The notes under the pieces are model-generated. The model saw only the letters and a list, made by a program, of their open reading frames with translations, searched no databases and had not been told where the DNA came from. From the NCBI GenBank assembly GCA_947306425.1, contig CAMZGO010000001.1:124001-188000 (forward strand): a stretch of 64,000 nt of DNA, written 5' to 3'. Shown here one piece after another: positions 1 to 64,000 of the stretch. The translations under genes were made by a program, and so were the position numbers. How positions within the stretch are numbered: position 1 is the stretch's first letter; each line of letters opens with the position of its first letter. This DNA is from an uncultured Elusimicrobia bacterium (lineage in GTDB: Bacteria; Elusimicrobiota; Elusimicrobia; Elusimicrobiales; Elusimicrobiaceae).

Positions 1-297
1 CCCCGGTATTATGTGAGCCCCTTTGATAAGGCCCATAATGATTGAAGCATTGATGTAGGGCATTATACCCAAAGCAAGAACAGAAAATCTGCCCAAAGCG
101 CCGCCGGAAAAAATGTCCAAAAAACCGAGCATACCGCCTTCATGCTGTTTAAAGAACATAGCAAGCGCTTCAGCGTTAATACCCGGTATAGGAACAACTG
201 CCGCCACCCTGTACACCGCAAGAGCAATCAAAACAAATAAAATTCTCTTGCGGAGTTCAGGTGACTCAAAAAGTGCTGCAATAGGATTATTATCCAT
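1..297 (-). CDS. secY: SecY translocase subunit, N-terminal 99 codons (cut by window edge)
   Basis: The first 99 codons of the SecYEG protein-conducting channel core are present; the rest lies beyond base 1. The translation starts MDNNPIAALFESPELRKR and continues into the first membrane helix and the conserved FFSGGALGRFSVLALGIMP region typical of SecY. The ATG (297-295) shares its A with the TAA stop of rplO (TAATG), so translation is probably coupled to L15. secY following rplO is the standard spc-operon order. No insertion or frameshift is visible in the part seen. Confidence 0.95.
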   Translation of the reverse strand, partial: MDNNPIAALFESPELRKRILFVLIALAVYRVAAVVPIPGINAEALAMFFKQHEGGMLGFLDIFSGGALGRFSVLALGIMPYINASIIMGLIKGAHIIPG

Positions 298-761
298 TAT
301 TTTTTAGCCCTTTTTTCAATTAAAGTTACTGTGCCGCCTGCTTTCTCAATAGCCGCTTTTGCGGTTGCTGAAAAACCATGCGCGCTGATTTTTAAAGCAA
401 CGGTAATTTCGCCGGTACCCAAAATTTTAACTTTATCTGCTTTTTTAATTAAGTTTTTCTTCTTTAAAATTTCGGGGGTAACTTCCTCACCTGCTTTAAA
501 TACTTTTGCCAAAGAACCGATATTAACAAACTCGCCTTTTTTGGCAAAGGAAACATTAGAGAATCCGCTTTTAGGAATTCTTCTAACTAAAGGCATTTGA
601 CCGCCTTCTTTACTTTCCTTCCTGGTATTACCGGAGCGGGAAGTCTGGCCTTTCATACCTTTTGTTGAACTTCTGCCCATACCGGAACCGATACCGAGGC
701 CGATTCTTCTTTTGGCTTTTCTGGAACCATGTTTAGGAAAAAGTGTGCTCAAATGTACCAT
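297..761 (-). CDS. rplO: 50S ribosomal protein L15
   Basis: L15 is a late-assembling large-subunit protein. The 154 residues are slightly more than the common 144-146. The Gly/Arg-rich N-terminal tail (GLGIGSGMGRSSTKGMKG, residues about 21-38) and the C-terminal globular part (VKILGTGEITVALKISAHGFS) identify it. It lies 5 nt after rpsE and overlaps secY by one base. In the classical spc operon L30 (rpmD) lies between S5 and L15; there is no room for it here. Confidence 0.97.
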   Translation of the reverse strand: MVHLSTLFPKHGSRKAKRRIGLGIGSGMGRSSTKGMKGQTSRSGNTRKESKEGGQMPLVRRIPKSGFSNVSFAKKGEFVNIGSLAKVFKAGEEVTPEILKKKNLIKKADKVKILGTGEITVALKISAHGFSATAKAAIEKAGGTVTLIEKRAKK

Positions 762-766
762 AGTTG

Positions 767-1372
767 TTATTCTCCTTTAACTTCTGCAGCTTCTGCCTTT
801 GGGGCTTCTTCTGCCGGTTTTACTTCTTCGGCAGGAATTTCCGGTTCTACATATTTACCGCGGGCTTGCAATACATCTTTTTTGCTCTTTAAGGCTTTTA
901 AACATTCCATAGTAGCATAAGCTAAATTGCAAGAATTGGTGCTGCCGATACTCTTTGAAAGAATATTTTTAACACCTGCTGCTTCCAAAATCAAGCGGAC
1001 AGCAGCGCCGGCGATAACACCGGTACCGGGGGCAGCCGGTTTCATCCAAACTTTGGATGAGCCGAAACAACCCATAATTTCGTGGGGAATAGTTCCGTTG
1101 AGGAGAGGAAAAGTAACCATACTTTTCCTTGCTTGGAATTCCGCCTTAGATACGGCAAATTGTACTTGATTTGCCTTACCTATAGCTACGCCGACTTTAC
1201 CATTACCGTCGCCGACGGCAACCAAAGCCCTAAAACCAAACCTTTTACCGCCCTTTACCACTTTTGCGGTTCTCGCAACGTGAATAACGGTTGTGCGGCC
1301 TTCGGGTTTAGCGCGTAACTGAAACTCGGCCTTATGGCCTTTCGCTTCTCTGTTTTCTTTATTATTTAACAT
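767..1372 (-). CDS. rpsE: 30S ribosomal protein S5 with acidic C-terminal tail
   Basis: S5 contributes to decoding fidelity on the small subunit. The double-stranded RNA-binding-like N domain (RFGFRALVAVGDGNGKVGVAIGKA) and the C domain (GTGVIAGAAVRLILEAAGV) are intact. It is 201 aa, about 35 longer than the usual 166. The excess is a C-terminal tail rich in Glu, Ala, Pro and Lys that no S5 core needs. Lysine/alanine-rich tails also occur on S3 and L3 in this operon, so the feature looks lineage-wide rather than a local error. Confidence 0.97.
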   Translation of the reverse strand: MLNNKENREAKGHKAEFQLRAKPEGRTTVIHVARTAKVVKGGKRFGFRALVAVGDGNGKVGVAIGKANQVQFAVSKAEFQARKSMVTFPLLNGTIPHEIMGCFGSSKVWMKPAAPGTGVIAGAAVRLILEAAGVKNILSKSIGSTNSCNLAYATMECLKALKSKKDVLQARGKYVEPEIPAEEVKPAEEAPKAEAAEVKGE

Positions 1373-1380
1373 AGTTCACC

Positions 1381-1746
1381 TTAAAATTTTAAGCCGCCTT
1401 TTCTGGCTGCTTCGGCAAGGGCTTTAACCCTGCCGTGATAAACCCTGGCACCTCTGTCAAAGCAAACTTCTTTGATGCCTTTTTCCAATGCTTTTTTGGC
1501 AATAAGTTCGCCTAAAGCACTTGCTGCTTCAATGCTTTTGCCGGAGGCTTTATACTTTCCAGCAAGTTCCTTACCGCAAGTAGTAGCAGAAACTACTACC
1601 TTACCGTTTAAATCGTCAATTACGCTTGCGTAAAGGTAATTGAGGCTTCTGTAAACGGACAAGCGGGGATGTTTAATACCTGCTGCTTCAAGTTTCTTTT
1701 TGGTTCTTTCTTTTCTGAACTGATATCTTTCTTGTTTAGTTGCCAT
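1381..1746 (-). CDS. rplR: 50S ribosomal protein L18
   Basis: L18 binds 5S rRNA with L5 and L25. Its 121 aa is the usual length. The basic N-terminus (RYQFRKERTKKKLEA) and the RLSVYRSLNYLYASVIDD and DRGARVYHGRVKALAEAARKGGL segments are typical. It follows rplF by 2 nt and precedes rpsE by 8 nt, so it belongs to the same polycistronic message. Confidence 0.97.
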   Translation of the reverse strand: MATKQERYQFRKERTKKKLEAAGIKHPRLSVYRSLNYLYASVIDDLNGKVVVSATTCGKELAGKYKASGKSIEAASALGELIAKKALEKGIKEVCFDRGARVYHGRVKALAEAARKGGLKF

Positions 1747-1748
1747 AA

Positions 1749-2309
1749 TTATTTAGCGCCTCCAGTCGCAGCTGCTTTACCGGCCTTGCGGACGATATGT
1801 TCGCCTTGATACTTAATACCGCTGCCTTTATAAGGTTCCGGTACTCTTAATTTGCGAATTTTAGCAGCAAAGTCACCGACTAAGACTTTATCCATACCTT
1901 TGATTTGTACTAAAGGTGTTTTTACATCGGCAACAACTGTTATACCTTGAGGTATATCAATAATTACAGGGTGGGAAAACCCAAGTTCTAAATTGAGTTT
2001 ATTGCCTTGTACAACTGCTTTGTAACCAAGACCGTTAACTTCAAGAACTTTTACGAAGGGTGTTTCTACCCCTAAAACTAAGTTCGCAATCCTTGCGCGT
2101 GCAGTACCGTAAAGAGCATTTAATTCTCTTTCGCGGCTTGCATCTTTGATAGCCAAAGTCAAGACATTATTTTCTAATTTGGCTTCAATACCTTCGGGCA
2201 TCGTGTAAGCAAGATTACCAAGAGGGCCTGTTACTTTTACTTCAGCACCCTTAACTTCCACTTTTACTTTAGCGGGAATTTGTATAGGTTTTTTACCGAT
2301 TCTACTCAT
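1749..2309 (-). CDS. rplF: 50S ribosomal protein L6
   Basis: L6 sits near the factor-binding and sarcin-ricin region of the large subunit. The 186 aa contain the start MSRIGKKPIQIP, the two alpha/beta repeats and the C-terminal PEPYKGSGIKYQGEHIVRK motif that is diagnostic for L6. A short Lys/Ala/Gly tail follows. It lies between rpsH (7 nt away) and rplR (2 nt away). Confidence 0.97.
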   Translation of the reverse strand: MSRIGKKPIQIPAKVKVEVKGAEVKVTGPLGNLAYTMPEGIEAKLENNVLTLAIKDASRERELNALYGTARARIANLVLGVETPFVKVLEVNGLGYKAVVQGNKLNLELGFSHPVIIDIPQGITVVADVKTPLVQIKGMDKVLVGDFAAKIRKLRVPEPYKGSGIKYQGEHIVRKAGKAAATGGAK

Positions 2310-2316
2310 AATTCAC

Positions 2317-2709
2317 CTACCACACTTGGCACAAAACTTCGCCGCCTACCTTTTCTTCTTTGGCTTTGGCATCCGTCATAATACCTTTTGAAGTGGACAA
2401 GATTGCCATACCAAAAGCACCGCGGACAGTAGGAATATCATTGTAAGAACTGTAAATTCTTCTGCCCGGGCGGGAAACCCTGCGAAGCCCTTGGATAACA
2501 CTATTATTTTCCGGAGTATATTTTAAAAATACTCTTACAAAACCGCCTTTTGTTTCACTATGAAGGGCTTTATAGTTGGATATATAACCCTCTTCTTTTA
2601 AAACTCTGGCGATTTCGGTTTTAACTTTGGAAAAAGGAATATCAACTCTTTCCTTTTTCTTCATATTTGCATTTCTTATTCTTGTTAAGAAGTCTGCTAT
2701 CGGATCCAT
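2317..2709 (-). CDS. rpsH: 30S ribosomal protein S8
   Basis: S8 is a primary 16S rRNA binder and, in E. coli, the translational repressor of the spc operon. The 130 aa show MDPIADFLTRIRNAN at the start and the C-terminal RRIYSSYNDIPTVRGAFG and LSTSKGIMTD motifs. A 73-nt gap separates it from rpsZ, the largest gap inside this stretch apart from rpsJ-rplC. The gap contains a GAGTT/AACTC inverted repeat but no obvious terminator, so the message is probably continuous. Confidence 0.97.
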   Translation of the reverse strand: MDPIADFLTRIRNANMKKKERVDIPFSKVKTEIARVLKEEGYISNYKALHSETKGGFVRVFLKYTPENNSVIQGLRRVSRPGRRIYSSYNDIPTVRGAFGMAILSTSKGIMTDAKAKEEKVGGEVLCQVW

Positions 2710-2782
2710 AAATATTTGCTTTTAGAATTTACTTTCCGCAAAAAAGTGTACTGCACGGAGTTAAACTCTAATAAAGCCCTCC

Positions 2783-2968
2783 TTACCAGCTTGATTTCTT
2801 GACACCCGGGATTAAGCCCTGATGTGCCATTTTTCTGAAACAGATACGGCAAAGACCGAAGTCCCTGTAGTATCCTCTTGCTCTGCCGCAGATTTGGCAG
2901 CGGTTATGATACCTTACTGCAAATTTTTGCGGTTTTGCCATTTTTGCAACCCATGCTTTTGTAGCCAT
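2783..2968 (-). CDS. rpsZ: 30S ribosomal protein S14, short zinc-binding type
   Basis: This is the 61-aa zinc-containing form of S14 (C+ type, as in B. subtilis RpsNA), not the long 101-aa form. Two CxxC pairs are visible, CQIC and CRIC, separated by [12 protein letters not shown], followed by [18 protein letters not shown]. It lies between rplE and rpsH, its classical place. Its presence implies that at least part of the ribosome depends on zinc. Confidence 0.96.
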
Positions 2969-2983
2969 ATATAGTTGCTCTCC

Positions 2984-3562
2984 TTATTTAGAAATGGTCC
3001 CTTTTCTGAAAGGGAAACCCATTAAGTCCATTAAAATTTGCCCTGCTTTATTATTTTTAGCAGTAGTAACAAATGTAATGTTCATGCCTTGCGGTTTTGG
3101 TGATTTTTCAACATTGATTTCCGGGAACACATAATGTTCTTTGATACCAACGTTCAAATTCCCTCTGCCGTCAAAACCACGTCCATTAAAACCCTGAAAG
3201 TCGCGGATACGAGGGGCAACAATATTTACGAATCTATCAAAAAATTCATACATTCTGTCACCGCGCAAAGTTACTCTTACACCGATTGGCATACCTTCCC
3301 TAAGTTTAAAGTTAGAGATAGATTTTTTAGCACGCCTGATTTGGGCTGCTTGGCCTGTAATGGCTGTAAGGTCTTCCTTAGCAATATCAATAAATTTGAT
3401 ATCTTCGCGAGCATCAGCAACACCGATATTGATAACAATCTTTTCAAGTTTAGGTGCTGCCATCGGGCTTTTAACTTTAAGTTCCTTCATCAAAGAAGGA
3501 AGGACTTGTTCTTTATAAAGGGTCTTATATCTTGGTGTATAATTTTCTGTTTTATTTGTCAT
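2984..3562 (-). CDS. rplE: 50S ribosomal protein L5
   Basis: L5 contacts 5S rRNA and the P-site tRNA. The 192 aa include a short N-terminal extension (MTNKTENYTP) before the normal RYKTLYKEQVLPSLMKE start. Diagnostic segments are LEKIVINIGVADA, QAAQIRRAKKSISNFKLREG and the C-terminal VTTAKNNKAGQILMDLMGFPF. It follows rplX by 9 nt in canonical order. Confidence 0.97.
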   Translation of the reverse strand: MTNKTENYTPRYKTLYKEQVLPSLMKELKVKSPMAAPKLEKIVINIGVADAREDIKFIDIAKEDLTAITGQAAQIRRAKKSISNFKLREGMPIGVRVTLRGDRMYEFFDRFVNIVAPRIRDFQGFNGRGFDGRGNLNVGIKEHYVFPEINVEKSPKPQGMNITFVTTAKNNKAGQILMDLMGFPFRKGTISK

Positions 3563-3571
3563 AATATCCTC

Positions 3572-3877
3572 TTATAAAGCAGCCCCGCATTTGGAGCAAA
3601 CTCTGGTAACAACACCCTTGTCATTAGTTTTGGTTTTAGGTGTCATGTGTTTATTGCATTTTGCACAAACAACCGCAACATTGGAAGCATCAATAGGGGC
3701 TTCCATTTGCTTAATGCCGCCTTTGTCATTTTGACTGGGTTTCGTGTGTTTGGAAATCATATTTATACCTGTAACAACAACTTTATTTTTAGAAGGTATA
3801 ATTTCACGAATTTCACCTGTCTTGCCTTTATCCTTACCGGCTAAAACAATAATTTTATCGTTCTTTTTAAGTTTCAT
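3572..3877 (-). CDS. rplX: 50S ribosomal protein L24 with C-terminal zinc ribbon
   Basis: L24 starts 50S assembly. I chose the ATG at 3877 (MKLKKNDKIIVLAGKDKG), giving 101 aa. A GGAGG Shine-Dalgarno lies 9 nt upstream, inside the last codons of rplN, and the ATG begins one base after the rplN stop. The KOW motif (IIVLAGKDKGKTG) is followed by a C-terminal CxxC...CxxC pair (CAKC and CSKC), a zinc ribbon found in many bacterial L24 proteins. The frame is open for seven more codons upstream, but those lie inside rplN. Confidence 0.96.
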   Translation of the reverse strand: MKLKKNDKIIVLAGKDKGKTGEIREIIPSKNKVVVTGINMISKHTKPSQNDKGGIKQMEAPIDASNVAVVCAKCNKHMTPKTKTNDKGVVTRVCSKCGAAL

Positions 3878-3878
3878 A

Positions 3879-4247
3879 TTAGATAACCTCCGGTGCAAGA
3901 GAAATTATTTTAAGGAAATTCTTTTCCCTTAACTCTCTTGCTATAGGTCCAAAAACGCGCGTACCGCGCGGTTCACCGTTTTCGTTGATAAGGCAAACAG
4001 CATTATCATCAAAGCGGATGTAAGAGCCGTCTTTTCTGCGTTTTTCACGTGCAATTCTGACAACAACAGCCCTAACAACATCGCCTTTCTTGACATTTGA
4101 TGTAGGGATTGCATCCTTTACAGAGCACATAATAACATCGCCCAAAGAAGCAATATCCCTATGATGGCCGCCGCGCACTTTAAAGCATTGTACTTTTCTA
4201 GCGCCGGAATTATCGGCCACATTTAATATACTTCTAATTTGAATCAT
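3879..4247 (-). CDS. rplN: 50S ribosomal protein L14
   Basis: L14 forms part of the inter-subunit bridge and the RsfS contact surface. The 122 aa are of standard length, with [17 protein letters not shown] at the start and [15 protein letters not shown] and [13 protein letters not shown] as diagnostic motifs. Its last codons carry the Shine-Dalgarno sequence of rplX, so the two are probably translationally coupled. Confidence 0.97.
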
Positions 4248-4261
4248 CTTCTATCTCCGTA

Positions 4262-4531
4262 TTAGCCGAGTGCTTGTTCCACAATCTTGGAAACGCGCCA
4301 TCTTTTAAGTTTTGACAAAGGTCTTGTAGAGGTTATCTCCACTTTGTCACCAAGTTTGCTTTCATTGCCTTCATCGTGGGCATGATAACTCTTGGTAGTT
4401 CTTACAATTTTGCCATAGAAAGAATGTTTTTTAGTTGTCGTTACTTCAACGGTGCGGGTTTTATTCATTTTGTCAGATGTAACGATACCGACTAAAACCT
4501 TTCTTTCTGCGCGAGTATTTTTATTTTCCAT
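4262..4531 (-). CDS. rpsQ: 30S ribosomal protein S17
   Basis: S17 is an early 16S rRNA binder with an OB fold. The 89 aa carry RKVLVGIVTSDKMNKTRTV and GDKVEITSTRPLSKLKRWRV, the standard S17 signatures. It sits between rpmC (8 nt upstream) and rplN (14 nt downstream) in canonical order. Confidence 0.97.
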   Translation of the reverse strand: MENKNTRAERKVLVGIVTSDKMNKTRTVEVTTTKKHSFYGKIVRTTKSYHAHDEGNESKLGDKVEITSTRPLSKLKRWRVSKIVEQALG

Positions 4532-4539
4532 AAATCCTC

Positions 4540-4743
4540 TTATTTAACTTGCCCTTTTTGTTTAATTAAAGTATTTAAAAGAGCAATTTCGCGTCTAATA
4601 ACCCTAATTTCCAAAGGATTGGCAACAGGGGTTGTACGATGTTTAAAGAGAAGGTTAAATTTTTTCTCTTTAGCTTTGGCAAGCAGGTCTTGTAACTCTG
4701 CTACGCTTTTTGTTTTCAAGGTTTCTTTTTCTTTTGCCTTCAT
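4540..4743 (-). CDS. rpmC: 50S ribosomal protein L29
   Basis: L29 lies at the polypeptide exit tunnel and forms part of the docking site for SRP and trigger factor. The 67-aa two-helix protein shows SVAELQDLLAKAKEKKFNL and PLEIRVIRREIALLNTLI, typical of the family. It begins 3 nt after the stop of rplP. Confidence 0.96.
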   Translation of the reverse strand: MKAKEKETLKTKSVAELQDLLAKAKEKKFNLLFKHRTTPVANPLEIRVIRREIALLNTLIKQKGQVK

Positions 4744-4746
4744 AAA

Positions 4747-5157
4747 TTACCTTCTTGTAACAAGTTTTGTCTTAATAGGCAATTTGTCTGTAGCAAGGCG
4801 GAAAGCACTTTTTGTTTCTGCTTCAGATAATCCTTCCATTTCAAACAAAATGCGGCCCGGCTTTACAACACATACCCAATGATCAGGGGCGCCTTTACCT
4901 TTACCCATTCTGGTTTCAGCCGGGTGTTTGGTAATTGCTTTGTCCGGGAAAATGAGCGTCCACATTTTACCTTTCTTTTTAATGAATCTAGACAAAGTAA
5001 CACGGGCTGCTTCAATTTGACGGGCAGTAATCCATTTCGGTTCAAGGGCTTTTAAGCCGAATTCACCGAAAGATACTTCTGTGCCCCTCTTTGCTTTTCC
5101 TTTGATGCGAGGAGCACTGTGCGGTTTTCTGTATTTAACTCTTTTAGGCATTAACAT
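4747..5157 (-). CDS. rplP: 50S ribosomal protein L16
   Basis: L16 helps position A-site tRNA. The 136-aa product starts [14 protein letters not shown], matching the usual MLxPKR start, so the ATG at 5157 was kept rather than the second Met. Internal motifs [18 protein letters not shown] and [20 protein letters not shown] are diagnostic. The start lies 2 nt after the rpsC stop. Confidence 0.97.
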
Positions 5158-5159
5158 AG

Positions 5160-6161
5160 TTATTTCTCCTCACTCTTTGCTTCCGCTTTTACTTCGGCTT
5201 TTGCTTCTTTGGAAGCTGTCTTTTTAGCCGTTTTTTTAGCAGTTGTTTTTTTGGCTGTCGTTTTCTTGGCAGTTGTTTTTGTCGTTTTTGTTGCTTTTTC
5301 TTTAGTTGCTTTTACTGCTTTTTCTTCCTTAGCTGCTTCAGTTTTAACTTCTGCTTTTACTGTTGCTTTTACTTCTTTTACTGCTTTGGCATCAACTTTT
5401 ACCGGAGCAACTGCTGCTTTGGCTTTTGGGGCCTCTTTTTTAAGCGGAGTAACCTTTTCTTTCACGCCTTCTGGGGCGGTGGTTTCCTGCATTTCTCTGT
5501 GTTTTCTAAGTTCGTTTAAAATCTCACGCGGAGATTTCGCAAAGTGGGTTTTCTTGAAAATCCACACTTTTATGCCGATTTTACCACTGACTGTATTGGC
5601 TTCATAAGTACCATAATCAATATCTGCACAGAGAGTATGCAAAGGTACGCGGCCTTCACGTTTCCATTCAGTACGGGCAATTTCTGCACCGCCTAAACGG
5701 CCGCCGCACATAATCTTGATACCGAGTGCTTTGCCTGCAAGGGCCTTTTCAATTGCCTTCTTCATTGCAGCGCCGTAGTGGGCACGTTTTTCAATTTGAA
5801 AAGCGATTGATTGCGCCACTAATCTGGCATCGGTTTCAGGATTTTTAATTTCAATAACATTGATGAAAGTTTTGCTTCCTGTCAATTTTTCAAGGTCTTT
5901 CCTCAAGGCTTCAATATCAGCACCTTTTTTGCCGATAACTACACCCGGGCGGGCTGTGTGAATATTTACCCTTAAGAAAGAACCGGCCCTTTCAATACTT
6001 ACAGCGCTTACTGCTGCGAGTAAAAAGCGGCTCTCAACAATTTGCCTGATTTGGAAATCTTCCATAAGTAAAGCAGGCATATTTTTAGGGGCAAACCATC
6101 TGCTTTGCCAGTCCTGTGTATAACCAAGGCGTAAACCTTTGGGGTGTATTTTATGTCCCAT
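5160..6161 (-). CDS. rpsC: 30S ribosomal protein S3 with a ~110-residue Lys/Ala/Thr-rich tail
   Basis: S3 lines the mRNA entry channel. The first ~220 residues are a normal S3: [18 protein letters not shown] start, KH domain with [20 protein letters not shown], and the C domain through [12 protein letters not shown]. The protein then continues to 333 aa with a tail built from Lys, Ala, Thr and Glu that contains repeated TTAKK units and resembles histone H1 tails. S3 proteins are usually 210-240 aa. The tail is in frame with no stop, and the opposite-strand open frame over it is a low-complexity shadow. rpsC overlaps rplV by one base (TAATG). Confidence 0.96.
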
Positions 6162-6520
6162 TATTTATGCCCTCCTTTAACATCACTTACCGTAACGGTT
6201 AAGTGACAGACATTCCTCTTATAAGGCATAGCCCTGCCTTGCGGACCGGGTTGTATTCTTTTGAGGTTTTTCATAGGGCCCATATTGGAATAGGCCTCTT
6301 TGATGTAAATTTTAGTTAAATCAAGTTTATTACCTAATTTAACTTGAAGGTTTGCAGCAGCAGAGTTAATGGTTTTTTGAACCATATCGCTACAACGAAG
6401 GCCGCTGAAAGGAATAATTCCCTGAGATGCCTTTACACTTTTACCGCGTACTAGGTCTAACAATAAACCAACCTTTCTGCTACCATACCTTTGAAATTTT
6501 GCTTTGCTAGTTGCTTCCAT
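6161..6520 (-). CDS. rplV: 50S ribosomal protein L22
   Basis: L22 lines the peptide exit tunnel with L4. It is 119 aa, with [19 protein letters not shown] at the N-terminal end, the SAAANLQ segment, and the C-terminal loop with [19 protein letters not shown]. Its stop overlaps the rpsC start by one base. Order and spacing (12 nt after rpsS) are canonical. Confidence 0.97.
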
Positions 6521-6532
6521 TTGTCAAAACTC

Positions 6533-6814
6533 CTATTTCAAGGCCTTGGACTCTTTAGTCATGCCGCCATGGCCTTTAAACATACGGGTGAAAGCAAATT
6601 CACCGAGTTTATGGCCAATCATCCTTTCTGTTACATAAACAGGCAAGAATTTATGCCCGTTGTGTACCAAGAAAGTATGCCCGACAAACGCAGGAACTAT
6701 CGTGCAAGCGCGGGCCCAGGTTTTAATGCTTTTTTTGTCATTAACACCTTGTGCTTCCACTGCTTTTAATAAGTTTTGGTCTACATAAGGACCTTTCTTT
6801 GTGCTTCTTGACAT
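6533..6814 (-). CDS. rpsS: 30S ribosomal protein S19
   Basis: S19 is in the 30S head and contacts A- and P-site tRNAs with S13. The 93-aa product starts [16 protein letters not shown] and carries [29 protein letters not shown], the S19 signature region. It lies 2 nt after rplB. Confidence 0.97.
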
Positions 6815-6816
6815 AA

Positions 6817-7659
6817 TTATTTCGCTCCTGAAGTATTGCTGCGTCTATCTTTGACAATCATCCAATCCCAGGTTTTTGCCGGGCGGGTCTTTAAGCCCCT
6901 TGTCATTTGATTCCAAGGAGAACGCGGTATATTGCCGCCTTTACTGTGGCCTCTACCGCCACCCATTGGGTGATCTACAGCGTTCATTGCGTTACCGCGA
7001 ACTGTCGGTTTGATACCGCGATGTCTGTTCCTGCCGGCATTACCTATCACAACATCTTTATGTTCTAAGTTGCCGACTTGGCCTATAGTTGCACAGCAGT
7101 TTTCCGGAATAAGTCTGATTTCACCGGACGGCATTTTGACATGAGCATAACCGCCGTCGCGTGCCATAAGTTGTGCTTGGGCACCGGCGGTTCTGACTAA
7201 CTGTGCGCCTTTTCCTTCTTTAAGCTCTAAAGCATGGATAAAAGTACCTTCAGGAATATTTTTCAAAGGAAGGCAGTTACCCACTTTAATATCTGCATTC
7301 GGGCCGGACATTACGACATCACCGACTTTTAAGCCAAGGGCGTGAAGCATGTATTGCTTATCGCCGTCGGCATATTTTAAAAGGCAGATTCTGGCAGATC
7401 TGTTCGGATCATATTCAATTGAAACGACCGTTGCAGGAACGCCGTGTTTTGCTCTTTTAAAATCAATTTTTCTATAGGCTTGTTTATGACCGCCGCCAAT
7501 GTGGCGAACCATAATCATACCTGTATTGTTTCTACCGCCGCTTTTTCTAAGGCCTTTGGTAAGTTTCTTTAAAGGTTTCTTACTTGTGATCTCAGAAAAG
7601 TCAGCAACCGTGATAGTTCTCCTGGAAGGAGTATACGGTTTGAATGTTTTTATAGGCAT
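6817..7659 (-). CDS. rplB: 50S ribosomal protein L2
   Basis: L2 is needed for subunit association and peptidyl-transferase integrity. Its 280 aa is close to the usual 274-277. [22 protein letters not shown], the central [19 protein letters not shown] and the C-terminal [16 protein letters not shown], which carries the functionally important His, are all present. It lies 17 nt after rplW. Confidence 0.97.
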
Positions 7660-7676
7660 ATTAGTAATTCTCCTTA

Positions 7677-7973
7677 TTACTTAGAAACTGCTTCCGCAGT
7701 ATCTATTTTATCGCCTTTTTTCAATGTGACGAAGGCCTTTTTTAAATCCGGCCTTTTACCTTCAAAACGTCCCATTCTTTTGACTTTACCGCGAAGAACA
7801 GAGGTTGTAACCCTTTCAACTGTTACTTTGAAAATGGTTTCCACTGCTTCGGCAATTTCATGTTTATTGGCGTTTTTGGCAACCAAAAACACGTATTTAT
7901 TATCTGTATCTCTTAAAACTAAACTCTTTTCTGTTAAGAGAGGTTTCTTTAAAATATCATATACTCTTGACAT
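7677..7973 (-). CDS. rplW: 50S ribosomal protein L23
   Basis: L23 forms the chaperone and SRP docking site at the tunnel exit. The 98-aa product has [12 protein letters not shown] at the N-terminus and [20 protein letters not shown] followed by [20 protein letters not shown], standard for bacterial L23. It lies between rplD (11 nt upstream) and rplB. Confidence 0.97.
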
Positions 7974-7984
7974 ATTATTCTCCC

Positions 7985-8593
7985 TTATTTAGCTAATTTC
8001 TCAATGGCTTCTTTAGTGAAAATGACTTTTGTAGAATTTAAAACCACATAAGCATTTAAGTCAGTCGGAACCATTTTGTTTAAGCCGGCGATATTGCGGC
8101 TTGCTAAATCAAGTTTAGCGTCTTTAGAAGTAACGAGCAAAGGTTTTTTGCCTGCTTCTAAAGTTTTCAATACTTCTGCTACTGCTTTTGTTTTGGCTTC
8201 TTTTAAATCAAATTTTTCCAAAACTAAAACATTATCGGAAGTATATTTTGAGGTCAACGCTTGTGCTAAAGCAAGTCTGCGTTTAGCAGCAGGAAGGTCA
8301 ATCCTAAAAGAGCGTGGGGTAGGCCCAAAGGCTACACCGCCATGTCTCCAGATAGGTGAACGCATAGAGCCATGACGTGCACGCCCTGTCCCTTTTTGTT
8401 TCCAAGGTTTTTTACCTGTACCGGAAACTTCCGCGCGGGTTTTAACATCTGCTGTACCTGAGCGTTGATTAGATAAAAAAGCGGTGATGACTTCGTGCAA
8501 GAAAGTCGGGTTCGGTTTAACACCAAATAAAGTTTCCGGCAAATTTATTTTGCCTACTTCTTGGCCTTTTGTATTTAAAAGTTTCGTTTCCAT
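7985..8593 (-). CDS. rplD: 50S ribosomal protein L4
   Basis: L4 lines the exit tunnel and in E. coli represses its own S10 operon. The 202-aa product contains the tunnel-extending loop [19 protein letters not shown] and [19 protein letters not shown], which are highly diagnostic. I see no sign in the DNA of the E. coli-type S10 leader hairpin, so autoregulation by L4 cannot be inferred. Confidence 0.97.
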
Positions 8594-8602
8594 AATTACC
8601 GC

Positions 8603-9403
8603 CTATTTCTTTTTGGCAGCCGCTTGGGCAGCTTTAATGTTGGCTGCTTTAGAAGCAGACAATTTTTGCTGTTGTGCAACTGTCACATGTTTCTTAAATT
8701 TTGAGGTTTCCAAGACAGATACAATCGTACCCTTTGCACCAGGGACGGACCCTTTTAAGAAAATAAGATTATTTTTGGGGTCAACTTTAACAACTTCTAT
8801 CTTTGAAACTGTAGTTGTGGTAAAGCCATAATGACCGGCCATTCTTTGACCTGATAAAACTTTACCTAAAGAACGTCTTGAAGCAAGACCGCCCGGTGCT
8901 CTTTCTCTATCTGAAGCACCGTGGGATGCAGGCTGGCCTGCAAAGCCGTGCCTTTTCATAGCACCGGCAAAACCGCGGCCCTTAATTTTACCTTGGACGT
9001 CTACATAATCGCCTTCTTTAAAGATAGCGCCTAAATCAATAATTTGACCGACTTCAAAACCTGCAATATCGTTAACTCTGCATTCTTTAATATGTTTAAC
9101 CGGTTCTACACCGAGTTTTTTGAAGTTACCCAAGTCGGGCTTATTTAATTTGCTTTCTTTAACTGTACCGAAACCTAAAGCAACGGCTTTGTAACCGTCT
9201 TTTTCTTCGGTTCTGACTCTTACAACTTTACACGGCCCCGCTTTTACGACGGAAACGGCATTTAAATTGCCTTTTTCGTCAAATAATTGCGTCATACCTA
9301 ATTTTTCGCCTAACACGAAACGCAAGGTTGCAGGGGCTGTTTTAACGGCTGCCTTCGGGGCTTCTTGCACCGGGGCAGTTTGGTTATTTTCCTGTTCTGA
9401 CAT
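8603..9403 (-). CDS. rplC: 50S ribosomal protein L3, extended at both ends
   Basis: L3 is an early 23S rRNA binder near the peptidyl-transferase centre. The core is clear (GEKLGMTQLFDEKG, then GRGFAGAMKRHGFAGQPASHG and RAPGGLASRRSLGKV). At 266 aa it is about 55 longer than the usual ~209. The excess is an N-terminal segment of ~28 residues rich in Gln, Ala and Pro, and a C-terminal Lys/Ala tail. The start could lie further downstream, but no better Met precedes the core. Confidence 0.96.
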   Translation of the reverse strand: MSEQENNQTAPVQEAPKAAVKTAPATLRFVLGEKLGMTQLFDEKGNLNAVSVVKAGPCKVVRVRTEEKDGYKAVALGFGTVKESKLNKPDLGNFKKLGVEPVKHIKECRVNDIAGFEVGQIIDLGAIFKEGDYVDVQGKIKGRGFAGAMKRHGFAGQPASHGASDRERAPGGLASRRSLGKVLSGQRMAGHYGFTTTTVSKIEVVKVDPKNNLIFLKGSVPGAKGTIVSVLETSKFKKHVTVAQQQKLSASKAANIKAAQAAAKKK

Positions 9404-9533
9404 TTATTATTCCTTATTGTATGGCTGCATCATAAAATTTACTTTTGCAAACTTTACTGCATCACCTTAATTTTTACTGACGCAGAGTTCCACTGTTTTC
9501 TGCGCCTGCCTTAAAGGCACTAACTAAAAGCAA
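9404..9533 (-). promoter_or_regulatory. rpsJ-rplC spacer with two inverted repeats
   Basis: The 130-nt gap between rpsJ and rplC is the longest in the operon. It holds an inverted repeat CGCAGA/TCTGCG (9481-9504, 12-nt loop) and a compact palindrome GCCTTaAAGGC (9508-9518). Neither is followed by a U-run in the direction of transcription, so they are not intrinsic terminators. They could be processing sites or binding sites for a ribosomal-protein repressor. The assignment as regulatory is inference. Confidence 0.4.
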
Positions 9534-9881
9534 TTAATTGCTTTTTATTGCCACATCAACACCGGCTGGAAGATCTAATTTCATTAACTCATCAACGGTT
9601 TTTGGTGTGGGGCTCTTAAGATCAATCAAGCGTTTATGAATGCGCATTTCAAACTGCTCTCTGGATTTTTTATCAGTATGCGGTGAACGAAGCACCGTAT
9701 ATTTTCTGATTTTTACAGGGAGTAATACAGGCCCGGCAACAATGGCACCTGTTTTTTTAGCAGTTTCTACGATTCTGGTAACAGAGTTGTCTAACATTCT
9801 GTAATCATAAGAGCGAAGTTTAATGCGGATCTTTTCTTGACCGCTTAACTTTGCTGTTTTTTTGGTTTGTTTTTCTGCCAT
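9534..9881 (-). CDS. rpsJ: 30S ribosomal protein S10 (NusE)
   Basis: S10 is a 30S head protein and, as NusE, joins NusB/NusG in antitermination complexes. The core [18 protein letters not shown] and [23 protein letters not shown] is standard. It is 115 aa against the usual 102-103 because of a 12-residue basic N-terminal extension. It opens the S10 operon: the promoter at 10076-10105 lies upstream, with a leader of about 190 nt. Confidence 0.96.
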
Positions 9882-10075
9882 AAATTTCCTTTCAAAAAAT
9901 CTTTTTCTGCTTTAATTTTACCGTCGTAACTTAACGCGGTAAAAGCACCCAGCCCACACTATCTCTGTGAGGACTGCTTGCCGCAAACACTTCCACTTAG
10001 TACAATAAAAATTATACCAAATTTAGAAGACCTTTGCCCCCAGTATCAAACTGACTTAGGAACTTAGATATTAAA

Positions 10076-10105
10076 ATTATAGCAAAAAATAATCTATTGT
10101 GTCAA
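10076..10105 (-). promoter_or_regulatory. Sigma-70 promoter of the S10-spc operon
   Basis: On the minus strand a perfect TTGACA (10105-10100) is followed after 18 nt by a perfect TATAAT (10081-10076). Transcription would start near 10069, giving an untranslated leader of about 188 nt before rpsJ. A second TATAAT (10016-10011) inside the leader has no good -35. The 285-nt gap 9882-10166 holds nothing else I can identify. The promoter is 62 nt beyond the end of the Wzc-type kinase gene, with no terminator seen between, so some read-through is possible. Confidence 0.8.
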
Positions 10106-10166
10106 ATAAAATCAATAGTTTGTACTTTTTATTTTTAGCCGGCAGAAAATAGTAACTGTAAATTAC

Positions 10167-11864
10167 CTATTTAGCATCGTTGTAGTAGCTTTTATAGTAC
10201 CCATACTCATCATAAGGCGTACCAGATTGATGACAATCATTTATTACACAACCAACAACCTTAATATTGGCTTGTTTCATACGTTCTAAAGCAAATTTAG
10301 CACTTTTAACTGAAGTCTTACCTTGCCTGACTGTAAATATTGTCTTATCTACAATCTGCCCCCAAAGGAAAGCATCGGCAACGGGCAAAGATGCGGGGCA
10401 GTCAATTAAAACTAAATCATAAGAACTGATTAAATTTTCAATAAATTCTTTCAAAATAGACGTGCTTAAAAGTTCCGAAGAATTTGCAGGGCGCGCACCG
10501 GACGTTAAAACGAATAGGTCTTTAACATCTGTCTTTTGAATATTCTTTTTTGCACCTTCCAAAGTTTGGTCCTCAGTCCATAAAGAACTTAAACCCTTTT
10601 CATTTGAGAGTTTGAAAATCCTATGCAAACGGCCTCTTCTTAAATCACCGTCAATTAATAAAACTTTTTTACCTACCTGTGCGAATGCGGTAGCTAAAGA
10701 AGAAGATAAGAAAGATTTTCCTTCTCCTTGTAAAGAACTTGTTATAAGCAAACTTTTTAATTTACCGGCATTAAGCGAGAAACTGAGCATAGTACGAATA
10801 TTTCTGATATTTTCAGCAGTCAAAACATTACCTTCTTTAAGCATTATGCGGTAATCTTCAAAACCTTTTCTTTGTTTTTCGTGCGGAACGAAACCTAGCA
10901 AAGGTAATTTCAAAATATCCTCAATCTCTTTAGAGGACTTTATTGTCTGATTCAAAAACTCCGCCAACAAACTAAAAATTACACCTAAAATTAAACCCGC
11001 TGCTAAGCCGATTGCAATATTTATCAATTTACGGGGCATATAGGGCTTTTCAGGAATAATGGCTTCATCAATAATTCTAACATTGTTTGCTGAAAATTGT
11101 CCTGATAAATCAATCTTAATACTTTGTAACAAACGCTTTGTTTCTCTATCAATAATTTGTTGTATGGAAGCAAGTTGTTTTTTAAGTGAAATAACTTCAG
11201 GGTGTTGGTCCGTGTATTTGCCTAATAAACGTGAAAGTTCACTTGATTTTGTAAGTTCTTGATTTTTTAAGCCCTTAATAAAATCACTGTTAACAACTTG
11301 CGGTAAAGAATTTAAAAGTTCTTGCTGTTCCGGGCTTTGCTCGGTACTTTCTAAAGCGGTTATTACTTCCCCCGCCATGGAAAGACGATTCTTGATGTTT
11401 TGTTCTGCAAAAGACTTTGCTAAATAATTTGTAATTTTTGTTGAAAGCCGGTTATCATAAGAAGTTACTGTGATTTCCACTAAACGCGAACGTGTTATCG
11501 GGGATACAGTTAAACTTTTTTTAAGAGTTTTCCACCCTGTTGAAAATTCAGGTACTTCCGCTAAATTTAAATCTTTGTAAACTTTCTCAAGTAAGGTTTT
11601 TGATTCTAAAAGTTTATATTGTGTTCTGTAATAGTCTTCATCACTGGTCCAAGAACCAAAGGAAATCTGTTCTATACGGCCGGAATTTTCCCTATCAATC
11701 ATCATCAATACTGTTGATTTATAGCGCGGCTGAATTAGTACATTTGCCAAAATTGCCCCAATTAAACCCAAAAACACCATAAAAACAATTAAGCGCCAAT
11801 GCTTTAAAAGGGCTTGGAAATAAAAGGAAAAATCAATATTTTCTTCTTGCTGTATCTCGTTCAT
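10167..11864 (-). CDS. Wzc-type polysaccharide co-polymerase / bacterial tyrosine kinase
   Basis: This inner-membrane protein controls capsule or exopolysaccharide chain length and autophosphorylates on tyrosines. The N-terminal Wzz domain has a first membrane helix near residues 30-50, a long periplasmic part with coiled-coil tendency, and a second helix near 280-300. The cytoplasmic BY-kinase domain shows Walker A (SLQGEGKSF), Walker A' (LLIDGDLRRGR) and Walker B (LVLIDCPAS). The C-terminus has a tyrosine cluster (YDEYGYYKSYY), the expected phosphorylation site. I placed the start at ATG 11864; an in-frame GTG at 11870 directly after the upstream TAG is the alternative. Confidence 0.9.
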   Translation of the reverse strand: MNEIQQEENIDFSFYFQALLKHWRLIVFMVFLGLIGAILANVLIQPRYKSTVLMMIDRENSGRIEQISFGSWTSDEDYYRTQYKLLESKTLLEKVYKDLNLAEVPEFSTGWKTLKKSLTVSPITRSRLVEITVTSYDNRLSTKITNYLAKSFAEQNIKNRLSMAGEVITALESTEQSPEQQELLNSLPQVVNSDFIKGLKNQELTKSSELSRLLGKYTDQHPEVISLKKQLASIQQIIDRETKRLLQSIKIDLSGQFSANNVRIIDEAIIPEKPYMPRKLINIAIGLAAGLILGVIFSLLAEFLNQTIKSSKEIEDILKLPLLGFVPHEKQRKGFEDYRIMLKEGNVLTAENIRNIRTMLSFSLNAGKLKSLLITSSLQGEGKSFLSSSLATAFAQVGKKVLLIDGDLRRGRLHRIFKLSNEKGLSSLWTEDQTLEGAKKNIQKTDVKDLFVLTSGARPANSSELLSTSILKEFIENLISSYDLVLIDCPASLPVADAFLWGQIVDKTIFTVRQGKTSVKSAKFALERMKQANIKVVGCVINDCHQSGTPYDEYGYYKSYYNDAK

Positions 11865-11870
11865 AAACAC

Positions 11871-12515
11871 CTAAAATAAACTTTGTGGCACAAAAACAAC
11901 ATCCGCCGGTTTTAGTGGGACATCATATTGTTTATTCCCTTCTTTGGTAATTTGCGAAACATCTACTTCTATTGATCTTTGTACCCCGTTTTCCATACGC
12001 AGAATTTTTACTTTTGAAATTGCTGCCACATCAGTAAAACCTCCGGCAGAGGTTATGGCTTCAAGCAAGGTCATTGTTTTTTCCGGTGTAATTGATATGG
12101 AAGACGGTTTTTTTACTTGCCCCAAAACATAAACAGTTTTATTCGCATATTCTTTTATTAAAAATGAAACGGACGGTGTTTTGAGGTAAGATTGCAAAGC
12201 CCTTTCAAGTTTATTTTCTGCTTCGCTAACTGTCAATCCTGCAATTTTGACATTCCCAATCAAAGGAAAAGTTATAGAACCATTAGTGGAAATCCTTAAG
12301 GTTCTTTCCATATCATTCTCTTTATAAACCTTTATTTCCACCAAATCACCCGCTTGAAGAAGATAATCTTGTGAACTTTTTAAATTTCTTATTTCTTTTG
12401 CAATTTCTTGACTGGAAATAATATTATTGTTTTGCTTGACGGAGTTTTTTCCGATGCATCCTGCAAAAAACAATGAAATAACAACAATTATTAGTAGTTT
12501 TCCTTTACCTGACAT
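11871..12515 (-). CDS. Wza-like polysaccharide export lipoprotein
   Basis: A 214-aa lipoprotein with signal peptide and lipobox (LFFAGC). The polysaccharide-biosynthesis/export domain follows (YLLQAGDLVEIKVY, then LRISTNGSITFPLIGNVKIAG), then one SLBB-like segment (VYVLGQVKKPSSISI). It should form the outer-membrane or periplasmic export conduit that works with the Wzc-type kinase, whose gene starts right after it. It is shorter than E. coli Wza (about 380 aa) and lacks the C-terminal outer-membrane helix region, as in many minimal Wza proteins. Confidence 0.85.
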   Translation of the reverse strand: MSGKGKLLIIVVISLFFAGCIGKNSVKQNNNIISSQEIAKEIRNLKSSQDYLLQAGDLVEIKVYKENDMERTLRISTNGSITFPLIGNVKIAGLTVSEAENKLERALQSYLKTPSVSFLIKEYANKTVYVLGQVKKPSSISITPEKTMTLLEAITSAGGFTDVAAISKVKILRMENGVQRSIEVDVSQITKEGNKQYDVPLKPADVVFVPQSLF

Positions 12516-12532
12516 ACTTAAATTATACTAAA

Positions 12533-14137
12533 TTATTTAGTTAAAAGGAAAAATCTGGAAAGAGTTATATCCTTTGGATATTGCTTCAAATAAAACGCTG
12601 CTATACGGTGAATATCTTCTTTAATTTCTTGACGTTCTTCTTCTGTTGTATTTTCGCTTTTTAACATTTTGTATTTTCCGTTCAGCGCATGTTTAATGTA
12701 AATCGGAGATGGATAATAATGCACGCTCCTACTTAATTCTTGTGCTTGAATTCTGGGGGCAAATTGTTTTACAAAAATAAAATTGCGCCAAGCCCGCACA
12801 TATTGGAAATTATACATAAGCAAGACACCAGCAAGAAAAAATAAAATTATTTTGACAGCCAAAGGTATACACACTTTCGTCACTTTTGAATTAAAAGAAA
12901 CCGAACTTACAAAAGCCAATAAGAAAAAGAATAATATAGCACAAGCCGGTAAATGAAAAGGAAAATCAACCAAACCGGTAAAACAAAATCCGGATAAAGC
13001 CGCACATACAATAAATAACCTTAATTGTTTTTTTGTTTCCAAACCTTTAAAATTTTGTACTATTCTAAAAATTATCAGTCCGATAAAGCCAAAAATTATT
13101 ACCCCTGCAACATACCCAAAACTTAACAATAATTCAAGCCAATCATTATGTAAATAACGGGGGAATGTTTTTAGCGCAAAAGGTATATAAGCATCAATTG
13201 CAGCACTAAAAGCATCAAAACCAACACCGGTAAAAGGGAAATCTTCTAACATATCTAAAGCAGTTTTATAAAGTGTTAACCTTGCAGTATCAGACCCTGT
13301 CCAAAAATCCCTAAGGCCAAGGGCTGTGCTGTGTGTAATTATAAAATGAATTAGAATCATAAATATTAAAGCAGAAACAGTTAAATAAAGTATCTTCTTT
13401 TTCGTGTTCCTAAACAAATGAAGAAAACACAACACACATAAAACAAACAAACCTAAAACAAGAGCAATTACACCTCCGCGTGAATGTGCAAAAAATATAC
13501 TTATAAACAAAATCACACTACAAATACATGCCCAAATATTTCTATTAGGCCACCGTTCATTTTTAGTTAAAATAAAACGCGGTAACCAAACAAGTAAAGA
13601 TATAAAAAATGCCGTCATTACAAATTGAGCCCCGTGATTCCTGCTTGTGAAAGGGCCAAAAGCAGAACTGATTTTAATATCCGTAAAAAATTCTATAAAC
13701 TCCGTCCTGAAACTTATACTTACCAAAGCCGTTATTACGGCATTTATAGTTATTATAACTGCAAGAGCCTTAATTTCTTTGCTTCGCTGTAACACTTGGG
13801 TTAATGCGAAATATAGCATAGCCAAAGAAAATAATAAAGATAAACCTTCCAAGGAATAATATTTGCATAAAGTAAATGGGAAATAGGCGGGTTTTTGTAA
13901 AAAATTATGTTGATTTAAAAGTTGTAAAAAAGCAAGAAATATTATTATAACAAGTAAAGATATAATTGCCTTTGACACTGAAGTTAAAACAAATTCCCGC
14001 CTTTTAAACAAGATAAAAAAAGCAAAGCACAAGCAAGACAAATTGAAAGTAAAAAGCCCCCACGGTTCGCTTCCCCCAAAAGCAAGCGGCGTAAGCAAAG
14101 TAAGAAAGGCAAAAAATAAATAATAGCCATACTTCAT
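12533..14137 (-). CDS. O-antigen ligase / polymerase-like membrane protein
   Basis: A 534-aa polytopic membrane protein with about 11-12 hydrophobic helices. Its Wzy_C (O-antigen ligase) region includes FFAHSRGGVIALVLGLF and the following periplasmic loop with DTARLTLYKTALDMLEDFP and GVGFDAFSAAIDAY. It is first in a three-gene unit with the Wza-like and Wzc-like genes, 17 nt upstream of the former. It probably polymerises or ligates the exported glycan; ligase and Wzy polymerase cannot be told apart from sequence alone. No clear Shine-Dalgarno precedes the ATG. Confidence 0.75.
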   Translation of the reverse strand: MKYGYYLFFAFLTLLTPLAFGGSEPWGLFTFNLSCLCFAFFILFKRREFVLTSVSKAIISLLVIIIFLAFLQLLNQHNFLQKPAYFPFTLCKYYSLEGLSLLFSLAMLYFALTQVLQRSKEIKALAVIITINAVITALVSISFRTEFIEFFTDIKISSAFGPFTSRNHGAQFVMTAFFISLLVWLPRFILTKNERWPNRNIWACICSVILFISIFFAHSRGGVIALVLGLFVLCVLCFLHLFRNTKKKILYLTVSALIFMILIHFIITHSTALGLRDFWTGSDTARLTLYKTALDMLEDFPFTGVGFDAFSAAIDAYIPFALKTFPRYLHNDWLELLLSFGYVAGVIIFGFIGLIIFRIVQNFKGLETKKQLRLFIVCAALSGFCFTGLVDFPFHLPACAILFFFLLAFVSSVSFNSKVTKVCIPLAVKIILFFLAGVLLMYNFQYVRAWRNFIFVKQFAPRIQAQELSRSVHYYPSPIYIKHALNGKYKMLKSENTTEEERQEIKEDIHRIAAFYLKQYPKDITLSRFFLLTK

Positions 14138-14219
14138 AGATTTATTTTATAAAATTTAGTATTACTTTTGTTTGATTTTTGAAAGATAAGCAAACTTTTA
14201 ATTCTAAGGAAAGTATTTT

Positions 14220-14248
14220 TTGTCAAATATCTCTAAATTTGGTAAAAT
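14220..14248 (+). promoter_or_regulatory. Promoter of tRNA-Leu
   Basis: TTGTCA (14220-14225) and TAAAAT (14243-14248) are separated by exactly 17 nt. The predicted start near 14255 is about 12 nt before the mature tRNA 5' end, a normal tRNA leader length. Confidence 0.7.
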
Positions 14249-14266
14249 AAATTGTTGAGTTTATTT

Positions 14267-14350
14267 GCTGGGGTGCTGGAACTGGTATACAGGATAGTCT
14301 CAAAAACTATTGCCCACACGGGCTTAGGGGTTCGAGTCCCCTCCCCAGTA
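14267..14350 (+). tRNA. tRNA-Leu (anticodon CAA)
   Basis: The 84-nt class II tRNA folds with acceptor GCTGGGG/CCCCAGT, D-arm, anticodon stem ATAGT/ACTAT with loop CTCAAAA (anticodon CAA, reads UUG), a long variable arm (GCCC/GGGC) and T-arm AGGGG-TTCGAGT-CCCCT. The discriminator is A and CCA is not encoded. Pair 1:72 is G-U rather than G-C. An intrinsic terminator follows at once. Confidence 0.95.
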
Positions 14351-14359
14351 AAAAATATA

Positions 14360-14386
14360 AACCTGCCTTTTGGCAGGTTTTTATTT
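14360..14386 (+). terminator. Intrinsic terminator after tRNA-Leu
   Basis: AACCTGCC-TTTT-GGCAGGTT forms an 8-bp stem with a 4-nt loop, followed by a T-rich run, just 10 nt after the tRNA. Confidence 0.85.
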
Positions 14387-14588
14387 TTTCTGTGGAAAGC
14401 AAGCAAACTGCTTTGCTTGCGTGGGGACGAGAAGGCCGGAGCCATATGCGAGTTTGAGTTTATGCAAAGCATAAACGAAAGGCGAGCATGGCGAGGCGGG
14501 GTCGCGAGCGGCGAGGGTCACCGAGCCGACTTGTGACCGAGTCCCTTTTGGCAGGTTTTTATTTTTTCTGTGGGAAGCAAGCAAACTG
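14366..14588. repeat. 45-bp direct repeat flanking a GC-rich 133-bp segment next to tRNA-Leu
   Basis: Bases 14366-14410 and 14544-14588 are identical except for one position (GTGGAAAGC against GTGGGAAGC). The first copy begins inside the tRNA-Leu terminator hairpin; the second repeats the hairpin's right arm and T-run without the left arm. The 133 bp between is much richer in G+C than its surroundings and contains palindromes (TTTATGC/GCATAAA and GGTCAC/GTGACC). It has no credible gene. The 364-nt gap 14351-14714 otherwise holds only the AT-rich region in front of the permease gene. Confidence 0.75.
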
Positions 14589-14714
14589 TGATGGCACAGC
14601 TCCCCTCTTCTTTACTCACGCAAAAATAAACAAAAAAGAACCAATAAAACTTTCGCTTGGCTAAATATTATAAAAATGCTATTCTTTATACTATAATTGT
14701 GTGGGGAGATCAAA

Positions 14715-15737
14715 ATGCAAAACGAAAAAACAAATTCTTTACTTGAAAAATATGCACCTGTTAACAATATTTGCTTAATGATTCTTGCAGCGACAGCCAT
14801 AACCGCAATGCTTGTTTATGCAAAAGTAGTATTATTACCTTTTATGCTTGCTGTATTTATTTCAATGGTATCAAACACTATCGCAAATTGGTTAAATAAG
14901 AAGTTAAAGTTATCAAAAGCGTTGGCGCTTGGGGTAACCTTGATGGTGTTTATTGGTTTTATATTTGTTTCCGTTTTATTTATTTCTAATTCCATAGAAA
15001 GTTTTATTAGCAGTGCTGATATTTATTCAAAAAAATTAACAGATGTTCTTGATTGGTCCCTTACCTATTTACAAAAAATCGGTATCAAAGCAGATGAAGC
15101 CCTTTTACTTGAATATGCGCGCGAAATACCTGTAATGAATATGATTCAAAAGATGGGCAGTAATATTTTTTCTTTATTTTCAAATGCTTTTTTGGTGGCT
15201 TTGTTTTTAGTGTTTATGTTTTTGGGCAGAGGCCAAAACGGAAGTCCTTTTATATCGGCGGTAGAAAAAAATATTTCTTACTACTTAATTGTTAAAATTG
15301 GTATTTCAGTACTTGCAGCGGTTTGTGTTTGGTTTGTTTTATATGTACTCAATACGGAACTTGCTTCAATGTTTGCTTTACTTACTTTTTTGCTAAACTT
15401 TATCCCGAATATCGGCCCTAGTATCGCAACCGTTTTACCTTTGCCGGTATTATTTTTACAGTATGGTTTTGATTGGCATTTACTTCTTGCCTTAATTTTG
15501 ATGTTTGTAATTCACTTTATAGTCGGAAATATTTTGGAAACAAAATGGCTTGGCAAAAGTATGGATTTAAACCCGATTGTCGTTATCGGAAGTTTAATTT
15601 TCTGGGCTTTGGTTTGGGGTGTTATGGGGGCCTTGCTTGCAGTACCGCTAACGGTAATTCTAAAAATGATTTTGGAGAAATCTGAAAACACCAAACCGCT
15701 TTCAGATTTTATGTCCGGCAAGAAAAAAGTTAAATAG
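14715..15737 (+). CDS. AI-2E family (PerM-like) membrane transporter
   Basis: A 340-aa protein with about 8 hydrophobic helices. The family signature lies near the C-terminal third (FLLNFIPNIGPSIATVLPLP, then NPIVVIGSLIFWALVWGVMGALLAVPLT). Substrates of the family vary (AI-2 export, Na+/H+ exchange), so the function here is unknown. I chose ATG 14715 because GGGGAG lies 8 nt upstream; an in-frame TTG at 14697 is a weaker option. A TATAAT at 14692-14697 suggests a promoter giving a very short leader. Confidence 0.85.
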   Translation: MQNEKTNSLLEKYAPVNNICLMILAATAITAMLVYAKVVLLPFMLAVFISMVSNTIANWLNKKLKLSKALALGVTLMVFIGFIFVSVLFISNSIESFISSADIYSKKLTDVLDWSLTYLQKIGIKADEALLLEYAREIPVMNMIQKMGSNIFSLFSNAFLVALFLVFMFLGRGQNGSPFISAVEKNISYYLIVKIGISVLAAVCVWFVLYVLNTELASMFALLTFLLNFIPNIGPSIATVLPLPVLFLQYGFDWHLLLALILMFVIHFIVGNILETKWLGKSMDLNPIVVIGSLIFWALVWGVMGALLAVPLTVILKMILEKSENTKPLSDFMSGKKKVK

Positions 15738-15827
15738 TTTCTATAAAAAACTTTTCCTTAAATTAATTATATTTTTTGACCATTAGGATTATTGTTTCAT
15801 TTCCTCGTCGTGGGGTTAAATTACCCC

Positions 15828-15858
15828 TTGACAACGTTTTTTTTTTTTTTTCTACAAT
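15828..15858 (+). promoter_or_regulatory. Pilin promoter with T15 tract in its spacer
   Basis: TTGACA (15828-15833) and TACAAT (15853-15858) are separated by 19 nt, of which 15 are an uninterrupted T run (15837-15851). An inverted repeat, GGGGTtaaatTACCCC (15811-15826), abuts the -35. The same design occurs before the pilins at 35229 and 57302. Confidence 0.65.
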
Positions 15859-15913
15859 ATTAATATAGCTAAATTAAAAATGCTGTAAAAATAAAATATG
15901 GAGAATTAAATAT

Positions 15914-16363
15914 ATGAATAAAAAAGGTTTTACTTTACTTGAACTTTTAGTTGTAGTTTTAATTATCGGTATACTTGCAGCTATTGCTTTACCGCAATAT
16001 AAAAAGGCAGTATTAAAAAGCAAATTTGCCACAATTAAAGATAAAACCCGTGCAATTTATGAGGCCGAACAAAGATATTATTTAGTAAATGATAGATATA
16101 CAACAAATTGGAATGACCTTGATATAAAAGTTAATAACAATAATTGTACTATTAATGCTCCATACAGTTATATTTTATGTTCATTAACAGATAAACAAAA
16201 CAAAGTTATATTACAATACTTAGTTATACCACAAACACAACAAAGAAGATGTGATGCTTGGCCCGGAGACAGAAATTCTTTAACAAATCAAATATGTCAA
16301 ATAGAAACAGGGAAAAATACACCATATCAACAATGTGGTACCTATTGTATGTATTATTACTAA
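15914..16363 (+). CDS. Type IV pilin-like protein
   Basis: A 149-aa pilin/pseudopilin. A four-residue leader with KKG precedes the processing site before Phe, then comes TLLELLVVVLIIGILAAIALPQY, with the conserved Glu at mature position 5. Four Cys in the second half could form disulfides. A Shine-Dalgarno (GGAGA) lies upstream. It stands alone, with no pilus-assembly genes nearby. Three paralogs sit elsewhere in the window (35229, 52300, 57302) and share the N-terminal half and promoter type. Structural pilin or minor pseudopilin cannot be decided. Confidence 0.9.
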   Translation: MNKKGFTLLELLVVVLIIGILAAIALPQYKKAVLKSKFATIKDKTRAIYEAEQRYYLVNDRYTTNWNDLDIKVNNNNCTINAPYSYILCSLTDKQNKVILQYLVIPQTQQRRCDAWPGDRNSLTNQICQIETGKNTPYQQCGTYCMYYY

Positions 16364-16698
16364 CCTACAAAAAACTTTTTCCGGTTAAAGTTTTTATAAT
16401 AATTTTATAAGTGCCTTTCTTTTATTCCCCTCACCCTTTGCCGTTTTATTTTTGCTTTGCAAAAATAATAAAGGGCGGAGGGTGGATTGCACGGTTGTAT
16501 CGTGCAAGACGAGTGGGGGTTATTTAAATACAATAAATTTCCGTCCCTTTTGTTTACTAATAAGGTACCCCCCTCTTGCCCTACGGGCTTTCTCCCGCCC
16601 ATTTTTTACATAGATAACGAACGTAAAAAATGGGTGGCGACAATAAAGGAATAACTCTTAAAAATATTATTAACTTATAAAAAACTTTTTCCGGTTAA
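16361..16698. repeat. 28-bp direct repeats bracketing a hairpin-rich 282-bp spacer
   Basis: Bases 16361-16388 and 16671-16698 match at 26 of 28 positions (core AAAAAACTTTTTCCGGTTAA). The left copy starts at the pilin stop codon; the right copy overlaps the end of deoB. The segment between has three strong inverted repeats: TATTTTTGC/GCAAAAATA (16449-16469), TTGCACG/CGTGCAA (16487-16507) and CCCATTTTTTAC/GTAAAAAATGGG (about 16598-16634). I see no gene in this 311-nt gap. It looks like an inserted, non-coding repeat element. Confidence 0.6.
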
Positions 16699-17868
16699 TG
16701 TCGGCGGAATTTTGAGCCAAGTTGCCGCACTTTGGCCAAGGTCGGCATAAGTATCACGCCCACCGATAAATTCCGCCTTTATATTTTTTCCAAAAGCAAT
16801 TACGGGTACATTTTCGCGGGTATGGTCTGAACCTTTAAAAGTCGGGTCGCAACCGTGGTCTGCAGTAATAAAAACGACATCGTCATTTTGTAAAATTCCT
16901 GCAAGTTCAGGTAAACGGCTATCAAAATATTCAAGACCTTGCGCATAACCTTTTGTGTCGCGCCTATGGCCCCAAACCATATCAAAATCAACAAAATTTG
17001 TAAAAACAATGCTGCCGTCCGGCGCAGTTTTAACTTGCTCTAAAGTTGTATTAAAAAGTTCTTCAAGGCCGCTTGCTTTAACCGCTTTTGTTATGCCCTG
17101 ATTTGCAAAAATATCAGCAATTTTGCCGATAGAAATTACTTGCCGCCCATTATCTTTTGCGTTGTCAAGTAAAGTTTTATTTGGCGGTTTAACGGAATAA
17201 TCATGCCTGTTTTTTGTGCGCACAAAACCGCCTTTGCCGTCGTCTTCAAAGGGACGTGCAATAACGCGTGCGATATTATAAGGTTTTAAATGTTTGAAAG
17301 TAATTTCGCAAAGTTTATAAAGGCGGTCAAGGCCAAAATGTTTTTCATGTGCGGCAATTTGAAAAACGCTGTCTGCCGAAGTATAACAAATAGGTTTCCC
17401 TGTTTTTATATGCTCCGCGCCAAGTTCATTTATTATGACAGTCCCCGATGCCGCTTTATTGCCCAAAATGCCGGGGAGATTTGCCTCTTTACAAATTGCA
17501 TCAATTAAATCTTTTGGAAAAGACGGATAATTTGGAGGAAAGTAACCCCAATCAAATAAGACGGGTACACCTGCCATTTCCCAATGGCCTGAAGAAGTAT
17601 CTTTGCCTTTACTGACTTCACGCATAAAACCATATTTTGACGGTAAATTTATTTTTGCCTCAGTCATTTTGCCGGCAGGGATTTCCTCACCGCAACTTGC
17701 TTGCCCTGCTTTAAGCAGACCAAGTGCGGCCATATTCGGCACATTTAAACCGCCGTTTTTTTGTACGATATGCAAGAGTGTATTTGCACCCTCGTCGCCG
17801 AACGCGGCAGCGTCTTTAGCACCGCCTACGCCGAAACTATCTAACATTAAGATTACTACTCTACCCAT
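16675..17868 (-). CDS. deoB: Phosphopentomutase
   Basis: DeoB interconverts (deoxy)ribose-1-phosphate and (deoxy)ribose-5-phosphate in nucleoside salvage; it belongs to the alkaline phosphatase superfamily with two metal ions. The 397-aa sequence starts MGRVVILMLDSFGVGGAKDA (metal-binding Asp and the Ser/Thr region), contains GKDTSSGHWEMAG, and ends with ITADHGCDPTFKGSDHTREN, which supplies the Asp/His ligands. ATG 17868 is preceded by AAGGGGG; an in-frame TTG six bases upstream is unlikely. Its 3' end overlaps the right-hand 28-bp repeat. Confidence 0.95.
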   Translation of the reverse strand: MGRVVILMLDSFGVGGAKDAAAFGDEGANTLLHIVQKNGGLNVPNMAALGLLKAGQASCGEEIPAGKMTEAKINLPSKYGFMREVSKGKDTSSGHWEMAGVPVLFDWGYFPPNYPSFPKDLIDAICKEANLPGILGNKAASGTVIINELGAEHIKTGKPICYTSADSVFQIAAHEKHFGLDRLYKLCEITFKHLKPYNIARVIARPFEDDGKGGFVRTKNRHDYSVKPPNKTLLDNAKDNGRQVISIGKIADIFANQGITKAVKASGLEELFNTTLEQVKTAPDGSIVFTNFVDFDMVWGHRRDTKGYAQGLEYFDSRLPELAGILQNDDVVFITADHGCDPTFKGSDHTRENVPVIAFGKNIKAEFIGGRDTYADLGQSAATWLKIPPTLTGKSFL

Positions 17869-17922
17869 AAACAACCCCCTTATTTACATCATTACAAATT
17901 ATATTATCGTGTGCGCTCAAAC

Positions 17923-18042
17923 GCTTGCATATTTAAGTGCTTTTTAATTTTTCTTTTTCTAGAGTACCGCAAACTCGCTACGCTCGTTTTACTTCTTGGT
18001 ACACGTCGTCAAAGATAAAATTAAAAATCATCTTAAATCTGC
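17923..18042. repeat. Mosaic intergenic repeat, copy 1
   Basis: About 120 bp between deoB and atpC match 58148-58266 in inverted orientation at roughly 90 percent identity. The shared part includes TACCAAGAAGTAAAACGA and GAGTTTGCGGTACTCTAG (given on the strand of the other copy) and ends with AAATATGCAAGC. It is non-coding. Short parts of the same modules recur near 25560-25690, 35800-35930 and 57917-57944. Confidence 0.75.
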
Positions 18043-18096
18043 TGCGCGGCGCAAAAACATTATCACACGCTATAACTTAAAAACCCAAAATACTCA

Positions 18097-18519
18097 TCAC
18101 TTCTTTTTAAGTTTTCCGCTTTTTAATTTTTTAACTTTCAAAAGTAATAAAGCCTCTTTGATTTCTTGGTCCGCCTGCTCTAAATCAATAGTTTTATCGC
18201 TTTGCATACGCGCGGATTTTGCTTTTTCAAGTTGCTGGCGGGCAGTTTCCTCGTCAATTTCATCTTGCAAAACTGCGCCTTCGGCAAAAACGCTGACATT
18301 ATTATGTGTAATTTCAGCAATACCGCCAAGAACCGCAAAAGTTTCAGTTTCTTCCCCGATTTTATAGCGCAAAACGCCGTATTTTAAAGTCGCAATATAT
18401 TCCGTATGCCCTGGTAAAATACCAAGCTCACCTTTGCTGGCAGGAAGGACAACAAAATCAACTTCCTTATCTAACACAGGCTTTTGCGGTGTAATAATTT
18501 GCAAACGGATTTTTGACAT
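18097..18519 (-). CDS. atpC: ATP synthase epsilon subunit
   Basis: The F1 epsilon subunit couples rotor to catalytic head and can inhibit ATP hydrolysis. The 140-aa sequence has the N-terminal beta sandwich (LQIITPQKPVLDKEVDFVVLP, GELGILPGHTEYIATLKYG) and a C-terminal helical part rich in Lys and Glu. It directly abuts the atpD stop (18520) and is the last gene of the operon. Confidence 0.95.
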   Translation of the reverse strand: MSKIRLQIITPQKPVLDKEVDFVVLPASKGELGILPGHTEYIATLKYGVLRYKIGEETETFAVLGGIAEITHNNVSVFAEGAVLQDEIDEETARQQLEKAKSARMQSDKTIDLEQADQEIKEALLLLKVKKLKSGKLKKK

Positions 18520-19947
<1,428 letters not shown>

Positions 19948-20847
19948 CTAATTATTTAAAGCATTAGCACCGCCGACTATTTCATTTATTTCATTAGTTA
20001 TACCTTCTTGGCGCACTTTGTTTAATTTGACACTTAAATTATCTGCAATTTCTTGAGCATTGTTTGCGGCAGACTCCATCGCATTCATACGTGCCGCGAG
20101 TTCCGCTGCCTGCGACTCCAAAAGAAACCTGTAGATATTTGCCCCGATATAGCGCGGAAGTAAAGTAATAAGAACTTCCATAATACCGGGTTCAAAAATA
20201 AAATTTTGCAAATCATCTTCGCCTTCAATCTCCTCAAAATTAAAAGGCAGAAAAGTTTTATTTACAAGTTCTTGTGAAGCGACAGATTTAAAATTATTAT
20301 AAATCAAATCTACTTTTGAAAGGTTTTCTTGTACTGTACATTGTTCCAATTTTTCCTTTATAAGCGAAGCATGTACATAAGAAATATGAGGGAAAACATT
20401 TATAAGTTCACATACAATATGCAGGTTCGGCATTTTTATGCGGCGCACAAAATCTGCCCCTTTTTTGCCGACAATAAAAATATATTTTTCTTTATCTTTG
20501 TTTTCCCTAATCCATTTAAGTGTTTCACGCAAAGTAACGGCATTGAAAGCACCGCAAAGACCTTTATCACCGGTAATTAAAATTAAACCGACTTTGTTTT
20601 TATCACCCGAACTGTCATCAAAATATCTGTAATATTTACTCAGTCTGAAAGGATTTTTTTCGTCTTGAATATCTTTACGCAAATTATCAATTAAGGAAGC
20701 CATTTTCTGTGCAAAGGGCCTGCCGTTAAGCATAGTTTGCTGGGCAGACCTTATGCGCGCAGATGAGACCATCTTCATCGTAAGCATCATTTGCTTAGTA
20801 GAATTTATGGCCTTAATTTGTTGTTTGATATCGCGTAAACTTTCCAT
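19948..20847 (-). CDS. atpG: ATP synthase gamma subunit
   Basis: The central rotor shaft of F1. The 299 aa begin with the helix MESLRDIKQQIKAINSTKQM and end with the coiled-coil ARMNAMESAANNAQEIADNL and NKVRQEGITNEINEIVGGA, the conserved terminal signature. It begins directly after the stop of the epimerase gene (20848), which separates it from atpA, an unusual order. Confidence 0.96.
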   Translation of the reverse strand: MESLRDIKQQIKAINSTKQMMLTMKMVSSARIRSAQQTMLNGRPFAQKMASLIDNLRKDIQDEKNPFRLSKYYRYFDDSSGDKNKVGLILITGDKGLCGAFNAVTLRETLKWIRENKDKEKYIFIVGKKGADFVRRIKMPNLHIVCELINVFPHISYVHASLIKEKLEQCTVQENLSKVDLIYNNFKSVASQELVNKTFLPFNFEEIEGEDDLQNFIFEPGIMEVLITLLPRYIGANIYRFLLESQAAELAARMNAMESAANNAQEIADNLSVKLNKVRQEGITNEINEIVGGANALNN

Positions 20848-21780
20848 TTACTTTTTTTGCGCCTCTAAATATTTCACATAATCGGCTATACCTGTTTCCA
20901 AAGTATAATCAGGGGTATAACCGAGTTTTTCAGTAGTCAAAGAAATATCTGCCTGGGTTTTAAGTTGATAAAAAGCACTGTAAGGATTATCAATATATTC
21001 GGGTGCTAAATTTAAATTAAGTTCCTTATTTAGGCAGGCAACCATATCATTAAAGTTACGTGCTATTCCTGTTCCTGCATTATAAACACCGCTTTCTTTG
21101 CCGTTATTCAATGCACACATATTTGCTTTAACGATATCTTTAATATACACAAAGTCGCGTTCTTGTTCCCCCATCTTAAAAATACGCGGACGGTGCCCCA
21201 TTTTCATTTGATTATAAAGATGGAAAACCATACTTGCCGTTACACCTGATTTATATGTTTCCCCCGGCCCGTAAACATTAAAGTAGCGAAGGCCGATAAT
21301 TTTCATATCATGGTTTTCTTCGGCAAAATTGCGGGCGACATTATCCATAATCGCTTTTGAAAAACCATAAACATTTTCCGGTGTCGGCATTTGTGTAACC
21401 TTCATCGGGCAAGGGCTGTTACCGTAAGTTGCGGCAGAAGATGCATAAATAACTTTTTTAATTTCATGCTCGGCAGCATAATACAAAATATTTTTAAATG
21501 CCTCAACATTGATTTCCATCATCTTTTTTTGGTCGTGAACATTTGTATCTGTTATAGCAGCTTCATGGAAAATGGCATCATAATAATCGTCAATAGGCAA
21601 TTCTTCAAAAATATTGGCTGCTACTACATCACCTTTGAAACCAATTAAGTTTTTAAAACTTGAAGTAGAAAAATCGTCAATAATAGTAACTTCATGCCCT
21701 TGATTTTGAAGTTCAAAGGCGATATTGCTTCCTACAAAACCGGCACCGCCGGTTACTAAAAATTTCTTTTTATTTTGCAT
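20848..21780 (-). CDS. hldD: ADP-glyceromanno-heptose 6-epimerase (HldD/RfaD-like) inside the atp operon
   Basis: An extended short-chain dehydrogenase/epimerase of 310 aa. It shows the NAD(P)-binding [10 protein letters not shown] (about residues 10-19), the catalytic YGFSK (Yx3K), and the HldD-type segments FNVYGPGE and [14 protein letters not shown] plus the late QLKTQADIS. HldD makes the L,D-heptose donor for the lipopolysaccharide inner core. The gene overlaps atpA by 11 nt and abuts atpG, so it is co-transcribed and probably translationally coupled with ATP synthase genes. A related UDP-sugar epimerase is the main alternative. Confidence 0.78.
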
Positions 21781-23299
21781 TGTTACTCTCCTTAAAAATA
21801 GGTTTAAAGGCTTCTATTGCCTTCTTTAATTTTTCTTCCGTACCTTCTTCAATAAGGCCGGCTTTTGTGATTTCGTCAATAATGTCCTTATTATTCGCTT
21901 TAATATAAGCCAAAAGTTTATTTTGGAAAGGTAAAACATCAGCAACTTCAATACCATCCATATAACCCTTTGTTCCTGCATATAAAGAAATTACTTGTTC
22001 CCATACTTGCATCGGGCTGTACTGCGGTTGTTTTAAAAGTTCGCGTAAACGTTGACCGCGCGAAAGTTGTGCCTGTGATTCTTTATCAAGTTCAGAACCA
22101 AACTGTGCAAAACTTTCAAGTTCCTGATATTGCGCAAGGTCAATCCTTAAAGTGCCTGCTACTTTGCGCATTGATTTTTTCTGAGCACTACCGCCCACAC
22201 GTGAAACTGATAAACCGACATCTACCGCCGGTTTTATACCGGAGCGGAAAAGGCGCGTATCCAAATAAATTTGACCATCCGTAATTGAAATAACATTTGT
22301 AGGAATATAAGCGGAAATATCATTAGCCTGTGTTTCAATAATCGGGAGTGCGGTTAAAGAACCGCCGCCGTTTTCTTTGCTTAATTTACAAGCACGTTCA
22401 AGCAGACGGGAGTGTAGATAAAAAACATCACCGGGGTATGCTTCACGGCCTGGAGGACGTCTTAAAAGTAAGGACATTTGCCTGTATGCTTGTGCATGTT
22501 TTGAAAGGTCATCATAAATAATCAAAACATCTTTACCTTTCCACATAAAATATTCACCCATCGCGCAGCCTGCATAAGGGGCAGCGTAAAGTAAAGAAGC
22601 AGGATCAGAAGCGCTTGCGGAAACAACTATTGTATATTCCATAGCACCTGCATCTTCCAAGGTTTTGACTACTTGTGCTATAGTGCTTTGCTTTTGCCCG
22701 ATAGCAACATATATACAAATTACGCCGCTCTTTTCTTGTTTTTGGTTGATAATAGTATCTATGGCAATTGCGGTTTTACCGGTTTGCCTGTCGCCTATAA
22801 TAAGTTCGCGCTGACCGCGGCCGATTGGCACCATGGCATCAATAGCTTTAAGCCCTGTTTGTAAAGGTTCTTTAACGGGTTGCCTCTCAACAACACCGGG
22901 GGCAATAACTTCCATGGGGCGTGTTTCCGTTGTTTTGATTGCACCGCGGCCGTCAAGAGGTTGGCCTAAAGGATTTACAACACGTCCAAGTAAGGCTTCC
23001 CCAACAGGTATAGAAATAACTTCGCCGGTTCTTGTAACGGTATCACCTTCCTTTACTTTTGTGTCATCTCCTAAAAGAACACAGCCGATATTATCATATT
23101 CAAGGTTCATTACCATGCCTTGCACACCACCGGGAAAAGCCAAAAGTTCGCCGGCTAAAGCATTGTTTAAGCCATAAATACGGGCAATGCCGTCGCCGAC
23201 ACTAATAACGGTGCCTTCCTCGCCAAGTTTTGCGGCAGGTACAAAATTTGTAATTTTTTCTTTTATTATAGAAGTTATTTCCTCTGGTCTGATCGCCAT
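21770..23299 (-). CDS. atpA: ATP synthase alpha subunit
   Basis: The non-catalytic nucleotide-binding F1 subunit. Its 509 aa include the P-loop GDRQTGKTA, the [18 protein letters not shown] region and the signature [17 protein letters not shown]. It follows atpH by 2 nt. Its last 11 nt overlap the start of the epimerase gene rather than leading to atpG. Confidence 0.97.
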
Positions 23300-23301
23300 A
23301 A

Positions 23302-23826
23302 TTACTCCGTTAAAACATTTTCTAACTCACGCAAACGTGAGGAAGAAGAATCTTCAATATAAAAATCCCCTACTTTGATTTTTAGGCCAGAAATAAGGCC
23401 CTTATCTTCCTTAAAACCGAGGGTAAGTTTTGTTTTAAAATATTTTTCAAGCGCTGTTTGAATTTGCATTCTTGTAGTGTCATCTAAATTAACGGCACTT
23501 GTAATTTGCGCCCTTTTAATACCGCGTCTTTCATCAAGCAAAATATTTAATTGTTTAAAAATTTCTTCTGCCAAATTAAAACGCTTTTCTTTAATTAAAA
23601 CTACCAAAAAGGCCTTTGCAATATTGTCCGGCAAAGACATTTCCATTAAATTTTCTTTGACATTACTGTTTATTGTCGGGTTTGCTAAATAAGCGGAAAT
23701 ATCTTGAAGTTTTTTAAGAGCATCTTCAAAACTTGCCAAATTACGCGCAGCCTCCTCCGTATTTTTTGCTATACGGTCAAAAGCTTTAGCATAACGTTGG
23801 GCAAGAATTAAAGTACCTGTTTTCAT
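23302..23826 (-). CDS. atpH: ATP synthase delta subunit
   Basis: The peripheral-stalk cap of F1. The 174 aa show the usual weak conservation: [15 protein letters not shown] near the start and [33 protein letters not shown] at the end, typical of delta/OSCP. It overlaps atpF by 4 nt. Identification is supported by position. Confidence 0.93.
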
Positions 23827-24314
23827 TTTTTAATCTCGTTTAAAAGTTCTTCCACCATTGCTTTATTTGTTTGTGTATTACTTTCTTTTGCCACAAGTTT
23901 TTTAGCGGCAAGCAAAGCGGTATCCACCAATTCTTTTTTAACTTCGGCAATGGCTTTTTGCGTTTCAAGGTTGATTTCCTCTTTAGCGCGGGCAACAATA
24001 TTTTGCGCTTGATTTTGTGCGTCTTGCAAAATCTGCTCACGTTCTTTTTGGGCTGCTTTTGTAGCTTCTTCAATACGTAAAGCCGCTGCTTTTGAGGAAT
24101 TTTCCAACTCGCGTTTTAAATTTTCCTCAATTTGTTTTGCTTCGTCTTTCGCATTTTGGGCAGATATAATATCATCTGCAATTTTCTTTTCCCTTGCTTC
24201 TATAGCAGTAATTATGGGTTTCCACGCAAATTTAGCAAGCAAAAAAGCAAGCAAAGTAAAATTGACAATGGTCCAAAAAATTAGCCCAAGGTCCGGTTTT
24301 AACAGTTCTTCCAT
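23823..24314 (-). CDS. atpF: ATP synthase b subunit
   Basis: The membrane-anchored peripheral stalk. The 163-aa protein has one N-terminal membrane helix (LIFWTIVNFTLLAFLLAKFAW), followed by a long charged, Ala-rich coiled coil. Only one b gene is present. It overlaps atpH by 4 nt and follows atpE by one base. Confidence 0.95.
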   Translation of the reverse strand: MEELLKPDLGLIFWTIVNFTLLAFLLAKFAWKPIITAIEAREKKIADDIISAQNAKDEAKQIEENLKRELENSSKAAALRIEEATKAAQKEREQILQDAQNQAQNIVARAKEEINLETQKAIAEVKKELVDTALLAAKKLVAKESNTQTNKAMVEELLNEIKK

Positions 24315-24315
24315 A

Positions 24316-24531
24316 TTATAAAATCATGAGTAAGCAGATAACTAAGGCAAAGAAGGTAGCACCTTCAACCAAAGCCGCTGCTATAATCATTGTGATTCTT
24401 GCCGTACCGGAAACTTCCGGCTGCCTTGCACTTGCATCCAAAGCGGCTGCGCCGATTTTACCTATACCTAAAGCAGCACCAATAACCGCAAGCGCCGCAC
24501 CAAGACCTGCACCGATATATTTAAGTTCCAT
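24316..24531 (-). CDS. atpE: ATP synthase c subunit (rotor ring)
   Basis: A 71-aa hairpin of two membrane helices joined by the polar loop RQPE. The ion-binding Glu is residue 56 in ALVEGATFF. The residue after it is Gly, not the Ser/Thr usual in Na+-binding c rings, so proton coupling is more likely, but this is inference. It lies between atpB (11 nt upstream) and atpF. Confidence 0.96.
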   Translation of the reverse strand: MELKYIGAGLGAALAVIGAALGIGKIGAAALDASARQPEVSGTARITMIIAAALVEGATFFALVICLLMIL

Positions 24532-24542
24532 ACTATTCTCCT

Positions 24543-25283
24543 TTAATGTGCTTCAAGCTGTAAAGAGGCAAAAATAACAGTAAGCAAAGTAAAAACATAA
24601 GCCTGAATTACAGCAACAAGCAATTCTAAAATACTAACAAAAAGCGTCATAAACATTACGGGGCCCGAAGTCGCAAAACCATAATTTACCCCTCGCGTAC
24701 CCATAATAAAAATAAATGAAATTAACCCGATTAATATTATATGGCCTGCCGTCATATTTGCAAATAAGCGGACTGCCAAAACAAAAATCCTTATAACTAA
24801 ACTTAAAACTTCTAAAGGGAACATCAAAGGTATAAGCCACCACGGCACGCCGCCCGGAATAAAAGTTTTTGTAAACCCCCAAAAACCATTGTTTTTAATG
24901 CTTTGTCCTACAATTATAAATAAACTGATTAAAGCAAGCCCTGCAGTAACGGAAATATTTGCCGTAACCGTCCTAGCCCAAGGCAGCATACCCAGATAAT
25001 TTGAAAATAAAATAAAGATAAATAAACTGCAAAAGAAAGGCACAAGTTTACGGCCTTTTTCGTGCAGATTCGGTAAAACCAGGTCATCACGTACAAACAT
25101 CACAAACATTTCTGCTATTGTTCTTAAACGGCCTGTTCGCTTGCGGGCAGCCAAAATAAAGACAAATAAAATGACAGCACTTACAAGCAACATCATCACA
25201 ACAAATTGGCTTATGGGGAATTGTATCCCCAAAAAGTTAAAACCATGGTTCAAAATATGATGTTGTAAAATTTCACTAATCAC
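24543..25283 (-). CDS. atpB: ATP synthase a subunit
   Basis: The Fo stator channel protein, 246 aa with about 5-6 membrane helices. The essential Arg helix is RIFVLAVRLFANMTAGHIIL, with the usual RLFANM context, and the C-terminal helix VAVIQAYVFTLLTVIF is standard. It overlaps the small upstream gene (25280) by 4 nt. Confidence 0.96.
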   Translation of the reverse strand: MISEILQHHILNHGFNFLGIQFPISQFVVMMLLVSAVILFVFILAARKRTGRLRTIAEMFVMFVRDDLVLPNLHEKGRKLVPFFCSLFIFILFSNYLGMLPWARTVTANISVTAGLALISLFIIVGQSIKNNGFWGFTKTFIPGGVPWWLIPLMFPLEVLSLVIRIFVLAVRLFANMTAGHIILIGLISFIFIMGTRGVNYGFATSGPVMFMTLFVSILELLVAVIQAYVFTLLTVIFASLQLEAH

Positions 25284-25507
25284 TTCTTTACCTCTTTCGG
25301 TGCTTCTAATTTTTTGCTTACCTTTAAGGCAGTATTTATCAATATATAAAGCCCTAAACTAAAACCGCAAAATGCACCTACTAAAGTGAAATAAGGCAAG
25401 GTATCCCATTTCTTATCTAAAAAATATCCGGCAAAAAAGCCAACACACATTATCAAGCAAAATTCAAGCCCGAGGCCCGTTATTATAAGGTGGTCTTCCT
25501 TCCTCAT
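25280..25507 (-). CDS. AtpI/AtpZ-type small membrane protein
   Basis: A 75-aa protein with two hydrophobic helices (LGLEFCLIMCVGFFAGYFL and YFTLVGAFCGFSLGLYILI), the layout of AtpI/AtpZ proteins that open atp operons and have been linked to c-ring assembly or Mg2+ uptake. There is no Shine-Dalgarno. The predicted promoter -10 is only about 7 nt before the ATG, so the message may be leaderless. Position gives most of the support. Confidence 0.8.
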   Translation of the reverse strand: MRKEDHLIITGLGLEFCLIMCVGFFAGYFLDKKWDTLPYFTLVGAFCGFSLGLYILINTALKVSKKLEAPKEVKK

Positions 25508-25513
25508 AGTTAC

Positions 25514-25542
25514 ATTGTAACAATTTTAGAGGAAAAATGTAA
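25514..25542 (-). promoter_or_regulatory. Candidate atp operon promoter
   Basis: On the minus strand TTACAT is followed after 17 nt by TACAAT (25519-25514). Transcription would begin at or next to the ATG of the first gene. The match is good but not perfect, and the region is AT-rich, so confidence is moderate. Confidence 0.45.
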
Positions 25543-25559
25543 TATATCTTATGTGTTCT

Positions 25560-25690
25560 TTTTTTACATTACACGCTAGTACGCGCAGAACGTGCTTGCA
25601 GCGCGAATACATACACATGCGCTATGGTTTTACACTCGTGGGGCATCGCAGAAAAAATTAAAATTTCCTCAAAAAACTTGCCGAGTGTGG
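25560..25690. repeat. Mosaic intergenic repeat, divergent copy
   Basis: The spacer between the atp operon and the TPR gene has a stretch rich in GCGC/CGCG that shares modules with 58065-58145 in inverted orientation: TTTTTGAGGAAATTT, then AATTTTT and CTGCGA, then AACCrTAGCGC and TTCGCGCTGC. It is non-coding and much richer in CpG than the surrounding DNA. Confidence 0.55.
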
Positions 25691-25714
25691 ACACTTGGTT
25701 TGGCTTTTTTTAAC

Positions 25715-26116
25715 TTATTTTCCGGTTAAGATTCTTTTGAGGTTTAAAATTGTTTCGTCTTTTGGGGATAGTTTTAATATTGCTTTGCAGTCTGATATGG
25801 CTTTTTCCATTTCCTTTATTCGCATATAAAAATATAATCTATCAATATAATTGTTGATATTGTTTTTATCTTTGTTTATTGCTTTAGTATAATAAAATTC
25901 TGCTTCCCTGTTGAAACCTATTTCTTCGCATATCGTTGCTATATTTTGGCAAGCATAATACCCCTCTAATGTCTTTTTAAAATCTTCAACCGCTTTTTCA
26001 TATTCCTTAATTTCACAATATAATTTTGCCCTTTCAATATGAAATTCTTTTATATCTGGGTATTTGTCTATCATTTCACTAAATTCTTTTATTCTTTCTT
26101 TGATACTATCTGCCAT
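25715..26116 (-). CDS. Small TPR-repeat protein A
   Basis: A 133-aa soluble, helical protein with tetratricopeptide-like repeats: KYPDIKEFHIERAKLYCEIK, the segment with EIGFNREAEFYYTKAI, and NYIDRLYFYMRIKEMEKAI. It has no signal peptide and no catalytic domain. A GAGGG Shine-Dalgarno lies 8 nt before the ATG. A clear paralog is at 49129-49560 (same IKEF, YPD, RAKLY, YxKAI and YFYMR landmarks). Both follow a structured RNA with its own terminator. TPRs bind proteins or RNA; the partner is unknown. Confidence 0.8.
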   Translation of the reverse strand: MADSIKERIKEFSEMIDKYPDIKEFHIERAKLYCEIKEYEKAVEDFKKTLEGYYACQNIATICEEIGFNREAEFYYTKAINKDKNNINNYIDRLYFYMRIKEMEKAISDCKAILKLSPKDETILNLKRILTGK

Positions 26117-26146
26117 AAATTTGCCCTCACCATTAAAAATTTTTCC

Positions 26147-26353
26147 AATAAAAAACGGCTGTTAATACTATGGATTGAAGGTCATAGTAAAACAGCCGCA
26201 TTTTGCCGTTCAAAAGAACGGCAAAATTGACACGACTGTTTTTTAGGCCTTCAATCCTTTTGCTTTTGCAAAAGACAATCCTGTAAAGGATTACCCAAAA
26301 AAACATTTAAATCTTTATAGGGTTTTTAACCCTACATTAAAATAAAACTCCTT
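26147..26353 (-). ncRNA. Structured RNA element A upstream of the TPR gene
   Basis: An RNA of about 207 nt can be read on the minus strand. In order it has AAGGAG at its 5' end; hairpin TAGGGTT/AACCCTA (26318-26334); helix UUUUUU-GG/CC-AAAAAA (26294-26303 with 26239-26247) enclosing hairpin AATCCT/AGGATT; helix ACAGUCG/CGGCUGU (26233-26239 with 26192-26198) enclosing a 12-bp hairpin (26200-26227); and a terminator stem CGGCUGUU/AACAGCCG plus a 7-bp inner stem, then UUUUUU. The terminator loop (26172-26181) is exactly complementary to 26248-26257. CGGCUGU can pair either upstream or with the terminator arm. A second copy with the same topology is at 49575-49797. Confidence 0.75.
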
Positions 26354-26358
26354 AACTT

Positions 26359-26364
26359 ATTATA
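26359..26364 (-). promoter_or_regulatory. Extended -10 promoter of RNA element A
   Basis: TGTTATAAT on the minus strand is a perfect extended -10 (TGnTATAAT), 8 nt beyond the guaC stop. No good -35 is seen, which extended -10 promoters can tolerate. The predicted start is at or next to the AAGGAG that opens the RNA. Confidence 0.6.
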
Positions 26365-26371
26365 ACAAAAC

Positions 26372-27469
26372 TTAATCAAAAATTGTATTAAGCTGCCTTG
26401 AAACACGGTAAAAAGTTGCGCATTTCGGCATGTCTTTTAAGCGTTTTGCACCGATATAAGTCATGCAGCTTCTTATACCGCCCAATATACTTAAAACCGT
26501 CGGTTCTAAAGGGCCGCGGAGCGGTAAATTGACTTCTTTACCTTCGCTTGCGCGGTAGCGTTTCATGCCACCGTAATGTTCTTCTTGTGCATATTGGGAA
26601 CTCATACCATAAAACTTTTTATATGTTTTTTCTTCCAATTTTACTTGGTAAGCATTTGGCCCGACAGGTTCAAGTTCATTTGTTTGAAAAGTTTTTGTAC
26701 ACACTACGCCGCCGCTTTCATCATGTCCGGCAAGCATACCGCCGAGCATTATAAAATCTGCACCGGCACAAAAACTTTTACATAAATCACCTGCAACGGT
26801 ACAACCGCCGTCGGCACAAACCATACCGCCCACGCCGTGTGCGGCGTCCGCGCAGTCAACAACAGTGGAAAATTGAGGCCTGCCTACACCTGTTAATTTA
26901 CGTGTTGTACAAACTGAACCGGGGCCAATACCAACTTTAACGATATCGGCACCGTTTATAATTAAGTCCTCGCACATATCTCCGGTTACGACATTCCCCG
27001 CCATAATCAAACTGTCCGGATAAGCAGAGCGCACACGTTTAATATAACTAAGCAAGTAAGGCGAATAGCCGTTTGCAACATCAATACAAATATTGTTTAC
27101 AAGTTCTTTTTCCATAATTGCTTGTAATTTTTCAAAATCCTTTTCATTAACTCCGGTAGAAATAAAAATTAAATCATTATTACCGTGTTCCTTTTTGTTT
27201 TGTTCAAGAAATTTTATAAGTTCTTCAGTGTCATAATGTTTATGCAAAGCGGTAAATAAATTATTTGCCTGCATAACTTTTGCAATTTCAAAAGTACCTG
27301 TGGTTGACATATTTGCAGCGACAATACCTGTAGCATTTATAGTTTTAGGACACCATTTAAAGGTATATTCTCTTATAATATTAACTTCTGAACGCGATGT
27401 TAAGGCAGAACGTTTCGGTCTTAGTAAAACATCACAATAATCTAATTGTAAATCATCATAAATACGCAT
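26372..27469 (-). CDS. guaC: GMP reductase
   Basis: GuaC converts GMP to IMP with NADPH and ammonia release, in purine interconversion. The 365-aa sequence is collinear with E. coli GuaC: YCDVLLRPKRSALTSRSEV, IVAANMSTTGTFE, CIDVANGY, the catalytic Cys loop VKVGIGPGSVCTTR and MLGGMLAGHDESGG. There is no CBS domain insertion, which argues against IMP dehydrogenase. It ends 8 nt before the promoter of RNA element A and is divergent from the sigma factor gene. Confidence 0.93.
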   Translation of the reverse strand: MRIYDDLQLDYCDVLLRPKRSALTSRSEVNIIREYTFKWCPKTINATGIVAANMSTTGTFEIAKVMQANNLFTALHKHYDTEELIKFLEQNKKEHGNNDLIFISTGVNEKDFEKLQAIMEKELVNNICIDVANGYSPYLLSYIKRVRSAYPDSLIMAGNVVTGDMCEDLIINGADIVKVGIGPGSVCTTRKLTGVGRPQFSTVVDCADAAHGVGGMVCADGGCTVAGDLCKSFCAGADFIMLGGMLAGHDESGGVVCTKTFQTNELEPVGPNAYQVKLEEKTYKKFYGMSSQYAQEEHYGGMKRYRASEGKEVNLPLRGPLEPTVLSILGGIRSCMTYIGAKRLKDMPKCATFYRVSRQLNTIFD

Positions 27470-27555
27470 AAACCCTCCAGATAAAAGGCATATATTTAAA
27501 TTTTATAAAATAATACCCTTTTATGCAAAAAAAAAATTTGCTATCATTATAGGGT

Positions 27556-28560
27556 ATGGACAAAAGTATAGATACCGTAAATGAGTACTTTAAAGAAATA
27601 GGGACTATCGTCAAAACAATTGACCGCAAAAAAGAAGCAGCCCTTTGGAAACAATATAAAAAAGGGGACCTTAAAGCCCGCGATGAGCTTTTTAAATTGC
27701 ATTTGCGCCTTGTTATACCTACGGCACGCCGTTTCTTGCGGCCGGGGTGTGATTTGATGGACCTTATTGAAGAAGGTAACCTTGGTTTACTTCAAGCGAT
27801 AGAAAAATTTAATTATAAACTTGGGTATCGTTTTTCTACTTATGCCATACATTGGATAGAACAATTTATCCGCCGTTCAGTTGAAGAGCAAAGTTCCAAT
27901 ATAAAAATTCCCCAACATGCTTGGGAAAATTTGCGCCTCTGGGGTAAGACTTTAGACAAATTAAAATTAAGTCTTAACAGAGAACCGACTTTAAATGAAA
28001 TCGCTGCAGAACTTAAAATATCGGCCAAACAAGTGCACTCTATTTTAAACACCTTGAATGCTGCGTACAGTATTGATTCTTTATCAACCGCTGTTCAAGG
28101 GGAAGAAGATAATTTAACCCTTGAAGATACTTTAAGTGATCAAAGTTTGGGTAACCCTGATAATTTGATTCTTGCAAAATCATCAAAAGAAGAAATTAAA
28201 AAAATTTTACAAGACCTGCCGGAACGGGACAGGGAAATTTTACTTATGCGTTACGGTATTGATGCAGATACACCTGATACTTTAGCAGATATCTCCAAAA
28301 AGTTAAAAATTTCAAGGGAACGCGTAAGACAAATTGAACAACGCGCTGTGCGTAAAGTCCGTCAAAAAGCATTAGAACTCGGCTTAATTGATGAACAAAC
28401 AAAACAAAGTAAAGCCGTCAAATTTTACAGCGGTATGGAAATAAAAGAAGCAACTGATATTTTAGGCAATAAAATTGCCAAAAGCCCGCTTTCAAAATTG
28501 TTAAAGAAAGTAAAAAAAGTCAGTAACCGTACCGCGGCAAAAAAAAGAAGTAAAAAATAA
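27556..28560 (+). CDS. Sigma-70 family RNA polymerase sigma factor (RpoD/RpoS-like)
   Basis: A 334-aa sigma factor with region 1.2 (DTVNEYFKEIGTI), region 2 (DELFKLHLRLVIPTARRF, GNLGLLQAIEKF, RFSTYAIHWIEQFIRRSV), region 3 and region 4 with the helix-turn-helix ISRERVRQIEQRAVRKVRQ. It lacks the long region 1.1 of a vegetative RpoD. A Lys-rich extension of about 60 residues follows region 4. It could be the main or an alternative group 2 factor. It is 20 nt upstream of apt, possibly in one operon. Confidence 0.9.
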   Translation: MDKSIDTVNEYFKEIGTIVKTIDRKKEAALWKQYKKGDLKARDELFKLHLRLVIPTARRFLRPGCDLMDLIEEGNLGLLQAIEKFNYKLGYRFSTYAIHWIEQFIRRSVEEQSSNIKIPQHAWENLRLWGKTLDKLKLSLNREPTLNEIAAELKISAKQVHSILNTLNAAYSIDSLSTAVQGEEDNLTLEDTLSDQSLGNPDNLILAKSSKEEIKKILQDLPERDREILLMRYGIDADTPDTLADISKKLKISRERVRQIEQRAVRKVRQKALELGLIDEQTKQSKAVKFYSGMEIKEATDILGNKIAKSPLSKLLKKVKKVSNRTAAKKRSKK

Positions 28561-28580
28561 ATTTAAAGGAAAACGTATTT

Positions 28581-29102
28581 ATGACAAGAAAACAAGAAGT
28601 ATTAAACATTATTCGTGCTATACCAGACTATCCCAAACAAGGCATAATTTTCCGAGATATTACCCCTTTGCTTGGCAATACTGAATTATTCAAATTTGTA
28701 ATTGACGAACTCGCCGAACTTTGCAGGAATCAAGGAATAACAAAAGTTGTGGGGATTGAATCCAGAGGGTTTATTTTCGGTGCACCTTTGGCATACGCTT
28801 TAGGAGTCGGCTTTGTACCGGTTAGAAAAAAGGGTAAATTGCCTTATAAAAAAATTGCGGCTTCTTTTACTCTTGAATATGGTACCGATACTATTGAAAT
28901 GCACGAAGATGCTTTAACGGCAGATGATAAAGTCGTCTTAATTGATGACCTTCTTGCCACCGGCGGTACAACACGTGCGGCACTTGAACTTATCAATAAA
29001 CTCGGTGCAAAAACTGCCTTTTGTTTGTATGTGATTGAACTCTCTGCATTAGAAGGCGGCAAAACTTTGAATGTACCGTATAAAAGTTTAATTAAATATT
29101 AA
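28581..29102 (+). CDS. apt: Adenine phosphoribosyltransferase
   Basis: APRT salvages adenine to AMP using PRPP. The 173-aa sequence shows IPDYPKQGIIFRDITPLLGN, the GIESRGFIFG segment and the PRPP-binding VVLIDDLLATGGTTRAA. An AAAGGA Shine-Dalgarno precedes the ATG. With deoB, guaC and thyX it makes nucleotide salvage a recurring theme of the window. An intrinsic terminator follows at 29126. Confidence 0.96.
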   Translation: MTRKQEVLNIIRAIPDYPKQGIIFRDITPLLGNTELFKFVIDELAELCRNQGITKVVGIESRGFIFGAPLAYALGVGFVPVRKKGKLPYKKIAASFTLEYGTDTIEMHEDALTADDKVVLIDDLLATGGTTRAALELINKLGAKTAFCLYVIELSALEGGKTLNVPYKSLIKY

Positions 29103-29125
29103 ATTTTCAAAAATTCCATTTAAAT

Positions 29126-29151
29126 CCGCGCTGTAAAAGCGCGGGTTTTTT
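29126..29151 (+). terminator. Intrinsic terminator after apt
   Basis: CCGCGC-TGTAAAA-GCGCGG followed by a run of T; a 6-bp all-GC stem. Confidence 0.85.
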
Positions 29152-29161
29152 AGAGGTCTTT

Positions 29162-30574
29162 ATGCGTAAAATATTAACTTTATTTATTTCAATTTTTATA
29201 TTAACGGCTTGCGGCGGAAATCAAATAAAAAAAGATAACCAAAAACAAGAACAAAAAAATGTCATACTCGTTATTGCCGACGGTACAGGACCGAACTTAA
29301 TGGGTTACCTAATGGAATATGCACGCTTGGCCCCGAACAGCCCTTATAAAGACAGAAAATCCAATCTGGAAAAGATGTTTAGTATGGGTAAAAACGGAAT
29401 CGTCTTTAATTATACTGATAGTACTATTGTTACCGATTCTGCCGCTGCAGCCACACAATTTGCAACAGGTATTAAAACATACCCCGAAGCTTTGGGTGTT
29501 AATGCCGACGGTAAAAAAGTAAACAGCGTTTTATATAAAGCAAAACAAAAAGGTTATGCAACCGGTGTTTTAACGGACGTATATGTTTTGGATGCGACAC
29601 CTGCCGCTTTTTACGCACATCAAGCCAACCGCAAAATGCGTGACGGTATCATTGAAGATATGACTATTACCCAACCCGATATTGTACTTGGCGGCGGTTT
29701 AGATTATTTTGTTTCAGAAACAGATTTAGAAAATAAAAAATATGCCGATATTTTGGCGCGTGTGCCTTATATAGCGGAATTTAAACCTCAAGCCGAACAG
29801 GATGACAACTTAGCTAAAGTTATAAACAACGGCTACAAATTAGCCTTTACAAAACAAGAAATGAATAGTCTAAACGAGGGGAAAATCTTAGGTTTATTTG
29901 CCCCGGTATATTTGCCGCCTTACCCGCCTGCTGATTGGCAAGGACCTACTTTACTTGATATGACGAAAAAAGCAATCTCGGATTTATCTAAAAACGATAA
30001 AGGCTTTTTCCTCTTAGTTGAAGCGGGTTTTATAGATTGGGTAGCGCATGAAAATGCCCCCCAAACTGTTCTGCGGGAACTTTTGGAATTTGATGAAACA
30101 CTTGCCTATATCAAAAAATTCGCAGATAAAAGCAAAAACACACTTGTAATCGTAACGGCTGACCATGATACCGGCGGTTTTGGTATGGCTTATTATAAAC
30201 CGACTAAAGAAAGTAAAAATGATTATAATGCTTTTGAAAAATTTAACAAACTAGATAGCGGCAAAAGTTTTGTTTACGAGGTGGAACAAAAATACAAAGC
30301 TTTACCGAAGAGTGAACAAAACTCCGATACCATTAAAAAAATGTTTAAGGAAGATTTCGGCTATCAAGAAAATCTTGACTTCCTTAACGGCATAAATGAT
30401 TTTAAAAAAGCCTTTAAAACTTATTGGGAAAAGCAAGGTATTTTTTGGGCGACAAAAAAACATACCAATGCCCCACTATTTGTGGTTTTTTACGGTGATA
30501 ATGCCGGCATTAAAGATAATGTTTTTCATAACACAGACTTATTCAAAATAATGAATAATTATTTGAATAAATAA
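29162..30574 (+). CDS. Alkaline phosphatase, lipoprotein
   Basis: A 470-aa exported phosphomonoesterase of the PhoA family. The signal peptide ends in a lipobox (ILTAC, Cys at about residue 18), so it should be membrane-anchored. Visible active-site parts are VIADGTGPNLMG (metal Asp), VTDSAAAATQFATG (nucleophilic Ser), AGFIDWVAHEN and VTADHDTGGFG (metal ligands). It would release phosphate from organic phosphates outside the cytoplasm. It stands between two independent terminators or promoters. Confidence 0.88.
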   Translation: MRKILTLFISIFILTACGGNQIKKDNQKQEQKNVILVIADGTGPNLMGYLMEYARLAPNSPYKDRKSNLEKMFSMGKNGIVFNYTDSTIVTDSAAAATQFATGIKTYPEALGVNADGKKVNSVLYKAKQKGYATGVLTDVYVLDATPAAFYAHQANRKMRDGIIEDMTITQPDIVLGGGLDYFVSETDLENKKYADILARVPYIAEFKPQAEQDDNLAKVINNGYKLAFTKQEMNSLNEGKILGLFAPVYLPPYPPADWQGPTLLDMTKKAISDLSKNDKGFFLLVEAGFIDWVAHENAPQTVLRELLEFDETLAYIKKFADKSKNTLVIVTADHDTGGFGMAYYKPTKESKNDYNAFEKFNKLDSGKSFVYEVEQKYKALPKSEQNSDTIKKMFKEDFGYQENLDFLNGINDFKKAFKTYWEKQGIFWATKKHTNAPLFVVFYGDNAGIKDNVFHNTDLFKIMNNYLNK

Positions 30575-30617
30575 AATATTGTTTCTAAAGTTTTTATAAA
30601 TCAATCTATTCCATTAC

Positions 30618-30646
30618 TTGCAAAATATTAACTAATTAAATATAAT
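30618..30646 (+). promoter_or_regulatory. Promoter of the 30663 gene
   Basis: TTGCAA (30618-30623) and a perfect TATAAT (30641-30646) with a 17-nt spacer. AGGGGG lies between the expected start and the ATG. Confidence 0.7.
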
Positions 30647-30662
30647 TAGTTAGGGGGTAAAT

Positions 30663-31124
30663 ATGAGAACACTAGCAAAAATAATATTAGTGGGAATTTT
30701 AGTTCTTTTGGCTTATTCTGTGATTAAACTGATAAACACAGGCACGCCGCAAGAAACTACGATTACCACTATTTCTTGGCCGGTAAAGCAAACAAATCAA
30801 GATGCTCAAAAATCAACCGATATTACGCGTAATATGCCAAGCATGCAGCAAAACACCGTTAATGGAAATCCGCAAATGAAATATCAAGCGGATGAAATCT
30901 TAATTGACGGCCAAGGGCCTGCCGGCTCAAATTATATTGATATAACTTCTGACACACCCATAACGCCGCAAAATAAAAGCAACACGCAGCAATATAATAA
31001 CAATAATGGCGGCGGGGCTTATGCCCAAGCTTCTGTTACAATAGATAATAACAACAATACTTCCACATCAGCACAAACCTATGCGCCGGGCGTGCCTGCC
31101 TTTGAAGTTATAGATGGTAATTAA
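30663..31124 (+). CDS. Hypothetical membrane-anchored Asn/Gln-rich protein
   Basis: I do not recognise this 153-aa protein. It has one N-terminal hydrophobic segment (IILVGILVLLAYSVIKLI) that could be an uncleaved anchor, then a low-complexity region rich in Asn, Gln, Thr and Gly, with poly-Asn stretches near the C-terminus. No catalytic motif is visible. A good promoter and ribosome-binding site support its being real. It is probably exposed on the periplasmic side. Confidence 0.65.
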   Translation: MRTLAKIILVGILVLLAYSVIKLINTGTPQETTITTISWPVKQTNQDAQKSTDITRNMPSMQQNTVNGNPQMKYQADEILIDGQGPAGSNYIDITSDTPITPQNKSNTQQYNNNNGGGAYAQASVTIDNNNNTSTSAQTYAPGVPAFEVIDGN

Positions 31125-31125
31125 A

Positions 31126-31165
31126 GCAAAAAACACCCTGCTCTATAAATATAAAGCAGGGTGTT
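31126..31165 (-). terminator. Intrinsic terminator of the split gene at 31182-32639
   Basis: A 10-bp stem AACACCCTGC/GCAGGGTGTT is followed on the minus strand by TTTTTT. It lies between two converging genes and may also weakly stop the plus-strand gene. Confidence 0.8.
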
Positions 31166-31181
31166 CTTTAAAAAATATTTT

Positions 31182-31967
31182 TTACAAAGTTCCTAAACCG
31201 AACTTTTCCAAACTACGAATATTTGTTGAATTTTCAATAATTTTATTTTCTATTTCTTCTTCTTTATTTTGTTTTTGTATATTTTGAATTAAATATTCAG
31301 CATCAGCAATATCCGCTGCCAATTTAATAAAATTCAAAGTATGAAAAGAATCACTTACAACTGCCTTTTCTGAACTTTCACTGCTATAAAAAAGCCAGAT
31401 ATCTTCTTCATTTGCTGTACCGTTTTCAATATCTTTTTTAATTTTTGCTAAAGCAGCAGGCGTCAAAGTATCATTAGTAAAATTATTATTACTTTTCACT
31501 TCCCTGATTGTTACGGCTGATACTACTGCCCCTATTCCTATTAAGATACCTGTATTTAATGCTTTTCTAAATGTTTTTTTAGAAAATTCAAGCGTATCAT
31601 CCCAAAGAATTGTTTTATTAATAAATTTTTTATCAAGCGCAGAAATATCTTTTAATAATTGTTTTTGCCCCGGGGTAAAACCCGTTACCTGTTTTATATA
31701 TTCCGCACGTGCGGCTTGATCCATAGGTCTTAATCTTCTTAACAGTTTGAAGAAGGAAAAATTATCCGTTGATTTTGTGCCAAAAAATCTTATATGCCGT
31801 CTGATTTCCCTGACAGTTGATAAGAGTGTTGTTTCTTCTTCCGGTAATTGTAAAACCAACTTTAGGGCGTTCCTTTGTTCAATACTTAAATGCTCATAAG
31901 CGTATTTTATTACATCTTTAGGCGAGATTATATCGCGAATATATCTGTATGTTTTGTTGTCAATTTT
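31182..31967 (-). pseudogene. Downstream part of a gene interrupted by an in-frame TAA
   Basis: The frame is open from just after the TAA at 31970-31968 down to 31182, about 261 codons, and is in the same frame as the upstream part (31968-32639). The first Met-like codon is TTG at 31859. The stretch before it reads like real protein (SPKDVIKYAYEHLSIEQRNA), which argues that one reading frame was cut by a nonsense codon. The part contains a hydrophobic segment (GILIGIGAVVSAVTI) and a Glu/Lys-rich end. No family is recognised. Alternatives are translation from TTG 31859 (AAAGGA upstream) or stop-codon read-through. Confidence 0.6.
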
Positions 31968-32639
31968 TTATGCATCGGTAGCAATTTTAGAAAAATTATT
32001 ACTGTCTACATTAAATCTAATATTAAAATAAGTATGCATATTTTCAAATTCTTTCTGAATCAATTTAACATCGGAAGGATTAGCCTTTTGTAACATATCT
32101 TCAAAAAAATCAAGTACCATGTCATATCCTAGTTCTAATTTTTTTAAACCGGGATAAACCGCCGGAACAGAGGTATATTTATAACCTAATCTTTCAATAA
32201 TCCGTTTTGAGGCCTCGTTTTGTACATATTTTTTAGCCAAATTAACATCAGTGACAAATAACATATGTTCATTGAAAAGCACAGTCATTTCATTTTTATA
32301 ATTTTTAAAATACTTAAAATATTTTGAGGACGGATCATTAACGACATCTTTCCATTTAGATAATGCTTCCCAACTTTCTTTAGGTAAATCGTCATACACA
32401 CTTACTAAATATTCCGTATAATGCGGGGCATTTTCCAATTCTTTCAATAAATTATTAAGAGATTTTTCAGCTTGTTTAAATTTCTGTTTTAGGGATTCTA
32501 AATTTCGTTGTAAATCAACAACATTTATTTCTCTCATTAAATTCGGGGCAGATAATTCTTGTGCAAATATTTGCACATTTGAAAAGATTAAAACAAAACT
32601 AAATAATAAACAAAGACTTTTTGCGATTAATTTTTTCAT
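31968..32639 (-). CDS. Secreted hypothetical protein, N-terminal part of the split gene
   Basis: A signal peptide (MKKLIAKSLCLLFSFVLIFS, cleavage after AQ) is followed by a helical, charged domain of about 200 residues with coiled-coil tendency (LESLKQKFKQAEKSLNNLLKE), ending IATDA. The ATG at 32639 has TGAGGT upstream; the longer frame start is not supported. The stop is TAA, after which the same frame continues for about 261 codons. I do not recognise the family. Confidence 0.65.
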   Translation of the reverse strand: MKKLIAKSLCLLFSFVLIFSNVQIFAQELSAPNLMREINVVDLQRNLESLKQKFKQAEKSLNNLLKELENAPHYTEYLVSVYDDLPKESWEALSKWKDVVNDPSSKYFKYFKNYKNEMTVLFNEHMLFVTDVNLAKKYVQNEASKRIIERLGYKYTSVPAVYPGLKKLELGYDMVLDFFEDMLQKANPSDVKLIQKEFENMHTYFNIRFNVDSNNFSKIATDA

Positions 32640-32670
32640 AATATACCTCAAAATCATTCCGTACAATATA

Positions 32671-32699
32671 ATTTTAACAAAAGAAGAAAGCAGTATCAA
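32671..32699 (-). promoter_or_regulatory. Promoter of the split secreted-protein gene
   Basis: On the minus strand TTGATA (32699-32694), a 17-nt spacer and TAAAAT (32676-32671). A separate palindrome, TATAGGTC/GACCTATA (32721-32740), lies just upstream and may be an operator or part of the rplA terminator region. Confidence 0.6.
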
Positions 32700-32743
32700 G
32701 GGACATAGTACCTACTAGAATATAGGTCTTTTGACCTATACCG

Positions 32744-32781
32744 ACAAAAAACCGCCGGTGCAATTTTAGCATCGGCGGTTT
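32744..32781 (-). terminator. Intrinsic terminator after rplA
   Basis: AAACCGCCG/CGGCGGTTT (9 bp) followed on the minus strand by TTTTTT. It ends the rpmG-tRNA-Trp-secE-nusG-rplK-rplA unit, so rplJ, rplL and rpoB are not co-transcribed with it. Confidence 0.85.
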
Positions 32782-32800
32782 ATGTTCTGCAAAAGAGCGG

Positions 32801-33487
32801 TTAGGCGTTTAGTTTAGTTACATCAACGTGAATACCTAAACCCATCGTGGAGGACATTGAAACGGTTTTCATATAAGTCCCTTTAGATGTGGATGGTTTC
32901 ACCTTTAAAATAGTATCTATAACAGCTTTTGCATTCTCATAGATTTTATTTGCATCAAATGATGCTTTCCCGACAGGAACATGAACTATGCCGTAAGAAT
33001 CGGCTTTAAATTCTATCCTGCCTGCCTTAAGTTCAGCAACTGCTTTTGCAACCTCAAAAGTAACTGTCCCTGCTTTCGGATTTGGCATCAAACCGCGCGG
33101 GCCGAGTATTTTGGCTGCTTTTGCCAAGTCACGCATTACATCGGGGGTAGCGACTAAGACATCAAAGTCAATTTTGCCTTTTGTGATATCTTCAACTAAA
33201 TCATCCCCGCCGACCAAATCAGCCCCTGCTTTTTGGGCTTCTTGGGCGTGTTCGCCTTTAGCCAAGACAGCTATTCTTTTGGTTTTACCTGTACCGTTAG
33301 GTAAAACAACCATAGCACGCACTTGCTGATCTGATTTTTTGGTATCTATCCCCAAACGAACGTGGAGTTCTACCGTTTCATCAAATTTTGCTTTTGCGTT
33401 GTCTTTGCACAAAGCGGAGGCCTCTTTCAAGGTATACAGTTTTTTGGAATCTATGTTCTCTTTAGCTGCTTTTAATCTTTTTCCCAT
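32801..33487 (-). CDS. rplA: 50S ribosomal protein L1
   Basis: L1 forms the mobile L1 stalk at the E site and in many bacteria represses its own operon. The 228-aa sequence has KFDETVELHVRLGIDTKKSDQ, PNGTGKTKRIAVLA and ILGPRGLMPNPKAGT, all diagnostic. It follows rplK by 47 nt and is followed by a strong terminator instead of rplJ. Confidence 0.97.
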   Translation of the reverse strand: MGKRLKAAKENIDSKKLYTLKEASALCKDNAKAKFDETVELHVRLGIDTKKSDQQVRAMVVLPNGTGKTKRIAVLAKGEHAQEAQKAGADLVGGDDLVEDITKGKIDFDVLVATPDVMRDLAKAAKILGPRGLMPNPKAGTVTFEVAKAVAELKAGRIEFKADSYGIVHVPVGKASFDANKIYENAKAVIDTILKVKPSTSKGTYMKTVSMSSTMGLGIHVDVTKLNA

Positions 33488-33534
33488 TTTATCTCCTTCA
33501 GGTTAACGAGTTTTAAACTCTCCCTGCTTTATAA

Positions 33535-33972
33535 TTATTTTGCGGCGATATCAACACCCATACTGCGTGCTGTGCCTTTTACCATTTCTGCGGCTTGTTT
33601 GATGTCCTTTGTGTTTAAATCGGGCAATTTTTCTGCTGCGATTTCCTCACATTGTTTTTGGGTCAACTTACCGACTTTGTCTTTATGCGGAGTACCTGAA
33701 CCCTTTTTAAGCCCAAGTTTCTTCACAATAAGAACTGCCATAGGCGGCATCTTGGTAATGAAAGAGAAAGACCTATCTTCATATACGGTAATTACTACCG
33801 GGATTTTGATACCTTTCTCTAACTTTGCTGTTTTTGCATTAAACTGTTTGCAAAATTCCATGATGTTAACACCATGCTGGCCCAACGCCGGACCAACCGG
33901 TGGTGCGGGGTTTGCTGCCCCTGCAGGAATTTGCAGTTTAATGTAACCTTTAATTTTTTTCTCTTTTGCCAT
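33535..33972 (-). CDS. rplK: 50S ribosomal protein L11
   Basis: L11 forms the GTPase-associated centre with 23S rRNA helices 43/44 and is needed for the stringent response via RelA. The 145-aa sequence shows [34 protein letters not shown] and [19 protein letters not shown]. The 46-nt spacer before it contains a CCCGC/GCGGG hairpin (33991-34009). Confidence 0.97.
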
Positions 33973-34018
33973 TTAATTACTCCTTAATATACCCGCAATA
34001 AAGCGGGGTACTGCAAAA

Positions 34019-34642
34019 TTAACTTACTTTTTCTACCTGTAAATAATCTACTTCAACGGGGGTTGCCCTGTCAAAGACGGTAACCATAACTTTAAGTTTG
34101 TTTTTATCTTGGTTGACTTCTTCAATAGTTCCGATAAAATGTTTAAAAGGCCCTTCAATAACACGCACCTGTTCGCCTCTTTCAAATTGAACTGCATGAC
34201 GCGGTTTGCCTTCTGTTTCTTGGCTTAAAGCAATAATACCTCTTATTTCTTCTTCCGGGAGAGGCGTCGGGCGCGGATCACCCAAAAAGCCGGAAATACC
34301 CGGAATATTGCGTATGAACCAATAACTTTCACTGGTCATAATCATTTGTACGAGCAAATAACTAGGGAAGAATTTGCGTTTCCTTAAATTTTGTTTATTG
34401 TGTTTAACTTCTACGACATCTTCCGTAGGAACAAGCACATCAAAAACCCTGTCGCCAAAGTTACGCATTTTGATTTGTATAAAAATTTTTTCCCTTATTT
34501 TATCTTCGTGGCCGGTTTGTGTATGTATAACATACCACGCTTTTTCCGGGAGGTCTTTATTCTCGTTTTTCACAGGATCATTTTCCTGCAGGGCAGGGTT
34601 TTGAATTTCTGTATTTTGTGTCTTATTTTGTTCTTCGCTCAT
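34019..34642 (-). CDS. nusG: Transcription termination/antitermination factor NusG
   Basis: NusG binds RNA polymerase and links it to Rho and S10. After a ~30-residue Gln/Asn-rich extension the NGN domain starts ([20 protein letters not shown]) and contains FPSYLLVQM. The KOW domain is [22 protein letters not shown] used ATG 34642 with AGGTGG upstream; an in-frame GTG at 34651 overlaps secE and is less likely. Confidence 0.96.
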
Positions 34643-34643
34643 A

Positions 34644-34838
34644 TTAACCACCTATAATAAGGCCAAGACCTTTTGATAAAAGCAGGTCTATAACCGCAAT
34701 ATAAAGGGCTACAAGGCCAACTACTATAAATACAAGTATAGTAAATTGCACCATTTGTTGCCGTGAAAGCCAAATGCTTTTTTTAAGTTCCATATAACTC
34801 TCACGGAAGAAGTTTATAGATTTGTTTATTATATCCAT
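34644..34838 (-). CDS. secE: SecE translocase subunit
   Basis: A short 64-aa SecE with the amphipathic helix (FFRESYMELKKSIWLSRQQ) and a single membrane helix (FTILVFIVVGLVALYIAVI), the minimal form found outside enterobacteria. It anchors SecY. It lies between tRNA-Trp and nusG in the standard order, and its stop overlaps the nusG Shine-Dalgarno region. Confidence 0.95.
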   Translation of the reverse strand: MDIINKSINFFRESYMELKKSIWLSRQQMVQFTILVFIVVGLVALYIAVIDLLLSKGLGLIIGG

Positions 34839-34853
34839 TTTCTCTGCCTTTTA

Positions 34854-34928
34854 TGGCGGGAGCGGAAGGACTCGAACCTTCAGTCCCGGTTTTGGAGACC
34901 GGTGGTTTGCCAGTTAACCGACGCTCCC
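34854..34928 (-). tRNA. tRNA-Trp (anticodon CCA)
   Basis: A 75-nt cloverleaf with acceptor GGGAGCG/CGCTCCC, anticodon stem CCGGT/ACCGG with loop CTCCAAA (anticodon CCA), T-arm with GGTTCGAGTCC, discriminator G and an encoded CCA end. It sits between rpmG and secE, as in many bacteria, and must be processed out of that message. Confidence 0.96.
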
Positions 34929-34937
34929 CCACCAAAA

Positions 34938-35102
34938 TTATTTTGAAGCTTTCGCTTCTTTATGTAAAGTTTTTTTACCGCATTTTTTGCAGAACTTGTT
35001 TGCTTCTACTTTATATTCTTTCTTTTTCCCTTTTGCATAGTAATAATTCTTACTTTTGCATTCTGTGCAGGTAAGCACAAAAGTTAATCTTTCATTAGCC
35101 AT
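34938..35102 (-). CDS. rpmG: 50S ribosomal protein L33, zinc type
   Basis: A 54-aa protein, MANERLTFVLTCTECKSKNY at the start, with two CxxC pairs (CTEC, CKKC) and the ending KKTLHKEAKASK. This is the zinc-binding form of L33. The stop lies 10 nt before the tRNA-Trp. AAGGA precedes the ATG. It is first in the rpmG-tRNA-Trp-secE-nusG-rplK-rplA unit. Confidence 0.95.
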   Translation of the reverse strand: MANERLTFVLTCTECKSKNYYYAKGKKKEYKVEANKFCKKCGKKTLHKEAKASK

Positions 35103-35191
35103 TTTAGTATTCCTTTTTAGGCAGAACCTTATTACCTCTTTGTCTGCCGATTTTACCGATTACAAAGCCCCTGTTTCCAAGGGCTTGATTT

Positions 35192-35220
35192 ATTATAGCA
35201 TATTATTATGTGATTGTAAA
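35192..35220 (-). promoter_or_regulatory. Promoter of the rpmG-secE-nusG-rplKA unit
   Basis: TTTACA (35220-35215), a 17-nt spacer and a perfect TATAAT (35197-35192) on the minus strand. The leader of about 85 nt can form two hairpins, AAGCCC/GGGCTT and GGCAGA/TCTGCC, which may be regulatory. Confidence 0.75.
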
Positions 35221-35228
35221 TGCATCTT

Positions 35229-35693
35229 TTATCTATAATGATAGGACTTATAAGAATAAGCATCATTAGGGGTAGTTCTGCCTGTTTCATTTTGGCAAAT
35301 TTTGTTAGCTATTATATTTGTAATATTCGTTCCAATTAAACATGCTTGAACAGAATTCCTTGAGCCATAACCAAGTGAGAATTCCATTCTACTCCCTGAA
35401 ATTTCTTTAAAACACTTAATCAACGGATTACTTGTTGGAAGAATTTCACAACTTGACCTTATTTCCACATCCAAGTTATTTATGTTTTGCGTATAACTGT
35501 CATTTAATAAATAGTATCTGTTTAGAGCATTTTTTATAGAATGGGCATCAATCTTTAGTTGAGCAAATTTCGATCTGCCAACAACTACTTGATATTGCGG
35601 AATGGCAACAGCTGCAATTATACCGATAATTAAAACCACTACTAACAATTCAATTAAAGTAAAACCTTTGTCTGCATTTTTTATTTTGTCCAT
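35229..35693 (-). CDS. Type IV pilin-like protein
   Basis: A 154-aa pilin/pseudopilin: leader ending DKG before Phe, then TLIELLVVVLIIGIIAAVAIPQY with Glu5. The globular part has three Cys, all in its second half. It is transcribed alone from a promoter with a T15 spacer. The N-terminal half, the promoter and the AGGAGA leader closely match the copy at 57302, whereas the C-terminal domains differ, as expected for a diversified pilin family. Confidence 0.9.
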   Translation of the reverse strand: MDKIKNADKGFTLIELLVVVLIIGIIAAVAIPQYQVVVGRSKFAQLKIDAHSIKNALNRYYLLNDSYTQNINNLDVEIRSSCEILPTSNPLIKCFKEISGSRMEFSLGYGSRNSVQACLIGTNITNIIANKICQNETGRTTPNDAYSYKSYHYR

Positions 35694-35742
35694 AAATTCT
35701 CCTAATTTGCTTTATACAACGTTTTTGAAGTGTTTATGTTAA

Positions 35743-35774
35743 ATTGTACAAAAAAAAAAAAAAACGGCTGTCAA
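35743..35774 (-). promoter_or_regulatory. Pilin promoter with T15 tract in its spacer
   Basis: On the minus strand TTGACA (35774-35769) and TACAAT (35748-35743) enclose a 20-nt spacer, GCCG-T15-G. The upstream sequence TTAAAATAGGTC is the same as at the 57302 pilin promoter. Confidence 0.65.
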
Positions 35775-35799
35775 GACCTATTTTAAGAATGTAACGAAA

Positions 35800-35930
35800 A
35801 AACACGAATAATATTCGTTTACAGTGCAGCAGATTTGAGAGATTTTTATTTTTCTAAATACGGAATTCGGGCGCATGCCCGCGTACCGTGTAGTAAATTT
35901 GAGATGATTCTTTATTTACCTTCAACAAAG
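35800..35930. repeat. Mosaic intergenic repeat, degenerate copy
   Basis: Two degenerate copies of the GCAGATTTAAGATGATT module occur here (near 35829 and 35892), with the CpG-rich segment GGGCGCATGCCCGCG between them. The same modules occur at 57890-57944 and 58148-58174. No gene is visible between the pilin promoter and the MscS gene. Confidence 0.5.
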
Positions 35931-35937
35931 AAAAACA

Positions 35938-37119
35938 CTATTCCATTGTGCTGATTCTTTGATACACTTTCAAATCAAATAAACCGATTATTGATAAGAA
36001 ATGGTCAAAAATATCGGCTTGTATACCTTCATAATTTTCCCAATTCGTGTCATTGGAGAAGGCATAAATTTCCAAAGGAACACCCTCAGAAGTCGGTGCA
36101 AGCTGGCGTACCATGCAGGTAAAGTTCTTAGAAATATGCGGATTGTTTTTTAAATACTCATAACAATAAGCCCTAAAAGTACCTATATTGCTTAAACGAT
36201 GGCGGTTATATTCATCCTTATCTTTATTTATACTGTTTATTTTTTCTTTTTTACGTGCCAAATAATCTTTAAGCAAATTTAAACGGCTCAATTTATCAAT
36301 ATCTTCATCATTTAAAAAACGAATTGTTTTAACATCAATATTTATTGCTCTCTTAATACGACGGGCTCCGGCCTCTTGCATACCGCGCCAATTTGTAAAA
36401 GAATTAGCAATCAAATTATACGCCGGAATATTGACAATGGTATTATCCCAATTTTGTACTCTAATGGTGGTAAGGAGAATATCAATTACCGTACCGTCGG
36501 CATCTTGGGCAGGGATGGCAATCCAATCCCCTACCCGGACTAAGTCATTTATTGAAAGTTGTACCCCGGATACCAAACCCAAAATAGCATCTTTGAAAAC
36601 CAACAAAATTATTGCCGATAAGGCGGTTAGACCACCTAAGAAATACAGCGGTTCCTTATTTAATAAAGTGGAAAGAACAAAGATTACCGTTATTATCCAA
36701 GCAATAATTTTTATTGCTTGAACTATTCCCTTAACCGGCAATTTTACCGAACGTTGAAATTTATCCGTCACAACATCCAAAAGATTATTTATTGCAACCA
36801 TTATGGTTATAGTACTGAAAGCAGCAAACAAACGCGTGCAGGCTACAGTCAAACGGGCAAAATGCTGGCCTAAAATATCAGGTACAATCCCCGGTAAGAA
36901 AGCAACAAAAAGAGCAAATAAAAATGCGGAAAAAAATTTGTGCTTTACCGCTATAACAGCCCAAGCCTTGTTTGATACTTTTTTTAAATTAAGAAATTTT
37001 GAAAAAGAAAATTCTATTATATTTGCTGCATACTTACAAATAAAAATTAAAGAAAATAAGAACAATATTCCAAGAAAAAATTTGGTATCGTTCGGCAACA
37101 TATTAAAGTAATCCTGCAT
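35938..37119 (-). CDS. MscS-family mechanosensitive channel (YbdG-like)
   Basis: A 393-aa inner-membrane protein with about five hydrophobic helices, the pore-lining helix region GGLTALSAIILLVFKDAILG and the beta domain (VRVGDWIAIPAQDADGTVIDI, TTIRVQNWDNTIVNIPAY), followed by a long C-terminal cytoplasmic domain. Length and the extended C-terminus resemble E. coli YbdG. It would release solutes upon hypo-osmotic shock. ATG 37119 with GGGGG upstream is preferred over the TTG at 37125. Confidence 0.88.
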   Translation of the reverse strand: MQDYFNMLPNDTKFFLGILFLFSLIFICKYAANIIEFSFSKFLNLKKVSNKAWAVIAVKHKFFSAFLFALFVAFLPGIVPDILGQHFARLTVACTRLFAAFSTITIMVAINNLLDVVTDKFQRSVKLPVKGIVQAIKIIAWIITVIFVLSTLLNKEPLYFLGGLTALSAIILLVFKDAILGLVSGVQLSINDLVRVGDWIAIPAQDADGTVIDILLTTIRVQNWDNTIVNIPAYNLIANSFTNWRGMQEAGARRIKRAINIDVKTIRFLNDEDIDKLSRLNLLKDYLARKKEKINSINKDKDEYNRHRLSNIGTFRAYCYEYLKNNPHISKNFTCMVRQLAPTSEGVPLEIYAFSNDTNWENYEGIQADIFDHFLSIIGLFDLKVYQRISTME

Positions 37120-37191
37120 TTGCAAAAACCCCCGTGAAATTTGCTATCATATACTAAAGTATACATTATTTTTCTTGAAAGGAGAAATAGA

Positions 37192-37950
37192 ATGAAAAAG
37201 TTTATAATTTTTGTGCTGTCCTTAATGGTTTTAGCCGTAAATGGGATGACATTCTCAATAACTGACCCTTTTTATATGCCGGAAAAAGGCCAACTTGTAG
37301 GAGATCTCTCAACCTCAATATTTAACAATGATATCCGCCTTGCAAAAGCATTTGCAATAGAGGGATACTTACAAGCGGGTATAAGTGAAAAATTAGCACT
37401 TGGTCTATTTTTAGGATGGGCAAAAATACGCCACTTTTCCGAAGGCATGCAGGATCCGTCACTCACTGTTAAATATCGCTTTTTGGACGGTTTAAATGAT
37501 GGCTTTTACTTAGATATGGACGCCTTTTTAAGCCCTGAAATTTTTGATTCCCCTTGGAATAATGACGGCGGTGCCGCAAAAGGTGCTACGGATTTGGGGG
37601 CTTCCTTAAAGATAGGTTCAACGGACCTTTTGAATAATTTTACGCTTTACACCGGAACAGGCTTTAAACATTTTGGACATACCGATTACAATAAAGCCGG
37701 TAGTGCTTGGAATTTACTTGCGGGCATAAAATACTATGGTAATGAAAAAAACTCCATTGAATTTGCCCTTCATTTAACCACTTATTTGGGTTTGGGGCAT
37801 GATTTCGTCGGCTATGGTTTTGACGTTAATTATGCTTATGAATTTGAACCGAATAAAGCAGCGTTTATCCCATATTTCGGTGCGGAAAAGCATAACCGCG
37901 ATATACACTCCTATACCCGTTTAGGTGTTAAACTAAGGTACTTATTTTAA
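37192..37950 (+). CDS. Predicted outer-membrane beta-barrel protein
   Basis: A 252-aa protein with signal peptide (KKFIIFVLSLMVLAVNGMTF), alternating aromatic/polar strands and a C-terminal LRYLF ending typical of Bam substrates. No specific family is recognised. The ATG at 37192 has AAAGGAG 8 nt upstream. It overlaps nagB by one base (TAATG), so it is co-translated with amino-sugar genes and might be a porin for them; that is inference. Confidence 0.7.
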   Translation: MKKFIIFVLSLMVLAVNGMTFSITDPFYMPEKGQLVGDLSTSIFNNDIRLAKAFAIEGYLQAGISEKLALGLFLGWAKIRHFSEGMQDPSLTVKYRFLDGLNDGFYLDMDAFLSPEIFDSPWNNDGGAAKGATDLGASLKIGSTDLLNNFTLYTGTGFKHFGHTDYNKAGSAWNLLAGIKYYGNEKNSIEFALHLTTYLGLGHDFVGYGFDVNYAYEFEPNKAAFIPYFGAEKHNRDIHSYTRLGVKLRYLF

Positions 37951-38735
37951 TGTATTTAATTGAGAGTGAGGAAAATGTCGGTTTTTTAACCGCCTCTTAT
38001 GTTAAAAATAGAATAGAGGCTTTTATAACGACTCCTGAAAAGCCCTATTTTGTAATTGCTTTACCTACGGGAGGAACGTCTTTAGACCTTTATAACCATT
38101 TAGTCAAATTTCATAAAGAAGGCCTTTTGAAATTTGATAATGTGGTAACTTTTAATTTAGACGAATATATTGGTTTACCTGCAAAACATCCTGAAAGTTA
38201 TCATTCTTTTATGGCCCGTAATTTCTTTGACCACATTAAAATTCCTCAAGAACAAGTAAATATTTTGAACGGTAATGCCTCAGATTTGGAAAAAGAGTGC
38301 CGTTTATACGAAGAAAAAATTAAACATTACGGCGGTATTGATTTGTTTTTGGGGGGTATAGGTCAAAACGGGCATATCGCTTTTAATGAACCCGGCAGTT
38401 CCTTTTCTTCCAGAACTAGAATAGTAAACTTAAGTGAAGATACCATTAAGGCAAATTCCCGTTTTTTTAATGGGGATATTTCCCTTGTTCCAAGCCGCGC
38501 TTTAAGTATGGGGCTTGGTACGATTATGGAGTCAAAGGAAGTTATAATTATGGCAACAGGTATAAAAAAAGCACAAGCACTTTACCACGCTTTTGAAGAT
38601 AAAACAAATACCGCTTGGCCTATAACCATACTACAAAAACACCCGCGTGTTTTTGTTCTTGCCGATAAACCGGCAGCATCGGAAATTTCAAAAACTATAA
38701 AACAAAATTACGGGCTTTGCTCGTTTATAAAATAA
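37950..38735 (+). CDS. nagB: Glucosamine-6-phosphate deaminase
   Basis: NagB converts glucosamine-6-phosphate to fructose-6-phosphate and ammonia. The 261-aa sequence shows ALPTGGTSLDLYNHLV, VTFNLDEYIGLPAKHPESYH, and the catalytic GGIGQNGHIAFNEPGSSF. It begins at a TAATG overlap with the barrel protein and is followed 4 nt later by nagA. Confidence 0.96.
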   Translation: MYLIESEENVGFLTASYVKNRIEAFITTPEKPYFVIALPTGGTSLDLYNHLVKFHKEGLLKFDNVVTFNLDEYIGLPAKHPESYHSFMARNFFDHIKIPQEQVNILNGNASDLEKECRLYEEKIKHYGGIDLFLGGIGQNGHIAFNEPGSSFSSRTRIVNLSEDTIKANSRFFNGDISLVPSRALSMGLGTIMESKEVIIMATGIKKAQALYHAFEDKTNTAWPITILQKHPRVFVLADKPAASEISKTIKQNYGLCSFIK

Positions 38736-38739
38736 AAAT

Positions 38740-39846
38740 ATGGAAACACTATACAAAAATGCTTTTATTATTGACGGGGGCAAAAAATATAAAGCAAACA
38801 TTTTAGTAGAAAGCGGTAAAATAAAAAAAATTACCACTGCTTTACCGAAAGCAAAAAAGGTTATTGACTTAAAAAACAATATTTTAACTACACCTTTTGT
38901 GGATACCCATATTCACGGTTCTTATGGTTATGGCGTGGATAGTGATGACAAAACTGCTTTGCTCAAACTTTCTCTTGCCCTTAAAAAACAAGGTGTGTAT
39001 GCTTTTTGCCCTACCCTGTTTACAATGCCTTTAAAACAAACCGTTGAGGTGCTTGAAAAATTTGCACCGTCAATCGGTAAGGAAAAAGGTGCAAAAATTA
39101 TCGGTTTTCATTTAGAAGGGCCTTTTATTTCAACAAATAAACTGGGCTTTATGCGAAAGGAAGATGTGCAAGAAATTTCCTCAAAAACTTTGCAAATACT
39201 TTGGAAAGCTTCAGCCGGCAAAATAGTTTCAATGACCGTTGCACCTGAAGTTAAAAATTTAAACATACTTGTAAAATTTGCAAAAAAACATAATATTTTA
39301 CTTCAGGCAGGGCATACTTCCGCAACTTTTGAGGAAATGCTGAAAGGTTATAAACTCGGTATAAAACATGCAACGCATTTATATAATGCTATGTGCGGGT
39401 TTCACCACCGGAATTTAGGGGCCGTAGGCACAATATTTTATTTGAAAGATTTTTCTGCTGAAATTATTGCAGACGGCGTGCATTCCCGCCCTGAGGCCGT
39501 TCAATTATTCTTAAGACAAAAAACGGCAGATAAAGTTTTTATTATAACCGATGCTTTAAGACCAACAGGCAAAAAACAAGGTTTTGTTAACGGGCAAAAA
39601 GTTAATTTGAGAGACGGTGTTTTTGTCCGGACATTAGATAAAGTTATTGCCGGCTCTGCTTTAACAATGTTAAAAGCAGTTCAAAATTTAGTTAAATGGG
39701 GATATCCTCTGGAACATGCTTTACAGGCAGCAAGTACAAACCCGGCGCGCCGCTTTGGAATAAATCTTACAATCAAGGCCGGGCGGGAAGCAAATTTTAT
39801 AATACTTGATAAAAATAATTTATCTTTGAAAAATATTTTGTTATAA
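38740..39846 (+). CDS. nagA: N-acetylglucosamine-6-phosphate deacetylase
   Basis: NagA removes the acetyl group from GlcNAc-6-P, feeding NagB. The 368-aa amidohydrolase has TPFVDTHIHGSYGYGVDSDD (metal His), IGFHLEGPFIS (metal Glu), QAGHTSATFEEM, HLYNAMCGFHHRNLGAVG and IITDALRPTGKKQG (catalytic Asp). There is no obvious Shine-Dalgarno; it depends on coupling to nagB. Confidence 0.95.
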   Translation: METLYKNAFIIDGGKKYKANILVESGKIKKITTALPKAKKVIDLKNNILTTPFVDTHIHGSYGYGVDSDDKTALLKLSLALKKQGVYAFCPTLFTMPLKQTVEVLEKFAPSIGKEKGAKIIGFHLEGPFISTNKLGFMRKEDVQEISSKTLQILWKASAGKIVSMTVAPEVKNLNILVKFAKKHNILLQAGHTSATFEEMLKGYKLGIKHATHLYNAMCGFHHRNLGAVGTIFYLKDFSAEIIADGVHSRPEAVQLFLRQKTADKVFIITDALRPTGKKQGFVNGQKVNLRDGVFVRTLDKVIAGSALTMLKAVQNLVKWGYPLEHALQAASTNPARRFGINLTIKAGREANFIILDKNNLSLKNILL

Positions 39847-39853
39847 TTTGAGT

Positions 39854-40909
39854 GTGAAACAAATTAAATATCTACTTTTCCTAATATCTTTCTTTTTTAT
39901 TGCTTGCAATCAAGAAACAAGCAATACAGTGTCCACTGCTAAAATATCAAAACAAGAAAAAACACCGCTGGAAGAACAAATTGAAAAAGTGCAAAACACC
40001 GTATTACTTGAACCCTTACGGTCTTTGGAAAATAACCCTTATTTTTATAATGCAAAACAAACTTTATCAAGGGCATTAGAAAATTCTTCACAAAAAGAGA
40101 TATTTTATTCTTGCCAAGAATTTGAAAAACAACTAAGGATGACTCTCCAGACAGATTATAGTTCCGATTTCCCGTCCGGCTCTTGGCAACGCAATGAGAT
40201 TGAATCCTTTGCCAAGGATGTAGCAAAAAACCAATGTGCCGATATTTACACTCTGCGCGCTTTATTTTTAGCGGATTTGCAAAACGCAGTAAACACCGCC
40301 GAGACTAAAGACGAGTTTATTCAAAATGCCAAGCCTGTTGTAGAAAGATATGCAAAAGATGTTTTGCAAAAATCAAATTATTATTTGGATATTTTACATA
40401 AAACCCTTGTTCCTTATAAAAAATTACGTCAAATATTTTTTCCTTTAGATCAAGCCGGTTACGCTACATATCTATTGGAGCAAAATGATTTTAAAAATTT
40501 AAAACAAATTGTTTTACCTTTCTTACAAGGTAAAGAAAATAATATAAAAGAAACGGCAGTTAACAATCTTCTGAAACAAGCACAAGAGGAGGAAAAAGTA
40601 CTTTTTGTGTTTCTTAAAAAATATGATTCTTTAATCCAAATAAACGGAGACTGCATAAAGCAATTTTTCCCGGGGTTGAAAGACAAATGGTATAACTTTA
40701 TGTATGAAATTGAGAAGTTACCTTCAAAAAACCGCCAAGCATACGCTGATAAACGCTTTAATCAAGCTAAAGACGGTTTGGCAGAAAAATGTCCTAAATT
40801 AACAAAAAAATCAAATAAAACAGTACTTTCTGAACCTCAACAGTCTGCCCAAAACAAAGAAATTTATCAAGAAACTCAGGAAAATGAAGAGGAAATTTAT
40901 TATTTTTAA
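39854..40909 (+). CDS. Hypothetical lipoprotein
   Basis: About 350 aa with a lipoprotein signal (LLFLISFFFIAC). The rest is helical and charged with no recognised domain; four further Cys and a Gln/Glu-rich C-terminus are visible. GTG 39854 or TTG 39848 are the possible starts, and neither has a good Shine-Dalgarno, suggesting coupling to nagA, whose stop is at 39846. It converges on cca with overlapping stop codons (40906-40909). Confidence 0.65.
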   Translation: MKQIKYLLFLISFFFIACNQETSNTVSTAKISKQEKTPLEEQIEKVQNTVLLEPLRSLENNPYFYNAKQTLSRALENSSQKEIFYSCQEFEKQLRMTLQTDYSSDFPSGSWQRNEIESFAKDVAKNQCADIYTLRALFLADLQNAVNTAETKDEFIQNAKPVVERYAKDVLQKSNYYLDILHKTLVPYKKLRQIFFPLDQAGYATYLLEQNDFKNLKQIVLPFLQGKENNIKETAVNNLLKQAQEEEKVLFVFLKKYDSLIQINGDCIKQFFPGLKDKWYNFMYEIEKLPSKNRQAYADKRFNQAKDGLAEKCPKLTKKSNKTVLSEPQQSAQNKEIYQETQENEEEIYYF

Positions 40910-42009
40910 ATGCTTTTATCTTTTTTAAGAATTTTAAGGGCCACATTTTTTGCGGCCTTTTTTGTTTTGATTTTGCCGGCAAATTGTGCTTTGGCAATTT
41001 CGGTTAAAACTTTACTTATCTTTGCCCCTTTTACTCCCATATCTTGTAATATTTTACCGTTAATAAAACAAGGTTTATAAGCAAGAGTATTTATTTTTGG
41101 GGTTAAGGTTTTTATTAAGTTTATTTCCTGCTTTGTTAATGCTTTATAAGGGGCTTGTTTTGTTTGATAAAATTTAAGCAAATTATTTAAAAGATTATTT
41201 TTTTGCATCTGCAAAGTGTTTAAAAAAGATAGAGGGTTCTTTTGGGCAAGAACCAAAAGCGCCATACGTTCTTCAAGTGTTTTTAACTTATCAATATTTT
41301 TGGGGATTTTAAAACTTTCGCAAATCAAATTTTGTGCTTGATATTTTTTGATTAAATTAAATATTTTTGAAGGTTTTTCTTCCTCTAAAAATTTTATTAT
41401 TTCATTTGTTTTCCTAACAGGGCTCAAAAGTAAAATATAATTTTTTTGTAAAGCGGTTTTAAATAATTTTTCAGTTTCCTTTGAAAATTTAAAATTCAAG
41501 CGTGAAGCAAAGCGCAGGGCACGATATAAACGTGTCGGGTCATCCTCAAAACTTTTTGAGTGTAATACTGAAATTTGTTTGTTTTTTATATCTTTTAAGG
41601 CACCATACAAATCATATATTTTAAAAAATTCATTTGGAAGCAAACTTAAAGCTAAAGCATTACAAGTAAAATCGCGTCTAAACAAATCTTCTTTAATTGT
41701 TGCTTTGGTAACGATGGGTAAAGCCGCAGGTTTAGGGTAAATTTCTTTCCGGCAACAAACAAAATCCAGTTTAAAACCATTTTCAAAGGTAACGCGCGCA
41801 GTCCCGAAATTCTTAAATTTTTGCACTTTTACACTTTTTGTTTTTTGACAATAATTTATAAGGGGGGCAGTATTATTTTCAACGCAAATATCAATATCTT
41901 TGGTATGTTTATGCAAAACAAAATCGCGCGCAAAACCGCCCACAGCCCAAATTTTTAGGTTGTGTTTTGCTGCCTTTTGTCCAAGTTCTTTTAATAGTTT
42001 AATACTCAT
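40906..42009 (-). CDS. cca: CCA tRNA nucleotidyltransferase / poly(A) polymerase family
   Basis: A 367-aa class II nucleotidyltransferase. It shows WAVGGFARDFVLHKHTKDID (GG...RD and the DxD metal site), FRRDFTCNALAL, DPTRLYRALRFASRLNFKF and a helical C-terminal domain. The two CCA-less tRNAs in this window make the CCA-adding role likely, but poly(A) polymerase activity cannot be excluded. ATG 42009 lies just 7 nt after the mature end of tRNA-Arg, with no Shine-Dalgarno outside the tRNA. Confidence 0.88.
   Translation of the reverse strand: MSIKLLKELGQKAAKHNLKIWAVGGFARDFVLHKHTKDIDICVENNTAPLINYCQKTKSVKVQKFKNFGTARVTFENGFKLDFVCCRKEIYPKPAALPIVTKATIKEDLFRRDFTCNALALSLLPNEFFKIYDLYGALKDIKNKQISVLHSKSFEDDPTRLYRALRFASRLNFKFSKETEKLFKTALQKNYILLLSPVRKTNEIIKFLEEEKPSKIFNLIKKYQAQNLICESFKIPKNIDKLKTLEERMALLVLAQKNPLSFLNTLQMQKNNLLNNLLKFYQTKQAPYKALTKQEINLIKTLTPKINTLAYKPCFINGKILQDMGVKGAKISKVLTEIAKAQFAGKIKTKKAAKNVALKILKKDKSI
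40936..40963 (+). terminator. Intrinsic terminator of the lipoprotein gene, inside cca
   Basis: AAGGGCCACA/TGCGGCCTT pairs at 9 of 10 positions and is followed by TTTTTT on the plus strand. It lies within the last codons of the converging cca gene. Confidence 0.65.
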
Positions 42010-42015
42010 AAAAAA

Positions 42016-42087
42016 TACCCCGTGAGGGACTTGAACCCACATCCTCGGTTCCGAAGACCGGTACTCTATCCATTGAGCTAACGGGGC
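42016..42087 (-). tRNA. tRNA-Arg (anticodon TCG)
   Basis: A 72-nt tRNA: acceptor GCCCCGT/ACGGGGT, D-arm GCTC/GAGT, anticodon loop CTTCGGA (anticodon TCG, reads CGA), T-loop TTCAAGT, discriminator A, no encoded CCA. Pair 1:72 is G-U, and positions 27:43 and 50:64 are mismatched, so the fold is slightly irregular but complete. cca starts 7 nt downstream. Confidence 0.9.
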
Positions 42088-42129
42088 AAAATAAATTTTG
42101 ACTTTAGGAGACACCAAAAGCCATAAATA

Positions 42130-42158
42130 ATTTTATCAAAAATAACTTAAACTGTAAA
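42130..42158 (-). promoter_or_regulatory. Promoter of tRNA-Arg and cca
   Basis: On the minus strand TTTACA (42158-42153), a 17-nt spacer and TAAAAT (42135-42130). It would transcribe the tRNA and cca together. Confidence 0.65.
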
Positions 42159-42309
42159 ATCACAAAAAACTGTAAAAACTATCTTAAAATGTGCTACAAT
42201 AATTTTAGAGGGTACACCCGTCAAAAAAAGTGCTTGCAAATTGCATAAATATTTACTAAACTTTTGGTAGCGGGGTTAATCCCCCTATAAAAACCCTAGG
42301 AGAAAGACC

Positions 42310-42534
42310 ATGGCAGAAAAAGTACTTAAACTCGGAGTAGATCGCGAAGAAGGTTTTCTTTATTTCATTGATAAAGATGGCGATGTCGCGAAAGTAGCAA
42401 TGGCCCGCGGCGGCAAAAAAGGCGGTAAAGCCAAAAAAGTCGCAAAGGCCGGTATTAAAAAAGCAAAAGGATATCTCTATTTCTTAGATAAGAAAGGTGA
42501 TGTTTCTAGAGCAAAAATGGTTAATGCAAAATAA
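42310..42534 (+). CDS. Small basic protein with two YLYF-DKxGDV repeats
   Basis: A 74-aa Lys/Gly-rich protein. It consists of a repeat GFLYFIDKDGDVAKVAM (residues 14-30), a basic linker (RGGKKGGKAKKVAKAGIKKA) and a second repeat GYLYFLDKKGDVSRAKM (residues 54-70). The strong Shine-Dalgarno TAGGAGA, a good extended -10 (TGCTACAAT near 42190) and a terminator make it a real, probably well-expressed gene. I do not recognise a named family. Its charge suggests nucleic-acid binding, which is inference. Confidence 0.8.
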   Translation: MAEKVLKLGVDREEGFLYFIDKDGDVAKVAMARGGKKGGKAKKVAKAGIKKAKGYLYFLDKKGDVSRAKMVNAK

Positions 42535-42548
42535 GCATTAAATTTTAT

Positions 42549-42575
42549 AACCCGCCTTCGGGCGGGTTTTTTTTG
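42549..42575 (+). terminator. Intrinsic terminator of the small basic protein gene
   Basis: AACCCGCC-TTCG-GGCGGGTT followed by eight T; a textbook UUCG-loop terminator. Confidence 0.9.
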
Positions 42576-42588
42576 TTAAAATTTACTA

Positions 42589-43917
42589 TTACAACTTACC
42601 CCCGACTAAAAAAGAAATGTGGTGGCTGGAATCATTTATACTATAAGTATAATTTATACCGACGGGGAAAGGAAATCTCCAAAATTTATAAGACAAATGC
42701 CCCCCTATGCCGCTTTGATTATATTCTCTTCCGCTTTCAAAAACACTTGAAAATTCATAAAAGGGGCTAAAACTCAAAAGACCTATATTATTTCTGACTA
42801 AATATAACACATAAGCAAAACCGGTGCTTATGCCTTGTTTTCCGTAACGTTGGCGTAAATATTTGCCCCAATCAAGCAAATCCGAGGTCTGAACACTATC
42901 TTCAAAAGGAGAATTAAAACTATCTTCCGCTTTTAAATAATAAAGAAGCAAATTGCGGTTTTTAAATTCTAAATTAATTTCCGCACTTAATAACAGTTTA
43001 ATAATATCATAACTATTACCGGCCCATTTATACCCCTGCTTAAAAGAAGTTGAAAGAGAATATCCGAATTTGTTGGTAGTTAAATCTCTCAATGCTTCTT
43101 GTTTATCAGAAAGTCCGTAACCCATCAAAGCACCGAAATTCGCACCGGGCCTCATATTTTCCTGATAATTTAACCCCATAGTTACTGTAGAGTGTATACC
43201 GCTGTCCGGCGCCCCTGCGGAAGTTAAATAAAAATATTCCGGTTTTACAAAAACAGTAAAATTATTTTTTGTTCTTGCAATCATTAGGGAAACCTTGTCT
43301 TGCTTATGATAATTCTCTGACAAAGGATGAAAGTGATGTTTATCTTTATCTGATCCGAAAATTCCTTTAGTGCTAACCCAATTATCAAGATAAAAACGAC
43401 GGTTAAAATTCATATTTTCAAATTTTAAGTTTACAAAGTAATCTCCTAAATTCGTACCTAAATTAAACATTTCTCCCTTATCACCGAAGCCTGCAAAAAT
43501 ATAAATCATTTCCCCTTTCTTAAAATAATTGCCTTCAACAAAAGTCAGTCCAATTCCCTTTTGCCCCCCTCCTGAAAAGAAAACCAAAGGGAACACATAC
43601 GTTCCGTCTTCTCCGTCAATTTTAATGATTACATTACCTTGTGGTAAGTGCTCAACTTTAAAACTAAGTTTTTTAAAGATACGCATGTTGTGTAATTTTT
43701 CTAATGCTTCTTCATACTTATTAACATCAAATAAATCCCCTTCTTTTAAAAGGAATTTATCCCTAATTACTGATGTGTCTATACGCTTGGTTTTGATTTG
43801 TATTTCTTGTATGCGCTTACCGTTATATTGAGATATGTCCGTTTGTGCCCAAACCTTTTGGCAGAAAATTAAAGTAAAACTAAGCCCTAAAATAATATGT
43901 TTTTTTGTAATTTTCAT
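42589..43917 (-). CDS. POTRA-domain / beta-barrel outer-membrane protein (Omp85-like)
   Basis: A 442-aa protein with signal peptide (KKHIILGLSFTLIFCQKVWA), one POTRA-like domain (GKRIQEIQIKTKRIDTSVI, LLKEGDLFDVNKYEEALEKL) and a C-terminal barrel region of alternating strands (GINYTYSINDSSHHISFL, ending GGKL). It is much shorter than BamA and has one POTRA, so it may be a specialised Omp85-like or patatin-associated-type barrel. ATG 43917 has GGGGG five nt upstream. The frame is open upstream into glycerate kinase with no stop. Confidence 0.75.
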   Translation of the reverse strand: MKITKKHIILGLSFTLIFCQKVWAQTDISQYNGKRIQEIQIKTKRIDTSVIRDKFLLKEGDLFDVNKYEEALEKLHNMRIFKKLSFKVEHLPQGNVIIKIDGEDGTYVFPLVFFSGGGQKGIGLTFVEGNYFKKGEMIYIFAGFGDKGEMFNLGTNLGDYFVNLKFENMNFNRRFYLDNWVSTKGIFGSDKDKHHFHPLSENYHKQDKVSLMIARTKNNFTVFVKPEYFYLTSAGAPDSGIHSTVTMGLNYQENMRPGANFGALMGYGLSDKQEALRDLTTNKFGYSLSTSFKQGYKWAGNSYDIIKLLLSAEINLEFKNRNLLLYYLKAEDSFNSPFEDSVQTSDLLDWGKYLRQRYGKQGISTGFAYVLYLVRNNIGLLSFSPFYEFSSVFESGREYNQSGIGGHLSYKFWRFPFPVGINYTYSINDSSHHISFLVGGKL

Positions 43918-44973
43918 ACAAACCCCCAGAACTTTTTGTAAATATTTTGCTGCATTTTTAAAACTGTCCTTTTCATTTTTTGCCAATGCACAAAGTTCTG
44001 CCACTTCAAGATTTGTATAATTTTTCAAAGCCTTACTACTTAATTTATTTTTGCCACAAATAAAATAAACTCTTTTTTTATATTTTTTTGCAATCTTTAA
44101 AATTTCAAAAGGTGCTTTTCCAAAGTAACTTTGCTCATCTAAACAACCCTCGGAAGTTACGACCAAACCAGCCCCTTTTATTAAATTTTTTATTTTCAAA
44201 ATTTTAAATATTTCCTGCGTTCCTTTCTTAATCTCTGCCCCAAGTACCCCGCATAAAGAAACAGGCAGGGCACCGCTTGCACCGTAATATTTTTTATTTA
44301 AATTCTTGCCAATAATTTTTTGGAAGTTTTTTAAAGCATGCTCAATTTTTATGACTTCTTCTTTATTTGCCCCCTTTTGAGGCCCGTATACCTGTGCGGA
44401 ACCATCTTTGCCAAATAATTTATTTTCTACATCGCTAAAACAAATTATTTTCGGCACTTTCAAATTTTTAGGTGCAATAATTTTTTTAAGCTTTAATAAA
44501 CCTAAAATACCTAAGGGTATTTGATTGTTTTTGTCATCAAGCAATTTATATCCAAGTGCTTGCAAACAACCAGCGCCCCCATCATTAAAAGCGACACCGC
44601 CAAGCCCTATATAAACAGTTTTAATTTTTGCTTTTCCTATTGTTTTTAATACTGTACCTATGCCGAAAGAATTTGCTTTCATAACATTTCTTCTTTGTAT
44701 TTTTATTTCGGCAAGACCGGCAATATTTGCACACTCCAAAAAAGCACAATCTCTATATGTTAAATATGAAACTTTTTTTGTTTTGTTTAAAGCGTTTTTC
44801 GCATGAACAAAATGTTTTTTTGCGGTTGGAAAAGCATAAGCCATTGTTTCCAAGAAACCGTCGCCTCCGTCGCTTAACGGAACAAATTTTATAGGATAAA
44901 ATTTGTTTAATTTACAAATTTCTTTAGTGCTTAAAGAACCCTTTAAAGCATTAACAAAATATATGTCTTTCAT
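43918..44973 (-). CDS. glxK: Glycerate kinase, lacking its own stop codon
   Basis: Glycerate kinase (GlxK/GarK family) phosphorylates glycerate to enter lower glycolysis. The sequence starts MKDIYFVNALKGSLS, with SDGGDGFLETM, GLGGVAFNDGGAGCLQALGY, ICFSDVENKLFG and VTSEGCLDEQSYFGKAP, all family signatures. About 352 residues belong to the kinase. The reading frame then runs without a stop into the signal peptide of the next gene. The ATG overlaps the upstream stop (TGATG). Either a stop was lost or the assembly has a small error there. Confidence 0.85.
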
Positions 44974-46232
44974 CAGAAAAACCAACTTGCTTTTAAAGTA
45001 ATAATTAAACTAGTTTTGGGGGATTTTGATAATTCTTTCTTTAAGGGAGTATATTTTAAACGTGTTTCAAAGCCAATATTAATATCTTCAATGGTCCACT
45101 CTAAACCAAGGCCGATATTTCCATTAAAAGCAGTTATGCTTTTATCATCTTTTGTAGGGGACTTCCACAACCAATTACCTTCACCGTCTTGATAAGAATC
45201 ACTGTAACTTTTATCTATTCCTACGGAGGCAAACCCGCCGCCTCCCGTTAAATAAACCCTTAAAGGGTCTTTGGGATTTAAATACAAATTAAACAAAGCG
45301 TTTAGCGAGTATGTTTGCCCGCTAATTTCTACATCACGTTCGCCGCTCCCATAAGCATAGCGTGTAGATTTTTTAGGAAGCATGCCGAAATCAAACCCGC
45401 CGCCAAACCAAAAGTAATCGGAAAGTTTACGCATATATGAAATCCCGAAATCAACATTAGTACCGGACATCTCAAAATCCTGTGGGCCTTCAAGTTCCGT
45501 TAAATTTATATTTAGGTCCGTTCTTAATACCCCTGCTTGAACAGAAAAATAATTTTTACCTTCTTTCCTTTTTTTGTTTTGGTCAAAAGAGAGAGCTTCT
45601 TCCTTTACCTTTTGTTCCTGTTCCGCAGGCGTTAAAGCTTCTAAAGCGGCTTTTTCTTCTGCAGCGGCTTTTATTTGTTCAGGTGTATCTTGGTGCGTTT
45701 TATAAATATGCTTTACAGTTTCAGTTTCTTGCGGTTTTGAAGGAAAAACCTTTTCCAAATCTTCATCAAAACTTAAGCCTGAAGTTCCCAAAGCAGAAGC
45801 AGTAACCGTTTTTTTACCTTCTTCCTTAGCGGCTTGTTCCTGTGCTTCCTGATCTATCTTATTTTCAATATATTTTTTTTGTTTAGCGGCTTCTTCATAG
45901 TCATATACTTCCATTGAAGTTATCTGCGCCACATCAATATTTATAAGGCCGCTATCAGTATTTAAAGTCAAATTAAAATCATCTAAGTCCACTACAGTAC
46001 CGACGTATTCTCCCCCGCCTTTTAAAAAAACACGGTGAAGGTCCGGCATAATTTTTTCAATCTCCCTTTGGTTTAAAGCAATTACCCCGTAAGAAGTTTG
46101 GACCTTCAACACATACTCACTTCTATCAATTATTGAACCATTGATAATAAGCCCGTTTTTTAATTTTATTGCTTCACAAAAAGAGGGCAAAGTGCAAATT
46201 AAAAAAAATAAACAAATAAAATACTTCTTCAT
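44973..46232 (-). CDS. Secreted protein with beta-rich N-domain, charged linker and C-terminal barrel
   Basis: A 419-aa protein with signal peptide (KKYFICLFFLICTLPSFC). Two similar beta-rich units follow (LKNGLIINGSIIDRSEYVL and GEYVGTVVDLDDFNLTLN) that resemble Sm-like folds. Then comes a long Glu/Lys/Ala coiled-coil linker and an outer-membrane-barrel-like domain ending LKASWFF. The terminal Phe fits Bam-dependent insertion. No named family is recognised. It overlaps glxK by one base, so an operon with glxK and the Omp85-like gene is likely. Confidence 0.7.
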   Translation of the reverse strand: MKKYFICLFFLICTLPSFCEAIKLKNGLIINGSIIDRSEYVLKVQTSYGVIALNQREIEKIMPDLHRVFLKGGGEYVGTVVDLDDFNLTLNTDSGLINIDVAQITSMEVYDYEEAAKQKKYIENKIDQEAQEQAAKEEGKKTVTASALGTSGLSFDEDLEKVFPSKPQETETVKHIYKTHQDTPEQIKAAAEEKAALEALTPAEQEQKVKEEALSFDQNKKRKEGKNYFSVQAGVLRTDLNINLTELEGPQDFEMSGTNVDFGISYMRKLSDYFWFGGGFDFGMLPKKSTRYAYGSGERDVEISGQTYSLNALFNLYLNPKDPLRVYLTGGGGFASVGIDKSYSDSYQDGEGNWLWKSPTKDDKSITAFNGNIGLGLEWTIEDINIGFETRLKYTPLKKELSKSPKTSLIITLKASWFF

Positions 46233-46277
46233 ATTAAATTCCCGCGCCCTGCGAAGCAAGGCGCAGGGTAAAATAAT

Positions 46278-46595
46278 TTATTTATTGTTTACTGCGTGTT
46301 TGATTTTTTTAAGTACTTTTAAAATTCTTGCTACAGTAAACAGAACTAAGGCATAAAATAAATAGGTAACTATTATTTGCAAGCTCCATAAAAGACCTTC
46401 TGTTATAGGCATGTCTACCTTTATTATTTCATACCATCCGGATCCTAAAATATAAAGCATTACCAATATTACAAAAATGCTTAATGCTTTATAGATATTG
46501 GAAAGACCTTTTAAACCTAAAATTTTATGGCAAATGCAACATTTCTTTTGCGTATTGCAACTGCAATTTTCGGTTGTTTGATTTTCTTGTGTCAT
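46278..46595 (-). CDS. Small Cys-rich membrane protein
   Basis: A 105-aa protein with a Cys-rich N-terminus (CSCNTQKKCCICHK), which may bind metal, followed by two membrane helices (ALSIFVILVMLYILGSGW and LQIIVTYLFYALVLFTVA). No family is recognised. It lies between recN (14 nt upstream) and the barrel-protein gene in the same direction. Confidence 0.65.
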   Translation of the reverse strand: MTQENQTTENCSCNTQKKCCICHKILGLKGLSNIYKALSIFVILVMLYILGSGWYEIIKVDMPITEGLLWSLQIIVTYLFYALVLFTVARILKVLKKIKHAVNNK

Positions 46596-46609
46596 ATTTT
46601 CTCCTTATA

Positions 46610-48256
46610 CTAAACATTATGTGCTTCTTCAAGCAACTCGCAGGCATGTTTAAAACCTGCGCTATTTGCGCTTGTACTGCCAATCATACGGGCTATTTCA
46701 AGGGGTTTTTGTTTTTCATCCAAAACAAGTAATTTAACGGTAGTTTTACCTTCTGTTACAAGTTTTTCCACCTTTAAATGCCTATCCCCGTAAGCAGCAA
46801 CTTGCGCTAAATGAGTAACACACAATACTTGCCTGTCTTTTGCAATTCTTGACAAACTTTTCCCGACAAGTTTTGCCGTATTACCGCTGATTCCTGTATC
46901 CACTTCATCAAAAATCATAGTCGGCACATCACCGGCTAAAAGGGTTTTTAAACCAAGCATTAAACGGGAAATTTCACCGCCGCTTGCTATATTTCTCAGA
47001 GGACGCAAACTTTGCCCTGCATTAGCAGAAAATAAAAACTCTGCTTTATCAAAGCCCTTTTGGGTTGGAAAATCCAATTTTTCCAAAACCGCTTCAAAAC
47101 GGACTTCGCCAAAGCCAAGCGGTTTAATTTCTTTTATAACCTGTATGCTTAGTTCTTTGGCCGCCTTTTGACGCTTGGTTCTAAGCCCCTCACTAAAAGA
47201 TATAAGTTTTTGGGCCTGTTTTTCAAGTGCTTTGTTTAAAATTTGTATATTTTCTTCTGAGTTTTGCAAAGCATTTAATTTATTTTCCAGGTCCTTTTCT
47301 TTAGCAAAAACATCTTCAAGGGCAGGGCCGTATTTTTGTTTTATCTTTCTGATTTCTTCTTGACGGCTGAGTAAATTGTCTAAAACTTGAGGGTCTATAT
47401 CAAGGTTTTCCGCATAATCTGTTAATGCGGAGGATATTTCTTGAACATTATTTGCAGCTTGGGAAAGTTCTTTTGATAAATCCTCTAAAGTTTTATCTGT
47501 TTGGGACATATCTTCCAAAACTTGTGCGGCCTTGTTCAAATGCTCACAAGCAGCCCCGTCATTGTTTAACAAATCACATAAAGTTTTAGCGCTTTCTTTT
47601 AAATGTCCGGCAAATTTCAGGGAAGGTAATTTTTCTTCTATCTCTTCTTCTTCCCCTTGTCTTAAATGAGCATTTTTTATTTCTTTTAATTGATAGGAAT
47701 AGAGGTCCATAAGTTTGGCCTTTTCCTCTCCGCTCATTTTTGCGGCATCGGCTTTGGCCTTTATTTCCTGATACTTCTGATATGCGATTGCGGTTTCTTT
47801 TAAAAGTTCCTCGTTTTTGGCGAAGGTATCAAGCAAAGTCAAATGTTCCGCGGAATTAAAAAGTTTTTGGTGTTCGTGCTGTCCATGGAAATCAATTAAA
47901 TATGTTCCTATTTCATTTAATGCTTGAACGCTGTAACTTTTACCGTTTATCTTTACGGCATTTTTCCCTTTTAAATCCAGCGAACGGTATAAATTAATGG
48001 AGGAGGTTAAATTATATTTTTCTCTGATTTCCTGCGGTATAGATATTTTTTCAAAAACAGCGGAAACTTCCATTTTATTTGCCCCTTGTTTGATAAGACC
48101 TGTATCCCCTCTCGCTCCCAAAACGAAACTTAATGCCTCAATTACTATAGATTTTCCCGCACCCGTTTCACCGGTAAAGACATTAAGCCCCTTTGAAAGT
48201 TCCAAAGTTAAATTATCTATCAAAGCAAAGTTCTTTATAATTACATTTTTAAGCAT
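46610..48256 (-). CDS. recN: DNA repair protein RecN
   Basis: An SMC-like ATPase acting early in double-strand break repair. The 548-aa sequence has Walker A (GETGAGKS, residues 29-36), a long coiled coil (about 150-370), the ABC signature (ASGGEISRLMLGLK) and Walker B (PTMIFDEVDTGISG). It overlaps nadK by 8 nt, a nadK-recN pairing found in many bacteria. Confidence 0.96.
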   Translation of the reverse strand: MLKNVIIKNFALIDNLTLELSKGLNVFTGETGAGKSIVIEALSFVLGARGDTGLIKQGANKMEVSAVFEKISIPQEIREKYNLTSSINLYRSLDLKGKNAVKINGKSYSVQALNEIGTYLIDFHGQHEHQKLFNSAEHLTLLDTFAKNEELLKETAIAYQKYQEIKAKADAAKMSGEEKAKLMDLYSYQLKEIKNAHLRQGEEEEIEEKLPSLKFAGHLKESAKTLCDLLNNDGAACEHLNKAAQVLEDMSQTDKTLEDLSKELSQAANNVQEISSALTDYAENLDIDPQVLDNLLSRQEEIRKIKQKYGPALEDVFAKEKDLENKLNALQNSEENIQILNKALEKQAQKLISFSEGLRTKRQKAAKELSIQVIKEIKPLGFGEVRFEAVLEKLDFPTQKGFDKAEFLFSANAGQSLRPLRNIASGGEISRLMLGLKTLLAGDVPTMIFDEVDTGISGNTAKLVGKSLSRIAKDRQVLCVTHLAQVAAYGDRHLKVEKLVTEGKTTVKLLVLDEKQKPLEIARMIGSTSANSAGFKHACELLEEAHNV

Positions 48257-49082
48257 AGTTTTTCTTTTTATTCCCGCCCCAGTTTAACTTAAGTGTCAAA
48301 ATCTTGAAAAAATCATAATTATTAGGAAAAATTATTTTTGCTTTTAACGTGCTTTTATTAATTTTAACCCTATCTTTTTTAGAAAGATTAAAAAATACTT
48401 GCCCGTCAAGGCATAATTGGGCTTCCTCTTGCCCGTCAATAAAAAGAGAGTTTTCAAGTTTTAAAACCAAAGGCCTTTGTGCTAAAGTGTGAGGGCAAAT
48501 CGGGGTTAAAACAAAAGCATTTAAGGCCGGTTCCAAAATAGGACCGCCGGCTGCTAAATTATAAGCAGTAGAACCGGTAGGGGTGCTGAGCATTAAACCG
48601 TCGGCAAAATATTCCTTGAGTTCACTCTCACCATAAAAAGTATCTAAATGTACGGCACGTGCTTTGTTTGATTTTATGGTACATTCATTTAAGGCTATAC
48701 CTTTAAAGGCAATTTTTTTGTTCCTTATAACCCTAACATCAAGCAAGGTTCTTTCCTGAATACAAAATTTATCTGTTTTTATAAGATTTACAAGTTCTTT
48801 AAGGTTTTCTGTTCTACCATAAGTTAAAAACCCTAAATGCCCGAAATTTAAACCAAGTATTTTTATTTTGTGAGGCGCGGACTTGCGCACTATTTTTAGC
48901 AAAGAACCGTCGCCACCCAGTGAAAAAATTAAATCAATATCTTTATCAATTTCCGGGTTATCGTAAGACAGTATTTTGGTTTTTATATGCTCTTTTTCTA
49001 TAATTGTTTTTAAACACTGTGCCGCTTTTTTGCAGGCCAAGCGCTTCGGATTAAAAAACAGAGCGATGTTCCCTATCACCAT
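48249..49082 (-). CDS. nadK: NAD kinase
   Basis: NadK makes NADP from NAD. The 277-aa sequence has the GGDGS motif (FSLGGDGSLLKIVRKS), GLNFGHLGFLT, LNECTIKSNKARAVHLD and TPTGSTAYNLAAGGPI. It overlaps recN by 8 nt. Confidence 0.95.
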   Translation of the reverse strand: MVIGNIALFFNPKRLACKKAAQCLKTIIEKEHIKTKILSYDNPEIDKDIDLIFSLGGDGSLLKIVRKSAPHKIKILGLNFGHLGFLTYGRTENLKELVNLIKTDKFCIQERTLLDVRVIRNKKIAFKGIALNECTIKSNKARAVHLDTFYGESELKEYFADGLMLSTPTGSTAYNLAAGGPILEPALNAFVLTPICPHTLAQRPLVLKLENSLFIDGQEEAQLCLDGQVFFNLSKKDRVKINKSTLKAKIIFPNNYDFFKILTLKLNWGGNKKKNYA

Positions 49083-49128
49083 ATAATATTATTCTAGCAA
49101 ATTATACTTCCTCTGTGTCCCTATACTT

Positions 49129-49560
49129 TTAAGGTTTATTGTTACTAATTACATTGTTGGAAACAGAAAACACACTCAATTTTTTAATTAATATTTCCGT
49201 AAGTGTTTTTTGTGGGGAAATTTCTAAGCAAGTTTTAAAATCGGAAAAGGCTTTTTCATTCCTTTTGGTGCGCATATAAAAATATGCTCTGCGTAAATAG
49301 TTTCCAGAATTATTTTTATCTAAGTTTATTGCTTTGTTATAAAGTTGTTCTGCTTCTACAATCAAATTGTTCCTTTCACATATATCTGCTATATCATTGG
49401 AAATATAACCTGTGTATACTTTTTCATAATCATTAAAGGCTTTTTTATATTGTTTAATTTTCCCGTATAATTTAGCCCTGCCTAGATATAACTCCTTCAT
49501 ATCGGGATATTTTTTTATTAGTTTATTAAACTCTTTTATTTTCTCTTTAACATTTTCCAT
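49129..49560 (-). CDS. Small TPR-repeat protein B
   Basis: A 143-aa paralog of the 25715-26116 protein. It shares KEKIKEFNKLIKKYPDMKE, RAKLYGKIKQYKKA, AEQLYNKAINLDKNN and AYFYMRTKRNEKA, all TPR-like helices, then has a short unrelated C-terminal tail. I chose ATG 49560; the longer frame start lies inside the upstream terminator hairpin. No Shine-Dalgarno is evident, which contrasts with copy A. It follows structured RNA element B by about 15 nt. Confidence 0.78.
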   Translation of the reverse strand: MENVKEKIKEFNKLIKKYPDMKELYLGRAKLYGKIKQYKKAFNDYEKVYTGYISNDIADICERNNLIVEAEQLYNKAINLDKNNSGNYLRRAYFYMRTKRNEKAFSDFKTCLEISPQKTLTEILIKKLSVFSVSNNVISNNKP

Positions 49561-49574
49561 AAGTAAAATTTTAC

Positions 49575-49797
49575 AATAAAAAACGGCTCTTATAAGAGCC
49601 AGAAACATAACCCGTATAACAGCCGTGGTTTACCAATAATGGCAAACGCTCGGCATAAAACATCACGTGTTCGTTTTATGCCTTAACCGACTGTATTTGG
49701 TTGTTTCTGTGCTTTCTATGCTGCCGTATGAACGGCGACCAAAAACAGGCAAATTGTCTTAGGGCTTTTAACCCAGCATTAACAACAAAACTCCTTT
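49575..49797 (-). ncRNA. Structured RNA element B upstream of the TPR gene
   Basis: About 220 nt with the same architecture as element A. It has AAGGAG at the 5' end; hairpin GGGUUAAAAGCCC; helix UUUGGU/ACCAAA (49738-49743 with 49696-49701) enclosing hairpin GCCGU/ACGGC; helix ACAGUCG/CGGCUGU (49688-49694 with 49619-49625) enclosing a 10-bp hairpin (49652-49682) and an 8-bp hairpin (49628-49647). The terminator is GGCUCUUAUAAGAGCC then UUUUUU. CGGCUGUUAUA can also pair with UAUAAGAGCCG at 10 of 11 positions. The loop segment 49600-49607 is exactly complementary to 49702-49709. Confidence 0.75.
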
Positions 49798-49803
49798 TCT
49801 TTT

Positions 49804-49832
49804 ATTATATTGAATTTTTCTATTCACTGCAA
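49804..49832 (-). promoter_or_regulatory. Promoter of RNA element B
   Basis: On the minus strand TTGCAG (49832-49827), a 17-nt spacer and a perfect TATAAT (49809-49804). The predicted start is at or next to the AAGGAG that opens element B, the same geometry as for element A. The rest of the gap up to thyX (49833-49954) shows only AT-rich sequence with a TACAAT near 49919 that may serve thyX. Confidence 0.7.
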
Positions 49833-49954
49833 GCATTTCTTCCAGCTGTTTGAGAATATGACAATAAACGAAAACACTTTAAATTATACAACCCCGTGCA
49901 AAAAGCTGCTAAAAAAGATACAATATGCTTAATAAAGAATATAAAGGAGATATT

Positions 49955-50638
49955 ATGAAAGATACTGCACCCCAAAACGATTATATAGAAGTCCTAGACA
50001 AAGGCTTTGTTAAATTAGTAGATTTTATGGGCTCTGACCTTAGGGCCGTCAGTTCTGCGCGTGTTTCCTTCGGCGGTGTAAGTAAAGGAGAGGAAAAAGA
50101 TAAACTCCTGATAAAATATCTTGTAGAACATGAACATCATTCTCCTTTTGAGCATTGTTATTTCCAATTTCACATTAAATGCCCTATTTTTGTTGCACGC
50201 CAATGGATGCGCCACCGTATATGTTCCTATAACGAAATCAGCGCCCGTTATACCGAAGTAAAAGATGAATTTTATACCCCGACCGAGTTCCGCGTACAAG
50301 ATATAGCAAACCGCCAAGGCAGCGTGGTAAGCAAAGATATTGATAATGCTGCTTTGCTTGAAATTTATAACAAGAGTATAGAAAATTCTTATGAAAGTTA
50401 TAAGAAACTTTTAGCGGCAGGCGTCGCGCGCGAAATGGCACGCTGTGTTTTGCCCGTCAGCCAATACACACAATTTTATTGGACTGTAAATGCCCGTGCT
50501 TTATTAAATTTTATCAAACTCCGTGCAGACAACCATGCACAATACGAAATACGCGTTTACGCAGAAGCAATTAAGAAAATTTTTAAAGAAAAATTACCTT
50601 GGACTTGGCAGGCCTTTGAGAATTTAAAGAAGAAATAA
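49955..50638 (+). CDS. thyX: Flavin-dependent thymidylate synthase
   Basis: ThyX makes dTMP from dUMP using FAD and methylene-tetrahydrofolate, replacing ThyA. The 227-aa sequence has HHSPFEHCYFQFHIKCPIF, the ThyX motif RHR followed by SYNEISARY, and the C-terminal RALLNFIKLRADNHAQYEIR. ATG 49955 has AAAGGAG upstream. It begins a unit with glgC and ybeY. Confidence 0.96.
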   Translation: MKDTAPQNDYIEVLDKGFVKLVDFMGSDLRAVSSARVSFGGVSKGEEKDKLLIKYLVEHEHHSPFEHCYFQFHIKCPIFVARQWMRHRICSYNEISARYTEVKDEFYTPTEFRVQDIANRQGSVVSKDIDNAALLEIYNKSIENSYESYKKLLAAGVAREMARCVLPVSQYTQFYWTVNARALLNFIKLRADNHAQYEIRVYAEAIKKIFKEKLPWTWQAFENLKKK

Positions 50639-50650
50639 AAAGGAGATATT

Positions 50651-51862
50651 ATGAGAATACTCGGCATGATTATGGCGGGTGGTAAAGGGGAGCGCCTTTT
50701 CCCGTTAACAAAAGAACGCTCAAAACCGGCGGTTCCTTTCGGCGGTAAATACAGAATTATTGATTTCGTTTTATCTAATTTTGTAAACTCAAACATTTTT
50801 TCTTCTTATATTTTGGTGCAATATTTATCACAATCCCTAATTGAATATTTACGTGTTTCTTGGCCTACGCAGGGTATAAGCAAAAACCATTTCTTAACCG
50901 TCGTGCCGCCGCAAATGCGCCTTGGCGAAAATTGGTATAGGGGTACGGCTGATTCCGTCAGGCAAAATATCGGTTTAATTAACGATTATGAACCGGATTT
51001 GATTGCCATTTTCGGTGCCGATCATATTTACCGTATGGACATCAGCAAGATGATAGATTTCCATATCAAAAACAATGCTGATGTTACCGTTTCCGCAAAT
51101 GTTGTACCTTTAAGTGATGCGAAGGCTTTCGGTGTTATGGCAGTTGATAACAATAACAGAATTATCAGTTTTGACGAAAAACCAAAAGAACCTAAATGTA
51201 TCCCGGGGAAACCTAAGAAAGCGTATGTTTCCATGGGTAACTATATCTTCAGTAAAAATGTTTTACTTAAAATTTTACAACAAAAATATTGTGATGTTCC
51301 ATCTTTAGATTTCGGTAAAAATATCTTGCCTGTAATATTGAACCAATACAGAACTTTTGCTTATGATTTCCCTTCCCAAAAATTGCCCGGTGTTAAGGAT
51401 TATGAGGAACAGGGTTATTGGCGTGATGTGGGTACAATTCAGGCATATTGGCAAGCAAATATGGACTTGCTTGGCGAAAACCCCAAATTTGACTTAAATA
51501 ATCCGCTTTGGCCTATTAACACATCAGTACACAATGTTCCGCCGACGGCCTATCTTGGCGGTGAAGTGATTAACAGCACTTTAAGCAATGGTTGCCGCAT
51601 AAGCAAAAATACGCTTATAAAAAATAGCGTTTTAGCAAGCAATATTATCGTAGAAGAAGGCGCAGTTATTGAAGACAGCGTAATTATGGACAGTTGTGTT
51701 ATAGGCAAAAATTGCCATATAAAGAAAGCAATTGTAGACCGTTTTAATATTTTGCCGGCTAATATGAAAGTTGGCCTCAATAAAGATGATGACAGCCAAA
51801 ATTATTTTATTGACCCATCAGGTATTGTGGTTGTACCGCGTGGCAGAACAAAGTTTTTATAA
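50651..51862 (+). CDS. glgC: Glucose-1-phosphate adenylyltransferase
   Basis: GlgC makes ADP-glucose, the committed step of glycogen synthesis. The 403-aa sequence starts MRILGMIMAGGKGERLFPLT, has KPAVPFGGKYRIIDFVLSN, VRQNIGLI, FGADHIYRMD, YWRDVGTIQAYWQANMDLL and a left-handed beta-helix C-domain ending in a VVVPRG motif. It follows thyX by 12 nt, with a strong AAGGAGA, and abuts ybeY. No other glycogen gene is in the window. Confidence 0.94.
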   Translation: MRILGMIMAGGKGERLFPLTKERSKPAVPFGGKYRIIDFVLSNFVNSNIFSSYILVQYLSQSLIEYLRVSWPTQGISKNHFLTVVPPQMRLGENWYRGTADSVRQNIGLINDYEPDLIAIFGADHIYRMDISKMIDFHIKNNADVTVSANVVPLSDAKAFGVMAVDNNNRIISFDEKPKEPKCIPGKPKKAYVSMGNYIFSKNVLLKILQQKYCDVPSLDFGKNILPVILNQYRTFAYDFPSQKLPGVKDYEEQGYWRDVGTIQAYWQANMDLLGENPKFDLNNPLWPINTSVHNVPPTAYLGGEVINSTLSNGCRISKNTLIKNSVLASNIIVEEGAVIEDSVIMDSCVIGKNCHIKKAIVDRFNILPANMKVGLNKDDDSQNYFIDPSGIVVVPRGRTKFL

Positions 51863-52299
51863 TGGAAATAAATTTATTTTACCGCACAACTTTGCCGTCT
51901 TATTACAGAAAAACTAAACTGTATAAGGCGGCAGTTTCTTTTTCACTTGGAAAACAAAAAAACAAATTTGAAGTAGTAAATATTGTTATTGTTTCGCCTA
52001 AAGAAATTTTAAAAATTAACAAAGAATTTTTGGGCCACAATTATGTAACTGATGTCATTACTTTTGGAAATCCTTCGCTGATAAATAATAAAATTTATGC
52101 TGATATTTTTGTTTGTTTTGAGCAGACAAAAAAGCAAGCTGAAGAACTTGGCAAACAGTTTAGAAAAGAATTTTTAACTGTCATAATACACGGCATTTTA
52201 CACCTAATCGGCTACGATGATGACACACTTAAAAAACGCAACGAAATGAATGCCGTCGCCGAGAATATTGCCGCAAAATTTTTAAAGAAAATTGCGTAA
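51862..52299 (+). CDS. ybeY: Endoribonuclease YbeY
   Basis: YbeY is a single-strand endoribonuclease in 16S rRNA maturation and ribosome quality control. The 145-aa sequence has LGHNYVTDVITFG, ADIFVCFEQTKKQAEELG and the metal site HGILHLIGYDDD. The third ligand, usually His (HGxLHLxGYDH), is Asp here, a change also seen in some other phyla. It begins within the glgC stop (TAATG). Confidence 0.92.
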   Translation: MEINLFYRTTLPSYYRKTKLYKAAVSFSLGKQKNKFEVVNIVIVSPKEILKINKEFLGHNYVTDVITFGNPSLINNKIYADIFVCFEQTKKQAEELGKQFRKEFLTVIIHGILHLIGYDDDTLKKRNEMNAVAENIAAKFLKKIA

Positions 52300-52815
52300 T
52301 TATAATTCACTATCAGAGTATTTAAATCCTAAAGGTTCATAAATTGATTTGCACATTTTTCTGCCAAAATCAGTTAATTCCGTTATACAAGAACAATACC
52401 AACCATCAGACATTGGAGAATCGTCATTAAAACCATCTCCAGATTGTGTACACCAAAGTTCATAAAATAGATGTTTTCTAGTTATTTCAATACCACCTCC
52501 GTATGAATCTATACTACAATAATACTGAAAATTTTCTGTCATATAACCGTCATATTGATCCCATCCATTGCCTCCTGATAAATCCACAGTAGCAAAATCT
52601 TTATATTCAACAATACCACTCGTTGGTAAACCGTTTGTAGTAATATATAATTGTATTTCTCTTTTCATCGTGGCAAGATTCATTAGTGCTTCTGCAGATC
52701 TGGCTTTTTCTACTGCCAAAGTATATTGTGGCAAAGCAATGCCTGCCAAAATACCGATAATTAAAACAACTACTAACATTTCTATCAGGGTAAACCCTTT
52801 ATTTTTCTTTTGCAT
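52300..52815 (-). CDS. Type IV pilin-like protein
   Basis: A 171-aa pilin/pseudopilin: leader MQKKNKG before Phe, TLIEMLVVVLIIGILAGIAL with Glu5, then a globular part with five Cys and many aromatic residues (GYMTENFQYYCSIDSYGGG). The promoter has a shortened T7 spacer. It converges on ybeY with no gap (ybeY ends at 52299). Confidence 0.88.
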   Translation of the reverse strand: MQKKNKGFTLIEMLVVVLIIGILAGIALPQYTLAVEKARSAEALMNLATMKREIQLYITTNGLPTSGIVEYKDFATVDLSGGNGWDQYDGYMTENFQYYCSIDSYGGGIEITRKHLFYELWCTQSGDGFNDDSPMSDGWYCSCITELTDFGRKMCKSIYEPLGFKYSDSEL

Positions 52816-52864
52816 AATTTCTCCTTAAACGCTTTATACGGCGTTTTATAATCTATATGTAAAA

Positions 52865-52888
52865 ATTATACAAAAAAATGGATATCAA
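52865..52888 (-). promoter_or_regulatory. Pilin promoter variant with T7 spacer tract
   Basis: On the minus strand TTGATA (52888-52883) and TATAAT (52870-52865) with a 12-nt spacer containing only seven T. By analogy with the three T15 pilin promoters the tract has lost bases, leaving a spacing too short for normal sigma-70 contact. The 259-nt gap 52816-53074 holds otherwise only AT-rich DNA and the next terminator. Confidence 0.5.
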
Positions 52889-53018
52889 GAAGATCGTCGT
52901 AAAAATAACAATATCAGTATACCCATACGTTATGTTTTTCTAATAAGTTTAAATTTTATATTATCCTTTCTTAACAAGAATATAAATATTAAAACAAACT
53001 AAAACTACAACGAAACAT

Positions 53019-53051
53019 GTAAAAACTACCGCGGGTTGCCCTGCGGTAGTT
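53019..53051 (-). terminator. Intrinsic terminator after the duplicated-domain secreted protein
   Basis: AACTACCGC/GCGGTAGTT (9 bp) followed on the minus strand by TTTTTAC. The arms closely resemble those of the terminator at 54766, suggesting duplication. Confidence 0.8.
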
Positions 53052-53074
53052 CTAGTTTTCCAATTAACTTAATC

Positions 53075-53878
53075 TTATTTTTTTGTTCTTGTTAAAACAT
53101 AATAAGCGGGTTCTTGTCCGCGGAAAGTATAATCGCCGCTTTTCCACTCAAAGAACATATATTCTTTGCCGTCAATCTTTTTAATTTCGTAAGCGGAAGC
53201 GGTTTTGTCACCGTGGTGTAAGACCTTGCCCTTAGTCCAGGTAATTGCGGGGGACATCGGTGTTTTGCCTTTCGGTAATAAGGTTAATGTTTTTAAAAAC
53301 AAATCGCCTTTCCAAAATTTTCTGCCGGGGTTAAAATCGCTTTGTTTGAAAACGAAATCAACCGCTTGCCATTTACCGATTGCCTTTTTATCATTTTCAA
53401 AAGGTAAGTTTACATCATCATAGCGGATATTTGCCGCCTTGCGTAAAACATAATAAGAGGGTTCCATACCAAGGCAGGTATAATCGCCGCTTTTCCATTG
53501 GAAAAGTAAATATGTTTCGCCGTCAATTTCCTTTATTATATAAGCGGAGTCTGCCTTGTCAACCGGGTTTAAAATATGGCCTTTGGTCCAAGAAAATACG
53601 GAATTTAAAATTTTACCTTCCGGCAAAATAATTAAGTCCTTCAAAAACAAATCATTTCTTAATTCTGTTTTTTTAGGGTCAAAATCCTGGGGGTTATCAA
53701 CGAAAGCAACGGAAGTCCAATACCCTTGCAAGGCCTCGTCGTTTATAAAAGGCAAATTAACTTCATCTTGTTTGGGGTTAAGTTTTGCGCCCGGGAATAC
53801 CGCTTTACAATTCGTTTGTGCCAAAAGCGGCGTTATTAAACCGACAAATAATGCTAACATCAATGTTAATTTTTTCAT
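53075..53878 (-). CDS. Secreted protein with two tandem copies of a ~110-residue domain
   Basis: A signal peptide (KKLTLMLALFVGLITPLLA) is followed by two homologous units. Unit 1 is about residues 36-145 (DEVNLPFINDEALQGYWTSV ... LFQWKSGDYTCLGMEPSYYVL); unit 2 is about 153-264 (DDVNLPFENDKKAIGKWQAV ... FFEWKSGDYTFRGQEPAYYVL). From memory, similar units occur at the C-terminus of BlaR1-like proteins in Firmicutes, but I cannot verify this. It is the last gene of an ECF-sigma module and probably its regulated product or a sensor partner. Confidence 0.75.
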   Translation of the reverse strand: MKKLTLMLALFVGLITPLLAQTNCKAVFPGAKLNPKQDEVNLPFINDEALQGYWTSVAFVDNPQDFDPKKTELRNDLFLKDLIILPEGKILNSVFSWTKGHILNPVDKADSAYIIKEIDGETYLLFQWKSGDYTCLGMEPSYYVLRKAANIRYDDVNLPFENDKKAIGKWQAVDFVFKQSDFNPGRKFWKGDLFLKTLTLLPKGKTPMSPAITWTKGKVLHHGDKTASAYEIKKIDGKEYMFFEWKSGDYTFRGQEPAYYVLTRTKK

Positions 53879-53886
53879 AATTTCTC

Positions 53887-54195
53887 CTATTGGAAATGAA
53901 TATACCCGGGGTTTGATTCAAGACCGCGCGGGCCGCTTTCGCCGAAATTTTGGCCTGCTAAATCATCGCTGCTTAAACTGTATACGGCATTGGGACCCAA
54001 GTAACGGATTTCGGTATTCTTTTTATAAACACTTAACCCGATTAATAATAAAATACCGCCCAAAACCAAAGCCCATTGTAAGCGCACCGGTGTGTTGGCT
54101 TTTTGCAGTAAAGCCGTTTTGATACGCATTTTGGCATTGTTTTTCGGCTCAAAACCGCTGCTGAGTAAAGCAGATACTGTATTTTTATTATTCAT
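53887..54195 (-). CDS. Small membrane protein paired with an ECF sigma factor (possible anti-sigma)
   Basis: A 102-aa protein with a cytoplasmic N-terminal ~40 residues, one membrane helix (ALVLGGILLLIGLSVY) and a short exported C-terminus. It overlaps the sigma gene by 8 nt, the position of an anti-sigma factor, but has no zinc-finger HxxxCxxC motif. The role is inferred from context and from the parallel module at 55410. Confidence 0.6.
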   Translation of the reverse strand: MNNKNTVSALLSSGFEPKNNAKMRIKTALLQKANTPVRLQWALVLGGILLLIGLSVYKKNTEIRYLGPNAVYSLSSDDLAGQNFGESGPRGLESNPGYIHFQ

Positions 54196-54691
54196 AATCT
54201 TTCCCGAATTTCATTTTGATTTTTTTAACTGCCCTGTGCAAAATGACACCAACATTGCTTTGCGTTAAGCCCGTAATTGTTGCAATTTCCGTCTGCTTTA
54301 AATGCTGGTAATAATGCAAGTTTAAAATTTCCCTTTCCTGTTGCGATAATATTTGTAAGGATTCTTGCAATCGTTTTTCTTTATCATCTTGTTCTAATTT
54401 AGCGGCGGGGTTATCTTGCGATGAGGTAAGTGTTTCTTCCTGCTCGCTTGTAAAAGAAAAGATTGAACGGAATTTCCTCCATCTAAAAAAATCTACCGAC
54501 ACACTTCTTGCTATTACAAAAACCCAAACTTCTAAACTTGCTTTACCTGAATTATAACTGTCAAATTTCTTATATAACTTTTCAAAGATAGAGGAAGTTA
54601 AGTCCTCCGCTTCCTGCTCGTTTTGACAATGATAGCGTGCATAGTTGTAAATGCGTAAAAAGAAATTTTCGTATAATTCGTCAAATGTCAT
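54188..54691 (-). CDS. ECF sigma factor (module 2)
   Basis: A 167-aa sigma-70 family factor with only regions 2 and 4. Region 2 is FDELYENFFLRIYNYARYHC and EAEDLTSSIFEKLYKKF; region 4 is LSQQEREILNLHYYQHLKQTEIATITGLTQSNVGVILHRAVKKIK. ATG 54691 with AGAGG upstream is preferred over the earlier frame start. It overlaps the downstream membrane-protein gene, typical of sigma/anti-sigma pairs. Confidence 0.9.
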   Translation of the reverse strand: MTFDELYENFFLRIYNYARYHCQNEQEAEDLTSSIFEKLYKKFDSYNSGKASLEVWVFVIARSVSVDFFRWRKFRSIFSFTSEQEETLTSSQDNPAAKLEQDDKEKRLQESLQILSQQEREILNLHYYQHLKQTEIATITGLTQSNVGVILHRAVKKIKMKFGKDYE

Positions 54692-54765
54692 TTTTGCCTC
54701 TTTTAAGCCCGTCACTAATTATTACGCAAGTGTTTTAAAAATATTACAAAATTTTTTTAAGCAAG

Positions 54766-54795
54766 TAAAAACCGCAGGTTTTTTGGCCCTGCGGT
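54766..54795 (-). terminator. Intrinsic terminator between the two ECF modules
   Basis: ACCGCAGG/CCTGCGGT (8 bp) followed by TTTTTAC on the minus strand. It separates the module ending at 54823 from the sigma gene at 54691. Confidence 0.75.
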
Positions 54796-54822
54796 AGTTT
54801 TAGTTGTTCCCGTTAGGAAATG

Positions 54823-55401
54823 TTATATTTGGTCCGGCATAGGTTTCGGCGGCAAGTTGTCAACTTCAAAAGGATGAGCATCTTCTTTCGCAAAAGGGCA
54901 ACCTTCGCCTTTTTGGCCTTTACATCCGCAACCTTTTCCGTCTTTAGGTCCTTTATGACCTTTGTGCCAAAAGCCCTTGTTCCCGTGATGTTTTGACCCT
55001 TTAAAAGCTTCCCTGTCTTTATTCCAAGGAGGTCTAAATAACATAGGTTTTTCACCGGAAATAATTTTCTTGGTTATTTCGTCAACATGTTTAGTTTTGG
55101 CTTCTTCGGTTTTCATTTTTTCAAGTTTCGCTTTCATTTCAGTAACACGTTTTTCAAGTTGGACATTACGTTCTTCCATTTGTTTTAAGTGTTTATCATA
55201 ATTTGCGGCAACTTTCTCTTTGATTTGTTTTTCAATTGCCGGTTTTTTCTTATCAGATGCTTTATTATATTTTTCAACAAGCGTATTCATTTCTTCAATG
55301 GACTTTTTCATATCTTCACGCGGAGTATCTTTTGCATTAACAAAAGTTACTGCACCGGCTAAAAAAGCCACAGAAACTATTGCGAGTATAAACTTTTTCA
55401 T
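54823..55401 (-). CDS. Periplasmic coiled-coil protein with Gly/His/Lys/Cys-rich tail
   Basis: A 192-aa protein with signal peptide (KKFILAIVSVAFLAGAVTFV), a long charged coiled coil (residues about 30-115, e.g. MEERNVQLEKRVTEMKAKLE) and a C-terminal tail rich in His, Gly, Lys and Cys (GFWHKGHKGPKDGKGCGCKG). The layout resembles CpxP/Spy-type envelope-stress proteins, and the tail could bind metal. Sequence similarity to those families is not evident. It follows the anti-sigma gene by 8 nt, so it is probably part of the regulon output. Confidence 0.7.
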   Translation of the reverse strand: MKKFILAIVSVAFLAGAVTFVNAKDTPREDMKKSIEEMNTLVEKYNKASDKKKPAIEKQIKEKVAANYDKHLKQMEERNVQLEKRVTEMKAKLEKMKTEEAKTKHVDEITKKIISGEKPMLFRPPWNKDREAFKGSKHHGNKGFWHKGHKGPKDGKGCGCKGQKGEGCPFAKEDAHPFEVDNLPPKPMPDQI

Positions 55402-55409
55402 AATCTCTC

Positions 55410-55850
55410 CTAGAATTCTTGCATATAGGAAAACAGATCTTCAAAATCTGTTTCCAAAGATGTTAGGTCAGTATTTATATCTTCTAAATTTAAACTTGCA
55501 GGATGTTTGATACTAACCAATGGCTTTTTAGTTGTAAACTCAAAAGCCGTAAAGCCTATAGCAAGCGCAAATGCGCCGCATACCAAGGCCGGATAGACCC
55601 ACCTCAAACCTCGCATACCTTTAAGGAAACCAATTTTAAAACTTGCCGTTTTTTGGGTTTCTATATTGGCGGGTATGCAAAATTCCGGGGCAATTTTGGG
55701 TGCGAGAGCAGCCGTTGTTAAAGCACAAGTATGCAATATATTCTGGCACTCTTTACAAGTTTTTAAGTGCTCCAAAAAAGCTGTTGTTTTTTCGTCTTCA
55801 AGTTCACCGTAAGCGTAAAGCAAAGCATTATTTTCTTCTTTACAAGGCAT
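55410..55850 (-). CDS. Zinc-finger anti-sigma factor (module 1)
   Basis: A 146-aa membrane protein. The N-terminal ~40 residues form an anti-sigma zinc-finger domain (LLYAYGELEDEKTTAFLEHL followed by KTCKEC, i.e. H-x3-C-x2-C), followed by one membrane helix (VYPALVCGAFALAIGFTAF) and a short exported acidic C-terminus. It overlaps the sigma gene by 11 nt. It should hold the sigma factor at the membrane until a signal arrives. Confidence 0.85.
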   Translation of the reverse strand: MPCKEENNALLYAYGELEDEKTTAFLEHLKTCKECQNILHTCALTTAALAPKIAPEFCIPANIETQKTASFKIGFLKGMRGLRWVYPALVCGAFALAIGFTAFEFTTKKPLVSIKHPASLNLEDINTDLTSLETDFEDLFSYMQEF

Positions 55851-56385
55851 ATTCTTCCCCCAAACTTATTTGCAATTTTTTTATTGCACGATTTAAACGG
55901 GCAAGTGCTGTTCCGAGCGGGCAATTTAAAACTTCTGCAATTTCTTTAAAACTTAAATATTGACGAAGTAAAATAATTTCTTTATCTTTTTCAGGCAATT
56001 CCTCAATTTTAGCAAGAATATTATCTAAAGATATTTTGGACATTACTTGCTTTTCCGTATTTTCTTTAGACGGGAAAATGTCCGCGCTTTCGTCTTCCGG
56101 TAAACTTGCAAATTTACTTCCGGCGCGAAAATAATCAGTTATATTATTCCTTGCTACCGTAAAAAGCCATGCTTTAAAATTACCTTTCTCATGATAGTCT
56201 TTAAGTTTTGTTAAAGCTTTCACCAAAGTATCTTGGTAAATATCTTGTGCGGCTGCTTCATTTTTAACACTGTAGAAAATAAAGGAATATAAACCCTCTT
56301 TATACTGTTCTACGAGTAAACCAAAGGCCTCGCCGTTACCGCTTTTTACTGCTTTGATTATTTCTTGCTCGTTTATCTCTTTCAT
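55840..56385 (-). CDS. ECF sigma factor (module 1)
   Basis: A 181-aa RpoE-type factor: region 2 (FGLLVEQYKEGLYSFIFYSV, AAAQDIYQDTLVKALTKL, KAWLFTVARNNITDYFR) and region 4 (IEELPEKDKEIILLRQYLSFKEIAEVLNCPLGTALARLNRAIKKLQ). ATG 56385 is preferred over the upstream Met at 56400. It heads the first of two successive sigma/membrane/secreted-protein modules. Confidence 0.92.
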   Translation of the reverse strand: MKEINEQEIIKAVKSGNGEAFGLLVEQYKEGLYSFIFYSVKNEAAAQDIYQDTLVKALTKLKDYHEKGNFKAWLFTVARNNITDYFRAGSKFASLPEDESADIFPSKENTEKQVMSKISLDNILAKIEELPEKDKEIILLRQYLSFKEIAEVLNCPLGTALARLNRAIKKLQISLGEEYAL

Positions 56386-56440
56386 ACTAGTTAAACGCAA
56401 AACCCCAAAATTTTATTGCATTACACTTTGAATTTTATCA

Positions 56441-56481
56441 AATTTAAAACGGTAGCGTGAGGTAAAAATGCACGCTACCGT
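56441..56481 (-). terminator. Intrinsic terminator after the ferritin-like gene
   Basis: ACGGTAGCGTG/CACGCTACCGT (11 bp, 11-nt loop) followed on the minus strand by TTTTAAATTT. Confidence 0.8.
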
Positions 56482-56515
56482 AGTAATTTTAGAAAAAACA
56501 AATATGATAAATATT

Positions 56516-57025
56516 TTATTTCTTTTTACAATTTAAACTTTTAACATCTTCCCAAATATCTTCAAGATCCTGTTCATGTTCAAGTTCTTCTTCCAAGATT
56601 TTGACAAGCATTTTATGTGTTACAGGGTCCCTCCCGTTAAGCATTTTAATGAGATTGCTATAAACGGATATCGCACAACGTTCGGAACGTAAATTCTGTT
56701 CAAGAATGACTTTTGCATCATGGTCCTTAGGTGCCTCGTAACCGCAAGTGGAATATTTATACCACATTTTAGGTTCAATTACAGGCGTTCCCCCAAGTTC
56801 AATGATACGTTTAGCAAGTTTTTTTGCGTGGTCTAATTCCTCTGCGGCGTGTTCTTCAAGTTCAGGTAATAAATTAGGCCGCGGCATACCGCTTGCCACT
56901 TGTGCACCTTCCATATATTGAATATAAGCAAGCCATTCATCACAATAGGCCTTGTTTAATTCCTCAACTAACAAAGGTACTTTTACCCCCGCCTTTTCTA
57001 CTATATTGACTGCTAACTTTCCCAT
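56516..57025 (-). CDS. Ferritin-like / bacterioferritin-type iron protein
   Basis: A 169-aa four-helix protein with two ExxH-type half-sites: ELEEHAAEELDHAKKLAKRI (helix 2) and EEELEHEQDLEDIW (helix 4), plus Glu/Tyr residues in helix 1 (AYCDEWLAYIQYMEGA) and EQNLRSERCAISVYSNLI in helix 3. This is the diiron ligand pattern of bacterioferritin or Dps-like proteins. It would store iron or detoxify peroxide. It is a single-gene unit with its own promoter, operator-like repeat and terminator. Confidence 0.88.
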   Translation of the reverse strand: MGKLAVNIVEKAGVKVPLLVEELNKAYCDEWLAYIQYMEGAQVASGMPRPNLLPELEEHAAEELDHAKKLAKRIIELGGTPVIEPKMWYKYSTCGYEAPKDHDAKVILEQNLRSERCAISVYSNLIKMLNGRDPVTHKMLVKILEEELEHEQDLEDIWEDVKSLNCKKK

Positions 57026-57039
57026 ATATTCTTCCCCCT

Positions 57040-57103
57040 TTAACTATTTTATATTATTTATAATAGTTAATTTAGATTAGCATTTATTTTGCTGATTTGT
57101 CAA
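57040..57103 (-). promoter_or_regulatory. Promoter and inverted-repeat operator of the ferritin-like gene
   Basis: On the minus strand TTGACA (57103-57098), an 18-nt spacer and TAATCT (57079-57074). Covering the expected start is an inverted repeat TTAACTATT/AATAGTTAA (57040-57070) with an inner TATTAT-TT-ATAATA. The inner part is reminiscent of PerR/Fur-type boxes, which suits an iron-storage gene, but the regulator is inferred. Confidence 0.6.
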
Positions 57104-57218
57104 GTATTTTTTAGGAAATTTTAGTTTTGCATCTCATCACTTCTCCACCTTTCTTATGAAAAAGTGGCGTAATTGAAAATACTTTTTTTATTTTATCGCA
57201 GGGGGGTTAAAATAGGTC

Positions 57219-57250
57219 TTGACAGATGTTTTTTTTTTTTTTTGTATAAT
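57219..57250 (+). promoter_or_regulatory. Pilin promoter with T15 tract in its spacer
   Basis: TTGACA (57219-57224) and TATAAT (57245-57250) with a 20-nt spacer, GATG-T15-G. The upstream TTAAAATAGGTC matches the 35229 pilin promoter exactly, and a GGGGGGTTAAA stretch resembles the 15914 promoter. Confidence 0.65.
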
Positions 57251-57301
57251 TTTAAGGTAAAAATATTTTAAAATGCTTTATAAAGCAAATTAGGAGAGTT
57301 T

Positions 57302-57802
57302 ATGAAAGAAATAAAAAATAGCAGTCAAGGTTTTACTTTACTTGAGTTGTTGGTAGTAGTTTTAATTATCGGTATACTTGCAGCTATTGCTTTGCCGCAA
57401 TATAAAAACGCACGCGATAAGGCTGTTATATCCGCTTTTTTACCTATGATTAATGCCATTAAAGAGGCTGAAGAAGTTTATTTTATGACGCATGGGGAGT
57501 ATGCAAGAAATTTAGAAACTTTAGATATAGATGTAACAAAAGACGGTTCTTGTTCAAAATATCACAATATGATGTTTTGCAAAAAAGAATATATAAATTT
57601 ATCATATAATGGATCAACTCTAACAGGGGCTCTTTCTTTTTTTTATTGCCCTTCTTTTACAGAAAAAATGGACGTATATAATTACTCTTCTTGCGCTTCT
57701 ACAAAATTAGTAAAGGCAACTATTTATTTATCTAATCATTCCACAAAACCAAATAGAGTTGAATGTTCCGGTCCAAGTAAACTTTGTGAGATGTTTACAT
57801 AA
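57302..57802 (+). CDS. Type IV pilin-like protein
   Basis: A 166-aa pilin/pseudopilin: leader ending SSQG before Phe, TLLELLVVVLIIGILAAIALPQY with Glu5, then a globular part with six Cys. A leader palindrome (GCTTTATAAAGC) and AGGAGA precede the ATG. Only the N-terminal ~50 residues are closely similar to the other three pilins, which differ in the globular domain. Confidence 0.9.
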   Translation: MKEIKNSSQGFTLLELLVVVLIIGILAAIALPQYKNARDKAVISAFLPMINAIKEAEEVYFMTHGEYARNLETLDIDVTKDGSCSKYHNMMFCKKEYINLSYNGSTLTGALSFFYCPSFTEKMDVYNYSSCASTKLVKATIYLSNHSTKPNRVECSGPSKLCEMFT

Positions 57803-57879
57803 AAACCCCTGCGCTAAAATTAACACAGAGGTTTTCGTTTTATTAGAAAAAACTTTGATTTTCTCTACGATGACAAGCT

Positions 57880-58266
57880 CAAAAAATAGAAGCGAACGAG
57901 AATGCCCGCGCATCGCGCAGCAGATTTAAGATGATTTTTAATTTATAACCCCACCCCCAACCCCTCACCTTTGTAAACAAAGGGGCGGGGAGTAATAAGA
58001 AGTAATTTTTAATTTTCTCTGCGACGAATAAAATAAAGCCAAACCGAGAGTATAACCTGTCAATTATTTTTGAGGAAATTTCAATTTTTACTGCGACGAC
58101 AAAAAAGTTTAGAACCGTAGCGCGCAAGCGTGTTTTCGCGCTGCGATGCAGATTTAAGATGATTTTTTATTTTTATCTGACGACGTGTACCAAGAAGTAA
58201 AACGAACGAAGTGAGTTTGCGGTACTCTAGGAAGATAAAAATAAAAAAGCGCTTAAATATGCAAGC
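57880..58266. repeat. Cluster of mosaic intergenic repeats
   Basis: The 567-nt gap between the convergent pilin and tuf genes holds at least three modules. Copy one of GCAGATTTAAGATGATT is at 57920-57944; a CpG-rich module with AACCGTAGCGCGCAAGCG and TTCGCGCTGCGA is at about 58100-58147; and a full ~119-bp copy at 58148-58266 is shared with 17923-18042 in inverted orientation. A CCCCTCACCTTTG/CAAAGGGG-type inverted repeat lies at about 57955-57990. There is no credible gene. Confidence 0.75.
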
Positions 58267-58313
58267 ACGTTTCGCGCGTTTGTGGACATAATGCGGAACG
58301 TTAACACGTAAAC

Positions 58314-58350
58314 AATAAAAAAATACCCCTGCTTTTGACAGGGGTATTTT
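58314..58350 (-). terminator. Intrinsic terminator of the str operon (after tuf)
   Basis: AATACCCCTG/CAGGGGTATT (10 bp, 7-nt loop) followed on the minus strand by seven T. It ends transcription after tuf and separates this cluster from everything downstream. Confidence 0.9.
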
Positions 58351-58369
58351 AGTTATTGCTAGTTAAAAA

Positions 58370-59557
58370 CTACTCAATAATCTTGGTAACAACACCTGCA
58401 CCTACCGTATGACCACCTTCGCGGATTGCAAATCTTACGCCTTCTTCCATTGCAATCGGGGTAATCAATGTAACTTCAATCTCGGCATTGTCGCCCGGCA
58501 TAATCATGTCACCTTTGAATTGTAATTCACCGGTTACATCGGTTGTTCTGAAATAAAACTGCGGTTTATAACCCGGTGTTAAAGGTGTATGGCGCCCGCC
58601 TTCATCTTTCTTCAAGATGTAAACTTGGCCTGTAAATTTCTTATGCGGGGTGATGGTTTTCGGGGCTGCAAGTACTTGTCCGCGTTCTACTTGATTCTTA
58701 TCAATACCGCGGAGTAAAATACCTACGTTATCGCCTGCTAAACCTTCATCCAATAATTTGCGGAACATTTCAATACCTGTCGCAACAGTATTTAATGTGT
58801 CCCTAAAACCAATGATTTCCAACGCATCACCGACTTTTACCTTACCTCTTTCAATTCTTCCGGTTGCTACTGTTCCGCGACCTGTAATTGAAAATACGTC
58901 TTCTACTGCCATCAAGAAAGGTTTATCAGTTTCGCGTTTCGGTTCAGGTATCCAGGTATCTAATGCATTAAGTAAGTTCTTAATTGCAGGGATACCAAGT
59001 TCAGATGTATCACCTTCAATTGCTTTTAATGCACTGCCGCGGATAATCGGGGTTTCTTTATCAAAGCCATATTTTACGAGTAAATCGCGGACTTCTTCTT
59101 CTACTAAGTCCAACATGTCTTTATCTTCTACTAAATCTACTTTGTTTAAAAATACTACCAACTTCGGAACGTTAACTTGTTTTGCTAACAATACGTGTTC
59201 TTTGGTTTGTGGCATCGCACCATCTACTGCTGATACTACCAAGATTGCACCGTCCATTTGTGCAGCACCGGTAATCATGTTCTTAATATAATCAGCGTGG
59301 CCCGGACAGTCAATGTGTGCATAATGCCTGTTGTCTGATTCGTATTCAACGTGTGATACGGCTACTGTTACGATTTTGCTTGCGTCGCGTACTACACCGC
59401 CTTTCGCAATATCGCTGTATGCCATTTCTTTACTTTTACCTTCGCTGGCTAATACTTTCGTCATAGCTGCGGTTAAGGTCGTCTTACCATGGTCAACGTG
59501 GCCGATTGTTCCAACGTTAACGTGTGGTTTGCTTCTTGAGAACTTCTCCTTTGCCAT
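58370..59557 (-). CDS. tuf: Elongation factor Tu
   Basis: The GTPase that delivers aminoacyl-tRNA to the ribosome. The 395-aa sequence carries [11 protein letters not shown] (P-loop), [20 protein letters not shown] (G3) and NKVDLVED (G4), with domains 2 and 3 complete to GVVTKIIE. It follows fusA by 46 nt, a spacer holding a strong hairpin (59578-59598), and has AAAGGAG before the ATG. Confidence 0.98.
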
Positions 59558-59577
59558 AATATCTCCTTTAAATTAAA

Positions 59578-59598
59578 GCCCGCCCGCAAGGGGCGGGC
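59578..59598 (-). promoter_or_regulatory. Hairpin between fusA and tuf
   Basis: GCCCGCCC/GGGCGGGC (8 bp, all G/C) with a 5-nt loop. On the minus strand it is followed by TTTAATTTAAAGGAG, not a clean U-run, so it is more likely an attenuator, processing or mRNA-stability element than a full terminator. Confidence 0.5.
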
Positions 59599-59603
59599 AA
59601 ATT

Positions 59604-61706
59604 TTATTTAGCCGCTACGGCTGTTTTCTTCTCAATAATAGTTTTGGCTACGTTACCCGGAACAGGCTCATAGTGGCTGGGTTCCATGGTAAATGATGCA
59701 CGCCCTTGAGAAAGTGAACGTACAGTTGTTGCATAACCAAACATTTCAGCGAGAGGCACTTGTGCTTTAATATATTTTGCATTACCTCTATCGCCCATTT
59801 CACCGATTTTGGCCCTTCTTGAACTGAGGTCACCCATAATGTCGCCCATATTAGATTCAGGGGTTACAACTTCAACCTTCATGATAGGTTCAAGTAACAC
59901 AGGATTTGCTTTTTTAGCACCCTCTTTTAAACCCATAGAGGCGGCAATTTTAAATGCCATTTCAGAAGAGTCAACTTCGTGGAAAGAACCGTCATAAACA
60001 GCGGCCCTTATATCAACAAGGGGATACCCTGCCAAAGCACCGCTTTCAAGAGCTTCACGGCAACCCTTTTCAATAGCGGGGATATATTCACGAGGAATAC
60101 GACCTTGGGTAATCTCATTGACAAATTCAAAACCTTTACCGGCAGGAAGAGGCTCAAGGCGCAAGAATACGTGGCCGTATTGACCTTTACCGCCGGACTG
60201 CCTGATAAATTTGCTTTCTTGTTGTACTGTCTTGGTAATTGTTTCCCTATATGCAACTTGCGGTGCACCGACATTTGCCTGAACGTTAAACTCGCGTTTC
60301 ATACGGTCAACTAAAATATCTAAGTGCAATTCACCCATACCGGAAATAACGGTTTGTCCGGTTTCTTCATCCGTTTTAACGCGGAATGTTTGGTCTTCTT
60401 CAGCAAGTTTTGCCAAAGCATTAGACATTTTATCAGAATCGTCTTTAGACTTCGGTTCAACTGCGATAGAAATGACCGGTTCAGGGAAAGTAATACTTTC
60501 AAGAACAATCGGGTGATCCGGGGAGCAAAAAGTTTGCCCAACGGAAGCATTTTTCAAAGCGACTGTTGCTGCAATATCGCCAGCTCTGAGAGATTTAACT
60601 TCTTCTCTCTTATTTGCGTGTAAGCGCATGATACGGCCGACGCGTTCTTCCGCATTTTTAGACGGGAACAACACTGTATCGCCTGCATCAAGTTTACCGG
60701 AATAAATTCTGAAGAAAGATAACTTGCCGACATAAGGATCCGTCTGGATTTTGAAGAGTAAAGCGCAGAACGGGTCTTTATCAGAATGGCTTCTGGTAAC
60801 TTCCTCACCTGTATCGGGGTTTGTACCTTTTACAGCAGGAATATCAAGCGGTGAAGGCAAATAATAACAAACAGCATCAAGTAATGGTTGAACACCTTTG
60901 TTTTTGTAAGAAGAACCGCAAACAACCGGGAAGAATTTACCCGTTAATGTTCCTTTGCGGATAGCAGCGCGGATTTCTTCTTCGGTAAAATTGGTTTCGC
61001 CGTTTAAATAGCGTTCCATTATTTTATCGTCAAAGTCTGCTAACTTTTCAAGCATATGCGTGCGTGCTGCTTGTGCTTCCTCAACTAAATCTGCTGGAAT
61101 ATCAACTTCATTAAATTCAGCACCGTTATGATCGCCGGACCATATAAGGCCTTTCATTTTAATGATATCAACAACACCTTTAAATTGGTCTTCCGCACCG
61201 ATTGGAATTTGAATTGGGCAAGCATTACCTCCCAACTTTTCAACAATAGATTTTGCTGAACGTTGGAAATTTGCACCAACTCTGTCCATCTTGTTAATAT
61301 AGGCGATGCGCGGGACACCGTATTTATCTGCCTGGCGCCAAACTGTTTCAGATTGAGGTTCAACACCTTGTACACCGTCAAAACAGCATACTGCACCATC
61401 AAGAACACGAAGTGAACGTTCTACTTCAGCGGTAAAGTCCACGTGTCCCGGGGTATCAATGATGTTGAATTGGCAATCACGCCATTTGCAGTAAACAGCG
61501 GCTGAAGTAATGGTAATACCTCTTTCGCGTTCCTGTTCCATCCAGTCGGTAACTGATGCACCGTCGTGTGTTTCACCAATTTTGTGGGTGCGGCCCGTAT
61601 AATACAAAATACGTTCTGTGGTTGTTGTTTTACCGGCATCAATGTGCGCGATAATACCGATATTTCTGATTTTCTCTAAAGGAAATTTTTGCAAATCGTC
61701 AGCCAT
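59604..61706 (-). CDS. fusA: Elongation factor G
   Basis: The translocation GTPase. The 700-aa sequence contains [19 protein letters not shown] (P-loop), [20 protein letters not shown] (G3), [10 protein letters not shown] (G4) and the C-terminal domains with [13 protein letters not shown] and [20 protein letters not shown]. It lies between rpsG (6 nt upstream) and tuf, in canonical str-operon order. Confidence 0.98.
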
Positions 61707-61712
61707 AACAAC

Positions 61713-62192
61713 CTACCATTTAAAGTGTGCAAAGGCACGGTTTGCTTCTGCCATTTTGTGAGTATCTTCACGTTTTTTAAAGGCAGTTCCTTCTTTTTTG
61801 GAACCCAAAATAATTTCTTCGGCTAATTTTTCAGCCATAGGGCGCCCTTTGCGTCCTTGTGCGGCAGAAAGTAACCAGCGCATTGCAACAGAAGTACTTC
61901 TTAAAGGTTTTACTTCAACAGGCACTTGATAAGTTGCACCGCCGACTCTGCGGGCTTTAACCTCTAAAAGAGGGCGGACATTTTCAATACATTTATTGAA
62001 AACTTCCATAGGATCTGCTTTGGTTTTTGCTTTAATAATATCTAAAGCATCAAAAACGATTTTTTCAGCAGTGGCTTTCTTCCCTTCAAAATTAATTTTA
62101 TTAATGAACCTTGCCATCAGGACAGAATTATATTTATAATCTGCCGGGGGAAGCGGACGGCGGTCTCTTGGTCTTAAACCTTTTCTAGGCAT
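61713..62192 (-). CDS. rpsG: 30S ribosomal protein S7
   Basis: S7 starts assembly of the 30S head and represses the str operon in E. coli. The 159-aa sequence has [20 protein letters not shown] at the start, [37 protein letters not shown] and a C-terminal [13 protein letters not shown]. It is 6 nt upstream of fusA and 14 nt downstream of rpsL. Confidence 0.98.
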
Positions 62193-62206
62193 ACTAAGTT
62201 AATCTC

Positions 62207-62587
62207 CTATTTACCAGCTTTAGGCCTTTTTACACCGTAAAGTGAACGGCCTTGCTTTCTATTTTCTACGCCGCTTGCGTCTAAGGCGCCGCGGATAATG
62301 TGATATCTTACACCCGGTAAGTCTTTAACACGTCCGCCGCGAACTAACACGATGGAGTGTTCTTGTAAGTTATGTCCTACACCCGGAATATAAGCGGTTA
62401 CTTCCATTTTGGAGGTTAACTTCACACGGGCAACCTTTCTCAAAGCTGAGTTCGGCTTTTTAGGGGTTGTCGTATACACACGGGTGCAAACGCCACGTCT
62501 TTGCGGGCAGCTGTTTAAAGCCGGAGCTTTTGTTTTAAACTCCGTTTTGCTTCTGCCGTGTTTGATTAATTGATTTACTGTCGGCAT
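62207..62587 (-). CDS. rpsL: 30S ribosomal protein S12
   Basis: S12 lies at the decoding centre. The 126-aa sequence has [14 protein letters not shown] at the start, the streptomycin-sensitive [18 protein letters not shown] loop with Lys in the classical position, and [25 protein letters not shown]. It directly follows rpoC (19 nt). Confidence 0.98.
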
Positions 62588-62606
62588 TTATTTATTTTCT
62601 CCTGTT

Positions 62607-64000
62607 TTATTTTGCTTTCTCTTCAAATTCTCGCTTGATATTTTTGGTAGCTATACCTGTTCCTGCGGGAATTAAATGGCCTACAATTACGTTTTCTTTG
62701 AGGCCTTCTAAGTCGTCAACTTGCCCTTTGATAGCTGCATCTGTTAACACGCGGGTTGTTTCCTGGAAGCTGGCTGCTGAGATAAATGACTCAGACGCCA
62801 AAGATGCTTTACTGATACCAAGTAAGATAGGTTTTGCAAAAGCAGGTTTTTTACCTTCTGCTTCTAAACGTTCATTTTCCTTTCTATACTCGGATTTGCT
62901 AACAATTTGGCCTTTTAAGAAGGTTGAATCCCCAACTTCTTGGATCTTCACATTGCTTAACATTTGGCGAACGATAACTTCAATATGTTTATCGTTAATT
63001 GTAACACCCTGTAAGCGGTAAACCTCCTGAATGGCGTTAAGCAAGAATTCCTGCACTTCTTGAATATCCTTCACGCGCAGCACGTCGTGCGGATCTATAG
63101 CACCATCGGTTAAAGCATCACCTTTTGCAACTTTATCTCCGGTGTAAACTCTTAAGTGTTTACCTTGCGGAATCGGGTAATGCTTTTCTTGTTGAATTTC
63201 CTCATTACTAAGGACTACCTCAGTCAAGCCCTTAGAAGAGGTTTCTAAGCGAATCACACCTGCAAATTCTGCGATAATGGCGGGGTTTCTGGGCGTTCTG
63301 GCTTCAAACAATTCTGCAATACGCGGCAAACCGCCCGTGATATCTTTTGTACCGCCTGTTTCTTTAGCAATTTTTGCTAAAATATCACCCGCTTGAACTT
63401 CTTCACCTTCTTCAACTAATAAGATAGTATCAATAGTTAAAGGGTAAGGAACTTTATCTATAATAATGCGCGGGTTTTTGCGGCCCATTTTGCTGGCGGT
63501 AATTTTGCGTTCAATAATACCTGTAACTTTGTTGCGCTCTTCCTGAAGTGTGATACCTTCCACAACATCAAGGAGTTTAATTTTACCGTTTCTTTCAGCA
63601 ATCAAAGGTAATGAGTGAGGGTCCCATTCAGCCATAATGGTATCTTTGGTAACTTTTGATTTATCGTCAACCAAAATTTTTGCACCGTACGGGATTTTAT
63701 ACTCTTTAACATTGCCTTTTTCATCTTCTACAAAGATTGAGCCGTTTCTGGAAAGACAGAGTTTATTTTCAAATCTGTCTTCAATAATTTTAATATCTTT
63801 AAAGGTAACTTTACCGTTAATTTCTGCCATCGCTTGGGAACGGCTTAAAACACGTGATGCCGCACCACCGATGTGGAAGGTTCTCAAAGTTAACTGTGTA
63901 CCAGGTTCACCGATTGATTGCGCTGCAATAATACCTACCGTATCACCGACACGCGCAAGCATACCGGTTGCCAAACTGTTACCGTAACATTTCGCACAAA
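62607..64000 (-). CDS. rpoC: RNA polymerase beta' subunit, C-terminal part (cut by window edge)
   Basis: The last 464 codons of beta' are present; the gene continues beyond base 64000. The visible N-terminal residues, in the frame from 63998, read CAKCYGNSLATGMLARVGDT, the end of a zinc-binding Cys cluster, followed by GIIAAQSIGEPGTQLTLRTF at the start of the bridge-helix-distal and trigger-loop region and the C-terminal clamp segments. The first ATG in view is not the gene start. rpsL follows after 19 nt, so rpoC and the str genes probably form one transcription unit. Confidence 0.96.
   Translation of the reverse strand, partial: CAKCYGNSLATGMLARVGDTVGIIAAQSIGEPGTQLTLRTFHIGGAASRVLSRSQAMAEINGKVTFKDIKIIEDRFENKLCLSRNGSIFVEDEKGNVKEYKIPYGAKILVDDKSKVTKDTIMAEWDPHSLPLIAERNGKIKLLDVVEGITLQEERNKVTGIIERKITASKMGRKNPRIIIDKVPYPLTIDTILLVEEGEEVQAGDILAKIAKETGGTKDITGGLPRIAELFEARTPRNPAIIAEFAGVIRLETSSKGLTEVVLSNEEIQQEKHYPIPQGKHLRVYTGDKVAKGDALTDGAIDPHDVLRVKDIQEVQEFLLNAIQEVYRLQGVTINDKHIEVIVRQMLSNVKIQEVGDSTFLKGQIVSKSEYRKENERLEAEGKKPAFAKPILLGISKASLASESFISAASFQETTRVLTDAAIKGQVDDLEGLKENVIVGHLIPAGTGIATKNIKREFEEKAK

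Follow-up and report, generated by a model that had tools for sequence, protein, structure and literature searches.

A family of structured leader RNAs, probably conditional transcription terminators, ahead of pilin, surface and DNA-modification genes in Elusimicrobiota

Two structured RNAs that precede paralogous TPR genes in the window (the whole stretch analysed, 64,000 nt of the genome of an uncultured Elusimicrobia bacterium) turned out to belong to a large family of RNAs of ~205–265 nt. We consider it probable that this is a new family of leader RNA in which each copy is a cis-acting attenuator, a conditional terminator of transcription that would give on/off control of surface and DNA-modification genes. 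This large and heavily structured leader class seems to have been overlooked because it is restricted to gut Elusimicrobiota. It links one RNA device to the classic phase-variable repertoire of pili, surface sugars, outer-membrane proteins and restriction-modification.

The two copies in the window, A and B, have the following parts.

26359..26364, minus strand: -10 element TATAAT of copy A (extended -10, TTGTTATAAT), read from the sequence, with a placement common to other copies
26151..26353, minus strand: RNA leader copy A (covariance-model match 133.5 bits, E 3e-28; fold z -7.8)
26348..26353, minus strand: 5' AAGGAG, predicted start of RNA A; AAGGAG/AGAGG is conserved at the 5' ends of relatives
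26318..26334, minus strand: P1 hairpin UAGGG...CCCUA of copy A, a covarying helix
26295..26304, minus strand: P2 5' strand of copy A, from P2 covariation
26248..26257, minus strand: X of copy A, private pseudoknot strand GGATTGAAGG, a perfect 10-bp complement to Y
26236..26247, minus strand: P2 3' strand of copy A; its ACAG overlaps the P5 5' strand and covaries with both partners
26239-26233, minus strand: P5 5' strand ACAGTCG of copy A, with ACAG common to the P2 3' strand
26192..26198, minus strand: CGGCTGT of copy A, both P5 3' strand and terminator 5' strand (T1), from covariation
26172..26181, minus strand: Y of copy A, private pseudoknot strand CCTTCAATCC inside the terminator loop, complement to X
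26150..26162, minus strand: terminator 3' strand ACAGCCG and U run of copy A, from the sequence; kept in all aligned copies
25715..26116, minus strand: TPR gene A, 133 aa (Pfam TPR_2, E 1.2e-9)
49804..49809, minus strand: -10 element TATAAT of copy B, from the sequence
49579..49796, minus strand: RNA leader copy B (covariance-model match 151.7 bits, E 2e-32; fold z -5.0)
49702..49709, minus strand: X of copy B, CAGAAACA, from X:Y complementarity
49619..49625, minus strand: CGGCTGT of copy B, P5 3' strand/terminator 5' strand, from sequence and alignment
49600..49607, minus strand: Y of copy B, TGTTTCTG, from X:Y complementarity
49129..49560, minus strand: TPR gene B, 143 aa (Pfam TPR_2, E 2.5e-10)

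In both copies TATAAT lies 5–7 nt upstream of the conserved AAGGAG, and a hairpin followed by a U run ends the RNA 20–35 nt upstream of the TPR ORF. None of 200 dinucleotide shuffles folded as well as A (z -7.8) or B (z -5.0). A preliminary description had placed a structured RNA with its own promoter and terminator ahead of each TPR gene, and the sequence, the fold z scores and the covariance-model matches bear this out, A and B being themselves among the 25 relatives from which the model was built. It had also given both copies the same order of helices, which holds for the helices they share and fails for P6, missing from copy A. An intergenic repeat (GAGGAAATTTTAATTTTTTC...GCGCTGCAAGCACG), present at ~25570-25720 of the window, is found again, in one orientation or the other, close to several RNA copies, including upstream of the RNAs at L040 and L052.

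Nearly all relatives of TPR protein A in the source genome and in genomes of the same genus were found to have a similar RNA in front. An alignment of 25 sequences was made into a covariance model, with which the source genome and 295 Elusimicrobiota genomes were searched. In the 1.44-Mb source genome the search returned 46 copies of ≥50 bits together with weaker pieces, dozens of the copies lying outside the training set of the model. This number, like the other genome-wide counts, is a lower bound, as contig C8 (66 kb) consists of N throughout and the search did not extend to ~13 kb of contig ends. The "twin" modules of the preliminary description are thus two among ~46 strong copies, and the covariance-model search of Elusimicrobiota that it had proposed yielded many homologues with compensatory changes.

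At E ≤ 0.001, with E-values that are rough, a match was present in 83 of the 295 genomes and in 7 of 90 genera. The matching taxa are two genera of Elusimicrobiaceae and family f15, plus a marginal one in f23 (E 9e-4). Family f15 fits gut Endomicrobia lineages, and the available sequences suggest that the RNA is confined to gut Elusimicrobiaceae and Endomicrobia; Candidatus Avelusimicrobium and Candidatus Ruminimicrobiellum are among the named records that contain it. Genomes of the family have between 0 and tens of copies, those of the genus between 2 and at least 35. A wider sample of contigs was selected by the P2 pattern, which biases P2 conservation there, and its figures hold among the matches listed. 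None of the 21 pattern hits on viral contigs scored with the covariance model, nor did any pattern hit named as another phylum, and direct searches of phage and plasmid records gave no match; these results speak against a phage or plasmid origin of the RNA. With Rfam 15, neither window segment matched at the gathering threshold, nor did the RNAs from six further loci at E ≤ 1, and the T-box covariance model was likewise unmatched. The open-access literature yielded no paper that describes such an RNA, nor any about pilin RNAs of Elusimicrobiota. The absence of an Rfam match agrees with the earlier suggestion of an undescribed RNA class.

From 5' to 3' the element consists of an extended -10, AGGAG/AGAGG, P1, P2, X, P5 and the terminator. 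P2 encloses hairpins P3 and P4, the latter with a GNNA loop, and P5 closes a three-way junction with P6 and P7. X pairs with Y in the terminator loop, forming a pseudoknot of 8–13 mostly perfect pairs (~10 bp) located 0–2 nt before CCAAAAA in most copies. The joining segments are conserved (J5/6 UUUA, J6/7 GA/GAAU), L6 loops come from a small recurrent set (G[AC]CUAAUUACC, CUGAUCCC, GAAGUCAUGAGC and UUAUAAU-type), and L7 is variable. P6 is lost in copy A and in L056 and is elsewhere of several unrelated-looking types; by inspection, P6 of some copies contains an AGUA/GAA loop-E-like element. A minimal AUG-UAG ORF after AGGAG, considered as a translation sensor, occurs in copy A and several others; it is not general, because some copies lack it or have it altered and still retain the P1 pairing.

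P2, P5 and the terminator use common strands and so are mutually exclusive: ACAG is common to the P2 3' strand and the P5 5' strand, and CGGCUGU is common to P5 and the terminator. Covariation of P1, P2, P5, P7 and the terminator exceeded all 500 shuffles and all slid controls, which supports both alternative structures. One base of the shared strand formed 127 C-G, 9 U-A and 2 U-G combinations with its P5 partner (Fisher p 1e-12); the same base covaried more weakly with its P2 partner (p 0.014), and a terminator pair covaried as well (p 0.0017). When 146 RNAs were folded in silico in stages, P2 formed in 125 at the first stage; at the next, X:Y with P5 formed in 131 and P2 remained in 2; at full length the terminator formed in 107, and terminator with P2 in most. 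The folding was run without pseudoknots, so that P2 and X:Y were never scored together. Copy B was an exception in that its full-length minimum-energy fold retained P5 and X:Y, not the terminator. On sequence and computed folding alike, antiterminator and terminator are exclusive and share one strand, as in an attenuator.

We propose that transcription begins at AGGAG/AGAGG and that the strand X-CCAAAAACAGUCG would first pair with upstream CUGUUUUUGG (P2). After CGGCUGU and Y are made, X-CCAAAAACAGUCG could switch to them, and the resulting P5 and X:Y pseudoknot would close the P6/P7 three-way junction and block the terminator. Should the P2 state win, CGGCUGU would pair with ACAGCCG-UUUUU and transcription would halt before the gene. 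Read-through would then be set by whatever favours one fold, either a small molecule or protein at the conserved junction and loops, or a kinetic choice. From the sequences and the modelled folds we infer that termination occurs and that read-through is regulated.

One special case of the attenuator explanation is a riboswitch for a metabolite or signal, in which the P5/P6/P7 junction with its conserved joins and L6 would form the aptamer, the ligand would stabilise P5 (ON), and pilins, surface sugars and DNA modification would constitute one regulon. c-di-GMP riboswitches control pilins elsewhere. Conserved joining segments, restricted L6 loops and the GNNA loop of P4, next to a variable L7, speak for this case; however, P6 is dispensed with in two copies and its types look unrelated, copy number ranges from 0 to ~46 within the family, and the regulated genes have no common pathway. 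The breadth of the target set likewise counts against a metabolite riboswitch. We regard this case as plausible, if somewhat short of probable.

The census of downstream genes bears directly on what the attenuator would control. A same-strand gene lies downstream in ~142 of the 148 copies that have sequence behind them, and several of the remaining ~6 precede a 31-aa peptide or another short frame. The median gap from the RNA to a pilin start codon is 40 nt. In the source genome, 25 of the 46 strong copies precede a pilin-like (type IV) gene and 12 a TPR gene, and others precede LicD, glycosyltransferase 2, MptE-like, SNase and SNF2/PLD helicase genes, a zinc-ribbon protein, a 31-aa membrane peptide and further genes. 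In other species pilins are commonest, followed by GT2/GT8/GT9/GT1-4, pyruvyl transferase and beta-barrels; DNA-modification genes behind the RNA there encode EcoRI-type, D12 and type III methyltransferases and type IIG and HSDR-type restriction proteins, and further genes encode SNase, sulfatase and TRL. Pili, surface sugars, outer-membrane proteins and restriction-modification are phase variable in many bacteria.

The 31-aa peptides are single-helix membrane peptides ending in LIAKHDKN[IK]. At the following loci their genes come immediately after the RNA and have a good ribosome site.

L310: RNA 686-932
L328: RNA 852-1094
L193: RNA 3557-3789
Source genome, contig C12: RNA 33264-33450

This range of genes also argues against a trans-acting RNA, in which the terminated transcript of ~210–260 nt would be the product and would work with the TPR or another protein in a type III toxin-antitoxin or RNP-like manner. 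Such a role would suit the own promoter, strong terminator and heavy structure of the RNA and the small proteins behind some copies, but the downstream genes come from many unrelated families. Little promoter room is left between terminator and start codon in most copies (13–38 nt before TPR genes, with one exception), and the gene therefore probably needs read-through. The TPR proteins contain only TPR in Pfam and have no PADLOC match, no ToxN/CptN/TenpN-like protein was found, and the tandem repeats that mark type III antitoxins were seen, by inspection, in none of the 25 aligned RNAs. We regard a trans-acting product as improbable. The preliminary description had raised an RNA/TPR partnership, a type III toxin-antitoxin locus and a constant position ahead of TPR genes; with TPR genes behind only the 12 copies counted above and other accessory genes behind the rest, the census rejects all three. 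Its other suggestion, a regulatory leader in a promoter-RNA-terminator-gene layout, is the best reading of the element.

Comparison of the same positions across species points the same way. Between guaB and atpI (locus A), the RNA is accompanied by a TPR gene in the source genome and by a 31-aa membrane peptide in G004; both RNA and gene are missing from G011 and G002, where a terminator-like hairpin follows guaB instead. Between thyX and nadK (locus B), the RNA is followed by the TPR gene in the source genome, by the peptide in G004 and by a broken peptide frame in G003, and is absent from G011 and G002. Related species that keep an RNA at these positions have a peptide gene or its remnant in place of TPR, contrary to a partnership of the two. 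The private X:Y helices, here called barcodes, differ between positional copies with cis complementarity kept (by inspection). Units of RNA and gene, 1.4–1.8 kb long, sit amid unrelated flanks in different species, and a non-systematic search saw no transposase and no fixed ends on them.

Such patchiness across species, with many copies, units at differing genomic places and presence in three genomes against absence in two at the compared positions, is also what a mobile or parasitic interspersed repeat of the BOX/RUP kind would produce, lying before genes by chance and without a regulatory role. Yet the element is nearly always on the same strand as, and just upstream of, a gene; it conserves a promoter, alternative helices and a terminator; and the non-systematic search showed neither the transposase nor the fixed ends of a mobile element. 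We give this explanation little chance.

The X:Y barcodes are hypervariable. X and Y were complementary in cis in 43 of 45 copies of the source genome, compared to 3.3% of mismatched X/Y pairs, and their sequence was different in every copy of that genome where it could be delimited. Between L196 and L276, which are 98.5% identical outside the barcode, 6 of the 10 barcode pairs differ; L206 and L073, for which the alignment used gives 94.8% outside the barcode, have 30% of it in common, and their P7 differs too. A barcode can thus change wholly, on both strands, across near-identical scaffolds. The RNA in front of an orthologous gene in different species often keeps its barcode, and in a few cases (L073/L086, G000_18/L268) two RNAs whose flanks are not similar have the same barcode; the barcode therefore tracks the RNA lineage, not the place. 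Neutral drift of a helix free in sequence may account for the more diverged barcode pairs; the L196/L276 pair argues for faster turnover. Two SNase copies, G000_36 and G000_38 (contigs C17 and C4), have near-identical 3' RNA halves, though their X strands are not the same; in G000_36, perhaps a recombinant or inactive copy, the usual complementarity appears to be lost.

Wholesale exchange of X:Y on near-identical scaffolds would suit a guide or address whose pairing partner is a target DNA, a different mRNA or an sRNA. However, cis complementarity is almost always retained. X/Y words showed no enrichment over 1.5 kb on the upstream side or 2.5 kb on the downstream side, except that their reverse complements were marginally in excess in the nearest 150 nt upstream, and they formed no clusters in other parts of the source genome. 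A guide function toward local or distant targets appears very improbable. Active avoidance of chance pairing in trans was rejected as well, as trans scores within the genome equalled those of shuffled sequences (10.8 versus 10.7). The barcodes are mutually different and otherwise untuned. It is unusual in evolution for a scaffold to stay nearly constant while its pseudoknot is private to each copy, and why dozens of copies per cell each differ is a testable question on cross-talk among paralogous RNA switches.

Other members of the pilin family in the source genome have a different upstream device, of which the window contains three cases.

15828..15858, plus strand: poly-T spacer promoter TTGACAACG-T15-CTACAAT, before pilin gene 15914-16363
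35743..35774, minus strand: poly-T spacer promoter (15-T tract), before pilin gene 35229-35693
57219..57250, plus strand: poly-T spacer promoter (15-T tract), before pilin gene 57302-57802

The genome contains ~99 pilin-like ORFs, as counted by a sequence motif, and the RNA lies within 450 nt of 27 of them when weaker RNA matches are included. Promoters of the form TTGAC-N-T(13-19)-TANAAT number 45, of which 42 precede pilin genes and 3 lie where a contig ends or unread sequence begins; the reversed pattern does not occur. Promoter spacers of 13–19 T are a hallmark of slipped-strand phase variation. The -35/-10 spacing is 14–16 or 19–23, never 17–18, and by the usual spacing rule most of these promoters would be off in the assembled state. 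On their sequence, the poly-T promoters make this very large pilin family a candidate for slipped-strand phase variation. No RNA locus in the source genome bears one, and the RNA lacks a homopolymer of the slipped-strand kind. Poly-T promoters are far fewer in most relatives, even in some that are rich in the RNA (none in G009), and the pairing of the two devices is therefore best seen in this genome.

A rather unlikely extension, which we offer tentatively, is that the attenuator is an on/off switch akin to phase variation. Each locus would be set independently through its private X:Y, the terminated leader possibly acting back on nascent transcripts from its own locus alone, and barcodes would differ so that the dozens of copies in a cell avoid cross-talk. 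The RNA would then have, at some of the pilin, sugar and DNA-modification genes, the role that poly-T promoters have at the other pilin genes.

Among known systems, terminator-type riboswitches and leader attenuators resemble the element most in plan, with their own promoter, exclusive antiterminator and terminator, U run and gene just behind; the RNA described here differs in having no Rfam family, in a terminator loop that pairs with a copy-private strand, and in occurring in up to ~46 copies per genome before functionally unrelated genes. Type III toxin-antitoxin loci share the promoter, structured RNA, terminator and small protein gene, but here a ToxN-type endoribonuclease is missing and the downstream genes are many and unrelated. 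Promoters of the slipped-strand phase-variable type stand before further genes of this pilin family in the source genome, and the gene classes behind the RNA are phase variable elsewhere; unlike those promoters, the RNA has no long homopolymer, and its control would act at termination, not initiation. The pneumococcal BOX, RUP and SPRITE elements are likewise structured and interspersed in many copies, and are thought to affect co-transcribed genes and to be probably parasitic (PMC3049150). In contrast to them, the RNA family described here keeps its promoter, its terminator, its orientation and its gene classes.
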